Shown here: piece by piece, positions 1-51,278 of the stretch
Layout: every line of letters begins with the position of its first letter
How positions within the stretch are numbered: the first letter of the stretch is position 1
Notes under the pieces: model-generated
Told to the model about the DNA's origin: nothing
Databases searched by the model: none
The model's input: only the letters and a program-made list of their open reading frames with translations
Position numbers and translations under genes: made by a program
Assembly (NCBI GenBank): GCA_003559855.1
Contig: PWJZ01000085.1
Coordinates: forward strand, 1-51,278
Source of the DNA: Bacteroidales bacterium
GTDB taxonomy: Bacteria; Bacteroidota; Bacteroidia; Bacteroidales; UBA7960
Direction: 5' to 3'
Length of the DNA stretch: 51,278 nt

Positions 1-188
1 ACGTTGAATCAAGCGAGATGATCAAGCAGATACGCCTGATAGACATCAGCGGTCAAGTGGTCAAAGACATCGCAGTAGATGCATTAAATGCCGAGATCAA
101 CGTAAACAACTTCCAAACAGGTGTTTACTTTATGCAGATACATACCGGCGAAAGCGTAATAACTGAACGCGTACAGGTAGCACGCTAA
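1..188 (+). CDS. C-terminal fragment of a T9SS-secreted protein
   Basis: This is the 3' end of a gene that starts before the window. It is open in the frame beginning at base 3 and stops with TAA at 186-188. The 61 visible residues have the pattern of a type IX secretion system type A sorting domain: short beta-strand blocks around IRLIDISGQVVKD, then FQTGVYFMQI, ending in ITERVQVAR. In this family the C-terminal domain directs the protein through the T9SS and is then removed. The function of the cargo cannot be judged because the rest lies upstream. A strong hairpin terminator pair follows. Confidence 0.85.
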   Translation, partial: VESSEMIKQIRLIDISGQVVKDIAVDALNAEINVNNFQTGVYFMQIHTGESVITERVQVAR

Positions 189-192
189 AACA

Positions 193-231
193 AAAAACCC
201 CGGAAGGTTAACTGATTAACCTCCAGGGTTT
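193..231 (+). terminator. Stem-loop after the T9SS gene
   Basis: Interrupted inverted repeat AAACCC..GGTTAA / TTAACC..GGGTTT, starting five bases after the stop codon. It lies next to a second, longer hairpin and is probably part of the transcription end of the upstream gene. Confidence 0.6.
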
Positions 232-247
232 ATTCTCGTAAATTAAA

Positions 248-283
248 AAAAAGGCTGACCGGAATTTTCCGGTCAGCCTTTTT
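248..283. terminator. Bidirectional intrinsic terminator
   Basis: A perfect 17-bp inverted repeat with A-runs on the left and T-runs on the right: AAGGCTGACCGGAA at 251-264 pairs with TTCCGGTCAGCCTT at 267-280. It sits between two convergent genes, the upstream plus-strand gene and the minus-strand gene ending at 302, so it can serve both. Confidence 0.9.
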
Positions 284-301
284 GCTTTTTTTATTTATTT
301 T

Positions 302-820
302 TTACCCTCCTCTGTACCATCCGGCATATCTTATATAATTAGCTGATATTCTTTCCAGCAGATTTTCTATATGTTTTGTGCTTACAGATTTGATTTTCTT
401 CGCAGGTATACCACCATAAACACTTCCCGGTTCTACGGCAGTATTTTCCAGCACAACACTACCTGCGGCTATTATTGAATTACTTCCGATTTCGGCGTTA
501 TCCATAATGACTGCGTTCATTCCGATCAATACGTTATCACCAATGGTACAACCATGAACTACAGCATTATGTGCTATGCTGACATTGTTGCCTATATTGA
601 CGGGCGCTTTTTCAAACGTGCCGTGAATTACAGCCCCATCCTGGATATTGACCCTGTTTCCTATGCGCACATAATGAACATCGCCGCGAATAACAGCATT
701 AAACCATACGCTGCACTGCTCTCCCATAACAACATCACCGGTAATAACAACACTATCGGCAAGGAAACATCCTTCCCCGAATTTTGGCGTAAAGCCTCTT
801 ATTGTTTTTATCAACGCCAT
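302..820 (-). CDS. Gamma-carbonic-anhydrase-like hexapeptide-repeat protein (YrdA/PaaY type)
   Basis: The 172-residue protein consists almost entirely of left-handed beta-helix hexapeptide repeats (VVITGDVVMG, AVIRGDVHYVRIGNRVNIQDGAVIHG, SIAHNAVVHG). The conserved RGD-like triad region and the His residues of GAVIHG, SIAHNAVVHG and VVHGCTIG are the positions that bind metal between subunits in the trimeric gamma-class family. Length matches YrdA/PaaY-like proteins. Whether it is an active carbonic anhydrase cannot be read from sequence, because many family members show no activity in vitro. It lies 29 bp downstream of nadB on the same strand and is probably cotranscribed with it. The start at 820 (ATGGCGTTGATA) fits the family N-terminus. 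Confidence 0.88.
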   Translation of the reverse strand: MALIKTIRGFTPKFGEGCFLADSVVITGDVVMGEQCSVWFNAVIRGDVHYVRIGNRVNIQDGAVIHGTFEKAPVNIGNNVSIAHNAVVHGCTIGDNVLIGMNAVIMDNAEIGSNSIIAAGSVVLENTAVEPGSVYGGIPAKKIKSVSTKHIENLLERISANYIRYAGWYRGG

Positions 821-849
821 ATTAAATGTTTTGCGTTAAAGCTGTTCAT

Positions 850-2448
850 TCAAAAAGATCCTTCAGAATAATCCAGCGAATAATGCAATCCCCTGCTTTC
901 TTTTCTGTTTATTGCCATTTTAATTATCAAATAAGCCACATTTATAACATTACGCAGCTCACATAATTTTGGTGTAAGAATTGATTTTATATATAGTTCT
1001 TCGGTTTCCTGGTATAACAAATTCAGTCTTTTCAGTGCGCGTTCCAATCGCAGGTTTGACCTGACTATTCCGACGTAGTTGCTCATTATTCCCTGCACTT
1101 CTTTCAGGCTTTGTGTTATCAGCACCATTTCTTCGTTAAGGACCGTCCCTTCTGTATCCCATGGCGGGACTTCCAAGCAATGCTTATAATTTTGAAATGT
1201 TTTTGCAGAATGTTGAGCGGCTCTGTTGGCAAACACGGCAGCTTCAAGCAGCGAGTTTGAAGCCATTCTGTTGGCACCGTGCATTCCTGTTGATGCACAC
1301 TCGCCTGCTGCATATAATCTGTTTATCGTACTTCGTCCATGTTCATCGGTTTTAATACCTCCGCATATATAATGTGCAGCGGGTACCACAGGTATCATCT
1401 CTTTAGTAATATCAATACCGGCTGAGCGGCATTTCCTGTATATGTTGGGAAAGTTTCTTTTCAGGGCGGCTTTATCAATATGCCGGCAATCAAGATAAAC
1501 ATAGTCTTCACCCGAAAGTTTCATCTCGTTGTCAATGGCACGTGCTACTACATCCCTTGGCGCCAGCGAACCCCTGTCATCATATTTTTTCATAAACTCC
1601 TGCTCCTTCGAATTTCTCAGTACACCACCAAACCCCCTTAAAGCCTCTGTTATTAAAAAAGATGGAGTCTCTAAAGGATCATACAACGATGTCGGATGAA
1701 ACTGAACAAACTCCATATTTTCAACAACCCCCTTGGCACGGTAAACCATAGCTATACCATCGCCTGTGACGATATCGGGATTTGTGGTAGTTTGATATGC
1801 CACTCCTATGCCTCCGGTAGCCATCAAAGTCACTCTTGATAAAAAAGTGTTGATTTGCCCGCTACCCGGGTCTAAAACATACGCTCCGTAACATTCAATA
1901 CCTGTTGTATTTTTTTTGACTTTTTTCCCAAGATGATGCTGGGTTATGATCTCAACGACAAACTGTTTTTCAAATATTTCTATTTCAGGATGGTCTTTTA
2001 CAGCCTGCACAAGTGCCCTGATAATTTCCTGACCGGTACTGTCTTTATAATGTAACACGCGATTTTCGGAATGACCTCCTTCACGTCCGAGGTCATAATC
2101 CCCTGAAGGGCTTTTGTCGAAACGTGTTCCGATATTTATCAGGTCATTGATACGTTTGGGTCCTTCGCTTATAACCATTCTCACGATCTTTTCATCGCAC
2201 AGGCCTTTTCCGCATAGAATAGTATCTTCCACGTGCTTTTCAACGCTGTCGGGAGAGCGCACAACGGCAGCAATACCGCCCTGTGCATACCTGGTTGTAT
2301 TCTCGAGTAAAGACGCTTTAGTCAGAATGGTTACCTTGCCAAAATCCGCCGCCTTTAATGCATAATACAATCCGGCTATACCTGAACCTATAACAAGAAA
2401 ATCTGTTTTTTTTATGGTTTTTGTCAACTGCCAACTGTTTACTGCCAA
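850..2448 (-). CDS. nadB: L-aspartate oxidase
   Basis: FAD enzyme that oxidises L-aspartate to iminoaspartate in the first step of de novo NAD synthesis. Visible features: N-terminal dinucleotide-binding fold (DFLVIGSGIAGLYYALKAA), the capping-domain substrate region (GGHSENRVLHYKDSTG, FVQFHPTSLY, LITEALRGFGG), PRDVVARAID, the C-terminal FAD site (AAHYICGGIKTDEHGRST, LYAAGECASTGMHGANRMASNSLLEA) and the helical tail. Under aerobic conditions oxygen is the acceptor; anaerobes of this family use fumarate. The 532-residue length is normal. The start is odd: the family usually begins near MKKTDFLVIGSG, but here the matching codon is ATA and only TTG codons (including 2448) are available upstream. 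The partner nadA is not in this window. Confidence 0.93.
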   Translation of the reverse strand: MAVNSWQLTKTIKKTDFLVIGSGIAGLYYALKAADFGKVTILTKASLLENTTRYAQGGIAAVVRSPDSVEKHVEDTILCGKGLCDEKIVRMVISEGPKRINDLINIGTRFDKSPSGDYDLGREGGHSENRVLHYKDSTGQEIIRALVQAVKDHPEIEIFEKQFVVEIITQHHLGKKVKKNTTGIECYGAYVLDPGSGQINTFLSRVTLMATGGIGVAYQTTTNPDIVTGDGIAMVYRAKGVVENMEFVQFHPTSLYDPLETPSFLITEALRGFGGVLRNSKEQEFMKKYDDRGSLAPRDVVARAIDNEMKLSGEDYVYLDCRHIDKAALKRNFPNIYRKCRSAGIDITKEMIPVVPAAHYICGGIKTDEHGRSTINRLYAAGECASTGMHGANRMASNSLLEAAVFANRAAQHSAKTFQNYKHCLEVPPWDTEGTVLNEEMVLITQSLKEVQGIMSNYVGIVRSNLRLERALKRLNLLYQETEELYIKSILTPKLCELRNVINVAYLIIKMAINRKESRGLHYSLDYSEGSF

Positions 2449-2488
2449 CTTAACAAAGTTATCAATTTTTTATTGATGATTTAATACT

Positions 2489-2793
2489 ATTATAATCTCA
2501 CTAGTGTCCGATTAAAATTAATCTCGCCACAAAGACACTAAAACACAAAGAAACACGAAGAGTAACGTGCAGAAATTCAGGTCTTTGTGAATCTTAGAGT
2601 CCCTGCCCTGTTGGATAAATTGTTTGCTAACTAGATGAACATGGAAAACAAATATCCAACAGGGTAAAAGTCTTAGTGGCAATAATTAATTTAGGTTTAT
2701 AATCAATTAACTATAATTTCTTTTGTAATGTCTGGTATTAAAGGAAAACAAACAGTTTTAATAATTTTAATCGGACACTAGTGATATTATAAT
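2489..2793. mobile_element. MITE-like element, copy 1 (305 bp, long terminal inverted repeats)
   Basis: A near-perfect 31-bp inverted repeat bounds this non-coding stretch. Left end 2489-2519 and right end 2763-2793 differ at one position and share the core CACTAGTGTCCGATTAAAAT. The outermost 8 bp (ATTATAAT) is itself a palindrome, so it could instead be a target duplication. Inside are CCACAAAGACACTAAAACAC-type repeat sequence and an inner inverted repeat (CCCTGTTGGATA / TATCCAACAGGG). There is no ORF. A shorter relative lies at 8655-8814. The right end abuts the hppA stop codon. Probably a non-autonomous derivative of an insertion sequence; the parent transposase is not in the window. Confidence 0.72.
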
Positions 2794-2794
2794 T

Positions 2795-5005
2795 TTAGAT
2801 AGACACACCGAGTATGCTGAAAGATACGGCAACACCCACAGTAACAACCGAAGCCATTACCATAAGCTTGATAAGGATATTCAGGCTGGGGCCTGAAGTA
2901 TCTTTAAAGGGATCGCCAACGGTATCACCGGTAATAGAGGCGTTATGGGCATCGGAACCTTTTCCGCCTAAATTGCCAGCTTCTATGTATTTTTTGGCGT
3001 TATCCCATGCTCCGCCGGCATTTGCCATAAATATAGCCAAAGCAAAGCCGCTTGAAATAACTCCGATCAGCAATCCTGCTACGCCAGCAACTCCAAAGAT
3101 CAGCCCTACAATGACAGGAATGAATATTGCAACCAAAGAAGGTATTATCATTTCACGCTGAGCCCCCTTGGTTGATATTTCAACGCAACGGGCGTAATCC
3201 GGTTCTGTTTCTCCTTTCATTATACCGGGCATTGATTTTAACTGTCTGCGAACTTCATTAACCATTTTTTGCGCAGCCCGTCCGACAGCGTTCATCGTCA
3301 TACCACTGAATAGAAATACCGACATTACTCCAAGGAAAATACCAACGATAACGTGTGGATTCATCAGGTGTACTTGAAAATGGTGAACAAAATCCATAAA
3401 ATGGGCGTCGATAGCCGCAATTCCATTTATCTTTTCATCAGGTCTGTCAAGAAATTCAACAAACATCATTCTTATTTCTTCAAAATAAGATGCCAGCAGT
3501 GCGAGTGCGGTAAGTGCGGCACTGCCAATGGCAAAGCCTTTGCCTGTAGCGGCAGTTGTGTTGCCCAATGCGTCAAGGGCGTCGGTACGGGAACGTACTT
3601 CTTCGCCCAATCCGCACATTTCGGCATTACCTCCTGCATTGTCGGCAATAGGGCCATAAGCATCGGTAGAAAGGGTAATACCAAGTGTGGAAAGCAAACC
3701 AACGGCGGCAATTCCAATGCCATATAGGCCGTAATTCAGATTAGCAATGGCAAAATCAAAGCCTGTAGCAAAAGAAAAAGCAATAGTAATAGCTACAACT
3801 ATTATCAACAAAGGAACTGCAGCAGAAATTAAACCGGTTCCAATACCGCTGATTATAACAGTAGCATGCCCGGTTTTACTTGATTCTGCTATTCTACGGG
3901 TTGGCCTGTATGCTGAAGCGGTAAAATATTCCGTGGACTGGCCTATTCCTATTCCTGCTAATAAACCGATAACAATAGCGCCCCATATACCCAGATAATT
4001 GGGTATATCCAGGAAATATAAAATTAATAGAGAAAATACAACTATTAAAGCGGCACTAAAATTTACTCCAAATCCCAACGATTTAAGTAACTGTTTTTGA
4101 GTGGCACCTTCTTTTGTTCTGACCAGAAAAACGCCGGCTATTGAGAGCAGAGTACCCACTGCTGCAATAAGCATTGGAGCTATCACTGCATTGGTTTGTA
4201 TATCAACCCCGTAATGCATGAATGCGGCAGCTCCCAACAAGGCAGTTGCGAGTATTGAAGCACAAAAAGATTCAAAAAGGTCGGCACCCATACCTGCCAC
4301 ATCCCCAACGTTATCACCAACGTTATCAGCGATAGTAGCCGGGTTTCTGGGGTCGTCTTCCGGAATGCCCTCTTCTATCTTTCCAACCAGGTCGGCGCCA
4401 ACATCAGCGGCCTTGGTATAAATACCTCCGCCCACACGTGCAAACAGTGCCTGGGTAGATGCACCCATACCGAAAGTGAGCATAATGGCCGTGATGATCA
4501 TCAGTTTATATTTCTCATCCATGGCTCCTACATCAATAAATTGATTCAAAATAATAAACCATGCTGAAATATCAACCAACACTAATCCTACTACCACTAA
4601 ACCCATAACGGCACCGCTTCTGAATGCAAGCCGTAAGCCTCTGTCAAGTGAAGTTCTGCATGCATTTGCAACACGCCCCGATGCAAAAGTGGCAGCTTTC
4701 ATACCGAAAAAACCGGCTAAACCTGAAAAAGCACCACCGGTCAAAAATGCAAATGGCACCCAGGGATTTTGAACTCCCAGACCATAAGCCATTAAACTCA
4801 ATAAACCCGTGATCAACAAAAATACCAAAATCACGATCTTGTACTGCTGCCTTAAATAAGCACTTGCTCCATCCCTTACATGTTGAGCAATCTTTTTCAT
4901 CAAATCTGTCCCCTCATCTTTCCCCATCATCTGTTTAAAAAAATAAAAAGCAAATAACAAAGCTAAAATAGCACTAAAAGGTACTAACCAAAATATTACA
5001 GGCAT
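2795..5005 (-). CDS. hppA: Membrane-bound ion-translocating pyrophosphatase, K+-dependent type
   Basis: Integral membrane enzyme that couples pyrophosphate hydrolysis to H+ or Na+ export. At 736 residues with about 16 hydrophobic segments it is of standard size. The signature pyrophosphate/Mg site is present ([39 protein letters not shown], split by Asp-rich motifs) with the second Asp cluster near the C-terminus ([17 protein letters not shown]). In the diagnostic [10 protein letters not shown] segment, Ala at the first variable site and Gly at the second match the K+-dependent subfamily; K+-independent enzymes have Lys and Thr. The sequence alone does not tell me whether H+ or Na+ is pumped. 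AAAAAAGGAGG lies just upstream of the ATG at 5005, an unusually good Shine-Dalgarno for this genome. Confidence 0.96.
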
Positions 5006-5401
5006 CTCATCCTCCTTTTTTAATTATTCCTAAAAAACTTAACTTTCTGTTATTATAATGAACCATCTTTGGGTTGTAAAAATAAAAAATTAATTTTATC
5101 AAAATCAATTTTTAATGTTTTAATATAGTTGCATTATTTTTTATCTGAATAATTAGCAAATAAAATACAAATTTCTTATCTTTACAATAATATATTTTGC
5201 TTGTTTTCCACAACAATAAGCAAAATATCATCACACACCAGAGCAGGCAGCAATATTTAAGGTTATTGAAAAAGCCTTGCATTCGCAATTTGACAATAAA
5301 TTGGCAAAGGTTCTTTTAAAGAAGGTTTTTTTGTGTTACATTTGCAATAAAGAAAATCAACAGGATCATTAAACTAAAGCTAAAACACCATATAAAAATA
5401 T
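5006..5401. other. Divergent intergenic region, hppA / bifunctional nuclease gene
   Basis: 396 bp of very AT-rich sequence between divergently transcribed genes. It must contain both promoters. I see a TAnnTTTG box for the rightward gene but no clear counterpart for hppA, and no repeats or RNA structure of note. Confidence 0.6.
5337..5344 (+). promoter_or_regulatory. Candidate Bacteroidota -7 box (TACATTTG)
   Basis: Exact match to TAnnTTTG, 57 bp before the ATG at 5402. No clear TTG/TTTG -33 element at the usual distance, so only half of the promoter is supported. Confidence 0.4.
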
Positions 5402-5995
5402 ATGAAAAAAATTAAACTGGAAATTTTAGGCATTTCATACAGTCAGTCACAATCAGGTGCTTATGCTTTAATTTTGGGTGAAAGCGGAAAGAAAAGGCGG
5501 CTTCCGATAATCATTGGCAGTTTTGAGGCTCAGGCTATAGCTATAGAATTGGAAAAAATGAAGCCGAGCCGGCCTCTTACACATGATCTTTTCAAAAATT
5601 TTGCTGAAACTTTTAATATAATCATTGATGAGGTTATCATTTATAAATTCAGTGAAGGGATATTTTTTGCAAAGCTTATATGTTTTGACGGCAGTAAAAA
5701 AATTGAAATAGATTCACGGACATCTGATGCTGTTGCCCTGGCTGTAAGATTCAAATGCCCCATCTACACTTATGAATCCATTCTAAAAGCTGCGGGTATT
5801 GTATTACAGGACGAATCAAAAGAACCCTCACCCGAAGAATTCAGCGAACAAAAAAAGTATGATGATGGCGAATTTTCACAGATGAACATGAAAGAACTCA
5901 AAGACATGCTATCCCAGGCTATTAGTGAAGAAGCATATGAAAAAGCCTCCAAAATCCGTGACGAGATAAACCGACGTAAAAGCAAAAAAAAATAA
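5402..5995 (+). CDS. Bifunctional nuclease (DUF151) family protein with C-terminal UVR motif
   Basis: Residues 1-135 match the BFN/DUF151 fold (EILGISYSQSQSGAYALILGE, RLPIIIGSFEAQAIAIELE, RPLTHDLFKNF, DSRTSDAVALAVRFKCPIYT). Residues about 160-193 form a UvrB/UvrC motif (MKELKDMLSQAISEEAYEKA, SKIRDEINRR), a helical hairpin used for protein contacts. The family was named for DNase/RNase activity in plants; the bacterial role is poorly defined. The 197-residue BFN-UVR arrangement is common in Bacteroidota and Thermotogota. It stands alone between hppA (divergent) and a nucleoside transporter 131 bp downstream. Confidence 0.85.
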   Translation: MKKIKLEILGISYSQSQSGAYALILGESGKKRRLPIIIGSFEAQAIAIELEKMKPSRPLTHDLFKNFAETFNIIIDEVIIYKFSEGIFFAKLICFDGSKKIEIDSRTSDAVALAVRFKCPIYTYESILKAAGIVLQDESKEPSPEEFSEQKKYDDGEFSQMNMKELKDMLSQAISEEAYEKASKIRDEINRRKSKKK

Positions 5996-6126
5996 ACCTT
6001 CCGGCATTTATTTATAAGAATATTCTGTTCTCCCGGATTCCGGTCTGAAAAAAAATGAATAGGTTTGTAACAGGCTTATTATATTAATATACCAACCAAA
6101 CATGTTTTTTCTTAAAATCCAAGGAG

Positions 6127-7620
6127 ATGAAATTGCTAAGAATGCTTAATTCCGTCGTGTTATTACTGATCACGTTGGTGATGTTTTCATGTCAGCCGGC
6201 AATTGACAACGAAGAAATAACCGGAAGAACGAGAACTCCTTTACAGGAAAAGAAAGAAGATAACAAGGTTTCGGAAAAAATTGAAAATATTCCTGAAGAT
6301 TTTTCGCAACAACCTTTTGAAGAAGGCTTTGGTGTAAAGAGTATTGCACGCGGCTTTTTAGGTCTTGTGTTGCTTGTTGCAATTGCCTATTTATTCAGCA
6401 CTAAACGCAAAGCAGTATCGTGGGGTGTTGTAGCAAAAGGGCTAGCCATTCAAATACTTTTAGCTATAGCTATTCTGAAAATTCCTTTTGTACAGCATTT
6501 TTTCGAGATCATAAGCAGCATATTCGTTATTATTCTCGACTTTGCCCGTGAAGGAGCGTTTTTTTTGCTGGGTGATCTGGTTGATGTTGATTCTTATGGC
6601 TTTATTTTTGCTTTCCAGGTTCTGCCAACAATAATATTTTTTTCGGCACTCACCAGTGTATTATACTATTTAAAAGTAATACAGTTCGTTGTTTATATTC
6701 TGGCCTGGTTGATGGTAAAGGCAATGCGTCTTTCGGGCACTGAGAGCTTATCGGTTGCGGGCAATATTTTTCTTGGGCAGACTGAATCTCCTTTACTTAT
6801 AAAAGCTTACCTGCCCGATATGAACAAATCGGAGATTTTGCTTGTAATGGTAGGTGGTATGGCTACCATTGCCGGGGGTGTTATGGCGGCATACATAAGC
6901 TTTTTGGGAGGTGATGATCCCGTTCAGAGATTATACTTCGCCAAACATTTACTTGCAGCATCTATCATGGCGGCACCCGGAGCCGTTGTTGCATCCAAAA
7001 TACTGATGCCCCAAACTGAAGATATAAGCAGGGTAATCTCCGTAAGTAAAGAAAAAATTGGAGACAATATACTTGAAGCAATGGCTAATGGAACCGGTGA
7101 AGGTTTAAGACTTGCCGTAAATGTTGCTGCCATGCTGCTTGTATTTATCGCTTTCGTTGCAATGACAAACTATATTTTAAAGGATTTTATCGGTGGTATA
7201 ACAGGCATTAATCCTGTTATCGCTGATCTTACCAATGGACAATATGACGGGCTCAGCATGCAATTTATCCTTGGTTATATTTTTGCACCACTGGTATGGA
7301 GTGTCGGTGTAATTCCCCAGGATATGGCACTGGTAGGGCAATTGCTTGGCGAAAAGATAGTAATGAGTGAATTTATCGGTTATATCAGCCTGGCTGAACT
7401 CAAAAACAACGCAATGTTTACTTCCGAAAGATCAATAGTAATGGCAACATACATGTTATGCGGTTTTGCAAATTTTGCTTCAATAGGTGTACAGATTGGC
7501 GGCATCGGCTCCCTGGCACCAAATCAGAGAACACGGTTGTCAAGATTCGGCATGAGAGCCCTGCTGGGCGGAAGCATTGCATCTCTGTTCTCCGCAACAA
7601 TAGTAGGAATGCTGCTCTGA
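6127..7620 (+). CDS. NupC/CNT-family nucleoside transporter with N-terminal signal/lipobox region
   Basis: A concentrative nucleoside transporter: family members import nucleosides with H+ or Na+ through the inner membrane. The CNT core begins near residue 75 and includes QVLPTIIFFSALTSVLYYL, the Gly/Gln-rich motif GQTESPLLIKAYL, ILLVMVGGMATIAGGVMAAY and a C-terminal gate region (GFANFASIGVQIGGIGSLAP). An extra N-terminus of about 75 residues starts with a signal-like helix ending LVMFSC, which reads as a lipobox, then a charged linker (EEITGRTRTPLQEKKEDNK). Signal-like leaders are found on some Bacteroidota CNT proteins; true lipidation is only inferred. The nearby thyA and folA genes fit a pyrimidine/folate theme. 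Confidence 0.88.
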   Translation: MKLLRMLNSVVLLLITLVMFSCQPAIDNEEITGRTRTPLQEKKEDNKVSEKIENIPEDFSQQPFEEGFGVKSIARGFLGLVLLVAIAYLFSTKRKAVSWGVVAKGLAIQILLAIAILKIPFVQHFFEIISSIFVIILDFAREGAFFLLGDLVDVDSYGFIFAFQVLPTIIFFSALTSVLYYLKVIQFVVYILAWLMVKAMRLSGTESLSVAGNIFLGQTESPLLIKAYLPDMNKSEILLVMVGGMATIAGGVMAAYISFLGGDDPVQRLYFAKHLLAASIMAAPGAVVASKILMPQTEDISRVISVSKEKIGDNILEAMANGTGEGLRLAVNVAAMLLVFIAFVAMTNYILKDFIGGITGINPVIADLTNGQYDGLSMQFILGYIFAPLVWSVGVIPQDMALVGQLLGEKIVMSEFIGYISLAELKNNAMFTSERSIVMATYMLCGFANFASIGVQIGGIGSLAPNQRTRLSRFGMRALLGGSIASLFSATIVGMLL

Positions 7621-7822
7621 TATACCGAAATATAATAATATGGTTTTTTTACATTTTATACTAATTAAAAAATGATGAATAATGGTTTTGTGATGCCAAC
7701 TTATTTAATTAGCTTCGCAAAGTCAATGTTGCCTTAAATGCAACTCAATAACGTCAATAAAACATGTTAATGCAAATCTTGATTTTACTTTAAAAAAAAT
7801 ATTTTAAATACACCATAGACGA

Positions 7823-8614
7823 ATGAAACAGTACCTTGACTTACTGACACATGTACTTAAAAACGGGTCAAAAAAGCAAGACCGTACCGGTACCGGCACT
7901 ATCAGCATTTTTGGATATCAGATGCGGTTCAACCTTGAGCAGGGTTTTCCTTTGCTGACCACCAAAAAGCTTCATGTACGCTCTATCATTCATGAGTTGT
8001 TATGGTTTTTAAAGGGCGACACCAATATTAAATATCTGAATGATAATGGAGTAACTATCTGGGATGAGTGGGCTGATGAGAATGGTGATCTCGGACCTAT
8101 TTACGGCACACAATGGAGAAGCTGGAGATCGGACAATAAAACAATTGATCAGATTTCACTTCTCATTGATCAGATCATCCATAATCCTGACAGCCGCAGG
8201 TTAATATTAAACTCCTGGAATGTGGGTCAGCTTGACAAAATGGCTTTGCCACCCTGCCATGTGCTGTTCCAGTTTTATATAACAAACAAAAGATTATCAT
8301 GCCAGTTATACCAGCGAAGCGCCGATATTTTCCTGGGCGTGCCATTTAATATAGCGTCATATTCTCTCTTGACGATGATGATAGCCCAGGTTTGTAACTT
8401 AAAATACGGCGATTTTATTCATACCTTCGGAGATGCACATCTTTACCTTAACCATATAAAACAAGCCAAAGAACAGCTGAAAAGAAAACCGAAAGCTTTA
8501 CCCGTTATGAATATTAATCCTTCTGTAAAAAACATCTTCAATTTTTCATATAATGATTTCTCTTTGTCGAATTATGAGCCTCATCCTCATATAAAAGCAC
8601 CTATTGCAGTTTGA
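7823..8614 (+). CDS. thyA: Thymidylate synthase
   Basis: Makes dTMP from dUMP using methylene-tetrahydrofolate, releasing dihydrofolate. The 263 residues are a typical bacterial ThyA length and colinear throughout: N-terminal [33 protein letters not shown]-like helix, GPIYGTQWR, the catalytic Cys145 in [32 protein letters not shown], and the C-terminal KAPIAV that closes the active site. The ATG at 7823 gives the standard start MKQYLDLL. The product dihydrofolate is recycled by the folA product encoded next; the usual thyA-folA pair is here split by a 160-bp repeat element. Confidence 0.98.
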
Positions 8615-8654
8615 AGTATTAAGTTAATAAGTGTGAGTTTTATTATATATAATG

Positions 8655-8814
8655 TATCACTGGTGTCCGGTCAAGAATTTTAAAATTGTGTGTTTTCTCT
8701 TAATATCAGTCATTACAAAAGAAATAAAAATTAAATGATTATAAACTTTAATTAATTGGAAATTAACACAGGATCTTAGTGGCAAGATTAATTCTTAACC
8801 GGTCACTAATGATA
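8655..8814. mobile_element. MITE-like element, copy 2 (160 bp) between thyA and folA
   Basis: Imperfect terminal inverted repeats of about 25 bp (8655-8679 and 8790-8814, four mismatches) with ends TATCACTGGTGTCCGG and CCGGTCACTAATGATA. The interior aligns with the reverse complement of copy 1 (for example CATTACAAAAGAAAT, GATTATAAAC, CTTAGTGGCAA), so the two belong to one family. This copy is internally shorter and its ends are more diverged. No ORF. Confidence 0.7.
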
Positions 8815-8927
8815 AAACATTAATTTTGACAATAATTATTACAGGGTGATCAGCAGTGATTGATACATATTAGGGCTTACTGACATCCGATGCATTCACT
8901 ATTAAGCCATTGCCAAAAAATAACAAT

Positions 8928-9443
8928 ATGAAGCTATCAATAATAGCAGCCGTATCAAACAACAACGTCATTGGTAATGAGAACCGTCTTATCTGGCATA
9001 TGCCGGCTGATCTGAAAAGGTTTAAAAACATTACTATAGGCCATACGCTTATTATGGGCCGCAAAACCTTCCAATCAATCGGAAAGCCTTTGCCGGGCAG
9101 AACTACCATTGTCGTTACAAGCCAGGAAGAACTTGACATCCAGGGGTGCCCGAAAGCCACATCATTTAAAGAAGCGATAAAACTTGTAAAAGATGAAAAG
9201 GAAGTTTTTATTGTCGGAGGTGCTGAAATTTACCAACAAGCAATAAAGTCTTACTATACTAAAAAGATATACCTGACGAGGATATTCGCCGATTTTGAAG
9301 GTGATACTTATTTCCCTGAAATATATCCTGAAAAGTGGGAATTAATTGAACGTATTGATTATGAGCCGGACGAAAAAAACATATATCCTTATGCCTTTCT
9401 TGTTTATAAAAGAAAAGTCAGAAAAAAACCACAATCGATGTAA
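8928..9443 (+). CDS. folA: Dihydrofolate reductase
   Basis: Reduces dihydrofolate to tetrahydrofolate with NADPH. Recognisable DHFR blocks: N-terminal SIIAAVSNNNVIGNENRLIW, the active-site acid in MPADLKRFK, the NADPH site GRKTFQSIGKPLPGR and the Gly-Gly loop VFIVGGAEIYQQAI, then YFPEI. I place the start at the ATG at 8928 (MKLSIIAA), which fits the family; an upstream TTG at 8910 would add six residues. With thyA it completes the thymidylate/folate cycle. The 313-bp gap from thyA contains the repeat element, so cotranscription is uncertain. Confidence 0.96.
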   Translation: MKLSIIAAVSNNNVIGNENRLIWHMPADLKRFKNITIGHTLIMGRKTFQSIGKPLPGRTTIVVTSQEELDIQGCPKATSFKEAIKLVKDEKEVFIVGGAEIYQQAIKSYYTKKIYLTRIFADFEGDTYFPEIYPEKWELIERIDYEPDEKNIYPYAFLVYKRKVRKKPQSM

Positions 9444-9450
9444 TCTGCCG

Positions 9451-10704
9451 TCAGGTTTTTCTTTTTTCGGGCCGTGCTGCGGGAAACAGTACGTTGTTAA
9501 GTATAAGCCTGTAGCCTGGTGAGTTAGGATAAAGGTTCAGGTCGGTAGGTGGGTCTCCGACAAAATGGCGGTAATCTTCAGGATCATGCCCGCCGTAGAA
9601 CGTAAATGTCCCCTTTCCAAAAATTCCATGAATATAACGTGCCTCGTTTTTAGACCGGTTTTCTCCTAAAATGGTTACGGTAGGTTTAATATATTGTTTC
9701 CTGAAAGCAGTTGTCTGACCCATAAATCCTTTTATTACCGTTTCATGGTTTTGTGTCAGCATGGTTGGTATCGGATCCCATTTGGCAGAGAATTCGAATA
9801 AGGTAAAAAAGTCGGTTTTTTCATTTCTGCCGGTTTTGGGTACATCAATACTTGATTTTGCATATTCATAAGGATTTGTAACCAGCTCGAAATCGGTAAA
9901 AGCGAAAGTATTTGAGAAGTCAAGTTTTTCTTGTGCGTTTGGGTCCATAGTTATTCCGTCAAACACTTCATGCACTATATCGACATTTTTGGCAGCCAGG
10001 GCTATATCAATACTTTCGGGTGCCGAGCACATTGCGAACATATAACCACCTCCTGCGACAAACTCCTGGATCTTCAATGCTACGGCCATTTTCAGCTCAG
10101 GTACGGTTCTAAAACCAAGCCTGCTTGCCATTTCTTCGGCAAGCCTTACATCTTCCTGGTACCAGTCGGCATGACGATATGCAGCCCAAAACTTACCATA
10201 CTGGCCTGTAAAATCCTCATGATGTAAATGCAACCAATCGTACATAGGTAACACGCCTGCAAGGACTTCTTCATCATAAACCTTATCATAGGGAATTTCG
10301 GCATATGTCAATGCCAAAGTAACGGCATCGTCCCAGGGCAAACTGTTGGGTGGCGTATAAACTGCAATACGCGGAACCTGATGAAGCCTTACTTCATCTT
10401 TGTTGACATCAGGATCGCTAATCGACTCCAAAATAGAAGCTGCCTGAACATCAGCAATAACTTCAAAACTGACACCCCTCACCCTGCACTCCTCTTCAAA
10501 TTCAGGATGATGAGGAAACATAAAACTGCCTCCGCGATAATTCAGCAGCCAGCTAACCTCAACATCGTAAGTAAGCACATAATATGCTATACCGTAGGCT
10601 TTTAAATGATCCTGCCGGGTATTATCCATTGGTATAAGCATATGCGCCGAGAAACCAATTTGGCTGATTAAGAAAAATACCAGAATTAATGCCTGTCTCT
10701 TCAT
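9451..10704 (-). CDS. Secreted protein of a Bacteroidota family often labelled 'asparagine synthetase B'
   Basis: A 417-residue protein with an N-terminal signal peptide (MKRQALILVFFLISQIGFSA) followed by HMLIPMDNTRQDHLKAYGIA and VSWLLNYRGGSFMFPHH. I recall homologues across Bacteroidota carrying the name asparagine synthetase B, but I see no ATP-pyrophosphatase P-loop (SGGxDS) and no N-terminal catalytic Cys, so that name looks unsupported. The middle part (VPRIAVYTPPNSLPWDDAVTLALTYA, then AGGGYMFAMCSAPESIDIALA) has the flavour of a flavodoxin-like or glutamine-amidotransferase-like fold, with a possible Cys nucleophile in MFAMCSAP. His/Asp-rich stretches (DWLHLHHEDFTG, GGHDPEDYRHF) could bind metal. 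Function unknown. It is convergent with folA, separated by only 7 bp. Confidence 0.75.
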   Translation of the reverse strand: MKRQALILVFFLISQIGFSAHMLIPMDNTRQDHLKAYGIAYYVLTYDVEVSWLLNYRGGSFMFPHHPEFEEECRVRGVSFEVIADVQAASILESISDPDVNKDEVRLHQVPRIAVYTPPNSLPWDDAVTLALTYAEIPYDKVYDEEVLAGVLPMYDWLHLHHEDFTGQYGKFWAAYRHADWYQEDVRLAEEMASRLGFRTVPELKMAVALKIQEFVAGGGYMFAMCSAPESIDIALAAKNVDIVHEVFDGITMDPNAQEKLDFSNTFAFTDFELVTNPYEYAKSSIDVPKTGRNEKTDFFTLFEFSAKWDPIPTMLTQNHETVIKGFMGQTTAFRKQYIKPTVTILGENRSKNEARYIHGIFGKGTFTFYGGHDPEDYRHFVGDPPTDLNLYPNSPGYRLILNNVLFPAARPEKRKT

Positions 10705-11041
10705 TTTGTAAAATGTAATTAAACTTTTAATTTTTAATAATATACAAATGTCATGCTAATCTGCCCGGCAGATGAAAAATGCACGATAAAAAATATACTA
10801 TGAATATCTCATCTGCTATTTTGTAACGTATGATCCTTAAATTCAATTATATCACTAATGCAAAAAGTGAGTGATTATCGCTACAAAGTTTTGATATTTT
10901 CTGGCAAATGATTTGTTTTACTAAAACACTCAACACCGGATATTGAATATTTTCAAATATAACAAAATTTATTCAGTTTTGAACATATCTTATTAATAAA
11001 AAAGAGCAGAGAAAGTGATATTTACGGATTATTTTTCAGGT
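10705..11041. other. Intergenic region between dnaB and the secreted-protein gene
   Basis: 337 bp, AT-rich. Contains the short GC-rich palindrome listed separately and a reverse-strand TAnnTTTG-like box at 10954-10961 (CAAATATA on the plus strand). No ORF or further structure that I can support. Confidence 0.5.
10759..10773. promoter_or_regulatory. 15-bp palindrome upstream of the minus-strand secreted-protein gene
   Basis: ATCTGCCCGGCAGAT is a perfect 7-bp inverted repeat around one base, 55 bp before the start codon at 10704, in otherwise AT-rich DNA. It could be an operator. No regulator has been linked to it, so function is a guess. Confidence 0.3.
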
Positions 11042-12592
11042 TCAGAAAGGCACATTACCTTCGTCATCGGCATCTTCTTCTTTATCATCATTCATTTTCG
11101 AGGGAAGAGTAACGGTTTTAACTGAAGATTCGTCGAAATCATCTGACGGTTTAAGCTGTTCTAAACTATCGAAGTCGGCAGATTCATAATCAGTAAATTT
11201 GGCATAATTAGCGATAAATCTGAGCGGAATATTTTCCAGTGCGCCGTTTCTGTGTTTAGCGATTATCAGTTCTGCCAATCCTTCGGTTGAATTACCTTCT
11301 TCATCTTCCATAATTTTGTAGTACTCGGGCCGGTATATAAACAACACCATATCGGCGTCCTGTTCTATAGCACCTGATTCTCTCAGATCTGAGAGTATTG
11401 GTCTTTTTGAACCTCCCCGTGTTTCAACGGCACGGCTAAGTTGAGAAATAGCTATTACAGGAACTTCAAGTTCTTTGGCAAGGCTTTTCATTGACCTTGA
11501 GATATTGCTTATCTCCTGTTCGCGGTTACTCCGGTTATCATTTTCAACCGACATAAGTTGTAAATAATCAACAACAATTAATTGAACATCATGACTTGCC
11601 TTTAATCGCCTGCACTTTGCCCTGAGTTCAAAAATTGACAGAGCAGGAGTATCATCAATAAACAGCGGTGCATCTGTAAGTGTTTTGATACGTGCATTTA
11701 GCTGTTCCCACTCATAATCTTTCAGATCACCACGTCTGATGCTGTCGGATCTGAGTTGTGTTTCGCTTGCTATAAGTCTTGTAACAAGCTGTACACCGGT
11801 CATTTCAAGGCTAAAAATTGCAACCGGTTTTTTGAAATCTACAGTTATATTTCGTGCCATTGACAATACCAGTGCGGATTTACCCATTCCCGGGCGGGCT
11901 GCCAATATGATAAGGTCTGATTTTTGCCAGCCTGCCGTAACACGGTCAAGCATAGTATAACCGCTCGGAATTCCGCTTATATGACTTTCCTGCTTACGGG
12001 CTTTCTCTATTTGAAAAACAGCTTCCTTAACCAATGATGGCATATCTTCATAACTGCGTCTGAGATTTGTTTCACTAACCGCAAAAAGCCCTTTTTCAGC
12101 TTTATCCAGAACCTCAAACACATCCATAGAGTCCTCATATGCATCTTTTATTATTTCTGATGAGATGCGGATCAATTCCCTTTGTATATATTTCTCAATA
12201 ATGATACGGGCATGATATTCAACATTTGCCCCTGATGCAACCCTGTTGGTAAGCTGTGATATATAATAGCTGCCTCCGGCTATATCGAGCTCGCCACGCT
12301 TTTGAAGCTCCTGAGTAACGGTAAGTATATCAACAGGCTGTGTCTTGTAAAACAAATCATGTATCGTGCTGAAAATCTTCTGATGTGCTTCTTTATAGAA
12401 TACTCCAGGCTTAATAATATCAATGACGTTGGTCAGTGCGTTTTGCTCAAGCATTATGGCGCCCAATACAGCTTCTTCAAGATCAATTGCCTGGGGCGGT
12501 ACCCGGCCATGTTCCAGATAATCTGCCATCGGCACACTTTTACGCTTCCTTTGAACACTCTGTTTACCTATTTTTTGATCTCCTGATTCCAT
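11042..12592 (-). CDS. dnaB: Replicative DNA helicase DnaB
   Basis: Hexameric 5'-3' helicase of the replication fork. The N-terminal domain (residues about 25-130: PPQAIDLEEAVLGAIMLE, DILTVTQELQKRGEL) is joined by a linker helix to a RecA-like C-terminal domain with Walker A (AARPGMGKSALVLSMA), the Walker B segment (LIVVDYLQLM), and SQLSRAVETR / LSDLRESGAIEQDADMVLF / IAKHRNG motifs. The 516-residue length is normal; the acidic tail (DDKEEDADDEGNVPF) is typical of Bacteroidota DnaB. No intein is present. The ATG at 12592 adds a short basic N-terminal leader of about 20 residues before the conserved domain. Confidence 0.97.
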   Translation of the reverse strand: MESGDQKIGKQSVQRKRKSVPMADYLEHGRVPPQAIDLEEAVLGAIMLEQNALTNVIDIIKPGVFYKEAHQKIFSTIHDLFYKTQPVDILTVTQELQKRGELDIAGGSYYISQLTNRVASGANVEYHARIIIEKYIQRELIRISSEIIKDAYEDSMDVFEVLDKAEKGLFAVSETNLRRSYEDMPSLVKEAVFQIEKARKQESHISGIPSGYTMLDRVTAGWQKSDLIILAARPGMGKSALVLSMARNITVDFKKPVAIFSLEMTGVQLVTRLIASETQLRSDSIRRGDLKDYEWEQLNARIKTLTDAPLFIDDTPALSIFELRAKCRRLKASHDVQLIVVDYLQLMSVENDNRSNREQEISNISRSMKSLAKELEVPVIAISQLSRAVETRGGSKRPILSDLRESGAIEQDADMVLFIYRPEYYKIMEDEEGNSTEGLAELIIAKHRNGALENIPLRFIANYAKFTDYESADFDSLEQLKPSDDFDESSVKTVTLPSKMNDDKEEDADDEGNVPF

Positions 12593-13201
12593 AGTTCAAA
12601 AATAAAAATTAGTATGAACTAATAATTAAAAATCATAATATTTTTTTATCAACAACCCCAAAATGACCGCCTATTAATGAAATTAGCAGATCAATTTGAC
12701 CCTCAAAACATTAGGCTAAAAATGTTCATTAACAAGAAGTTGTAATTAAAAATATGAAAAAAATAATATCAATTTTGTTAATAACTCATGAAAAAATGTT
12801 ATTCTCTTCACGATCTTTTATTCTATTCGTTCATTGGATTTAATTCTCCATTATAAAAATATCCCCCGATATTATTAGCAGCAACTTTTCTGTTCATATT
12901 ATTTTTTTTGATCTTGTTTTCTTTCCGACCACAATATCTGCATTATCAAAAAACCTCCAGACAAATTCTTGTTGCTATATATTTTAAAATTCAGTTACAA
13001 GTTTCAGTTTTTGCTTTTTTAAAAAGCTTAATTAAACAGCATATCTGACTTTCTTACTGCCAAAGGTTTTTAAAACTATTCATTTACATTATATATGATA
13101 ATAATAAGACCGGATATTTTTTCTTAATTTGAAAAACACACAACTAATTTTTTTACCGATCAAAAAATTTATATTTTTGAGCACATAAAAAATATATCAT
13201 T
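12593..13201. other. 609-bp gene-free AT-rich region before the redox operon
   Basis: Separates dnaB from the divergent NuoE-like gene. I find only a 29-codon start-like ORF (12754-12843) and a TATTTTTG box (13172-13179) about 22 bp before the NuoE-like start that could act as a -7 element. No repeats or tRNA. Confidence 0.5.
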
Positions 13202-13720
13202 ATGAGAATAGAAAGAATTGCAGGAAAAAAAGAGACACAGGCTACAGAAGAAGATTACAGCCTTATCAGCGAAAAAATTTTGAAGTACAAAGGCAAAACA
13301 GGAATAACCATACCTGTTTTGCAAACTATCCAGAAAGCATTCGGATATCTTCCCAAGAACATTTTAAAACAGACATCTATTGATTTAAGGATACCACTAA
13401 ACGAATTATACGGAGTTGCTTCCTTTTATTCGCAATTCCGTTTTACTCCCGTAGGCAAAAACATGATAATGGTTTGCAAGGGTACCGCTTGCCATGTAAA
13501 AGGTGCCGAGAAAATATTGGATGAAATATCCCGTAAGATCGGCATAAAAGACGGTGAAACAAGTACCGACATGGAATATACGTTGGAAGGCGTTGCCTGT
13601 ATAGGTTGTTGCGCTTTAGCACCTTGCATTACCATTAATAATGAGGTTCATGGACGGTTGAACACCAAGTCAATAGATAAGATTTTCAAAAGCAAAAAAG
13701 CGGAGGGAAAAAACCAATGA
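13202..13720 (+). CDS. NuoE-like [2Fe-2S] subunit of an NAD-linked flavoenzyme (HydC/HndA/BfuC type)
   Basis: A 172-residue thioredoxin-fold ferredoxin. The N-terminal helical part (ILKYKGKTGITIPVLQTIQK, LNELYGVASFYSQFRF) and the four cluster cysteines (CKGTACHVKGA and later ACIGCCALAPC) match the 24-kDa subunit family of complex I and of NAD-dependent hydrogenases and formate dehydrogenases. It passes electrons next to the FMN subunit. Its stop overlaps the start of the NuoF-like gene by four bases (ATGA), indicating translational coupling. No membrane complex I genes are nearby, so a soluble complex is likely. Confidence 0.92.
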   Translation: MRIERIAGKKETQATEEDYSLISEKILKYKGKTGITIPVLQTIQKAFGYLPKNILKQTSIDLRIPLNELYGVASFYSQFRFTPVGKNMIMVCKGTACHVKGAEKILDEISRKIGIKDGETSTDMEYTLEGVACIGCCALAPCITINNEVHGRLNTKSIDKIFKSKKAEGKNQ

Positions 13721-15504
13721 ATAAAGAAATAAAATCAAGCGAAATACTTATTTGTTGCGGAACCGGTTGTGTTTCAGCAAAAGCTGACAAAATACTGGAA
13801 AAGTTTAAACAAGATACAAAAGGCAAAAAAATCAAGGTCAAACCGACCGGTTGTCATGGATTTTGCCAACAAGGTCCTTTGGTGATAACAGAGCCTGACG
13901 GGATATTATACAGCAGGGCAACAACAGAAGATGTTAACGAGATCATCAATTCTCATATTGAAAACAATGTACCTGTTGAACGTTTATTTTATACTGATCC
14001 GCAGACCGGGGAAAAAATTCCTCACTATAAGAACATACAATTTTATAAGGAGCAACAACGTGTTATACTGCGCAATTGCGGTCATATAAATCCCGAAGAC
14101 ATCAATGAATATGTTAAAAGTGGGGGTTACCGGGCGATAAAAAAAGCTTTGCTGGATCTCAATCCCGAAAAAGTTTTGAAAATGATCAAAGATTCCTGTT
14201 TAAGAGGGTTAGGAGGTGCGGGTTTTCATACAGGGCTTAAATGGGAGTTTTGCTTTAATGCAAAAGGAGATGAAAAATATATTATTTGCAACGGTGATGA
14301 AGGCGACCCCGGCTCGTTCCAGGACAGGTCTGTATTTGAAGGAGACCCTCATTCGGTGTTGGAAGGGATAATTATAGCGGGGACTACCATAGGGGCAAAA
14401 AAGGGTTTTATATATGTCAGGGCGGAATACCCTCTTGCGGTAAAAAGGCTTAAAATTGCCATTGACCAGGCACGGAAAAAAGGTTTTTTAGGTAAGAACA
14501 TTTTCGACAGCAAAATAGATTTTGATCTGGAGATTTTTCAGGGTGCCGGTGCTTTTGTTTGCGGAGAGGAAACCGCATTAATAGCATCTATTGAAGGCCA
14601 AAGGGGGATGCCCCGCCGCAGACCGCCATTTCCTGCAAACTCGGGGTTGTGGGGGAAACCTACCCTCATAAACAATGTTAAAACATATGCTTCTATTTCG
14701 AATATTATAAACAACGGCGTTGAATGGTTTACAAAAATGGGTACCGATAACAGCAAAGGAACCGCAATTTTTTCGCTAACGGGCGAAGTAGCAAACTGCG
14801 GGCTTGTGGAAGTTCCGATGGGTAGGACATTGCGTGAGATAATATTTGGAATAGGAGGCGGAACAACAGATAATAAAAAATTCAAGGCGGTACAGATCGG
14901 CGGCCCGTCGGGAGGATGTCTGCCCGACAGCTTGCTTGATTTGCCGGTAGATTTTGATTCGCTCAAAGAAGCCGGAGCAATGATGGGCTCAGGCGGCATG
15001 GTTGTTATGGACGAATCAACCTGCATGGTCGACGTGTCAAAATACTTTCTTGACTTTACACAAAAAGAATCGTGCGGCAAATGCACTTTTTGCCGCGTCG
15101 GAACCAAGCGCATGCTTGAAATCCTGGTTCGCATAACAGAGGGTGAAGGCACGGAAGAAGACTTATCAATACTTGAAGAACTGGCCAAAAGCATTAAGAA
15201 CAATTCTTTGTGCGGATTAGGACAAACAGCTCCTAATCCTGTTTTGACAACAATAAAATATTTCAGAGATGAATATATTGCACACGTAGTTGATAAGAAA
15301 TGCCCTGCCAAAGTTTGTAAAAAACTGCTTACTTATACCATCATACCCGAAAAATGTACAGGCTGTGTCGTCTGTGCAAAAAACTGTCCGTCAAATTGTA
15401 TTACAGGAGAGCGTAAGGAAGTGCACTTCATAAACCAGGATGATTGTATTAAATGCGGTATATGCTATGACAGATGCAAATTTGAAGCAATTCATGTTGA
15501 ATAA
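13717..15504 (+). CDS. NuoF-like NADH-binding FMN/iron-sulfur subunit (HydB/HndC/BfuB type)
   Basis: 595 residues in four parts: an N-terminal thioredoxin-like [2Fe-2S] domain (ICCGTGCVSAKADKI, PTGCHGFCQQGP); the FMN/NADH-binding core (RGLGGAGFHTGLKWEF, CNGDEGDPGSFQDR, FVCGEETALIASIEG); an SLBB segment and the N3-type [4Fe-4S] motif (ESCGKCTFCRVGTKRM with SLCGLGQTAPNPV); and a C-terminal two-cluster ferredoxin (CTGCVVCAKNCPSNC, CIKCGICYDRC). The N- and C-terminal additions are absent from plain NuoF and typical of bifurcating hydrogenase HydB and related BfuB subunits. Overlaps the previous gene by 4 bp and precedes the large fusion gene by 17 bp, so the three form one operon. Confidence 0.93.
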   Translation: MNKEIKSSEILICCGTGCVSAKADKILEKFKQDTKGKKIKVKPTGCHGFCQQGPLVITEPDGILYSRATTEDVNEIINSHIENNVPVERLFYTDPQTGEKIPHYKNIQFYKEQQRVILRNCGHINPEDINEYVKSGGYRAIKKALLDLNPEKVLKMIKDSCLRGLGGAGFHTGLKWEFCFNAKGDEKYIICNGDEGDPGSFQDRSVFEGDPHSVLEGIIIAGTTIGAKKGFIYVRAEYPLAVKRLKIAIDQARKKGFLGKNIFDSKIDFDLEIFQGAGAFVCGEETALIASIEGQRGMPRRRPPFPANSGLWGKPTLINNVKTYASISNIINNGVEWFTKMGTDNSKGTAIFSLTGEVANCGLVEVPMGRTLREIIFGIGGGTTDNKKFKAVQIGGPSGGCLPDSLLDLPVDFDSLKEAGAMMGSGGMVVMDESTCMVDVSKYFLDFTQKESCGKCTFCRVGTKRMLEILVRITEGEGTEEDLSILEELAKSIKNNSLCGLGQTAPNPVLTTIKYFRDEYIAHVVDKKCPAKVCKKLLTYTIIPEKCTGCVVCAKNCPSNCITGERKEVHFINQDDCIKCGICYDRCKFEAIHVE

Positions 15505-15521
15505 AAAAAAAGCTGAAATAA

Positions 15522-18500
15522 ATGAATAAAATAGAAGTAATTCTCAATGGAAAATCTGTAGAAGGATATAATGGCGAAACTATATTGCACCTTGCCAGGC
15601 GGCATGGTTATAAGATTCCCACACTTTGTCATGATTCGAGGCTCGAACCGTTTTCATCATGTTATGTATGTGTTGTTCATGTTGAAAACATGCGTTGTAT
15701 GCAGCCTTCATGTTCTACAATGATATGCGAAGGTATGGTCATTGATACCGAAAGTGAAGAAGTCAGAAAAGCACGAAAAGCGTCACTTGACTTGCTTTTA
15801 AGCAATCATTACGCTGATTGTGTTGCTCCATGCACCAATGAATGTCCTGCCGGTGTTGATGTACAAGGATATATTTCGCTTATCGAAAAAGGGCTTTACC
15901 AGGAAGCTGTTAAACTTATAAAACAGACTAATCCCTTGCCTGCTATTTGCGGTCGTGTATGTGTCAGACCCTGTGAGCTTGCTTGCCGGAGGAGTTTAGT
16001 GGAGGATGAAGGCGTTGGGATAGATTATCTGAAAAGATTTGCCACAGATAAAGACCTTGTATCGGACAGCCCTTATTCGCCTGAGACAGACCCCCCGACA
16101 GGCAAAAAAGTGGCAATAATCGGTGCCGGTCCCGGCGGTCTTACAGCAGCATACTATCTCGCAATAAAAGGCCATAAGGCAGAAATATTTGAAGCAAATA
16201 AACATGCCGGCGGAATGTTAAGGTACGGAATACCTCCATACCGTCTGCCAAATGATATTATTGAAAAAGAAGTTGAAGCCATTACACAACTTGGAGTTAA
16301 AATACATTATAATAAAAAGCTTGGCGAAAATCTCAGCTATAAAGATCTGAAAGGTGCTTTTGACAGTGTTATTTTGGCAATAGGTTCGCAAAAAGGCACC
16401 GGCATAGGTTGTGAAAATGAAGATGCCGGAAATGTACTTTCAGGCCTTGAGTTCTTACGAAACCTGGAAATTTTAGAGCAACCATATGATTTCACAGGAA
16501 AAAAAGTAGCCGTTATAGGTGGCGGCAACACCGCTATGGATTGCTGCCGCACAGCGATGCGCTGTAATGCCGATGAAGTCGTGGTATTATACCGGCGCAC
16601 AGAAAAAGAAATGCCCGCCAACCCTATTGAAATTCATGAAGCCAAAGTTGAAGGCATCAAATTTAAATTCCTTACGGCACCGGCAAAAGTAAATACCGAT
16701 GATAAAGGAAACGTGAAATCACTGACCTGTTTCCAGATGAAGCTGGGCGAACCCGATGAATCAGGCAGACGAAGACCGATTAAAATCGACGGTTCTGAAT
16801 TCGACATAGAACTCGACTATATCCTTGCGGCTATAGGCCAGAAAACAGTGGTAAATTTCATTGACGATATTAACAAATATGCCGGCTCTGAGTTAAAAAT
16901 CAATAAATGGGGCGATATTGATGCCAGACCCGATACACTGCAAACCTCCATTCAATCGGTTTTTGCCTGTGGCGACGGCGTAACGGGACCTGCTACGCTT
17001 ATCGAAGCAATAGCACAAGGCAGAAAAGCCGCTTACAGTTGCGACCTGTTTTTAAAAGGCGAAAAAATTATTTCTTACCCCTATGAGTTTTTAAGTAAAA
17101 AAGATAATTTTAAGAAACAGACAAACCAGGATTACAAGAATATCTATAAAAGGCAAAAACGCAGGGAAATGCCTACCCTGCCAGCCGGCAAACGAAAAAA
17201 CTTTGACGAAGTAGAGCTCGGATATACAGATGAAGACGCAATGAAAGAAACAGAACGTTGCATCGAATGTGGATGTTCGGAATTATTTTACTGCGACCTG
17301 AAAGAGTATGCAACTGATTATAAGGCTGAACAAAACAAATACCATGGTGAATATAAAGAGTATACGATAGATTTCTCACATCCTTATATTGAAATAGATA
17401 ATAATAAGTGTATCCTGTGCGGAAGATGTGTAAGAATATGCAGCGAGGTTGTCGGTGCAAATGCCCTGGGTTTTATAGAGAGGGGATTTGAAACATATAT
17501 CGCACCAAGCATGGATGAAAAGCTCTCTGATACAAATTGTGAATCATGCGGAATGTGCATATCAGCCTGCCCTACAGGCGCTATTGCCGAAAATACACCT
17601 TTTAAACCCGCCCCGGTGAAAAATGATACATTCAACACTATATGCAACTACTGCTCAATAGGATGCGAAATAACATTGCACCATAGAGTGTCATTTTTCA
17701 ACAGGGTAACAGGCAAAGAAGGATTGATAAACAAAGATGGCAATATATGCAGATATGCCAGGTTCGGTTATAAATATCTCAATGATAAAAGCAGGATAAC
17801 AAAACCTGTGATGAAAAAAAGCAATTCCGCTTATCAGTATATATCTTTTGAAAAAGCATTTGATCTGATCATTGACAAAATAAAAAACGTCAAACCTGAC
17901 GAGAACGCATTTTTTGCCGGCGCAAGACTTACCAACGAAGAGATATACATGATACACAAGCTGGCAAATGAAGGTGTTGACACTTCCAATGTCGGTAATT
18001 TTCACTATTTCAACAGAGGGAAAGGGTATGATATCAATGCAAATGATAATATGCCTTTTGATCAGATTAAGGATGTTAAACGAATATACATTATAGGAAC
18101 GGAATTGAACTACGAACATGGAGTTGCAGGGTTTGAAACATATAACAGCTCATTCCTGAACGGCACTCCCATTGAGATGATTACTACAGACGAAAACAAC
18201 CGGATGGCTCATAAATCAACAAAAGTTCGCCATATAAAATCATATTACCATTTTATAAAAGCCGTTAACCATTACCTGGTAAGTAATAAAATGTATGATA
18301 AAGCTTATACTGAAAGCTGCAGCGGTTTTGAAGATTATTGCAAACGGATAGCTTCCGAAAACCAGGAAATACTGCTTAATCTTGCAGGATTAAATTACAA
18401 CGATCTGGCTGAGTTTTGCAAAGAATACATCAGTGAGAGCAAGGCAGTGGTTATTTTCAGCGAAAAGCAATTATCAACCAATGCCTGCCTGGAGTTGAGA

Positions 18501-19163
18501 AACATGGCCATGATAACCGGAAAATTGGGCAAAACTTCATCAGGAATCATTTCGCTTAAAGAAAAAAACAATGCTCAGGGTATTTTTGAAATTGCCGATT
18601 GTGCCCGGTTTCTCGGTAAAAAAGATGCAGACATTAACAGCTGCCAAACAGAGCTGCAACTATACGAGAGAATCTCTAACGGTAAAATAAAAAACCTTTT
18701 TATATTTGGTGAAGACCCCCTGGGATGTGCTATCTCAAAAGGATCGATAAAAAATATCCTGAAAAACTGCGAGTTTATGGTTGTTCAAGATTATTTTATG
18801 ACGGAAACAGCATCGGAAGCAGAAATTGTTTTGCCTGCTTCCCTACCTTTTGAAACAGGGGGAAGCTTTACCAACACACAGAAGTGCACACAACAATTTG
18901 CGGCAAGTTATAAAAGCCCCGTTACAAAGTCAACATTCGATCAGTTGCTGCATCTATTGAAAGCACTCAATGTAAATACTAAAATTGAAACACCTGCCAA
19001 CGCCTTTGAAGAAATAACTCAAAGAATGAAAAAAATATCCGGCAACGGCAACCAAAACAAAACTTTTGTCTATACAAAAAAAAATAACTATAACCGGATG
19101 TTTGACCATGGATGTGATAATGTTGTTAAAATCTTTGACGGGGAGTTTAATGAGGCATTTTAG
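15522..19163 (+). CDS. Large fusion redox subunit: NuoG-like ferredoxin head, GltD/NfnB-like FAD module, ferredoxins, degenerate molybdopterin domain
   Basis: 1213 residues. Order seen: residues 1-80 [2Fe-2S] ferredoxin (PTLCHDSRLEPFSSCYVCVV); about 95-110 a His-Cys cluster (HYADCVAPCTNEC) running into a GltD/dihydropyrimidine-dehydrogenase-type [4Fe-4S] helical domain (CGRVCVRPCELACRR); an FAD Rossmann fold at about 195 (VAIIGAGPGGLTAAYYLA) and an NAD(P) Rossmann fold at about 327 (VAVIGGGNTAMDCCRTA); two [4Fe-4S] clusters at about 629-690 (CILCGRCVRIC, CESCGMCISAC); then from about 708 a molybdopterin-oxidoreductase-like domain with its own cluster (CNYCSIGC). The Mo/W-ligand Cys/Sec of formate dehydrogenases is missing: the aligned region reads NVGNFHYFNRG (about 823), and the C-terminal pterin-binding part is short. 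It is therefore probably not a formate dehydrogenase. With the two upstream genes it likely forms an NAD(P)H/ferredoxin bifurcating or transhydrogenating complex. Confidence 0.85.
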   Translation: MNKIEVILNGKSVEGYNGETILHLARRHGYKIPTLCHDSRLEPFSSCYVCVVHVENMRCMQPSCSTMICEGMVIDTESEEVRKARKASLDLLLSNHYADCVAPCTNECPAGVDVQGYISLIEKGLYQEAVKLIKQTNPLPAICGRVCVRPCELACRRSLVEDEGVGIDYLKRFATDKDLVSDSPYSPETDPPTGKKVAIIGAGPGGLTAAYYLAIKGHKAEIFEANKHAGGMLRYGIPPYRLPNDIIEKEVEAITQLGVKIHYNKKLGENLSYKDLKGAFDSVILAIGSQKGTGIGCENEDAGNVLSGLEFLRNLEILEQPYDFTGKKVAVIGGGNTAMDCCRTAMRCNADEVVVLYRRTEKEMPANPIEIHEAKVEGIKFKFLTAPAKVNTDDKGNVKSLTCFQMKLGEPDESGRRRPIKIDGSEFDIELDYILAAIGQKTVVNFIDDINKYAGSELKINKWGDIDARPDTLQTSIQSVFACGDGVTGPATLIEAIAQGRKAAYSCDLFLKGEKIISYPYEFLSKKDNFKKQTNQDYKNIYKRQKRREMPTLPAGKRKNFDEVELGYTDEDAMKETERCIECGCSELFYCDLKEYATDYKAEQNKYHGEYKEYTIDFSHPYIEIDNNKCILCGRCVRICSEVVGANALGFIERGFETYIAPSMDEKLSDTNCESCGMCISACPTGAIAENTPFKPAPVKNDTFNTICNYCSIGCEITLHHRVSFFNRVTGKEGLINKDGNICRYARFGYKYLNDKSRITKPVMKKSNSAYQYISFEKAFDLIIDKIKNVKPDENAFFAGARLTNEEIYMIHKLANEGVDTSNVGNFHYFNRGKGYDINANDNMPFDQIKDVKRIYIIGTELNYEHGVAGFETYNSSFLNGTPIEMITTDENNRMAHKSTKVRHIKSYYHFIKAVNHYLVSNKMYDKAYTESCSGFEDYCKRIASENQEILLNLAGLNYNDLAEFCKEYISESKAVVIFSEKQLSTNACLELRNMAMITGKLGKTSSGIISLKEKNNAQGIFEIADCARFLGKKDADINSCQTELQLYERISNGKIKNLFIFGEDPLGCAISKGSIKNILKNCEFMVVQDYFMTETASEAEIVLPASLPFETGGSFTNTQKCTQQFAASYKSPVTKSTFDQLLHLLKALNVNTKIETPANAFEEITQRMKKISGNGNQNKTFVYTKKNNYNRMFDHGCDNVVKIFDGEFNEAF

Positions 19164-19244
19164 TATAACGTTCTTTGCATTTTTACCTGAATTCAAAAAT
19201 CATATATGTATACAGGAGTGAAAAACAAATAAAACAATAACAAT

Positions 19245-19700
19245 ATGGAAAAATTCAAATCTGTAGATGAAATATTGGATTTTGCTATTAAATCCGAGCA
19301 GGAAGCAATAGACTTTTACACAAGCCTTGCTTCACAGGCAAAAAACCCTGAGATGAAAGAAGTTTTTTTAGAATTTGCAGGGGAAGAAAAATCTCATAAA
19401 GCCAGGTTGCAAAAGATAAAAGATGAAGGTGTAATTGAAATGACCGACGAGCGGGTATCCGATCTTAAGATTTCGGATTACGTTGTAAAAGTAAAGCCAT
19501 CGTCAGACATCAGCTATGCTGATGCCTTAATTCTGGCTATGCATAAGGAAAAAGCTGCGTATAAGCTTTACATCAATCTTGAACAACGCACCGACAATCC
19601 GGAGCTGAAAAAGGTGTTTCACAGTCTTGCAATTGAAGAATCAAAACACAAACTCAGGTTCGAAATCGAATACGATGAGTATGTTATGCGTGAAAATTAA
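19245..19700 (+). CDS. Ferritin-like diiron protein (rubrerythrin family without rubredoxin domain)
   Basis: A 151-residue four-helix-bundle protein with two carboxylate/EExxH-type iron-ligand sets: EQEAIDFYTSLA with EFAGEEKSHKARL, and HKEKAAYKLYINLE with LAIEESKHKLRF. This is the erythrin/rubrerythrin pattern; no CxxC rubredoxin domain follows. Such proteins typically reduce peroxide or handle iron in anaerobes. Placed 81 bp after the large redox fusion gene, it may be cotranscribed and protect the oxygen-sensitive enzyme, but that is inference. Confidence 0.88.
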   Translation: MEKFKSVDEILDFAIKSEQEAIDFYTSLASQAKNPEMKEVFLEFAGEEKSHKARLQKIKDEGVIEMTDERVSDLKISDYVVKVKPSSDISYADALILAMHKEKAAYKLYINLEQRTDNPELKKVFHSLAIEESKHKLRFEIEYDEYVMREN

Positions 19701-19719
19701 CCGGGCATAATATAATTCA

Positions 19720-19754
19720 GGGATTCAAAACCACTATATTTTTCTTTTGATCCC
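19720..19754. terminator. Stem-loop between convergent genes
   Basis: GGGATTCAAAA at 19720-19730 pairs with TTTTGATCCC at 19745-19754 with one bulge, in the 62-bp gap between the ferritin-like gene and the minus-strand T9SS gene. There is no clean T tract on either side, so it is a weak terminator candidate. Confidence 0.4.
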
Positions 19755-19762
19755 ACCTGCTA

Positions 19763-21676
19763 TTATTTAACAACATTGAATCGTTGAGCGTTAATACCGT
19801 TTTTGGTTATAACCTGCAAAACGTATATTCCCTGTTTAAATTCTTTAACATCAATACTTGCCCGAACATCATTGTTTTTCAGGCTGTAAACCAATCGTCC
19901 TGAAATATCGAATATTCTGATCTGCTCTATTACCTGATCGCTCTTGACGTTAAGTACGGTACGAACGGGATTGGGAAACACATTTAAGCTTTGTTGCGTC
20001 AATCCGGTTTCAACTACATGTACGGGTTTATCACCAAAAACGTCATTGACTTCCGTATCACCAAAAACCTTTAATAACCTGAAAGGCTCTCCTTCCCATT
20101 CACCCATGTTGTCAGTAGGTTCGTCTTCAACAAGGAAGTATTTGTATTCATGTTCGCCTTCTTCCAAATTCAGTGTAAGTGTATATATCTTTTCCACATG
20201 AGGCGGTTGTTCACCATTGGCAGTTACGGTTATATCATCAATGGTCATTTCAATACCATCATTCCATATATACACGAATGCCAGCCTAGTATTGCCCTCA
20301 TAGCCTGTAAGGTCAATGATCACCGGCGAATCGTATTCATTACTACCATCCTTTTCCCCGTCAAACTCACGCATCACTTCCCATTCACCGTCTGTTTCAA
20401 TCAACACATTGAATTTTGTTACCCAGCCCTGACCAGGATCACTGACAAAATACTTCCAAAATTTCAATTCTATTTCCACCTCGTCGGGCAAATAGAACTG
20501 CGGGGTTATTGCATAGGCATTTTGCACATCTTTCACATCCCAGTTACAGTGCATTGCAGCATCCCCGGTATGGATCCAGTCTGAATTAAACGTTTCATAA
20601 GGATGAAACAATTCCGAATAACGAAACCACTGCTGATCTCCTTCAACAAGGTCTTTCAGATCATTGCCATAGGGGTTGTCGGCTTTCTTCACTATCCATC
20701 CGTCGGGCAATTTACCTGTTTCATTAGCAGGGCTGAAATGTTCTTCAAAGATCACATCATCATTGCTGTTTTTTCTGTCGGCAGGATGCAATTCATATGC
20801 ATCATCCTTACCGGGAGTTATCCAATCGTTAAAAGTTCCTGAAACATATACACTGTGTATATCCGGGTCAAAAACCACTCCCTTTTCGGTTTGGGCATCA
20901 GCCATATTAACGTTAAAAGTCACATCACAAAGTACTGCTTCAACAACCGGAAAAACGGCAATGTCAACATCCAGGTCTGCCAGATATAATGTTTGCAGCC
21001 ATCCTCCGTCATACTCCTGTATCCATGCCAATCCTGCTTCCGCTCCGTCGCCGTCTACCGACGACATGTTTCCCAGTCCGTAAGTTCCCTCCTGCCAATT
21101 ATCGAGCCCTGAAATATCAGCACCCACCACATAATCCTCCGTAACTTCCATGGGCGTATCAAACTCCAAATAATATGCACCGGGCTGAGGGCCTTCTTCA
21201 TGCTCGGGGTCAGGCTCAAAAGACCAGCTGGATTCGATCTCTTCCAATGGAACACTTTTCGTAAATATAACTTCGCCGGGCTTTTCAGAACTATCATCCC
21301 AATCCCAGATGGTAAACACAACATCTCCGGTTGTCCCTTCAGCAAAGCCTATCCAGTAAAATATCCCATATATAGTCCTTCCATCGGGCGAATCCATGTA
21401 AAACCTCTGACCGTAAGCCTTGTCACCGTATTCATTTGTGCCAAAAACATAACCCTTATAATTATCATTATTATCCAACCAATAATAAAGAACAGCCCCA
21501 CTGGCATTTTCCCAATTGCCGGGTAACAACATGACCAAATTGTCCCTCTGACTTAAGTCTTCCACGGCCGTAATAAATTTGTCGGCATCCGTACGTTTAT
21601 CAAAAACAGGCTTATCCCGCTGTGAAAAAGCAACGGCAAAAAAGAAAATCAAAATAATTGTTAAGAATTGTTTCAT
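19763..21676 (-). CDS. T9SS-secreted multidomain protein with a nested choice-of-anchor-J-like domain
   Basis: 637 residues: signal peptide (MKQFLTIILIFFFAVAFSQ); a beta-rich N-terminal region (about 45-245) of the kind found in T9SS cargo; then a CBM-like beta sandwich that starts CDVTFNVNMADAQ and VYVSGTFNDWITPG (about 249-285). This is interrupted at about 310-489 by a choice-of-anchor-J/MAM-like block (EEHF..LPDGWIV, GDAAMHCNWD, FVYIWNDGIEMTIDDI) and resumes with IYTLTLNLEEGEHEYKYFLV. Last, from about 564, a type A T9SS sorting domain (LNVFPNPVRTVLNVKS, IRIFDISGRLVYSL, GIYVLQV). Probably cell-surface or secreted. Ligand and function unknown; the family suggests carbohydrate or protein binding. 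Confidence 0.85.
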   Translation of the reverse strand: MKQFLTIILIFFFAVAFSQRDKPVFDKRTDADKFITAVEDLSQRDNLVMLLPGNWENASGAVLYYWLDNNDNYKGYVFGTNEYGDKAYGQRFYMDSPDGRTIYGIFYWIGFAEGTTGDVVFTIWDWDDSSEKPGEVIFTKSVPLEEIESSWSFEPDPEHEEGPQPGAYYLEFDTPMEVTEDYVVGADISGLDNWQEGTYGLGNMSSVDGDGAEAGLAWIQEYDGGWLQTLYLADLDVDIAVFPVVEAVLCDVTFNVNMADAQTEKGVVFDPDIHSVYVSGTFNDWITPGKDDAYELHPADRKNSNDDVIFEEHFSPANETGKLPDGWIVKKADNPYGNDLKDLVEGDQQWFRYSELFHPYETFNSDWIHTGDAAMHCNWDVKDVQNAYAITPQFYLPDEVEIELKFWKYFVSDPGQGWVTKFNVLIETDGEWEVMREFDGEKDGSNEYDSPVIIDLTGYEGNTRLAFVYIWNDGIEMTIDDITVTANGEQPPHVEKIYTLTLNLEEGEHEYKYFLVEDEPTDNMGEWEGEPFRLLKVFGDTEVNDVFGDKPVHVVETGLTQQSLNVFPNPVRTVLNVKSDQVIEQIRIFDISGRLVYSLKNNDVRASIDVKEFKQGIYVLQVITKNGINAQRFNVVK

Positions 21677-21709
21677 AATTTAAAGCTTTTAGTTGTTTAT
21701 ATTTATTTT

Positions 21710-21717
21710 CAAATATA
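21710..21717 (-). promoter_or_regulatory. Candidate -7 box for the T9SS gene
   Basis: CAAATATA on the plus strand reads TATATTTG on the minus strand, an exact TAnnTTTG match 34 bp before the start codon at 21676. No obvious -33 element. Confidence 0.4.
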
Positions 21718-22210
21718 TGTTTTAACCTGATAAATAACCCTGAAATAAAACTTAATGTGGTCGAATATTTTGGAGTCTTTGCAGCAAAAAAAGCGTATTA
21801 CCAAAACATGAAGAAAACAAAAAGTTTATCTATCAATCAGATCAATAAGACTTATAATACAAATTTAATACTTTTATGGTCTGATGCCTTCATTATTTTA
21901 TAAAAACGGCAAGCACGCATAACTTCAAATCCATTTTTTCCCGATCTGTTTACAAAAATAAATTTTTCAGGAAATAACATTCTAAAGCAAATCAGCCTAA
22001 AATGTTTCAACAATATATACAAACGGGGTGGTTAGCTGTCTTAATTCCAATAATTCAAAAAACATTGCCCTGAAATTGTTTTAATTACATGGCTTGGAGG
22101 CCCAATAATCTGATATACTGATTTTTTCAGGTCATTATTTTATCATAACCGGTAAAAGCCTTCAAAAATATTATGTCTTTCAGAATTTATTAAAATACGG
22201 GTTAATTTTG

Positions 22211-22218
22211 TAGATTTG
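22211..22218 (+). promoter_or_regulatory. Candidate -7 box for the AOR gene (TAGATTTG)
   Basis: Exact TAnnTTTG match 42 bp before the ATG at 22260. No TTTG is seen at the expected upstream spacing. Confidence 0.4.
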
Positions 22219-22259
22219 CAAAGATCAATTTATAAACAATTTTAAATTCACATAAAGAT

Positions 22260-24410
22260 ATGAACATCACACAATTTAGAGACACTCACAAAACGCTGAA
22301 GAAGTATGATTATCAGAAAACACCTCTTGACAAGGGTTACACTGATAAGATTTTATACATCAATTTTGATGGTCCTGACATAAAAGAAAAGGATGTACCT
22401 GCCGAGATGAAGGAAAAATTTATCGGTGGCAGGGGCTATGGTTTAAAGCTGCTTTGGGATGGTACCAAACCCGCTACTAAGTGGAATGATCCTGAGAATG
22501 AGATCAATATTTCGGGTGGTCCTTGTTGTGGTATAACACAGTATGCCGGAGCGGGCAAATCGATTGTTGTTTCATTATCACCACAAACGGATTCCGTTAT
22601 GGACTCTAACGTTGGTGGTTTTTTTGGTCCATTTTTAAAGTTTTCGGGTTTTGATGCTCTGGAGATGCAAGGCAAAGCTGAAAATGATGTAATTGTATTC
22701 ATTGATGGTGTAAATGGCACGGTTGAGATTTTTGAAGCTCCTGAGGAGCCTTTAAATTCGCACATTTTGGCAGAGCAGCTTACCGATATATTTGCCGATA
22801 ATGAAAAAGATAAAATAAATATCGGTGTTGTATCGACAGGGGATGCTGCTGATCATTCGCTGATAGGTATGTTGAATTTCACTTTTTACGACCCAAGGCG
22901 AAAGATTGTACGTGTTAAACAAGCCGGGCGTGGCGGTATAGGAACGGTATTCAGGGATAAGAAGATCAAAGCCCTGGTAGCGAAAGTTGACGGCATCAAG
23001 GGTAATGCCAATAATGTATTTGATCTGGAAGCTATTCGTGAGCGTGGCCGCAGGTTTAATGAAGAAATGAAACGCGATGATGAATTCAAGGAAATGAGAT
23101 CAAAAGGCACCGCCCATATGACCAATATAATGAATGACTATGACCTGATACCAGTACATAACTTTAAGTACGGCAGTCATAAAGATGCTTATAATATTCA
23201 TTCCGACATATATAAAAGCTTATTTACACAAGGATTGTTTGACGGTTGCTGGATAGGTTGTACAATGTCATGTTCTCATGCGGTTGATGACTTCAAACTG
23301 AAAACAGGACCCTATAAAGGTCATAAAGTGTCTGTTGACGGTCCTGAATATGAAACCGCTGCATCATTAGGCACGAATCCCGGTATATTTGACCCTTACT
23401 GGACTATTGAAGCCAATTTTTATTGCGACACATATGGTATCTGCACAATAACGTGGGGAACAATTCTCGGTTTTGTAATGGATTGTTATGAGAGCGGTAT
23501 CCTGAATGATGAACGTACGGGAGGTTTAAAGCTTAATTTTGGCAATAAAGAAGCTGCAATGGAATTGCTTCACCAGGTTGCACGCGGCGATGGTTTCGGT
23601 AAAATTGCAGGTATAGGAGTGCGTAAAATGAAAGAAATGTTTATCGAAAAAGGATGGGGCGATCCAAAATACCTGGAGGATATTGCCATGGAAAACAAGG
23701 GGCTGGAATACTCACAGTACAAATCTAAGGAATCGCTGGTACAGCAGGGAGGTTATGCAATGACCAACAAAGGTCCGCAGCATGACGAAGCATGGCTTAT
23801 ATTTATGGATATGATAAACAATCAAATACCTACTTTTGAAGATAAAGCCGAGGCGCTTCACTATTTCCCGATGTTCCGCACATGGTTCGGATTGGCAGGC
23901 TTTTGCAAGCTGTGCTGGAATGACATAGAACCCGAGGATAATGAACTTACCGACGAACCCGAAAAAGTTCCCGAACATGTTGATAACTATGTGGCAATTT
24001 ACAAAGCTGTTACCGGAAGACCTTTTGACAAAGAGACCATGATACTTGATTCAGAAAGAGTATATAACTTCCAGAGAGTCTTTAACCTGCGCAGAGGTTA
24101 TGGCACCAGAAAATATGACGCCCAACCCTATCGTGCTGCAGGACCTGTAACAATCGAAGAATACGAATCAAGGCAGGAACGTTATGACAAACAACTCAAA
24201 GAAACCATCGGTGTCGACCCCGAAGGAAAATCAACAGAGGAAAAAATCAAACTGCACAGAAAGTATCGTGAAGAACGCTACGAACAACTGGTGGATGCAG
24301 TTTATGAAAGAAGAGGATGGACAAAAAACGGAATACCAACAATAGAACGGCTCAAAGAGCTTAGAATAGATCTGCCGGAGGTGATTGAAGAAGTAAAAAA
24401 ACACCTCTGA
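22260..24410 (+). CDS. Aldehyde:ferredoxin oxidoreductase family enzyme (tungsten/molybdenum bis-pterin)
   Basis: The 716-residue protein shows the AOR N-terminal domain (FIGGRGYGLKLLWDG, ISGGPCCGITQYAGAGKSIV, SNVGGFFGPFLKFSGFDALE), the pterin-binding stretch (RQAGRGGIGTVFRDKKIKAL-like) and the [4Fe-4S] ligands C330, C333 and C337 (GCWIGCTMSC) plus a fourth at C549 or C552 (AGFCKLCWND). Family members oxidise aldehydes to acids (or the reverse) with ferredoxin; a tungsten cofactor is usual. It is about 100 residues longer than the classical archaeal enzyme, with a charged C-terminal helical tail. Ferredoxin links it functionally to the putative bifurcating complex 3 kb upstream, though they are not in one operon. 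Substrate cannot be told. Confidence 0.92.
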   Translation: MNITQFRDTHKTLKKYDYQKTPLDKGYTDKILYINFDGPDIKEKDVPAEMKEKFIGGRGYGLKLLWDGTKPATKWNDPENEINISGGPCCGITQYAGAGKSIVVSLSPQTDSVMDSNVGGFFGPFLKFSGFDALEMQGKAENDVIVFIDGVNGTVEIFEAPEEPLNSHILAEQLTDIFADNEKDKINIGVVSTGDAADHSLIGMLNFTFYDPRRKIVRVKQAGRGGIGTVFRDKKIKALVAKVDGIKGNANNVFDLEAIRERGRRFNEEMKRDDEFKEMRSKGTAHMTNIMNDYDLIPVHNFKYGSHKDAYNIHSDIYKSLFTQGLFDGCWIGCTMSCSHAVDDFKLKTGPYKGHKVSVDGPEYETAASLGTNPGIFDPYWTIEANFYCDTYGICTITWGTILGFVMDCYESGILNDERTGGLKLNFGNKEAAMELLHQVARGDGFGKIAGIGVRKMKEMFIEKGWGDPKYLEDIAMENKGLEYSQYKSKESLVQQGGYAMTNKGPQHDEAWLIFMDMINNQIPTFEDKAEALHYFPMFRTWFGLAGFCKLCWNDIEPEDNELTDEPEKVPEHVDNYVAIYKAVTGRPFDKETMILDSERVYNFQRVFNLRRGYGTRKYDAQPYRAAGPVTIEEYESRQERYDKQLKETIGVDPEGKSTEEKIKLHRKYREERYEQLVDAVYERRGWTKNGIPTIERLKELRIDLPEVIEEVKKHL

Positions 24411-24714
24411 AAACTTAAAATATAACATTATTTATTGTTTGAAATAACACTAAAGGGAATACGGAGTGGTAACAGGCAAATCACGTTGATTTGCACAGGT
24501 ATCTGATTATTGTTTTAAATTTTTATAATACTATTGTTTTTAGTATGTTCAAGCAGGAACAAACCAAACAAGAGGCCGTATTCCCTTTTCTTATTTCATC
24601 CATAATAAAACAACAGAAGCCTAATGACCATGAGGGATTAAAACCAAAATTCCGGACAGCAGCAAACATTTAAAAAAGCATAAACAGACAAGATTAATCT
24701 AACTAACAAAATTA
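24411..24714. other. 304-bp non-coding gap after the AOR gene
   Basis: Holds the candidate structured RNA at 24452-24588. A 60-codon TTG-initiated ORF across it (24491-24673) has no recognisable product and overlaps the structure, so I treat the gap as non-coding. Confidence 0.5.
24452..24588 (+). ncRNA. Candidate structured RNA: closing stem plus three internal hairpins
   Basis: A 13-bp perfect closing helix (AAAGGGAATACGG at 24452-24464 with CCGTATTCCCTTT at 24576-24588) encloses three local hairpins: GCAAATCA/TGATTTGC with a 3-base loop (24476-24494), ATACTA/TAGTAT and GTTC/GAAC. A T-rich run follows. It starts 41 bp after the AOR stop. This could be a 3' UTR structure, an independent small RNA (a 6S-type RNA is one guess) or a small inverted-repeat element. 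The strand is uncertain because helices are symmetric; plus is chosen because of the trailing T run and flanking genes. Confidence 0.4.
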
Positions 24715-25476
24715 ATGCAAACCAAAAATTTTTTTATTTCCCTGCTTTTTCTCCTGACAGGCTTGCTTTTATCGTTTAAGTATTCATCAACTCATAATAA
24801 TAAACAAGCAGAATTTCACACACAGCTATATGATTACTTTGTTGAAGGTCAATTAGAAGACTGGATAATGATTGTTGACCGTATGGAACGACACTATTCT
24901 TCATACACTATGCCCTCTATGCTTTATGATTTGATTTTGGCACGTTATGGTTTAATAGCATTGAGCCTGAATAAAGAAGAAAAAGAGATAGCCGGCAAGC
25001 AACTTGACAAAGCTGAAGATGAGCTTGGGGATCTGTTTGTTTACAAGGCATTTGTTTCAAGGGCTTATACATTGCAGGGAGCCTTTTTTGCTTTCAGAAT
25101 AACATTAAATCCGGTAAATGCCATTATTTTAGGCTCAAAGGCAAATAATGCCATTGACAATGCACTGGAGGCTGACCCTGAGAACCCCACTGCATGGATG
25201 GAGCTGGGAAATTCCAAATTTTACACGCCACAAGCTGTCGGCGGCAGCAAAAAAGAAGCTGTCAAATATTATAATAAAGCTGTCAAAATATTTGAAAATA
25301 ACATGAAACCCAATCATCGCTGGCTGTATTTAAATACCCTTATGAATCTGGCAAAAAGCTATCAATATATTGAAGAACATGCTCTTGCAATAAACACTTA
25401 TGAAAAAATTCTTGATTATGAACCCAAATTCAGACTGGTAAAGGAAGAACTGCTGCCCAAAGCTAAAAAAAGGTAA
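24715..25476 (+). CDS. Secreted or membrane-anchored TPR-like protein of unknown function
   Basis: 253 residues with an N-terminal hydrophobic segment (FFISLLFLLTGLLLSFKY) that acts as a signal peptide or anchor. The rest is alpha-helical with tetratricopeptide-like repeats (NAIDNALEADPENPTAWMEL, KYYNKAVKIFENNM, AINTYEKILDYEPKFRLVKE). TPRs mediate protein contacts; no enzyme motif is visible. The YTPQAVGGSKKEA turn is a feature I recognise from Bacteroidota TPR proteins. Followed after 95 bp by a polytopic membrane protein gene. Confidence 0.7.
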   Translation: MQTKNFFISLLFLLTGLLLSFKYSSTHNNKQAEFHTQLYDYFVEGQLEDWIMIVDRMERHYSSYTMPSMLYDLILARYGLIALSLNKEEKEIAGKQLDKAEDELGDLFVYKAFVSRAYTLQGAFFAFRITLNPVNAIILGSKANNAIDNALEADPENPTAWMELGNSKFYTPQAVGGSKKEAVKYYNKAVKIFENNMKPNHRWLYLNTLMNLAKSYQYIEEHALAINTYEKILDYEPKFRLVKEELLPKAKKR

Positions 25477-25543
25477 TAATACAAAAGTATACAGAAATAA
25501 AAGCCTGATTTGCAACTTACTGCCAAAATATGTCAAAAACTAT

Positions 25544-25551
25544 TATCTTTG
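25544..25551 (+). promoter_or_regulatory. Candidate -7 box (TATCTTTG)
   Basis: Exact TAnnTTTG match 21 bp before the ATG at 25572, so the leader would be short. A TTTG lies upstream at 25509 but too far away for a -33 element. Confidence 0.4.
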
Positions 25552-25571
25552 TTCCATAAGAAGATATTAAC

Positions 25572-26999
25572 ATGAACATTGCCGATATTTGGACTAAAAG
25601 TCTATTCCCTTCTTTGTTGGATTATATCATAATGGCTTTTTACCTGATAGCAATGTTTATTATTGCTGTCAATATCCAGAAAAAATACCAGGATATAAAT
25701 CCTGTTTACCGTTTTTACACATGGGGGTTATTTGCCAAAATAGCAGGAGCAATTGCATTTTGCCTGGTTTATACGCTATATTATGAAGGGCATGATACCA
25801 CCAATTATTATCGCAGTTCAGAAGCTCTTGTAAATTTGTTGTTTCACAAGCCATTAAATTACTTATCGCTGCTTGCAGGAAACGTCACCCCCGAAAACCG
25901 TATGGCATTTGATGCATCTACAGGCTTTCCCTGGTATCTGGGCGATTACCAGTCTTTTGCAACAGTAAGAATAACAAGCATATTCACCCTTTTAGGGTTC
26001 AAAAATTACTTTACAGCTTCCATACTGATTGCCTGGTTTGCCTATACAGGTATATGGAAGTTATACCTGGTATTTACCGATCTCTTCAAAGGTATTTACA
26101 AAGAACTTGCTATCGTAATACTTTTTTTCCCATCGGTATTGTTTTGGGGTTCGGGTATTCTGAAAGATACTTACACATTGATGGCTGCAGGATGGTTTGT
26201 TTACGGATTTTACCATCTTTTCATAAAAAAAAGGTTCAGAGTAAAATTTGTCTTTATTTTAATATTATCTTCTTACCTGATGATATCCATTAAACCCTAT
26301 ATTTTTGTGGCGCTTTTACCCGGAGCTTTTTTATGGGCATCATTTGAAAAAATAAGAAGGATAAAAAATATTTTTATACGTTTTGCAACAGGTCCTGCCA
26401 TAATTTTATTATTTCTGCTGATATCGAGGTTTTTTATAACGGGGTTAAGCGAAAAATTAGAGGATTATGCCACTTTTGAGGGAATAGTTGAAAAGGCGGT
26501 GATCACGCAGGATGACCTAACGCGGGCCCATGCTTATGGCGAGAATTACTTTGATATAGGGCATCTTGACGGCACATTTCTGAATTTTATCAGCAAAGCA
26601 CCACAAGCAATATTTGCAGCTTTCTTCAGGCCTTTTATGTGGGAAGGTGATTCTTTACTGATATTTATAGCAGGAATTGAAAACATGATAATATTGTTGT
26701 TTTGTACTTTTATCTTTTTACGTGCCGGCCCTTTAAGATTCATCAGGATCATCAACAGATCGCCATCTGCTGCGTTCTGCCTTCTGTTTGCACTGATATT
26801 TGCATTTGCTGTAGGGATTTCCACAGCCAACTTCGGTGCGCTCGTAAGACTAAGGATACCTATGCTGCCCTTTCTCGGGATAGCTATGTTTGTAGTTAAC
26901 TTTTACCGCCGACGATTAAAAGGAATAAAAAGCTTAATACAAATAATACCGCAAGAATCGCTTTTATCAAATGTTAAAGCCCCTAAAACAGATATATAG
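25572..26999 (+). CDS. Polytopic membrane protein, GT-C/Wzy-polymerase-like
   Basis: 475 residues with about 10-12 transmembrane segments. Acidic loop residues after the second or third helix (YYEGHDTTNYYRSSEAL), the motif FWGSGILKDTYTLMAAGWFVYG and a late NFGALVRLRIPMLPFLGI are reminiscent of membrane glycosyltransferases of GT-C fold and EpsG/Wzy-like polymerases. No definite family assignment is possible by eye. It does not sit in the main glycan island but lies upstream of a nucleotide-sugar-epimerase-like gene on the other strand, which is consistent with a role in cell-envelope glycans. Confidence 0.6.
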   Translation: MNIADIWTKSLFPSLLDYIIMAFYLIAMFIIAVNIQKKYQDINPVYRFYTWGLFAKIAGAIAFCLVYTLYYEGHDTTNYYRSSEALVNLLFHKPLNYLSLLAGNVTPENRMAFDASTGFPWYLGDYQSFATVRITSIFTLLGFKNYFTASILIAWFAYTGIWKLYLVFTDLFKGIYKELAIVILFFPSVLFWGSGILKDTYTLMAAGWFVYGFYHLFIKKRFRVKFVFILILSSYLMISIKPYIFVALLPGAFLWASFEKIRRIKNIFIRFATGPAIILLFLLISRFFITGLSEKLEDYATFEGIVEKAVITQDDLTRAHAYGENYFDIGHLDGTFLNFISKAPQAIFAAFFRPFMWEGDSLLIFIAGIENMIILLFCTFIFLRAGPLRFIRIINRSPSAAFCLLFALIFAFAVGISTANFGALVRLRIPMLPFLGIAMFVVNFYRRRLKGIKSLIQIIPQESLLSNVKAPKTDI

Positions 27000-27048
27000 T
27001 AACATGAAATTAAAAATAAAAATCCGGGTAAATTAATGGCAGATGCTA

Positions 27049-28131
27049 TCAGCATATTAATTCGGCTATTCTTTTCCCTGTTTTTCCGTCCCAGTTTTCC
27101 GGCAAGCGTGCAGGCTTTACAATCCCTTCCAAAATGTCATTAACAGTTCTTTCAACTCTTGCCGGATCGGTCCCTGCCAGATGGTTTGTGCCAACGTCTA
27201 TAGTAACCGGCCTTTCCGTATAATTTATTACCGTAACACACTGAACACCCAGGTATGTGGTTTCTTCCTGTATGGAAGTGTTGTCAGTAATGACCAAACG
27301 TGAATGGTACATTAAAGAAAGAAAATCAAGGTAATTGAATTGAGGGAATATCCTTATTTTTTTATCAAACAGCTTCATAATACCTTCCTTTTCAAGAATT
27401 TCCCCTACCCTGTCCGACAGAACCACAAAAACATTATATGAGCGCGAAATTGTGTTTATCATTTCGGATATCTTTCTTATAACCTCTAAATTATCAGTAT
27501 TGAATGGCAAGGAAGGTGCGAAAAGGACATATTCATCACTTTCTTCAGTTTCGGTTATAACAGCCGGCTTATTGCTTTCTATCTTCTCCCAGCAAATATT
27601 GAGAGTATCAGCCAGTAAATTGCCGGTAAAAAAAACATTCTGATTATCCAATCCTTCATCGCGAAGGTTTTTCATACCGCTATGTTCGCTGACAAAATGG
27701 TATTGACAAAGAACATCTACAATTCTCCTGTCTATCTCTTCATTGTTGTTACGGTCAAAGCTTCGGAGCCCGCTGTCGTTATGAGCCAGTGGTATCTTCA
27801 TCCTGGAAGCGGTCAGAGCGCATGCCAATGTAATATCTTCAGAACCCGTAAGAAAAACAATATCCGGGCACGATTCGCTTAGCACCTTTTCAAACTCTGT
27901 CATTGCCCGTGACATACATAAAACTTCACTGTCATTTCCAATAACCAAACTATAATCAATGACAGGCAACTCTATACCTGCATACCATTCCAGAGACCGG
28001 GCTGAAACATCCCTTAAAATATGACAAATGAAATGTTCGGACTTTTTATGATGCCTGGCAATAGCTTTATCCAGTGCGGATATTTTTACCAGGCTCTGAC
28101 CTGTTGACGAAACACTGAGAATTTTTTTCAT
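27049..28131 (-). CDS. Divergent UDP-N-acetylglucosamine 2-epimerase (WecB) homologue
   Basis: 360 residues with the two-Rossmann (GT-B-like) layout of WecB. Recognisable family positions: HNDSGLRSF where epimerases have HxEAGLR, NNNEEIDRRIVDVL for the NRxxxD segment, FTGNLLADTL, VITDNTSIQEETTYLG in place of the TDSGGxQEE loop, and NYTERPVTIDVGTNHLAG. Several catalytic positions differ: the Glu of HxEAG is Asp or Asn, the DSGG loop is DNTS, and the HxxEN histidine is replaced (VVLSDRVGEIL). It may therefore have another substrate or be inactive. Divergently transcribed from the NtrC-type regulator. Identity of the fold is fairly sure; the reaction is not. Confidence 0.7.
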   Translation of the reverse strand: MKKILSVSSTGQSLVKISALDKAIARHHKKSEHFICHILRDVSARSLEWYAGIELPVIDYSLVIGNDSEVLCMSRAMTEFEKVLSESCPDIVFLTGSEDITLACALTASRMKIPLAHNDSGLRSFDRNNNEEIDRRIVDVLCQYHFVSEHSGMKNLRDEGLDNQNVFFTGNLLADTLNICWEKIESNKPAVITETEESDEYVLFAPSLPFNTDNLEVIRKISEMINTISRSYNVFVVLSDRVGEILEKEGIMKLFDKKIRIFPQFNYLDFLSLMYHSRLVITDNTSIQEETTYLGVQCVTVINYTERPVTIDVGTNHLAGTDPARVERTVNDILEGIVKPARLPENWDGKTGKRIAELIC

Positions 28132-28224
28132 CCCTGATGATTTTATTATTCATCTCATCAAATGTCAAACTTTGATGAGTAGTTTTAATTGCCTTTTAAA
28201 ACGACGCTGAACCTGATTTTTTAT

Positions 28225-28232
28225 CAAATATA
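28225..28232 (-). promoter_or_regulatory. Candidate -7 box for the WecB-like gene
   Basis: CAAATATA on the plus strand is TATATTTG on the minus strand, 94 bp before the start codon at 28131. Only the -7 half is visible. Confidence 0.3.
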
Positions 28233-28317
28233 CCCATTAATTTTAAAAGATTACCGTTAACATGAAAAGAACGTCTATTCAAATTATTTTTTTAATTTCG
28301 CAAAAACTAAAGTCATT

Positions 28318-29694
28318 ATGAGTAAAATAGATGCCAGGGTACTAATCATTGACGATGATGAGGATGTATTGCTAGCCGGCAAGCTTTTTCTGAAACAGCA
28401 TTTCAAGTCGGTACATACTGAGCAGGATCCGAACAGGATCCCTCTGATGTTAAAAAATGAGGCTTATGATGTTATACTGTTGGACATGAATTTTTCGCGT
28501 GATGCGACCAGCGGTCAGGAAGGGTTTCACTGGCTTAACAAGATCCTTGAGTTTGACCCTACCATATCGGTCATTCTGATCACTGCCTATGGTGATATTG
28601 AGCTTGCGGTTCAAGGTGTTAAAGAAGGTGCCACCAACTTTTTGCTAAAGCCGTGGGATAATAAGAAGCTTTTAGCCACCATCACTGCTACGCTCGAAGC
28701 ACACCGTTCAAAAAAGGAATTGCAGGATATTCGTACCAAGCAGAAGTTTCTGATGGATCAGAGTGACCAGCCATACAGCAACATTGTAGGCAAATCAAAA
28801 TCAATGATCAAGGTCATGGAAACGGTTAAAAAAGTAGCTCCTACCGATGCCAACATACTGATACTTGGTGAAAACGGCACAGGTAAGGAAGTAATAGCAC
28901 GGGCAATTCATCGTGCATCGAAACGCAAGGATGAGGTCTTTGTAAGTGTTGACCTTGGAGCGATCAGCGAAACACTTTTTGAAAGCGAGCTCTTCGGCTA
29001 TAAAAAAGGTGCCTTTACGGATGCGAAAGAAGACAGGCCCGGAAGGTTTGAAACCGCCAATAAGGGTACAATATTCCTTGATGAGATAGGCAATCTGAAT
29101 CAACCGCTGCAGTCCAAGCTGTTAAGTGCGATTCAAAACAGGAAGGTCATCAGGCTGGGCTCTGTCAAAGAGATACCTTTAGATGCCAGGCTTATATGTG
29201 CTACAAACATGCCATTATATCAAATGGTTGAAGAGAACAAATTCCGCCAGGACTTATTATACAGGATAAATACCGTTGAGCTTCGCATACCGCCTCTGCG
29301 GGAACGTGTTGAAGATATACCGCTGCTTGTAAACCATTTTCTCGAAATTTACTGCAAAAAATACAAGATGCCTAATAAGCGGCTTCATGCATCAACCCTT
29401 AAAAGGCTTGAAAAGCACAATTGGCCGGGTAACATCAGAGAGTTGCAACACGCCGTGGAAAGAGCCGTAATACTCAGCGAAAGCAATGTTCTGGAACCCG
29501 CCGACTTTTTTATCTCTCAACCCGATAAACAGGAAGATGCAGTGATAACCACAGATCATAACCTGGAAGCAACCGAAAAAATGCTTATCCGCAAAGTCAT
29601 AGATAAACATGGAGGCAATATCAGCAAGGCCGCCAAAGAACTTGGCATAACACGAGCTTCACTATACAGGAGAATAGAAAAATATGAACTTTAG
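28318..29694 (+). CDS. Sigma-54-dependent response regulator (NtrC family)
   Basis: 458 residues: receiver domain (VLIIDDDEDVLLAGKLF, phospho-acceptor Asp in VILLDMNFSRD, TAYGD, Lys in FLLKPWD); AAA+ domain with Walker A GENGTGKEVIARAIH, sigma-54 loop GAFTDAKED (Asp for the second Gly of GAFTGA, a variant I associate with Bacteroidota), Walker B GTIFLDEIGN, arginine finger FRQDLLYRIN and PPLRER; then a Fis-type helix-turn-helix (GGNISKAAKELGITRASLYRR). It activates RNA polymerase with sigma-54 when phosphorylated, presumably by the kinase encoded next, whose gene overlaps by 11 bp. I found no clear sigma-54 promoter by eye among the intergenic regions. Confidence 0.95.
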   Translation: MSKIDARVLIIDDDEDVLLAGKLFLKQHFKSVHTEQDPNRIPLMLKNEAYDVILLDMNFSRDATSGQEGFHWLNKILEFDPTISVILITAYGDIELAVQGVKEGATNFLLKPWDNKKLLATITATLEAHRSKKELQDIRTKQKFLMDQSDQPYSNIVGKSKSMIKVMETVKKVAPTDANILILGENGTGKEVIARAIHRASKRKDEVFVSVDLGAISETLFESELFGYKKGAFTDAKEDRPGRFETANKGTIFLDEIGNLNQPLQSKLLSAIQNRKVIRLGSVKEIPLDARLICATNMPLYQMVEENKFRQDLLYRINTVELRIPPLRERVEDIPLLVNHFLEIYCKKYKMPNKRLHASTLKRLEKHNWPGNIRELQHAVERAVILSESNVLEPADFFISQPDKQEDAVITTDHNLEATEKMLIRKVIDKHGGNISKAAKELGITRASLYRRIEKYEL

Positions 29695-31036
29695 AAATTT
29701 TCGACTGACAACAGTATTCCGTATCCTGCTTATAGTAGCTTCGGCAATACTTCTCATTAACATAATCCGTAAACCGGAATTCGTAATAAGCTCTATCATT
29801 CTGGCAATTGCAATCATTTTTCAAATTGTTGCCCTTGTAAGATACGTCGAAAGAACAAACCGTAAACTCACCACCTTTCTTGAGTCTATACGACACAGCG
29901 ATTTCGTATCTTCTTTTTCTGATCATGGATTGGGAAAAAGTTTCGATGAGCTCAACATCTCATTTAACGAAGTTATCAATGAATTCAAAAAAACACGGGC
30001 AGCCAAGGAAGAGCATTTTAACTACCTCCAAACTGTAGTACAGCATGTATCTATAGGTATCATAGTATTTGAGAAGAACGGTAAAGTGGATATGTTTAAC
30101 AATGCTGTCAAGTCTTTACTAAAAATCAACAATATCAGGTTCATAAGCGACCTTAAACAAATTGACACCAACCTTGCCGAACTAATGGAAAATATAAAAG
30201 CCGGCAGCCGTGAAGTCATCAAGGTATTTGTAGATGATGAGCTTTTGCAGCTTTCCATACGTGCAACAGAGTTTCGCATGAGGCAAAAAGATTATGTGCT
30301 TGTATCATTGCAAAATATACACAGCGAACTCGAAGCCAAGGAGATGGATTCATGGCAAAAGCTTATCAGGGTGCTCACACATGAGATCATGAACTCAATA
30401 ACCCCTATCGTTTCACTCTCCTCTACAGTCAGAGATCTGCTTATAAACAAGGAGGCAACACGGTTAAATGAAGATATGGACAACGACGATGTTGAAACTT
30501 CATTAAGTGCATTGAACACAATTGAAAAACGTAGCGAAGGGTTGTTGAACTTTGTCCAGATTTATCGAAACCTGACCAGAATACCCAAGCCAAACTTCAG
30601 ATACTTTCAGGTAGCTGAGCTCTTCGACAGGATAGAAAACCTCCTGCAACCCAAATTCCATGAAAGCAATATAGAATGCAGATTTATTGTAGTTCCCGGA
30701 TCATTGATGCTTACAGCCGACCCTGACCTTATCGAACAAGTGATAATAAATCTTGTAATAAATTCAATACATGCGGTGAAAGATACCGAAAACCCCAGAA
30801 TACTTGTAAGAGCAACACAAATATCACCTCACAAAGTAACTATAAATGTTTTTGATAATGGTCATGGTATTAAGCCCGATGTTATGGAAAAGATATTTGT
30901 CCCGTTTTTTACTTCCAAAAAAGAAGGCTCGGGAATAGGGCTAAGCCTTTCAAGAGAAATCATGAGATTGCACAAGGGAAATATAACCGTAAGGTCAAAA
31001 CCCGGGAAAGAAACAGTGTTTACTTTGCACTTTTAA
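29684..31036 (+). CDS. Sensor histidine kinase, partner of the NtrC-type regulator
   Basis: 450 residues: two N-terminal transmembrane helices (about 8-26 and 33-52) with almost no periplasmic loop, a HAMP-like/coiled linker, a PAS-like domain (about 110-215: YLQTVVQHVSIGIIVFEKNG), HisKA with phospho-accepting His in LTHEIMNSITPIVSLSS, and HATPase (LIEQVIINLVINSIHAV, DNGHGI, GSGIGLSLSREIM). The lack of an extracellular domain suggests that it senses a membrane or cytoplasmic signal. Overlaps the regulator gene by 11 bp, so the pair is translationally coupled. Confidence 0.94.
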   Translation: MNFRNFRLTTVFRILLIVASAILLINIIRKPEFVISSIILAIAIIFQIVALVRYVERTNRKLTTFLESIRHSDFVSSFSDHGLGKSFDELNISFNEVINEFKKTRAAKEEHFNYLQTVVQHVSIGIIVFEKNGKVDMFNNAVKSLLKINNIRFISDLKQIDTNLAELMENIKAGSREVIKVFVDDELLQLSIRATEFRMRQKDYVLVSLQNIHSELEAKEMDSWQKLIRVLTHEIMNSITPIVSLSSTVRDLLINKEATRLNEDMDNDDVETSLSALNTIEKRSEGLLNFVQIYRNLTRIPKPNFRYFQVAELFDRIENLLQPKFHESNIECRFIVVPGSLMLTADPDLIEQVIINLVINSIHAVKDTENPRILVRATQISPHKVTINVFDNGHGIKPDVMEKIFVPFFTSKKEGSGIGLSLSREIMRLHKGNITVRSKPGKETVFTLHF

Positions 31037-31550
31037 AAGTATTTTCCTTTATACCTCTCAGATAAACTTAAGTAACACTTTTCAAAGTTATTTGCTTTGA
31101 AGTTGGAGAACAAATCCTCCCGGATACTCCTATATAACTAATTGCAACACGTTTGATTTTAGTTGCCTGATCATATAAGAGTTCTTAAAAAATTATGAAT
31201 ATCACGCAAAGGCATAATGTCGCCAGGCATTAAATAGCTTTATAAGCCAAAGCGAAACACTAAGTTCATTATTTATAATGAGTAGTGCTAAGACAGCTGA
31301 ATTTTAAGCATGCAAAGAGAAAAAATCATATACGATTTTTTCCTTAGTGTCCTTACGCGTGAATATTTTTTGTGTGATGCTCTCTTCCGGGCTCCTATAT
31401 GACTCTTTTTAAAGATACCTGTTTTGATGTTGAAAGACAGGTCTTCCCGATCACTTTGTGGTATAACTTTTATTACAACAAGACATACGAAGTACATTCA
31501 CGAAATAGACAAAAGCTTATAATATGAAGATATTAGGGATTAATTACAAT
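31037..31550. other. 514-bp gene-free convergent intergenic region
   Basis: Lies between the kinase gene and the minus-strand channel gene. It holds scattered short inverted repeats (TCATTAT/ATAATGA near 31270, ACCTGT/ACAGGT near 31420, the hairpin at 31319-31342) and a decayed CTTAGTGTCCTTACGCGTG repeat typical of Bacteroidota spacers. A 69-codon minus-strand ORF here looks random. Confidence 0.5.
31319..31342. terminator. Hairpin GAAAAAATC / GATTTTTTC
   Basis: A perfect 9-bp inverted repeat with a 6-base loop between convergent genes. A/T-rich arms make it work as a terminator on either strand, but it is 280 bp from the kinase stop and about 210 bp from the channel stop. Confidence 0.4.
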
Positions 31551-32393
31551 CTATTCATCCAAACGAGCTCCGCAATTATGACAAAAAGCTGATCCTGGCA
31601 GATGTTGTATTTCTTCGCAATAATTACAATATTTTTTTAATTCACGTCTTTTTGCCGACCGTGAGATCTCTACCGAGACTATTCCTGTGGGTATGGCTAT
31701 AATACTATAACCCATAAGCATGATCAGTGTAGCTATAAACTTCCCAATGTCTGTCACAGGCACAATATCTCCATAACCTACAGTTGTAATGGTAATAATA
31801 GCCCAATATATGCTAAGCGGGATACTGTCAAATCCGCTCTCACCCTTTTCAATAACATACATTACCGATCCGAGCATTATTACCAAAATAAGCATAAAGC
31901 CCATAAATATCAATATTTTTCTAAAGCTGGTAGCCAGGGCAATTAAAAGCAACCTGCTTTCTCTCATAAAATGAAAAAGCTTCAATATACGATAAACCCT
32001 CAGCAAGCGAATAGCACGAACGGTTATAAACGGACGCATTGCAGGAATGGCAAATCCTATTATAGAAGGAACGATAGCCAAAAGATCAACAACACCAAGA
32101 AAACTGGTAATATATTTTCGCGGATTTGGCGAACAATATATCCTGAAAATATATTCAACAGTAAACAGAATTGTAAAAACAACTTCAGCAAATAAGATAA
32201 TTTCACCATAATTTGCCCTGACCATATTAATACTTTCAAGCATGACAGCCACCACGCTCAATAAAATACAAATAAGTAGGATCTCATCAAATACCTTACC
32301 TCCGTATGTGTTGGATTCAAAAATTATCACGTAAAGCTTTTTCTTACGATCCGACATATTCCGGTATGCTTCCGTATTTTTGATATCTTCCAT
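31551..32393 (-). CDS. Voltage-gated K+-channel-like protein with C-terminal zinc ribbon
   Basis: 280 residues with six predicted membrane helices. The S4-like helix carries regularly spaced Arg (VRAIRLLRVYRILKLFHFMR), and the pore has the K+ selectivity filter TITTVGYGD. The cytoplasmic tail ends in CxxC-x12-CxxC (CNYC...CHNCG), a small zinc ribbon. The overall family is the ion_trans/Kv superfamily found in many bacteria. The zinc ribbon on the tail is unusual and could serve redox or zinc sensing or assembly; this is inference. Confidence 0.9.
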   Translation of the reverse strand: MEDIKNTEAYRNMSDRKKKLYVIIFESNTYGGKVFDEILLICILLSVVAVMLESINMVRANYGEIILFAEVVFTILFTVEYIFRIYCSPNPRKYITSFLGVVDLLAIVPSIIGFAIPAMRPFITVRAIRLLRVYRILKLFHFMRESRLLLIALATSFRKILIFMGFMLILVIMLGSVMYVIEKGESGFDSIPLSIYWAIITITTVGYGDIVPVTDIGKFIATLIMLMGYSIIAIPTGIVSVEISRSAKRRELKKYCNYCEEIQHLPGSAFCHNCGARLDE

Positions 32394-32470
32394 AAATAAT
32401 TCAAAATTAAGAAATCACACAAATTAATTTCCTGTTATCGCCTGTCACTTGGATATTAGCTTTAGATATT

Positions 32471-33766
32471 TTAATCGGTTTTGGAGATTTCCTTCATTCT
32501 GCTCCATAATCTTTTTGCCTGCTCCCTTGTAAATCCTAAAATTTCTTCCTCATCAACACCTTGTAATACACGGTCTTTTACAATTAATTTGCCATTTGAA
32601 ATAACATGCAAAATATGATCGGATTTAATGCCAAAAATAAAATGGTTGAGGAAATTATTTCTGTTAACCGGAGTAGGAGAGTCATAATCAATCACAACGA
32701 GATTATTTTTCCCGTCACCATCAAAGTCGTTTTTGTCAATATATTTGTGAATATTTCTGAACCGCTTGTAGGCTGATTCAAAGTCAATATTATCATATGC
32801 TTGTCCTATCAGAAATGCTGCTTTAGAACTTTGCAACTGGTCTGCATGCATTCCGTCTGTGCCGAGCATTAAGCGGTCTCCATCGAGTCCGATTGAACTG
32901 AAAGGTCCAAGTCTGTTTTTCATGTTGCTTTCGGGATTCTGAACAATATAAGCGAATGAATTTCTCAACAGCTCCCTCTCATATTCTTCAATGTATAAAC
33001 AATGAGCCAGGAGCGTTTTTGAAGAGTTCAAAAACCCGTAATCATTAAGCCGTTCTAACACTCTTCTGTTGTAGTTTTCAAGACAATACTGCTGATCATA
33101 TAAGGTTTCGGCAACGTGAATATGAACACCGGAATTATATTTCTCCACAATTTCCGACACTCTCTTCATAGTCTCCTCTCCGACCGTAAAAGATGCATGC
33201 ATCCCGACAAGCCCCTGCCTGTAATTCAAATAGTTGTTGGTCTCTTCAAGGCCCTGCCGCGCTTTGTCAAGTCCGTCACGATCAGTAATCTCATAACAAA
33301 GCAAATGATTTAAACCAACCTTTTCAAAAGTATTTGCTATAATATCAAGCGAACCGCTGATGAAAGCGGGCGAAGAATGATGATCCACAACAAACGTAGT
33401 GCCCGATTTAGCACATGCCAAAGCAGTGGCAAGAGCACTTGCTTCTATAATATCTTTGTCCATGGCTCTGTTAAGTACCCACCACACTTTTTTAAGCATT
33501 TCCTGAAAACCTGCAGGCTTCTCAACAAGCAACGGCATGCCTCTTGCCAATGCCGAATATACGTGTATGTGACCGATACCAAAAGATTTGGTTACAATCT
33601 TTCCCTTACAGTCAATGATTTCGTCTTCAGGAGAAATGTTTATTTTATCAAGATCCCGGATAAACCTTGCCTCACCACGGTTTATTTGCTCGACTATTAA
33701 ATTGGTATGAGTAAATTTCAAACTTTCCCAGTCAATAAAAGTTGCATTTTTTAAAATAAGTGCCAT
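32471..33766 (-). CDS. Metal-dependent amidohydrolase, SsnA/chlorohydrolase-like
   Basis: 431 residues with the amidohydrolase TIM barrel: first metal site GHIHVYSALARGM (HxH), HIHVAETLYD, LAHCLYIEEYE, and the Asp motif LGTDGMHADQLQSSKAAF. N- and C-terminal beta segments (MALILKNATFIDW, ILHVISNGKLIVKDRVLQ) form the companion sandwich. Closest in pattern to the putative aminohydrolase SsnA and guanine-deaminase-like enzymes, so a purine or pterin-like amine substrate is possible but unproven. The usual N/D-x-HxH start reads GIGHIH here. Same strand as the channel gene, 77 bp upstream of it. Confidence 0.82.
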   Translation of the reverse strand: MALILKNATFIDWESLKFTHTNLIVEQINRGEARFIRDLDKINISPEDEIIDCKGKIVTKSFGIGHIHVYSALARGMPLLVEKPAGFQEMLKKVWWVLNRAMDKDIIEASALATALACAKSGTTFVVDHHSSPAFISGSLDIIANTFEKVGLNHLLCYEITDRDGLDKARQGLEETNNYLNYRQGLVGMHASFTVGEETMKRVSEIVEKYNSGVHIHVAETLYDQQYCLENYNRRVLERLNDYGFLNSSKTLLAHCLYIEEYERELLRNSFAYIVQNPESNMKNRLGPFSSIGLDGDRLMLGTDGMHADQLQSSKAAFLIGQAYDNIDFESAYKRFRNIHKYIDKNDFDGDGKNNLVVIDYDSPTPVNRNNFLNHFIFGIKSDHILHVISNGKLIVKDRVLQGVDEEEILGFTREQAKRLWSRMKEISKTD

Positions 33767-34089
33767 ATATTCTTGTATTTAGTTTTTTAAACCTTAGAAA
33801 AACATTTTCAAAGTTAATGGTTTAAAAAAATAAATTAGAAAAAAAAGCTCGTTTATTGTATTATTTTCAAAATTTATGAAGTTGAGTGAAAATTTATTAT
33901 GATCTGTTTATTTGATCTATGAAGGATTAAGGGATTCCCTCTTGGGTTAAATAAACCTTTCAACAATTTTATGTAATTTCGGAAAAATTTTCTTTAGAGC
34001 ATGTTTAACCCGAAAACTTTAAAAAGGTTTAATACATTTTCAGGTAATGCAGTTATTTTTTCCGGTATTCCTGCTTGCAAAATAAAATA
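33767..34089. other. Divergent intergenic region before the glycan island
   Basis: 323 bp, AT-rich, between the minus-strand amidohydrolase and the first glycosyltransferase. It holds the -7-like box at 33809-33816 for the former. Nothing else that I can support. Confidence 0.45.
33809..33816 (-). promoter_or_regulatory. Candidate -7 box for the amidohydrolase gene
   Basis: CAAAGTTA on the plus strand is TAACTTTG on the minus strand, matching TAnnTTTG, 43 bp before the start codon at 33766. No -33 element seen. Confidence 0.35.
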
Positions 34090-35280
34090 ATGAACATACT
34101 TTATATATCATACTGGGGTTTGAACGAGGGGTTAACTGCCGCGACTGTTTTTCCTCATTTAAAAATTTTGTCCGGTTTTTCGTGTATTGATAAAATTTTA
34201 CTGGTTACCATTGAGCGTAATAAAAATTCAGACAACACCTTGCTGCCTTTTCACAATAAGATAAGCCACTATCCTCTTTACAGCCGAAGGATTCTGCCAA
34301 ACATACTGAATAAAATCCTTGACTTTATAGATTTTCCGGCAAAGCTGGCAAAACTTTGTATCAAGGAAAACATTGATAAAATAATTGCCCGCGGGTCACC
34401 GGCAGGGGCATTGGCAATGAAAACAAGCCGTAAAACAAGCATCCCGTTTTATGTTGAATCATTTGAGCCGCATGCCGGCTATATGCTCGAATCCGGTACA
34501 TGGAAGCGCTATGACCCACGCTATATCTTTCAAAAAAAATGGGAAAGACGGCAAATGAGAGAAGCAACAGCAATAATGGTTGTAGCTGAAAATTATAAAA
34601 GCCGACTGGTGGAAAATGGTGTAAACACCGAAAAAATTGACGTAATTCCATGCTGTGTAAACATTGAAAACTTTGCCTTCAATAAAGAAGCACGGAAAAA
34701 GATCAGAAAAAAACTCGGCTGTGAAAACAAAATAACCGGTATCTATACCGGCAAATTCGGAGGATTATACTACGGAAAAGAAGCCTTTGACATATTTGAA
34801 ATTGCTTTCAAACGGTTTGGCGATAATTTTTTTTTGATGATCCTAACACCCGACGACCCTGATCATATTTACCGAATGGCGGAAAAAACCGGCTTACCCA
34901 AAAAACGTATTCATATAACTAGCGTACCTTACAAGAAAGTACCCGAACACCTTTCTGCTGCAGATTTTGGTTTTACATTAATAAAGCCCAAGAACAGTAA
35001 TCTTTATTGTTCTTCAATCAAAAACGGGGAGTATCTTGCCTGTGGATTACCAATTCTTATAACCGAAGGGGTTGGGGATGACAGTAAAATACTGCGTAAA
35101 GAAAATTGCGGGGCGCTGTTCAGAAATAATAATGATAAATATGGTATTAAAAAAGGGCTTGATAAAATCGAAGAACTTTTGACGGAAACTGATATCCGCA
35201 GCAGGCTTAAAAAGGTTGCCCGAAAATACAGGAGCTTTTCAATAGCCGAAAAAGTTTATAAAAAATGGTATGTGGATTGA
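34090..35280 (+). CDS. Glycosyltransferase family 4 (GT-B)
   Basis: About 396 residues. The N-terminal Rossmann half has NILYISYWGLNEGLTAA; the C-terminal half has the nucleotide-sugar region (IDVIPCCVNIENF, GIYTGKFGGLYYGKEAF, ITSVPYKKVPEHLSAADFGF, Glu-containing KNGEYLACGLPILITEG). This is the GT4 pattern and marks the start of the surface-polysaccharide island. I choose the ATG at 34090; an in-frame TTG at 34075 would add five residues. Sugar donor and acceptor unknown. Confidence 0.85.
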   Translation: MNILYISYWGLNEGLTAATVFPHLKILSGFSCIDKILLVTIERNKNSDNTLLPFHNKISHYPLYSRRILPNILNKILDFIDFPAKLAKLCIKENIDKIIARGSPAGALAMKTSRKTSIPFYVESFEPHAGYMLESGTWKRYDPRYIFQKKWERRQMREATAIMVVAENYKSRLVENGVNTEKIDVIPCCVNIENFAFNKEARKKIRKKLGCENKITGIYTGKFGGLYYGKEAFDIFEIAFKRFGDNFFLMILTPDDPDHIYRMAEKTGLPKKRIHITSVPYKKVPEHLSAADFGFTLIKPKNSNLYCSSIKNGEYLACGLPILITEGVGDDSKILRKENCGALFRNNNDKYGIKKGLDKIEELLTETDIRSRLKKVARKYRSFSIAEKVYKKWYVD

Positions 35281-35583
35281 CCGTTTTAGAATAAAAAGCA
35301 AAATTAAACTACTATTGCTCAATGAAAAAGATTTTATGCCGGGATAAGTTCTAAATATAATAACTGACAATGAACCCTCATTCACTGCGGTTTACAAATG
35401 ACAATGAAGTTAGTAAACTTAGCGAAGCGTCTTCACGGGCAATATGAGTGCCCGGTGTTCCCGTTCATACGAAAATCGTAGGGAATAAGAAGATATGAGT
35501 GTACCATTGATTAAGAACTTAAAATACCGGGATCATCAACTATATGTTATTAAAATTCAGGATTTAAAACACATTTTATACGA
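35281..35583. other. 303-bp non-coding gap inside the glycan island
   Basis: Contains a small GC-rich hairpin (CGGGCA at 35436-35441 with TGCCCG at 35449-35454), a second one (ACGA/TCGT near 35470) and the word ATATGAGTG twice. It does not look like coding DNA. It may be a decayed repeat or a leader of the following gene. Confidence 0.4.
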
Positions 35584-36369
35584 ATGAAAAGAATAGAAAT
35601 AGTTGGAGCCAGTGGTGCCGGAAAAACAACACTATTTGAAAAGGTTTTATGTGCAAGGCAAAAAAATGATGATTTCAAAACACCCGCCGAAGCACGTATC
35701 CAAATTATAAAAAGTATCTATAAAGGCTTACTCCCTCTAAACAGGAGAAGCCTGATAAAATACAACATACTGAAAAAATATCATGACAAATGGGCGTTGG
35801 AAATTTTAAGAAAATATAATGTCAAAGCAATTTTATCCTCATCAAACATTTATGATGGCTTGATAGAGCTCTTTTTATCCTATTTAATGAAAAACCGGAA
35901 ATTAACTCCGGTCAGGAAGCTGGAAAAATGTCAATTATACTACCGGCAAATATTGCATGATTTAATATTATTGGAGTATTTTAATGTGGGTTTTATTATT
36001 TTTTCCGATGCGGGCATATTAATGCACAATCAGGGAATTGCCGATGAAAAAGCATATAGAAAAATTTTAAGCCAAAATCCTTCTTTTACTCACAAAATAA
36101 ATCCAACAGGTATAGTTTATTGCAAATTATCTGCTGAAACCAGTTTCAGGCGACGCAAACACCGTATCAGCTCGGGAGTGGTAAGAGACATTGAAATTGA
36201 CCTGGACGACAAAGAGTTGCTGGCTTCATGTAAAATGTCATTGGAGTCGGCCGAAAAAAAAGCAAATGTGATGAAAAGCCTTGGTGTTCCTGTTTTAGAA
36301 ATAGATGTGGCAGAAAATACATCAAAAAATACAGAAAGTATTCTGGAATTCATAAGAAGTTTTTACTAA
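35584..36369 (+). CDS. P-loop kinase-like protein of unknown substrate
   Basis: 261 residues. Walker A at the N-terminus (IEIVGASGAGKTTLFEKV) and an arginine-rich lid-like segment (CKLSAETSFRRRKHRISSG) resemble thymidylate-kinase-like and small-molecule kinases of the P-loop family. A Walker-B-like hydrophobic strand ends in IIFSDAG. Proteins of this type occur in polysaccharide clusters, but the substrate is not evident. Preceded by a glycosyltransferase and followed by a DegT aminotransferase on the same strand. Confidence 0.65.
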   Translation: MKRIEIVGASGAGKTTLFEKVLCARQKNDDFKTPAEARIQIIKSIYKGLLPLNRRSLIKYNILKKYHDKWALEILRKYNVKAILSSSNIYDGLIELFLSYLMKNRKLTPVRKLEKCQLYYRQILHDLILLEYFNVGFIIFSDAGILMHNQGIADEKAYRKILSQNPSFTHKINPTGIVYCKLSAETSFRRRKHRISSGVVRDIEIDLDDKELLASCKMSLESAEKKANVMKSLGVPVLEIDVAENTSKNTESILEFIRSFY

Positions 36370-36480
36370 TAGCTGTCTTTCCACCTTTCAAATGCTTAGT
36401 GACATGTTCAAAGAAATGTTAAACCTATAATCACATGCAACAGGATATTCTCTGAACTGTGGGATAATTGATGAAATGAC

Positions 36481-36488
36481 TATCTTTG
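36481..36488 (+). promoter_or_regulatory. Candidate -7 box (TATCTTTG) for the aminotransferase gene
   Basis: Exact TAnnTTTG match. Transcription from it would begin only a few bases before the ATG at 36501, giving an almost leaderless mRNA. The -33 position is not well matched. Confidence 0.35.
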
Positions 36489-36500
36489 CAAAAAATCTTT

Positions 36501-37622
36501 ATGTCTTCTCAAAAACCAACATACATTACGCGGCCATATCTTCCGCCGCTGGAAGATTTCCTTCCTTACCTGGAGCAAATATGGGAAAGCCGTCAGCTGA
36601 CCAATAAAGGTCCGTTTCACAGGCAATTTGAAGAAAAGCTGGCTGAGTTTCTGGGAGTAAACTACATATCCCTTTTCACCAACGGCACTCTTGCTTTGGT
36701 AACTGCTTTGCAGGCATTACGGATAACCGGCGAGGTTATTACCACGCCTTTCAGTTTTGTTGCCACCACGCATTCTTTGTGGTGGAATAATATTGAGCCG
36801 GTATTTGCCGATATTGAACCGGAAACTTTTACGCTCGACCCTTACAAAATCGAAGCCGCAATTACCCCGAAAACAACTGCAATACTGCCCGTTCATGTTT
36901 ACGGAAATCCTTGCAAAGTCAAGGAAATAGAGGATATTGCCAAAAGGCACGGACTTAAGGTTCTATATGATGCTGCACATACATTTGGGGCAAGATATAA
37001 AGGAAAGAGTATTTGCAGCTTCGGCGATATGAGCATATTAAGCTTTCACGCCACCAAAGTATTCAACACCTTCGAGGGAGGTGCAATTGTTTCGCACAGT
37101 AAAGAGATGAAGGAGCATATCGACAACCTTAAAAATTTCGGCTTTCGTGGCGAAACAACCGTAGTGGCTCCCGGTATCAATGCCAAAATGAATGAGTTTC
37201 AGGCAGCTTTGGGAATCCTTCAGTTAAAGCATGTAGATAATATAATTGCAAGAAGAAAGAAAGTTGTAAGCTTATACCGCGAAAAATTAAAAATTATAAA
37301 AGGTATAACCTTTCTTGATGATATGCCCGGCGTTAAGCACAATTATGCATACTTCCCCGTTTTGATCAACGAAAAGGAACATGGAAAAAGCAGGGATGAT
37401 GTTTATCATTTCTTACGCCAGCATAATATCTATGTCAGAAGATATTTTTACCCGCTTATAAGCCGTTTTCCAAGCTACAGTGCTTTGGAAACGGCTGAAC
37501 CGGCTAATCTCTTGATTGCAGAGCAGGTTGCCGCAAAAGTGCTGTGTCTTCCGGTATTTCCCGAAGTAAAAGAAGATACCATTGAGTATATTTGTAATTT
37601 GATCGTTGATTTATTAAAATGA
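36501..37622 (+). CDS. DegT/DnrJ/EryC1-family PLP aminotransferase
   Basis: 373 residues from the ATG at 36501 (a TTG at 36486 would add five residues). Family features: RPYLPPLEDFLPYLEQIW, the substrate/PLP phosphate site NGTLALVTALQAL, TPFSFVATTHSLWW, ILPVHVYGNPC, the PLP-binding region DAAHTFGARYKG and the Schiff-base Lys near residue 186 in SFHATKVFNTFEGGAI, then GFRGETTVVAPGINAKMNEFQAALG. Such enzymes make amino sugars on nucleotide-activated keto-sugars. It overlaps the next gene by four bases, so its product and the ATP-grasp ligase likely act in sequence. Confidence 0.93.
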   Translation: MSSQKPTYITRPYLPPLEDFLPYLEQIWESRQLTNKGPFHRQFEEKLAEFLGVNYISLFTNGTLALVTALQALRITGEVITTPFSFVATTHSLWWNNIEPVFADIEPETFTLDPYKIEAAITPKTTAILPVHVYGNPCKVKEIEDIAKRHGLKVLYDAAHTFGARYKGKSICSFGDMSILSFHATKVFNTFEGGAIVSHSKEMKEHIDNLKNFGFRGETTVVAPGINAKMNEFQAALGILQLKHVDNIIARRKKVVSLYREKLKIIKGITFLDDMPGVKHNYAYFPVLINEKEHGKSRDDVYHFLRQHNIYVRRYFYPLISRFPSYSALETAEPANLLIAEQVAAKVLCLPVFPEVKEDTIEYICNLIVDLLK

Positions 37623-38812
37623 CTAAAAAAAAGATCCTTTTACTCGGTGGGGCATATGCACAGATGCCTATGATAAAACAAGCCAAAGGGCAAGGATATT
37701 ATGTGAGCATTTGTGATTATTTACCCGATAACCCGGGTCGTAAGCTGGCAGATGAGTATTATAATGTAAGTACTACCGACCGTGAAGAGGTATTGAAACT
37801 TGCCCGAAACATAAAACCGGAACTTGTATTAGCCTATGCCTCCGATCCGGCTGTGCCCGTGGCAGCTTACGTTTCCGAAAAACTCGGATTGCCCGGCAAC
37901 CGCTACGAAAGCGTAAGATTACTCGCCGAAAAAGATCTGTTCAGAAAATTTCTCAAAAATAACGGCTTTGAAACCCCCGAATATGTTGTAATAAATGAAA
38001 AAGACCGCCCCGAAGAAATAATCAAAAAAATGAGATTCCCTATAATAATAAAACCCACCGACTCTTCGGGAAGCAAAGGAATAAGCAAAATTGAAAATAT
38101 TCAGCAAACAAAAAATGCAGTTAATTATGCCATGACCTTCTCCCGCAATAAACGGATCATTGCCGAAGAATATATTGATAATGAAATTGGCGACCTTCAC
38201 GGAGACGGGTTTGTAATTAATGGCAAACTGATTTTTAGCTCTCTGGGAGATCATATATACAATCGTAAATCCAATCCCTTTAATCCGGTAGGCACATTAT
38301 GGCCCGGTTCCGCCGATAACATTACACTAAACCATATTAATGAATTTGTTGAGCAAATTTTAAAAAAAATTGGCTATGAAAACGGACCTGTAAATATCGA
38401 GGCAAGGATCAATTCAAAAGGCAAGTTATATATAATGGAAATCGGACCACGCAATGGCGGGCATTTTGTTCCTCAGGCAATTCAACATTCTACAGGATTT
38501 AATATGGTGAAAGCTACATTAGATCTTTTTTCAGGGAAAAGAGTAAAATTTATTAAAAACCCTGAAAAACCAAGTGCCTATTATGCAATACATTCAGATA
38601 GAGATGGAAAATTTTGTGATCTGCAAATAAAAAACGAATTAAAATATCATATAAAAGAGCTTTATCAATACAAAAATCCCGGCGAGAGCGTAAAACAATT
38701 TCACGGAGCTAATGAAGCTATAGGGATAATTATAATGACTTTTGAAAACCGTGAAAAAATGAATTATTATATTGAGAATATTAACAACTACATTTGCCTA
38801 AAGGTAATTTAG
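37619..38812 (+). CDS. ATP-grasp ligase (amine or carboxylate acylation, sugar-modifying)
   Basis: 397 residues: N-terminal pre-ATP-grasp Rossmann fold (KKKILLLGGAYAQMPMIKQA), then ATP-grasp domain (FPIIIKPTDSSGSKGISKI for the phosphate-binding loop, EEYIDNEIGDLHGDGFVI, metal-ligand region VNIEARINSKGKLYIMEIGPRNGGHFVPQ). The family forms an acyl-phosphate and couples it to an amine. Start ATG overlaps the stop of the DegT gene (ATGA). Following the aminotransferase, it may attach an amino acid or other carboxylate to the new sugar amine. This is context-based inference. Confidence 0.85.
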   Translation: MTKKKILLLGGAYAQMPMIKQAKGQGYYVSICDYLPDNPGRKLADEYYNVSTTDREEVLKLARNIKPELVLAYASDPAVPVAAYVSEKLGLPGNRYESVRLLAEKDLFRKFLKNNGFETPEYVVINEKDRPEEIIKKMRFPIIIKPTDSSGSKGISKIENIQQTKNAVNYAMTFSRNKRIIAEEYIDNEIGDLHGDGFVINGKLIFSSLGDHIYNRKSNPFNPVGTLWPGSADNITLNHINEFVEQILKKIGYENGPVNIEARINSKGKLYIMEIGPRNGGHFVPQAIQHSTGFNMVKATLDLFSGKRVKFIKNPEKPSAYYAIHSDRDGKFCDLQIKNELKYHIKELYQYKNPGESVKQFHGANEAIGIIIMTFENREKMNYYIENINNYICLKVI

Positions 38813-38863
38813 AAGACAAGAACATCCGATAATATAATTATTTTAAAGATAAAACCATCAGTT

Positions 38864-39421
38864 ATGAACGAAAAATCTTTTAATGTCAGCTTAAGAGCTC
38901 TTGAGCCCGAAGACTACCTGAAAACTGTCAAGTGGAGAAATGAAGGAATATACCTGCAAGGTGTGGTTTCCACCAAACGTTTTGTATCGCCGGAAACTGA
39001 AAAACGATGGATAGAAGATGCCATAAAAAAACATGAATCCGGTGAAGCCGTTCGTCTTGCTATCATATTGAAAAAGACAAACGAAATGATAGGAATGATA
39101 TTTATTACAAATATTGATTATATAAACAAAAACGGTTGCGTAGGTTCCTTTTTGGGAAGTAACGATAACCGTGGAAAAGGCTATATTTCAGAAGCCAGAT
39201 ATCTGCTTTTTAAGTATGCATTTGATGAACTGGGATTGGAACGGCTCTATGGAAATATCCTGGAAGATAACACATCAGCCAGAAAATCGGCAGAAAAATT
39301 TGGCTACGTAAAGGAAGGAGTGCTTAGAAATGCCGTTTATAAAGATGGGCAATTCAAAAATTTAATAGCATACTCGATGTTGAAAAAAGAGTTTTATGAA
39401 AAATACCAGCTGAAAAAGTAA
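38864..39421 (+). CDS. GNAT N-acetyltransferase (RimJ/RimL or sugar-acetyltransferase type)
   Basis: 185 residues with GNAT blocks: SLRALEPEDYLKTVKWRNE at the start, acetyl-CoA-binding beta-bulge region FLGSNDNRGKGYISEARYLL, and YGNILEDNTSARKSAEKFGY near the end. This subfamily includes ribosomal-protein acetyltransferases and the PseH-type sugar-amine acetyltransferases. Its place after aminotransferase and ATP-grasp genes favours a sugar amine as acceptor. Confidence 0.87.
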   Translation: MNEKSFNVSLRALEPEDYLKTVKWRNEGIYLQGVVSTKRFVSPETEKRWIEDAIKKHESGEAVRLAIILKKTNEMIGMIFITNIDYINKNGCVGSFLGSNDNRGKGYISEARYLLFKYAFDELGLERLYGNILEDNTSARKSAEKFGYVKEGVLRNAVYKDGQFKNLIAYSMLKKEFYEKYQLKK

Positions 39422-39437
39422 CCGTTAATTTTTGAAA

Positions 39438-40415
39438 ATGTATAAAAACGCCGTAAATGTCAGTGAACATACAATAAGAAGTGATGCCAAGCCCCTGGTC
39501 AGCATATCATGTATTACATATAACCATGAAAAATTCATTAGTGACGCTATTGAAGGCTTTTTAATGCAAAAAACCACCTTCCCTGTTGAAATATTAATTC
39601 ATGATGATGCTTCAACCGACAAGACACCCCATATAATAAGCAAATATGAAAAAAAATACCCGGAAATTATCAAGCCGATCTATCAAAAGGAAAATCAATA
39701 CTCAAAAGGCATAAAACCCGGCCTCATAAACCGTAAAAGAGCGCTGGGCAAATATATAGCACTATGTGAGGGTGACGACTACTGGACTGACCCTTACAAA
39801 TTGCAAAAACAGACAGAATTTCTGGAAAATGACATAAATTGCTGTTTGGTTGCATGCAATACCATGGAAGTAGATGTTAATAAAAATGTTTCTCATATCA
39901 GAAACAGGGTGTATTTTGCAGATGGCAAGAACCATAGATCGCTCAGCTTTGAAGATATTGCCGGTGCACCTGTAATTCCTTTCCATACATCATCGGTGAT
40001 CTTTCGAAATATCAACTATCAATTGCCCGGATTTTTTAATCAGGTTTTAAATGGCGACTATTACTTATTCAGCATAATTGCACTGAAAGGGAAAGTTGTT
40101 TGTTTGAAAGACTGTATGTCAGCATATCGTAAAAACCCCGGCAGCCTGACCCAAAATTACCGTTTTGACTTGCAATTCTTCAATAAAATTAATTCAGACC
40201 TGAAAAAATTTGAAAGATTTGTCGGTGAAAAAAATGCACCCGCTTTAAGAAAAAAAATAAAAGCAGAAAAAGCCTATAAATACCTGAAACTGTTTAAAAT
40301 TAAAAGATGGTATGATTTGCAGCGTTATATGCTTGCCATAAAAGCTTTTTCATACCGCAAAAATATCAATTACACCACCAGGGATATTTTATGGTTTTGC
40401 AAAGAACATTTCTAA
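39438..40415 (+). CDS. Glycosyltransferase family 2 (GT-A)
   Basis: About 325 residues. The GT2 start PLVSISCITYNHEKFISDAI, EILIHDDASTDKTPHII and EGDDYWTDPYKL (the DxD-type metal motif) are clear. The C-terminal third is basic and helical. The start is placed at the ATG at 39438 (MYKNAVNV); TTG at 39432 would add two residues. It begins 16 bp after the GNAT gene and is the last gene of this operon-like run. Sugar specificity unknown. Confidence 0.9.
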   Translation: MYKNAVNVSEHTIRSDAKPLVSISCITYNHEKFISDAIEGFLMQKTTFPVEILIHDDASTDKTPHIISKYEKKYPEIIKPIYQKENQYSKGIKPGLINRKRALGKYIALCEGDDYWTDPYKLQKQTEFLENDINCCLVACNTMEVDVNKNVSHIRNRVYFADGKNHRSLSFEDIAGAPVIPFHTSSVIFRNINYQLPGFFNQVLNGDYYLFSIIALKGKVVCLKDCMSAYRKNPGSLTQNYRFDLQFFNKINSDLKKFERFVGEKNAPALRKKIKAEKAYKYLKLFKIKRWYDLQRYMLAIKAFSYRKNINYTTRDILWFCKEHF

Positions 40416-40618
40416 AGAACCAAAAAATAAATTTCCATCAATAACTCGCCGCAAACGATACAACGGTAAAGTGAATTACTATTTATGATCCGGAGGATGG
40501 AAGCTTCCGGTTTAAAAATAATATTTGTCCACGAATTACACTAATTACACAAATAAATATCCGGATATCAGGTTGTAATGCAATACCTGAAAGTCGTGCC
40601 TAAAATCAAAAATCGTTT

Positions 40619-40645
40619 ACCCCGTTGAAAATTTTTCTACGGGGT
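40619..40645. repeat. Hairpin ACCCCGT / ACGGGGT
   Basis: Perfect 7-bp inverted repeat with a 13-base AT-rich loop, followed by TAATCGC. It could be a terminator for the upstream glycan operon, but lies about 200 bp after its last stop. Confidence 0.4.
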
Positions 40646-40680
40646 TAATCGCTATTCGTTAATCAAAAAAGTTAGACTTT

Positions 40681-40724
40681 ATCACGTAGGATATCTATCC
40701 AACGTGATAAATATCCTACGTGAT
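40681..40724. repeat. Three copies of a 12-bp word ATCACGT(A/T)GGAT, alternating orientation
   Basis: Forward copy ATCACGTAGGAT at 40681-40692, reverse copy at 40697-40708 (ATCCAACGTGAT, one change) and reverse copy at 40713-40724 (ATCCTACGTGAT, exact). Copies start exactly 16 bp apart. The first and last form a 14-bp perfect inverted repeat. Confidence 0.65.
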
Positions 40725-41256
40725 TTATATACATACAACTCTAAAAAGCCTCCACATTTATGTGGTGTTAAAAGATGTGGAAAATAAAATATCACAAAAA
40801 ATTCTTGTTAATGTAAAATATTTACGTAAATCTGTATACGCTATTTCAAATTTTACGCCATAATATGAAGTCCCTATTTTTAAATAACATTATAAAAAGC
40901 AAGCAATGATAAACACATCAAAAAATTAGCCGACAAAATATGGGCACTTCCATCTGCTATGTTTTTAACATAAATAACAAATTGTTCGATTACTCCATTG
41001 TTAAATTGTTTACCAACATAATTGGTCATGAAGGTTCTATACGCAAGCTGGAAGCCCCTGTCGGGAGCTTCCATTTCCTGTGTCCGCCAGGAATTTCCAT
41101 CTCCCGAAAAAAATGGAAACTTCCGGGAATAATTAATAAGATTCATAAGATTCCAATCTTTCAATCTTCAATCTTCCAATTTTCTTTCAGTCACGGTACT
41201 TCGGGAAAGCCCTCGGAAATGAAACAATGGATTAATACAATAAACCACATTAACCC

Positions 41257-41287
41257 TTGTAGTTTACCTGTTAAATTACTATCTTTG
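41257..41287 (+). promoter_or_regulatory. Promoter of the AbiE-type antitoxin gene (TTG-N20-TATCTTTG)
   Basis: TTG at 41257-41259 and TATCTTTG at 41280-41287 are 20 bp apart, matching the Bacteroidota -33/-7 consensus. The ATG follows 33 bp later. One of the two best promoter matches in the window. Confidence 0.6.
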
Positions 41288-41320
41288 TGTATATTTTAGT
41301 CGAAATAATAGCAGAAAAGT

Positions 41321-41623
41321 ATGCAACGAAATTTTGTTTCTACTTTAAATGAAAATTTTTTTTGGGATGTTGATATTAACACATTAGATGATATCAAAAA
41401 TCAAAGATTGATAATTGAAAGAGTACTCTCTTCAGGCGATTTAAATGACGTTAAAAGATTATTTAAATATTTCGGTAAAGAAACAATAAAACAAGAAGTC
41501 GTTAAGGCAGGTTTTATTGACAAAAAAACCTTAAATTGGCTTAGTTTTTACTTTGGTATTCCCAAACAAGAATTTAAATGCTATTCAAAAACACGATCAA
41601 CACAAGTTCATTGGAACTTTTAA
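41321..41623 (+). CDS. AbiE-type antitoxin-like protein (DUF6922-like)
   Basis: 100 residues with helical composition (NTLDDIKNQRLIIERVLSSG, IKQEVVKAGFIDKKTLNWLS, ending in CYSKTRSTQVHWNF). I recognise this ending from small proteins encoded directly before AbiEii nucleotidyltransferase toxins in Bacteroidota. It appears complete, has its own promoter and overlaps the toxin reading frame by 46 bp. The partner toxin is truncated, so this may be a leftover antitoxin. Confidence 0.7.
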   Translation: MQRNFVSTLNENFFWDVDINTLDDIKNQRLIIERVLSSGDLNDVKRLFKYFGKETIKQEVVKAGFIDKKTLNWLSFYFGIPKQEFKCYSKTRSTQVHWNF

Positions 41624-41784
41624 AAGGGCTGCAATCCGAGAAACTTTTAAAAGATTTCTATCTGGCGGGTGGAACATCTCTTGCTCTGCAAACAGGACAC
41701 AGAAAATCAATTGACCTTGACCTTTTTACTCAATCAGACTTTAATACAGATCAATTACTTGTTGAAAAGTTATACAGTTGGTGA
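41578..41784 (+). pseudogene. Truncated AbiEii/AbiGii-type nucleotidyltransferase toxin
   Basis: Only 68 residues remain of a family usually about 200-300 long. The N-terminal part is intact (SSLELLKGLQSEKLLKDFYL) and reaches the nucleotidyltransferase motif GGTSLALQTGHRKSIDLDLF, then stops with TGA soon after LLVEKLYSW. Downstream DNA does not continue the protein in any frame I can recognise. The catalytic C-terminal half is therefore lost and the toxin should be inactive. Confidence 0.75.
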
Positions 41785-41808
41785 AATACTGGATTTAACG
41801 TAATTTTG
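41778..41808 (+). promoter_or_regulatory. Strong promoter-like site inside the toxin remnant (TTG-N20-TAATTTTG)
   Basis: TTG at 41778-41780 and TAATTTTG at 41801-41808 with 20-bp spacing, an excellent Bacteroidota consensus match. It straddles the truncated toxin's stop codon and would start transcription about 41815, some 140 bp before the next gene. Confidence 0.55.
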
Positions 41809-41814
41809 CACAAA

Positions 41815-41895
41815 ACAGATAAAGGCACCAATGAACGCGTCAATCATAATCCCGGCCCTATAACGTAAGAAAATCGCCTTTAAGAGTGCGTTCAC
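41815..41895 (+). ncRNA. Possible pseudoknotted leader or small RNA
   Basis: Two crossing helices follow the promoter: AAAGGC (41821-41826) with GCCTTT (41876-41881), and TGAACGC (41832-41838) with GCGTTCA (41888-41894). Crossing order predicts a pseudoknot. It may be the 5' leader of the glycosyltransferase at 41958. Short helices can arise by chance. Confidence 0.3.
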
Positions 41896-41957
41896 TCCGC
41901 CCTATGTTAAACTTGCAAAAACATTGAAGAAATAATAAGGCTCCTGATTATAAAACC

Positions 41958-43109
41958 ATGAATATAAACGATAAAAAATCATTAAATATCCTCTACATTG
42001 CCGGCTCCGCACCCATTCATGATTACAAATGGATAAATGCTTTAACGGCAAATGAAAATATTAACGGGTTTTTGTTGAAAAACCGTGAAACTGAAAAAAC
42101 GTTTTTTGATTATGGTAAACTAAGAAAAACTACCATCACAAAAAAGAAAATTTGCTCCTTTTCAATAACAAGATTCTGGAAAACTATATACTCAGTATTA
42201 TTAATAAACCAGGTAATAAAAAAACACAAAATTGATATAGTTCATATAATGTATGCTGAGCCTCATGCCCTTTGGATTCCTTTTATAAATTCAAAAAGAG
42301 TAAAAATTTTGATAACCACTCATGGTACTGACATCTTGCAAACTATACCGGGTTTTTCAAAACGAAAAGACCCTTTAGGCAAACTGGTTTTTAAAATTTA
42401 TAAAAAAGCTTTCCGGAAAGCAGGTAAAATAACCTGTACATCAGAAAAACAAGCGGAAAATGTAAGAAAACATCTTAATAAAGCATGTAAGCCTGAAATT
42501 ATAAGATCGGGTATAATAATACCATTGGAATACAAGAAAGAACGATCAATCAAAGAACCCTATTTTCTTTTTCCACGAACAATGCGTGAATTGTCAAATC
42601 ATGAGCTTGCAGTTGAAAGTATAAAACTTTTAAGCAAAGATATAATTAAAGAGCACAAGATGGTATTTATTGATTCCGACAGCAGAAACAGCGCTTATGT
42701 AGAAAAGATAAAAGCCATGAGCAAAGAAATACCGGATGCGGATTTTATCTTTTTGCCTTCACTTGATCCTGACGAATTCCTTTCACTTATAAAGCATGCT
42801 TCGGTTGTTATTATTACCAATATCTCCGACGGCAGCCCGGTTACAGCAATGGAATCAATGTATCTGAAAAAACCCTTGATATTGCCGCCATTGGATTATG
42901 ATAAGCAACTTTTTGATGAAAACGTTAACTTTTTTGATGAATGGAAATCTGCAAGTGTTGCAGGAAAAATTGAAGAAGTATTGAAGGAACCAAAAAACAA
43001 ACAAGATAAAAGACTTGAAACATCTTATGGAAAAGTGTTGGAATTTGGTAATTTTGAAAAAGAGATGAACAAAATGTATAATATTTACGCCCATTGTTTC
43101 ATAAAATAA
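41958..43109 (+). CDS. Glycosyltransferase family 4 (GT-B)
   Basis: 383 residues: N-terminal SLNILYIAGSAPIHDYKW, IDIVHIMYAEPHALWIP, ILITTHGTDILQTIPGF; C-terminal nucleotide-sugar domain (GKITCTSEKQAENVRKHL, IIRSGIIIPLEY, YFLFPRTMRELSNHELAVES, ASVVIITNISDGSPVTAMESMYLKKPLILP with the Glu of the EX7E motif). Typical GT4 retaining enzyme of polysaccharide clusters. Runs in series with the glycosyltransferase gene 58 bp downstream. Confidence 0.88.
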   Translation: MNINDKKSLNILYIAGSAPIHDYKWINALTANENINGFLLKNRETEKTFFDYGKLRKTTITKKKICSFSITRFWKTIYSVLLINQVIKKHKIDIVHIMYAEPHALWIPFINSKRVKILITTHGTDILQTIPGFSKRKDPLGKLVFKIYKKAFRKAGKITCTSEKQAENVRKHLNKACKPEIIRSGIIIPLEYKKERSIKEPYFLFPRTMRELSNHELAVESIKLLSKDIIKEHKMVFIDSDSRNSAYVEKIKAMSKEIPDADFIFLPSLDPDEFLSLIKHASVVIITNISDGSPVTAMESMYLKKPLILPPLDYDKQLFDENVNFFDEWKSASVAGKIEEVLKEPKNKQDKRLETSYGKVLEFGNFEKEMNKMYNIYAHCFIK

Positions 43110-43167
43110 ATCGAATTATAAATTTTTTAATATTTAACTATCTGTGCAACCTTTGGCAGAATCTTTA

Positions 43168-44304
43168 ATGGAAAATAAACAAAACATTTTTATTACTTCC
43201 AACGAGCCATGGGGCCCATTATGGTTCTCAAAACAGCATTATGCTTATGAATTAGCTAAATTGGGTTACAATGTCTATTTTATAAACCCCGTAAAAAAAT
43301 ATAGTTTAAAAAATCTGTTTTCCTTTAATGTAAATGTCCAACAAGTTCCTGAAGGTTTAACAGTAATAAGCTACAAAAACAATTTCCCCGTAAGGCTTTT
43401 TCCACGCTTGTTTATATACCTGAATGACTTTTTGAACACATGGAAATTAAAAAGATGTTTAAAGATTAAGACGGAAAAAATTATATGGTGGCAGTTTGAT
43501 TTTTTGCGTTTTATTAACCTGCCTTTTTTTAACAAGTCAAAAAGAATTTATCATGTGGTGGACCCCTTTATGTATAGTTCTCTTGACACAATAATGGCAA
43601 AAAAGGCTGATTTAATCGTTTGTGTCAATAATAAATATTTACCCTATTATAAAAACAAAGCTCCTGAAAAAAGAATAATTTTTCAACCGCATGGCGTTTC
43701 TGTTTATGATGAAAAAAAAACTGACAAAGAAAAAGTATCAGAAATCAAAAAAAAATATGGCGATTATTTGTTCTTAGCCGGCTCAATTAATAATGACGTG
43801 AGTTTTGAATTATTGGAAAACATTTTAAAAACAGGATATAATTTATTAATAGCAGGCGAAATTATAAAACTAAATGACACCCTTCTAAATAAGTGGAATA
43901 ACTTTTATAATTATTCTAATTTTAATTTCTTGGGTGTAATAGCAGGTAATGAATTGAAAAATTATATTGCTCCTTCACGTATAACAATAGTGCCTTATCG
44001 TTTTGACCTTTCTAAAACAATTGTATCCGGATCATTAAAAATAATTAAGTACATTGCTCAAAACAAAGCTGTAATCACATCAATAGATTCCGGGATACCT
44101 GAATTGGAAAATAAAGCTATTTATAGAGCCAAGAATTCTGACGAATTTTTAGATCTGATAAAAAGAGCATTCAGATCGGAGCTTACGGTTGATAAAACCG
44201 CAGTTGAAAAATATTTGAATGAACACACATACCCCGATAAAATTCAAAAGATTTTGAACGAATTAGACAAGGCAGTAATAAAGTTTAAAAAGAAAAACAA
44301 TTAA
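43168..44304 (+). CDS. Glycosyltransferase, GT-B, TuaH-like
   Basis: 378 residues from the ATG at 43168 (MENKQNIFITSNEPWGPLWF); the open frame extends to a GTG at 43144. The start motif FSKQHYAYELAKLGYNVYFINP, YHVVDPF, ADLIVCVNNKYLPYYK, FQPHGVSVYDE, and the late ITSIDSGIPELENKAIY resemble TuaH-type teichuronic-acid glycosyltransferases and related GT1/GT4-like enzymes. Very low GC, as with its neighbours. Specific sugar not determinable. Confidence 0.8.
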   Translation: MENKQNIFITSNEPWGPLWFSKQHYAYELAKLGYNVYFINPVKKYSLKNLFSFNVNVQQVPEGLTVISYKNNFPVRLFPRLFIYLNDFLNTWKLKRCLKIKTEKIIWWQFDFLRFINLPFFNKSKRIYHVVDPFMYSSLDTIMAKKADLIVCVNNKYLPYYKNKAPEKRIIFQPHGVSVYDEKKTDKEKVSEIKKKYGDYLFLAGSINNDVSFELLENILKTGYNLLIAGEIIKLNDTLLNKWNNFYNYSNFNFLGVIAGNELKNYIAPSRITIVPYRFDLSKTIVSGSLKIIKYIAQNKAVITSIDSGIPELENKAIYRAKNSDEFLDLIKRAFRSELTVDKTAVEKYLNEHTYPDKIQKILNELDKAVIKFKKKNN

Positions 44305-44538
44305 TGTGTGTTTATGTGAAAGCCTCATTTACTAAACATTCACAAATTGCGAGAGGGTGAAAGGCGGGAGCGTAAGAGCGCAAAAGGTTGAGAAAGAGAG
44401 AATAACATGTAATCTGATAATGAGTTAATATTTTAACAACTCAAATTTTTTATTTTTGGAATCGTTGATTCATAGTATATTCGTTAATGATAATTAGTAA
44501 TTTGAAAATACCAGGACTTTAAAACACCTTTTACAGGT

Positions 44539-45420
44539 ATGAATTTACCGTTAGTCTCAGTCATCATACCGGCTTACAACGCCGAAAGATACATTAAAAG
44601 CACCATACGGTCGGTATTGCTACAGGATTATAAAAATCTTGAAATAATCGTAATAGATGACGGTTCGACTGACAATAGCGCAACTGTTGTAAAAAAGCTT
44701 GCCAATGAAGATAAAAGAATAAATTATATTCACCAGCAAAACGGTGGTGTATCATCAGCACGAAACCACGGATACAAGCTTTCAAAAGGAAAATATATTG
44801 CCTTTCTTGATGCGGATGATATATGGCTGCCTGACAATATTGGCAAAAAAGTTGAGTATCTGCAAAGCGATCCCGAAGTCGGGCTTGTCCATTCTGATGC
44901 ATTGCTAATTGATGAGCATGGCAAGTCACTCGAAAAAGTAAAAAAAGGTAAAAGCGGATGGTTGCTCAATGACCTGCTTTTATGGAAAGGAACCTGCATC
45001 CCCGCTCCAAGCAGCATACTTGTATGCAGAGAAGTATTGGAAGAAGCAGGAACTTTTGACACTGAGCTTTCAACATCAGCCGACCAGGAATTATTTTTCA
45101 GGGTAGCGGCAAAATACAAAATCGGAAGAGTTGAACAAATAACATGGCATTACCGCATTCACAGCCAAAACATGCACTCCAATATAGCATTGATGGAGCG
45201 GGATTCACTGTTGGCTTACAAGAAAGCCACAGAAAATAAACTATTCAAAAACAAAACATTCAGGCGAAAATGCCACAGCAACATGTACCTGATACTTTCA
45301 GGTTGCTGGTATCATGACGGTAAAAACAAAAGTAAAGCAATCAGATATGCTTTAAAGTCAGCTTGGATTTACCCTGCTGCTTTGTATAAATTGCTTAGAA
45401 AAATGATCAGTTGGTCATAA
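44539..45420 (+). CDS. Glycosyltransferase family 2 (GT-A)
   Basis: 293 residues with a textbook GT2 domain: LVSVIIPAYNAERYIKSTI, EIIVIDDGSTDNSATVV, QQNGGVSSARNHGYKLSKGK, the metal-binding AFLDADDIWLPDN, and an acceptor-side STSADQELFFRVAAKY. Basic C-terminal helices may bind the membrane. Separated from the previous gene by a 234-bp spacer containing a purine-rich GCGAGAGGGTGAAAGGCGGG stretch. Closes the glycan island. Confidence 0.93.
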   Translation: MNLPLVSVIIPAYNAERYIKSTIRSVLLQDYKNLEIIVIDDGSTDNSATVVKKLANEDKRINYIHQQNGGVSSARNHGYKLSKGKYIAFLDADDIWLPDNIGKKVEYLQSDPEVGLVHSDALLIDEHGKSLEKVKKGKSGWLLNDLLLWKGTCIPAPSSILVCREVLEEAGTFDTELSTSADQELFFRVAAKYKIGRVEQITWHYRIHSQNMHSNIALMERDSLLAYKKATENKLFKNKTFRRKCHSNMYLILSGCWYHDGKNKSKAIRYALKSAWIYPAALYKLLRKMISWS

Positions 45421-45551
45421 CACTTCGTCACAAACGCTCTCATACCTGATTTGGTTTCCTGCCATATTAAGCCTGGTGTTAAAGCCGTGTCATTACTGTC
45501 GTGGTCTATCATCAAATCAGGGAGCTGTTGTTTTAGTTTTTTATGCTGTTA

Positions 45552-46613
45552 TTAAGCCAGACCAATGCTTTTATCGAGATACACATCCTGTATTGCATTG
45601 AGGAGCTGCGCACCTTCTTTCATGGGTCTTTGAAAGGCTTTTCTTCCTGATATCAAGCCCATACCGCCGGCTCTTTTGTTGATCACAGCCGTAGTTACCG
45701 CATCAGCAAGGTCTGAAGCACCTGATGATGCACCACCTGAGTTGATGAGTCCTACGCGACCCATGTAACAATTCACTACCTGGTAACGGCAAAGGTCTAT
45801 AGGGTGATCGCTGGTTAGTTCAGTGTAAACTTTTTCATGTGTTTTTCCAAACTTGAGTGCCTTAAAGCCACCTTCACTTGTTTCGGGCATTTTTTGCTTG
45901 ATTATATCTGCCTGTATGGTAGCTCCCAGGTAATTTGCTTGTGAGCTCAGGTCAGGAGCAGTGTGATAATCTTTGCCCTCCGCTTTAAAAGCATTGTTGC
46001 GAGTATAGCACCATAAAATAGTAACCATACCTAATTGATGAGCCAGCTCGAAAGCCTCCGCTACTTCAACCAACTGGCGTGAAGACTCCTGCGATCCGTA
46101 ATAAATAGTAGCACCAACAGCCACAGCACCTAAATTCCATGCCTCCTCAACCGACCCGTACATGATCTGATCATATTTGTTTGGATATGTCAGCAGTTCA
46201 TTATGATTTAATTTGACAATAAAAGGTATGCGATGCGCATATTTGCGCGATACTGAAGCCAGTATACCAAAAGTGGATGCCACGGCGTTTGCCCCTCCTT
46301 CTATAGCCAGCTTTACTATGTTTTCAGGATCAAAGTAAACCGGGTTTGGTGCAAATGAAGCACCGGCTGAGTGTTCAATACCCTGATCAACCGGCAAAAT
46401 AGATAAATAACCGGTCCCTGACAAACGACCATGATTGAACAATTGCTGCATGCTGCGAAGAACCTTGGGATTCCTGTTTGTGTTGGTAACAACCCTTTCA
46501 ATAAAATCAGGACCAGGTGAATTAAACTTCTCCCTTCCTATAGTCTTGCATTCATGATTCAAATAATAATCCGCTCTATCTCCAAGTAGTTCCGTTATTT
46601 TTTTTGTTGACAT
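45552..46613 (-). CDS. fbaB: Class I fructose-bisphosphate aldolase (FbaB/DhnA type)
   Basis: 353 residues, colinear with E. coli FbaB as I remember it: [128 protein letters not shown] and [20 protein letters not shown]. It cleaves fructose-1,6-bisphosphate by a Schiff-base mechanism, in glycolysis or gluconeogenesis. Stands alone, convergent with the last glycosyltransferase and divergent from a surface-protein gene. Confidence 0.97.
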
Positions 46614-46922
46614 AGCTTTATCCGTTTAAATTTAACATTAATGATTTTAATAGTCATAATTTGGTATGAGCGTTAAATATATTATTAAATAAATTAAAAA
46701 CAAAATAAATCGTTTATATTTTACTGATTTTTTACAAAAAATTTTAAATTTTAAGTAATTTAGTGTTGTCAATTTACATTGATCATGACCAATTATAATA
46801 TTGACATGTTGTAAAAGATACGAGAAACCTCCATGCTTAAGACATTCAATATGCAGTAGAACGTTCAAAACGGGAGGTTTTTCAGAATATATCGGAAACC
46901 GATTTAATAAAATCCTGAACGG
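46614..46922. other. 309-bp divergent intergenic region with an inverted repeat
   Basis: Between fbaB and the plus-strand secreted protein. AT-rich. AAACCTCC (46825-46832) and GGAGGTTT (46873-46880) form a stem with a 40-base loop just before the start at 46923. It may be a leader structure or a terminator-like element. No ORF that I support. Confidence 0.45.
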
Positions 46923-47981
46923 ATGATAATGATTCTTTTTAAACCGCTAAAGCATTTCCTGATATTATTAGCCATAATTTTATATTGTAATAATGGTTAT
47001 GCGCAAGTTATCAAGGGCACAGTATTTGATAAAAGTACTAACGACCCTATACCTTTTGCAACAGTGTATTACAGCAGAACAACATACGGAACCGTATCCG
47101 ACCAAAACGGTCGTTTTGAAATAAAAATTCCTAAGGGCTCATCAATGCCTTTAATATTCAGTTCTTTGGGCTATTATTCTTCGGCTGTTACCGAATTTTC
47201 AGCCGATAAGCAATATTCTGTTTATTTGACTCCTAAAGTGTATGAACTAGATGAAGTTATTATAACAGCCGAAACAGATACAAGGGCAAGAAAATCCAAG
47301 TTAAGGATTTTTAAAAGAGAATTCCTCGGAAGGACCATTAATGCAAGACACTGTGAAATAATAAACACAGACGATATAATACTGGTATATTCGTCCGGCA
47401 AAGATACTTTAACAGCTTTTTCAAATGCCCCTGTAAAAATTTATAACGAAGCTCTGGGATACTATATAGAATTCTTTATGGATAAATTTGAATTTTGCAT
47501 GATCAACAATCGTCTTGCATTGATAGGAAACTATATTTTCCGTTCTGATACTTTAGCCTCTGAAGAGCAATTGTCGGAATTCGAGGAAAAAAGAAAAAGA
47601 GCTTATCTTGGCTCCAGAATGCATTTTTTCAGGGCTCTTTGGAATAATCAACTGGAACCCGAAGGTTTTACCGTAAGGGATGAATCGGGAGCTGAACTCT
47701 CTTATGATGAACTTGTGTATATAAAAGACAGCTTACAAAAGGGAAAACCGGAAAAGTATCTCAAATACAGCGACACCGTACTTGTTTATTACAGAAGAAA
47801 CATATTCAGGATTTTGTATGGCAGCTTTGTTATGGCTGATGATCATGAATATGTTTATTTTGAAAAAAACGGATACTTTTATACCCCGGGTCTGATATGG
47901 GAAGACAGTATAATGGCACGCGCACGAATAGCCGATCTGCTGCCTTTTAACTATAAACCTAAAGAAAAGAAAAACCTTTGA
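46923..47981 (+). CDS. Secreted carboxypeptidase-regulatory-like (CarboxypepD_reg) domain protein
   Basis: 352 residues: signal peptide (FLILLAIILYCNNGYA), then the beta-sandwich QVIKGTVFDKSTNDPIPFATV with GTVSDQNGRFEIKIP, the CarboxypepD_reg-like domain common at the N-termini of Bacteroidota outer-membrane proteins, ending in a TonB-box-like LDEVIITAE. Instead of a beta-barrel, about 220 mixed residues follow (FKREFLGRTINARHCEI and on) that I do not recognise beyond similarity to Bacteroidota hypothetical proteins. Two in-frame ATGs lie at 46923 and 46929. It starts a three-gene run of exported proteins. Confidence 0.8.
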   Translation: MIMILFKPLKHFLILLAIILYCNNGYAQVIKGTVFDKSTNDPIPFATVYYSRTTYGTVSDQNGRFEIKIPKGSSMPLIFSSLGYYSSAVTEFSADKQYSVYLTPKVYELDEVIITAETDTRARKSKLRIFKREFLGRTINARHCEIINTDDIILVYSSGKDTLTAFSNAPVKIYNEALGYYIEFFMDKFEFCMINNRLALIGNYIFRSDTLASEEQLSEFEEKRKRAYLGSRMHFFRALWNNQLEPEGFTVRDESGAELSYDELVYIKDSLQKGKPEKYLKYSDTVLVYYRRNIFRILYGSFVMADDHEYVYFEKNGYFYTPGLIWEDSIMARARIADLLPFNYKPKEKKNL

Positions 47982-48014
47982 AACCATATATTGTCAAACT
48001 TAAAAACTTATAGT

Positions 48015-48527
48015 ATGAAAAATAAAATGTTGTTTTTTGCTTTGGCAAGCCTGATTTTTTTTATTGATAGATGTTATTCACAGGAATATACAATAATTAT
48101 TGGTTCGGAAAGATATCCTTGTACCCGTGAATTTACTTTTCAAGGAGGATCTTCATTTGCCTCCATGGAGGGAGGCTTGAAAGTTACTATCATTAAACGC
48201 AACAACAGTGGTTATTTGAAGCTTTCATCACACGACTTCATTATGGGAAGTGTTTATGTTTTTCTTACAAACGGAAGAACAATAACCTGTACGGAAAGAA
48301 ATATATACAGGGTAAACGAAAAGAATATCCGATTGTACGATTTAACTCAACGCGATATAAGAGAACTTATGGATCACAGAATTGATTTTATCAGGTATAC
48401 TGCAAGAGTATTTCACGGACTTGAATCCTATACAGCCAAAAACCAAAAAGAATCGTCTGATACCGATAAAAAGCAGGAAAGTTATTATGATACGGCTTCG
48501 GCAATAAGACAATTGTTTGGCAGATAA
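48015..48527 (+). CDS. Small exported protein of unknown function
   Basis: 170 residues from the ATG at 48015; an open frame extends back to a TTG at 47991. Signal peptide MLFFALASLIFFIDRCYSQ followed by about 150 residues rich in beta-forming and charged residues (YTIIIGSERYPCTREFTFQG, YVFLTNGRTITCTERNIY). Two cysteines could pair. No domain recognised. Follows the CarboxypepD_reg-like gene by 33 bp and probably is cotranscribed with it. Confidence 0.65.
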   Translation: MKNKMLFFALASLIFFIDRCYSQEYTIIIGSERYPCTREFTFQGGSSFASMEGGLKVTIIKRNNSGYLKLSSHDFIMGSVYVFLTNGRTITCTERNIYRVNEKNIRLYDLTQRDIRELMDHRIDFIRYTARVFHGLESYTAKNQKESSDTDKKQESYYDTASAIRQLFGR

Positions 48528-48620
48528 ACTGCTAAAACAGGTTTGTAAATTGACCTGCCAAAACATCTTGCAGACAGCCAATAAATTTTTGAAACGTATT
48601 CCGGAGTTTTAGAAAAATAT

Positions 48621-48628
48621 TATATTTG
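48621..48628 (+). promoter_or_regulatory. Candidate -7 box (TATATTTG) for the FISUMP gene
   Basis: Exact TAnnTTTG match, 138 bp before the ATG at 48766. No well-spaced -33 element. Confidence 0.35.
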
Positions 48629-48765
48629 TTTGATACAGGTTATTATTAGTAATTATACAAAAATTTATAGCTTTATAAGTACCAGTTTCCCATATGGATA
48701 AATGATACTAAGCATAATTATACCGGACAACAATCAATAAAGATTAATAACCCAAATATAGTTTT

Positions 48766-50558
48766 ATGAAAACATATACATTCTTATTACTTTTTTTTTT
48801 GTAATTACAAACATAAAAGTGGATGCAGGCGAGATCACATTAAGTTTCACTGCAAATCACAATAACACTCATGTGAAAATCGACAGCATTTTTATTGAAA
48901 ACATTACCCAGGGCGCTGACAAGATGCTTTATGGTGATGACACTCTTCTGACACTGGTTATTACGCATATTGATATTTTAGAGGGCTTGTATAATGACCT
49001 GTACGTTTCACAGAATTACCCGAATCCTTTTTTATCAGAAACGAACATAGATGTATATGTTCCGGTAGCGGATTTTTTCTCTTTGGATGTTTATGATCTG
49101 ACAGGTCGTAAGTTGACAAGTTATGGGTCTGTTCTGCAACCTGGAATGCATCATTTCACTTTTCATGCTTGCAACCTTCAAAATTATTTTTTAACTGTGG
49201 GCTCTGAAAAGTATAAGCAGCAGCGTATAATGATACAGATAGGTATGGCGGGCAGGTATTCTTCGAAGATAACTTACAATGGCATTTCCATGCAAATGAA
49301 AACAGGGCGGTATGGCAGGTCGGATACCGGTTTCCCTTTTAATTTGGGTGATGAACTTAAATTTACCGGTTATTCTACAGGCAATTATGGTAATGTTGGT
49401 TATGATACTATTATTGATACTCCAACAACCGATAGGGATTATGTTTTTGATATAATTTATCCGGTGTACCTGCTCACATTGCTTGCAGATCCTGAATATG
49501 GCGGCGCCGTGGATGGCGAAGGTGAATATGAAGAGGGTGAAGAAGTAAACATTTCTGCAACTGCTGCCGAAGGTTACAAATTTATTGGCTGGACAGATGA
49601 AACAGGCATGGTGATAAGCGAAGATGCCAGCTTTGATTATACAATGCCGGCTGAAGATATTACGCTGACAGCCAATTTTGAAGAAACAGAAATACCCGTT
49701 TATACTCTTACTCTTTTGGTTGAACCGGAAGGAAGCGGCACGGTTGAAGGCGATGGTGAATACGTGGAAGTCGAGAAAGTGATAATTTCCGCTGAAGCAA
49801 ATGAAGGCTGGGAGTTTATTGAATGGACAGGCGACACAGAGCATGTTGATAATCCCGGATCAGCAACTGCAATAGTAACTATGCCCGCTGAAAATATTAC
49901 GCTGACAGCCAACTTTGAAATAGGAGAAGGATATATTATAGATATAGAAGGAAACATTTATAAAACTGTAATTATAGGTGATTATGAATGGATGGCGGAA
50001 AACCTGAGAACTGCCACTTACAATAATGGTGCGGAAATACCAAATGTAACAGATAATGGTGAATGGAGCAACCTGACTAACGGAGCATATTGCTGGTATT
50101 TTAATCAAATATATTATGGTGAAATTTTTGGTGCACTTTATAATTGGTACGCTGTTGAAACAGATAAGCTTTGCCCTGAGGGCTGGCGGGTACCAACGGA
50201 TGAAGAGTGGAAAAACCTGGAGGGCTCAGTTGACAGCCAATATGGAGTTGGTGACCCCGAATGGAATAAGACAGGGTGGCGGGGTTATGATGTGGGAGAT
50301 AAGCTAAAGTCAACTACAGGCTGGGAAGAAGGTGGTAATGGCACTGATGATTACGACTTTACAGCTCTTCCGGGCGGTTTCCGAAACTTTACGGGTGTTT
50401 TTATGAACATTAACTGGTTTGGATTCTGGTGGTCTTCCACCGAACACAATGATCCTAATTCGTGGAACCGTGGTTTACGTTACGATGTCAGCACCTCAGG
50501 CAGAGATAACTACTATAAAAAAGCCGGATTCTCCGTGCGTTGTTTAACAGATATATAG
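48766..50558 (+). CDS. FISUMP-domain surface protein with InlB-like repeats; signal peptide out of frame at a T10 tract
   Basis: The main open frame (from GTG 48819 to 50558, 579 residues) lacks a signal peptide. An ATG at 48766 encodes MKTYTFLLLFF, a good signal start, but the frame stops at 48802-48804 after a run of ten T (48791-48800). Adding one T would join it as MKTYTFLLLFFFVITNIK to VDAGEITLSF in the long frame. Domains of the long frame: a T9SS-sorting-like segment near residues 60-130 (VSQNYPNPFLSETNIDVYVP, LDVYDLTGRKL), two InlB/Flg_new-like repeats at about 216-290 and 296-368 (YTLTLLVEPEGSGTVEGDGE, ITLTANFE), and a C-terminal Fibrobacter-succinogenes-type paralogous domain (FISUMP) from about 370 (YEWMAENLRTATYNNG, CPEGWRVPTDEEW, FWWSSTEHND, GFSVRCL). 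Probably a cell-surface protein, perhaps phase-variable. Confidence 0.82.
48791..48800 (+). repeat. T10 homopolymer in the signal-peptide region
   Basis: Ten consecutive T between codons for LLL and VIT of the putative signal peptide. As given, the ATG at 48766 is out of frame with the long ORF; 11 T (or 8) would restore it. Confidence 0.85.
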
Positions 50559-50790
50559 ACATGATGTCTTAAAATTAACTAAAAACTGGTTTTTAAAATC
50601 AATCCTTGTTACACTATTTTGTTGTTTGCTTCTGCGTGATGTTGGCATTGTAAATATTGAAAAAGTTAAATCCAAATATGATAAAATTTCTAAAAAAACC
50701 ATTTTTTGTTTAATAAAATTCTTAATTTTGCAATCCGAAAACTGAGAACGGCAAAAATGTCTTTATAATTTTTAATTAGATTATATTTAT
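50559..50790. other. Spacer before the tRNA-derived array
   Basis: 232 bp, AT-rich, no ORF. A small palindrome (AGACAT-G-ATGTCT) lies just after the FISUMP stop. Probably contains the promoter of the tRNA array. Confidence 0.4.
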
Positions 50791-51029
50791 TCCTCCTTAG
50801 CTCAGTTGGTTAGTGTCCCGCATGTGCGGGATTAATCAGAGGAGTCAACGAGGAAAAAGTAAAAAATATTCCTCCTTAGCTCAGTTGGTTAGAGTCCCGC
50901 ATGTGCGGGATTAATCAGAGGAGTCAACGAGGGAAAAAGTAAAAAATATTCCTCCTTAGCTCAGTTGGTTAGAGTCCCGAAACTGCGGGATTAATCAGAG
51001 GAGACAACGAGGAAAAAAGTAAAAAATAT
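50791..51029 (+). repeat. Three tandem ~80-bp tRNA-Asn-derived units with replaced anticodon arm
   Basis: Units at 50791-50869, 50870-50949 and 50950-51029 (79, 80, 80 bp). Each starts with the same first 25 bases as the tRNA-Asn that follows (acceptor 5' strand TCCTCCT, D-arm GCTCAGTTGGTTAGAG; the first unit has one change). The 10 bases CATCTGACTG of the tRNA are replaced by a 16-base hairpin (TCCCGCATGTGCGGGA in units 1 and 2, TCCCGAAACTGCGGGA in unit 3). The tRNA word TTAATCAGAGG follows, then a non-tRNA tail (AGTCAACGAGGA, A/T-rich linker). There is no T-arm and no normal anticodon stem, so they cannot be functional tRNAs. Confidence 0.85.
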
Positions 51030-51103
51030 TCCTCCTTAGCTCAGTTGGTTAGAGCATCTGACTGTTAATCAGAGGGTCCCTGGTTCGAGTCCAGGAGGGG
51101 GAG
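51030..51103 (+). tRNA. tRNA-Asn (GUU anticodon)
   Basis: Full cloverleaf by eye: acceptor TCCTCCT/AGGGGGA (one G-T pair), D-arm GCTC..GAGC, anticodon arm TCTGA-CTGTTAA-TCAGA with anticodon GTT, variable GGGTC, T-arm CCTGG-TTCGAGT-CCAGG, discriminator G. CCA is not encoded. It is the fourth and only intact unit of the array, in the same orientation and with the same ~80-bp phase. Confidence 0.95.
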
Positions 51104-51214
51104 CTTGATAAAAACCACATATGGAAAGGTTCTGTATGTGGCTTTTTGTCTCTATTGAAAACACTAAAGAATCGAAAAATAATTGAGAAATTAATTGACG
51201 GCGATGCTATGGCC

Positions 51215-51278
51215 GGCAAATTAGCTCAGCTGATTAGAGTCCCGCATGTGCGGGATTAATCAGAGGGTCCCTGGTTCG
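51215..51278 (+). other. Partial tRNA-like sequence with the same hairpin replacement, cut by the window end
   Basis: Acceptor-like GGCAAAT, TA, D-arm GCTCAGCTGATTAGAG (different from tRNA-Asn), then TCCCGCATGTGCGGGA at 51240-51255, TTAATCAGAGGGTCCC and TGGTTCG, which match the 3' half of tRNA-Asn. A chimera of another tRNA's 5' half, the inserted hairpin and a tRNA-Asn-like T-arm. The rest lies beyond the window. Confidence 0.7.

Follow-up and report, generated by a model that had tools for sequence, protein, structure and literature searches.

How does an intact tRNA-Asn gene come to stand behind a row of damaged copies of its own 5' half, each with a palindrome in place of the anticodon? 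The window analysed here, 51,278 nucleotides long, is an entire contig (G000:C93) of a draft Bacteroidales genome of 2.97 Mb in 131 contigs, and contains one tandem array with a period of 80, 3.3 copies and 96% matches, in phase with the tRNA-Asn gene. The three units of about 80 bp, their palindromes and the in-phase intact gene are as described in an initial annotation of this DNA, according to repeat period, ARAGORN and Rfam. That description of the array was correct, but it missed a further copy downstream, the link to a GIY-YIG gene, the promoter, the other tRNAs involved and the copying from the local tRNA.

The array and its surroundings

Every unit of the array consists of a 25-nt 5' part, TCCTCCTTAGCTCAGTTGGTTAGAG, followed by a 16-nt inverted repeat, the segment TTAATCAGAGG and an AT-rich tail; in unit 1 the 5' part terminates in GTG instead of GAG. 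The origin of the units from tRNA-Asn and their amplification in phase with it, both proposed earlier, are supported, and the tail does replace the T-arm as had been stated, being predicted in addition to pair with the 5' strand of the acceptor and D-arm. A tRNA intron was considered and rejected: CATCTGACTG, to which the first base of the anticodon belongs, is replaced by the palindrome, and the T-arm is missing from the units of the array. The intact gene is the sole tRNA in the window (by ARAGORN, and by Rfam at the gathering cut-off) and the only tRNA-Asn among 30 examined tRNA loci, of the 41 tRNA matches over the cut-off in the genome. At up to three mismatches the palindrome joined to TTAATCAGAGG has four matches in the genome, all inside the window, and its reversed control has none; because of this difference, and because the layout recurs in other genomes, the array is beyond chance. 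Just 5' of it, a 579-aa ORF (48819-50558, + strand) has two repeated blocks and looks like a surface protein.

Features of the window around the array, in order of position
Feature	Position	Strand	Description
Promoter-like sequence	50705..50730	+	TTTG at 50705-50708, 14-nt gap, TAATTTTG at 50723-50730
Array unit 1	50791..50869	+	tRNA-Asn 5' half, palindrome at 50816-50831, TTAATCAGAGG, tail
Array unit 2	50870..50949	+	Palindrome at 50895-50910; predicted rod-shaped RNA hairpin, z = -6.6
Array unit 3	50950..51029	+	Variant palindrome TCCCGAAACTGCGGGA at 50975-50990
Intact tRNA-Asn(GUU)	51030..51104	+	ARAGORN, and Rfam at gathering cut-off (69.3 bits)
Terminator-like hairpin	51115..51147	+	CCACATA/TATGTGG, then TTTTT; read from the sequence
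GIY-YIG endonuclease remnant	51146..51259	+	C-terminal part, ending in KNRKIIEKLIDGDAMAGKLAQLIRVPHVRD and a stop; reads into the pseudo-tRNA
Further copy, downstream type	51221..51278	+	D-arm, palindrome at 51240-51255, TTAATCAGAGG, T-arm start

On the 3' side of the tRNA, the terminator-like hairpin resembles, in alignment, the matching place in a locus of the same genus (L308). The remnant of a GIY-YIG endonuclease gene is fused in frame to the further copy, with its stop codon within TTAATCAGAGG directly behind the palindrome; the copy has a T-arm start as in the local tRNA and is cut by the contig end. The remnant matches its relatives in blastp (49% over 45 columns) and in hhalign (probability 98.8 over 37 columns). 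No Pfam domain was found in it; the window holds a C-terminal remnant only, without the catalytic core. Elsewhere in the genome, no Asn-type GIY-YIG gene was found and nothing matched an alignment of 18 GIY-YIG proteins (A1) at E <= 1e-10. Two other GIY-YIG genes of this genome, C115:35630-35851 (L181) and C97:42837-42971 (L183), have no tRNA-type tail; one is interrupted by a stop and the other is partial.

Recurrence of the layout and GIY-YIG genes beside tRNAs

Recurrence was sought with a pattern of tRNA-Asn 5' half, insert of 12-42 nt and TTAATCAGAGG. Units with the palindrome TCCCG-N6-CGGGA are present in 11 of 47 genomes of the family, that of the window included, and the pattern was found in 94 stretches of a species collection of genome contigs, of which 80, from among the matches listed, were examined. 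Among the matches listed, the unit-bearing records belong to Bacteroidota groups, Chlorobiota or Ignavibacteria, and the inserts are nearly all 16-nt palindromes. The same structure is carried by the isolates Mesohalobacter halotolerans, Pedobacter paludis and Crocinitomix algicola, on contigs of 0.2-1 Mb. The window's own 16-mer, for which a search of relatives had been proposed as a test, occurs in unit context in L097, L101, L103, L150, L151 and L159.

After exclusion of the own-genome repeats of the window (L077, L083, L086), 98 loci entered the comparison, 96 of them with units; L143 and L157, without units by script, carry other inserts. Removal of ten duplicates, overlaps or second matches on one contig left 86 unit loci, of which 60 have an intact tRNA-Asn within the stretch examined and 26 do not. 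In most of these 26 (exceptions are L129 and L139) the units lie near the end of the stretch, which need not be a contig end, as the collection loci look like 8-kb pieces. The usual order is promoter, zero to 11 units, intact tRNA-Asn, and one or more GIY-YIG genes ending in a palindrome-bearing pseudo-tRNA. Upstream units, in 1 to 11 copies 5' of the intact tRNA-Asn, are made up of the 5' strand of the acceptor, the D-arm, a palindrome, TTAATCAGAGG and a tail; downstream units make up the terminal part of a GIY-YIG gene and retain a larger share of the tRNA 3' half. With units classed by acceptor sequence, upstream units are present at 35 of the 60 non-duplicate loci with intact tRNA-Asn, and a GIY-YIG gene or downstream unit is also present at 26 of these 35. 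The other nine have neither despite at least 500 bp of following sequence, so an array can exist without the gene nearby. All 70 GIY-YIG domain matches in the 86 loci are on the strand of the units, and none is on the opposite strand. At L135 and L325, tRNA-Asn loci of the same layout, three complete tRNA-Asn copies carry a 20-nt palindrome in the anticodon arm and are apparently intermediate between an intact tRNA and an array unit.

The units are of local origin. With units classed by position, which changes the labels slightly, the 7-nt acceptor strand of upstream units equals that of the local tRNA-Asn at 32 of 40 loci (permuted mean 8.0, maximum 15 in 2000 permutations), and thus the arrays were made or corrected locally. 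Among 47 downstream-type units compared, the 3' half is identical to that of the local tRNA in 13, and mean identity is 0.75 to the local tRNA versus 0.64 to non-local tRNAs; by eye, the T-arm region of 18 of the 47 holds a further palindrome of the TCCCG type. The idea that this is a hot spot of tRNA-gene recombination, raised in the initial annotation, is supported.

The intact relatives of the remnant encode a conserved nuclease. Two tyrosines, R, H and E are among the residues invariant in the 18 aligned rows, and we take these to be the GIY-YIG active-site set; PF01541 matches all three relatives scanned with E values of 7e-13 to 1e-16. A median dN/dS of 0.28 over 19 pairs places the core of the nuclease under purifying selection. 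In the LAQLVRV tail synonymous sites are conserved (pS 0.36, versus 0.84 in the core), which was not used as evidence because most loci had been picked by exact DNA pattern. A structure model (pLDDT 92.4) has its best Foldseek matches in 6seh, 7wme and 4xlg (E 2.7e-4 to 7.9e-4) and later ones in 1zg2, 1ywl and 1ln0; the sequence matches 1ywl at E 0.00057 and Slx1 at E 0.002. As the predicted fold is nearest to Slx1, followed by UPF0213 proteins and I-TevI, structure-specific cutting of DNA by the GIY-YIG protein is plausible. Searches of PADLOC defence families gave only weak matches (E of at least 0.0046), for one of three proteins, and NCBIfam gave no match for three proteins. A viral origin was also considered and set aside, no relative having been confirmed in viral contigs by DNA pattern or by a one-peptide protein scan.

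The association with tRNAs was surveyed from the protein side by searching A1 against 148 sampled genomes of the phylum, 69 of which have matches at E <= 1e-10. The Asn palindrome subtype, at E < 1e-40, is present in only two of the 148, and the other matches, among those listed, are sister sequences, none stronger than E 4e-24. From among the matches listed, 110 Bacteroidota loci (30 + 80; most, not all, of the best matches) were taken as a set free of the bias of choosing loci by exact DNA pattern; the distinct GIY-YIG ORFs in this set number 152 and form 112 clusters. A tRNA on the same strand lies beside or inside 92 of these 112 clusters from the matches listed, an intact tRNA being upstream of 79, downstream of seven and inside six; four clusters were scored as edge and 16 as none, among them L237, in which the GIY-YIG frame and the beginning of a tRNA-Val overlap. 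No opposite-strand tRNA accompanies any of the 152 ORFs in the 110 loci. Other ORFs of the same loci have a tRNA in their windows in 2 of 17 cases, a control set too small to use. Among the upstream tRNAs are 20 isoacceptors, and the median distance from the tRNA to the beginning of the domain match is 44 bp.

The same survey ties palindromes and tRNA fragments to these genes. Of 147 windows at GIY-YIG 3' ends, 48 contain a CCCG...CGGG palindrome, as do 3 of 502 control windows. In 68 of 99 matches, the DNA 3' of the gene is a better fit to the gene's own upstream tRNA than to tRNAs of other isotypes, of which up to 60 were compared. The first 23 nt of the tRNA itself are copied upstream at 24 of 109 tRNAs; inspected by eye, 20 of these 24 copies, which lie at tRNAs for Asn, Val, Arg, Ser, Gln, Gly, Ala and Pro, contain an inverted repeat. 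The upstream copies at L233, L245, L282 and L296 resemble tRNAs with an intact anticodon arm, and L208, L243, L250 and L252 have two upstream copies each. Small GIY-YIG genes in Bacteroidota thus adjoin intact tRNA genes on the same strand, and duplicated tRNA pieces often carry a palindrome, commonly TCCCG...CGGGA, that replaces the anticodon arm or the T-arm. Because this pairing was found from the protein side, the layout of the window is one case of a wider rule; neither link is universal, since the palindrome core is missing from most of the 3' ends and some clusters have no tRNA.

Two unusual arrangements were met in these loci. In L227 (G106:C34:5500-11500) eight GIY-YIG domains follow one another every 365 bp or so, and no adjoining tRNA was scored in the stretch examined. 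At L237, L259, L271, L276, L277, L282, L285 and L294 the order is mirrored, with a dead 5' half followed by the GIY-YIG gene and then the intact tRNA; by eye, the dead halves have an inverted repeat in all but L282.

We favour, with moderate confidence, the reading in which a GIY-YIG element of homing type lives on tRNA genes and has the array as its upstream part, made up of scars and amplified cassettes. Cutting and homing by the nuclease are what we infer: the enzyme would make its cut in the tRNA locus or in a hairpin extruded there, and recombination through tRNA homology would then insert or duplicate a cassette, leaving one intact tRNA. The palindrome would be a mark in the dead copy, serving as a recognition site, as protection from recutting, or being an inserted end, and repeated rounds or unequal crossing-over would produce the tandem array. 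At the locus in the window, the GIY-YIG gene would have decayed to its C-terminus while the array persisted between promoter and tRNA-Asn, where it is probably transcribed as a leader of rod-like hairpins. The intact tRNA that remains here speaks against this reading, as a classical homing gene disrupts its own site. So do the arrays that have neither gene nor downstream unit, the failure to find an Asn-type GIY-YIG gene elsewhere in the genome of the window, the presence of the Asn subtype in only two of the 148 sampled genomes, the clusters and 3' ends that lack a tRNA or the palindrome core, and the lack of a confirmed relative in viral contigs with the one-peptide pattern.

Alternative readings of the array

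It is possible, but in our estimate unlikely, that the array instead works as RNA, a leader of rod-like hairpins that sets the output of tRNA-Asn or yields small RNAs (RNase III products, for instance, or bait for tRNA-cutting enzymes), the nuclease gene having merely spread it. The placement of promoters favours this. In 30 of 49 arrays the 150 nt that precede the first unit contain the pattern TTG-N17-23-TAnnTTTG, against 0.5 expected from mononucleotide shuffles, and TAnnTTTG occurs in none of 58 inter-unit spacers. The promoter-like sequence of the window resembles the -33/-7 elements of Bacteroidota; its gap is shorter than the 17-23 nt of the scan, so that only the TAnnTTTG part scores, and it aligns with the region before tRNA-Asn in an array-free genome of the same genus. 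Of the family tRNA-Asn loci, 19 of 21 were scored without an upstream unit, and the median distance from the start of the box to the tRNA is 46 nt; L317, with its box at 138 nt, was counted as unit-free by script, yet one shortened unit is visible. In the array-free family loci the tRNA-Asn lies directly behind the promoter-like box, and in the same-genus locus L308 the tRNA occupies the position held by unit 1 in the window. The array therefore lies between promoter and tRNA.

Folding predictions point the same way. Unit 2 as RNA is predicted to form one rod (-30.9 versus -14.9 kcal/mol), and its z score of -6.6 with RNA parameters compares with -1.9 with DNA parameters. Across 49 loci, units with their own tails fold at -27.1 kcal/mol, as against -26.4 with swapped tails (the best of 60 sets reaching -26.9) and -23.9 with shuffled tails (the best of 40 sets reaching -25.0). 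The effect of the own tail is modest, and its small size counts against the array's working as RNA, as does the weakness of the pairing between acceptor and tail alone, where 5 of 200 swaps were as low and which was replaced by the whole-unit test. When the array is folded as a whole, pairing between units 1 and 2 is predicted as well. A tRNA-like RNA made from the units was rejected as a candidate: the predicted folds are rods and no cloverleaf, the Rfam tRNA model does not match the array units even at E <= 5, and of known Rfam families only the intact tRNA exceeds its gathering cut-off, other matches being far below their gathering scores. Earlier proposals that the units are tRNA-processing decoys or a trap for an anticodon nuclease find no support; with one predicted rod per unit, release of tRNA-like RNA by RNase P/Z is unlikely from structure.

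The palindromes are kept as inverted repeats. In 117 combinations of locus and palindrome, pairs 1-6 are Watson-Crick in 112 to 116, with C-G 61 times, T-A 26 times and A-T 24 times at pair 6. In 48 distinct rows, 98.6% of cells pair, pair 6 is AU in 17, CG in 13, UA in 13 and GC in one, and the covariation score of 0.235 was reached in none of 500 shuffles. These paired changes bear out the earlier view that the units are not in neutral decay, and they count in favour of a role as RNA; but template switching can also keep short palindromes perfect without selection on RNA, so that they show the inverted repeat to be kept, not RNA action. The patchy distribution (11 of 47 family genomes by the pattern) is a further argument against function as RNA, and no units precede tRNA-Asn in the same-genus genomes in which that gene was found, G001 and G002.

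That the palindrome is a separate REP-like repeat landing in expendable tRNA copies, with the GIY-YIG gene as a fellow traveller, seems improbable. For it speak the 25 places of TCCCG-N6-CGGGA in the genome of the window (reversed control 1), of which 21 are outside the window and three have the same 16-mer in another repeat context, and also the occurrence of palindromes with different centres on different arms of one pseudo-tRNA. Against it are the enrichment at GIY-YIG 3' ends described above, and the junctions (GAG, palindrome, TTAATC), which are alike in nearly all matches, though the search pattern favours such uniformity. Also against it, upstream and downstream palindromes of one locus, classed by acceptor sequence, are more alike than permuted ones by a statistic that ignores kinship (18 loci, 0 of 5000). 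As an abundant genome-wide repeat the palindrome was rejected, having only 25 places, most of them with other centres. The three 16-mers outside the window (C94:67577, C90:4823 and C65:85; L041, L042 and L043) belong to a dispersed repeat, approximately ...TTTCTCCCGCATGTGCGGGACAGCAATCAAGC..., outside any tRNA context. In the upstream unit of L320 (G040:C265) a second palindrome takes the place of some of the D-arm, in addition to the palindrome in the anticodon arm.

That a decaying tRNA pseudogene was duplicated in tandem without selection, or that the assembly is wrong, is very improbable: the contig does end inside a unit, and among the matches listed, those of G016, G024, G034 and G036, four of the 11 family genomes with the pattern, all fall within 230 bp of a contig start, but the paired changes, the promoter pattern and the purifying selection on the nuclease core all stand against it, and since the unit recurs in the 11 genomes and the 94 stretches, long contigs of isolates included, it is not an assembly error.

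The GIY-YIG element on tRNA genes thus remains our preferred explanation. A broader proposal, which we put forward only tentatively, is that such elements occur phylum-wide, the nuclease using tRNAs as landing pads and leaving palindromes in the loops of duplicated tRNA halves, and that the arrays, transcribed from the tRNA promoter as rods, may act in a contest over tRNAs between cell, phage and tRNA-cutting toxin. Should our preferred explanation be right, a common but unremarked gene family (69 of 148 genomes) would be parked in one orientation on essential tRNA genes, offering a testable case of a homing-type gene that occupies an essential gene without killing its host and a link to the tRNA amplification that SegB drives in phages. 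GIY-YIG C-termini that consist of translated tRNA sequence would also be accounted for, and the window would hold a natural array of probably transcribed hairpins before a tRNA.

Comparison with known systems

Several known systems share single traits with this locus. REP/REPIN sequences are short palindromes that flank the gene of RAYT, a Y1 (HUH) transposase, and resemble the present case in the tie to a nuclease-type gene; here the enzyme is a GIY-YIG protein, not a Y1 transposase, and the palindrome lies inside tRNA copies. Integrase-driven elements likewise use a tRNA gene as their address and leave an intact tRNA, with an integrase gene next to a copy of the tRNA 3' end; the present upstream copies are 5' halves in which a palindrome replaces tRNA bases. 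Slx1, a eukaryotic repair enzyme with a partner protein, is a branched-DNA nuclease for which we know of no link to tRNAs or arrays; its likeness to the GIY-YIG protein, as that of UPF0213 proteins and the I-TevI catalytic domain, is one of fold.

A GIY-YIG nuclease, Ssn, is said to cut repeats of the dRS3 type, with site-specific cutting of single-stranded DNA; no paper on Ssn cutting such repeats was found in the literature searched. The likeness consists in a short palindrome with CCC...GGG arms and in a GIY-YIG nuclease. The dRS3 sequence of Neisseria, ATTCCC(N8)GGGAAT, has 646-725 copies per genome and no link to tRNAs in the available part of its description (PMC3898611). An Ssn-type motif would be present hundreds of times per genome, and the palindrome here has its 25 places, with three of the same centre outside the window.

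The initial annotation knew of no described system with this layout. To that extent it stands, as no description of bacterial GIY-YIG genes with palindromic tRNA copies was found among the titles listed in the literature searched; but phage SegB (PMC13096335) is close in kind. SegB, of T6-like phages, is a GIY-YIG homing endonuclease. Its gene lies close to tRNAs of many isotypes, and the enzyme drives amplification of the tRNA-segB segment in tandem, with microhomology between the 3' end of segB and the 5' end of the tRNA (PMC13096335). The amplified unit of SegB, in the same account, is a full-length tRNA with a truncated SegB in a phage genome, whereas here the locus is chromosomal and the copies are dead; they bear palindromes and form arrays upstream of the tRNA, and neither "palindrom-" nor "hairpin" occurs in the main text of PMC13096335. 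An intact catalytic domain, as expected of a SegB-like locus, is replaced in the window by the C-terminal remnant. As with SegB, small GIY-YIG genes lie near tRNAs of many isotypes, with homology between the 3' end of the gene and the tRNA, and tandem amplification is seen here both in the arrays and in tandem GIY-YIG copies. SegB is the nearest precedent for the proposed GIY-YIG element on tRNA genes.
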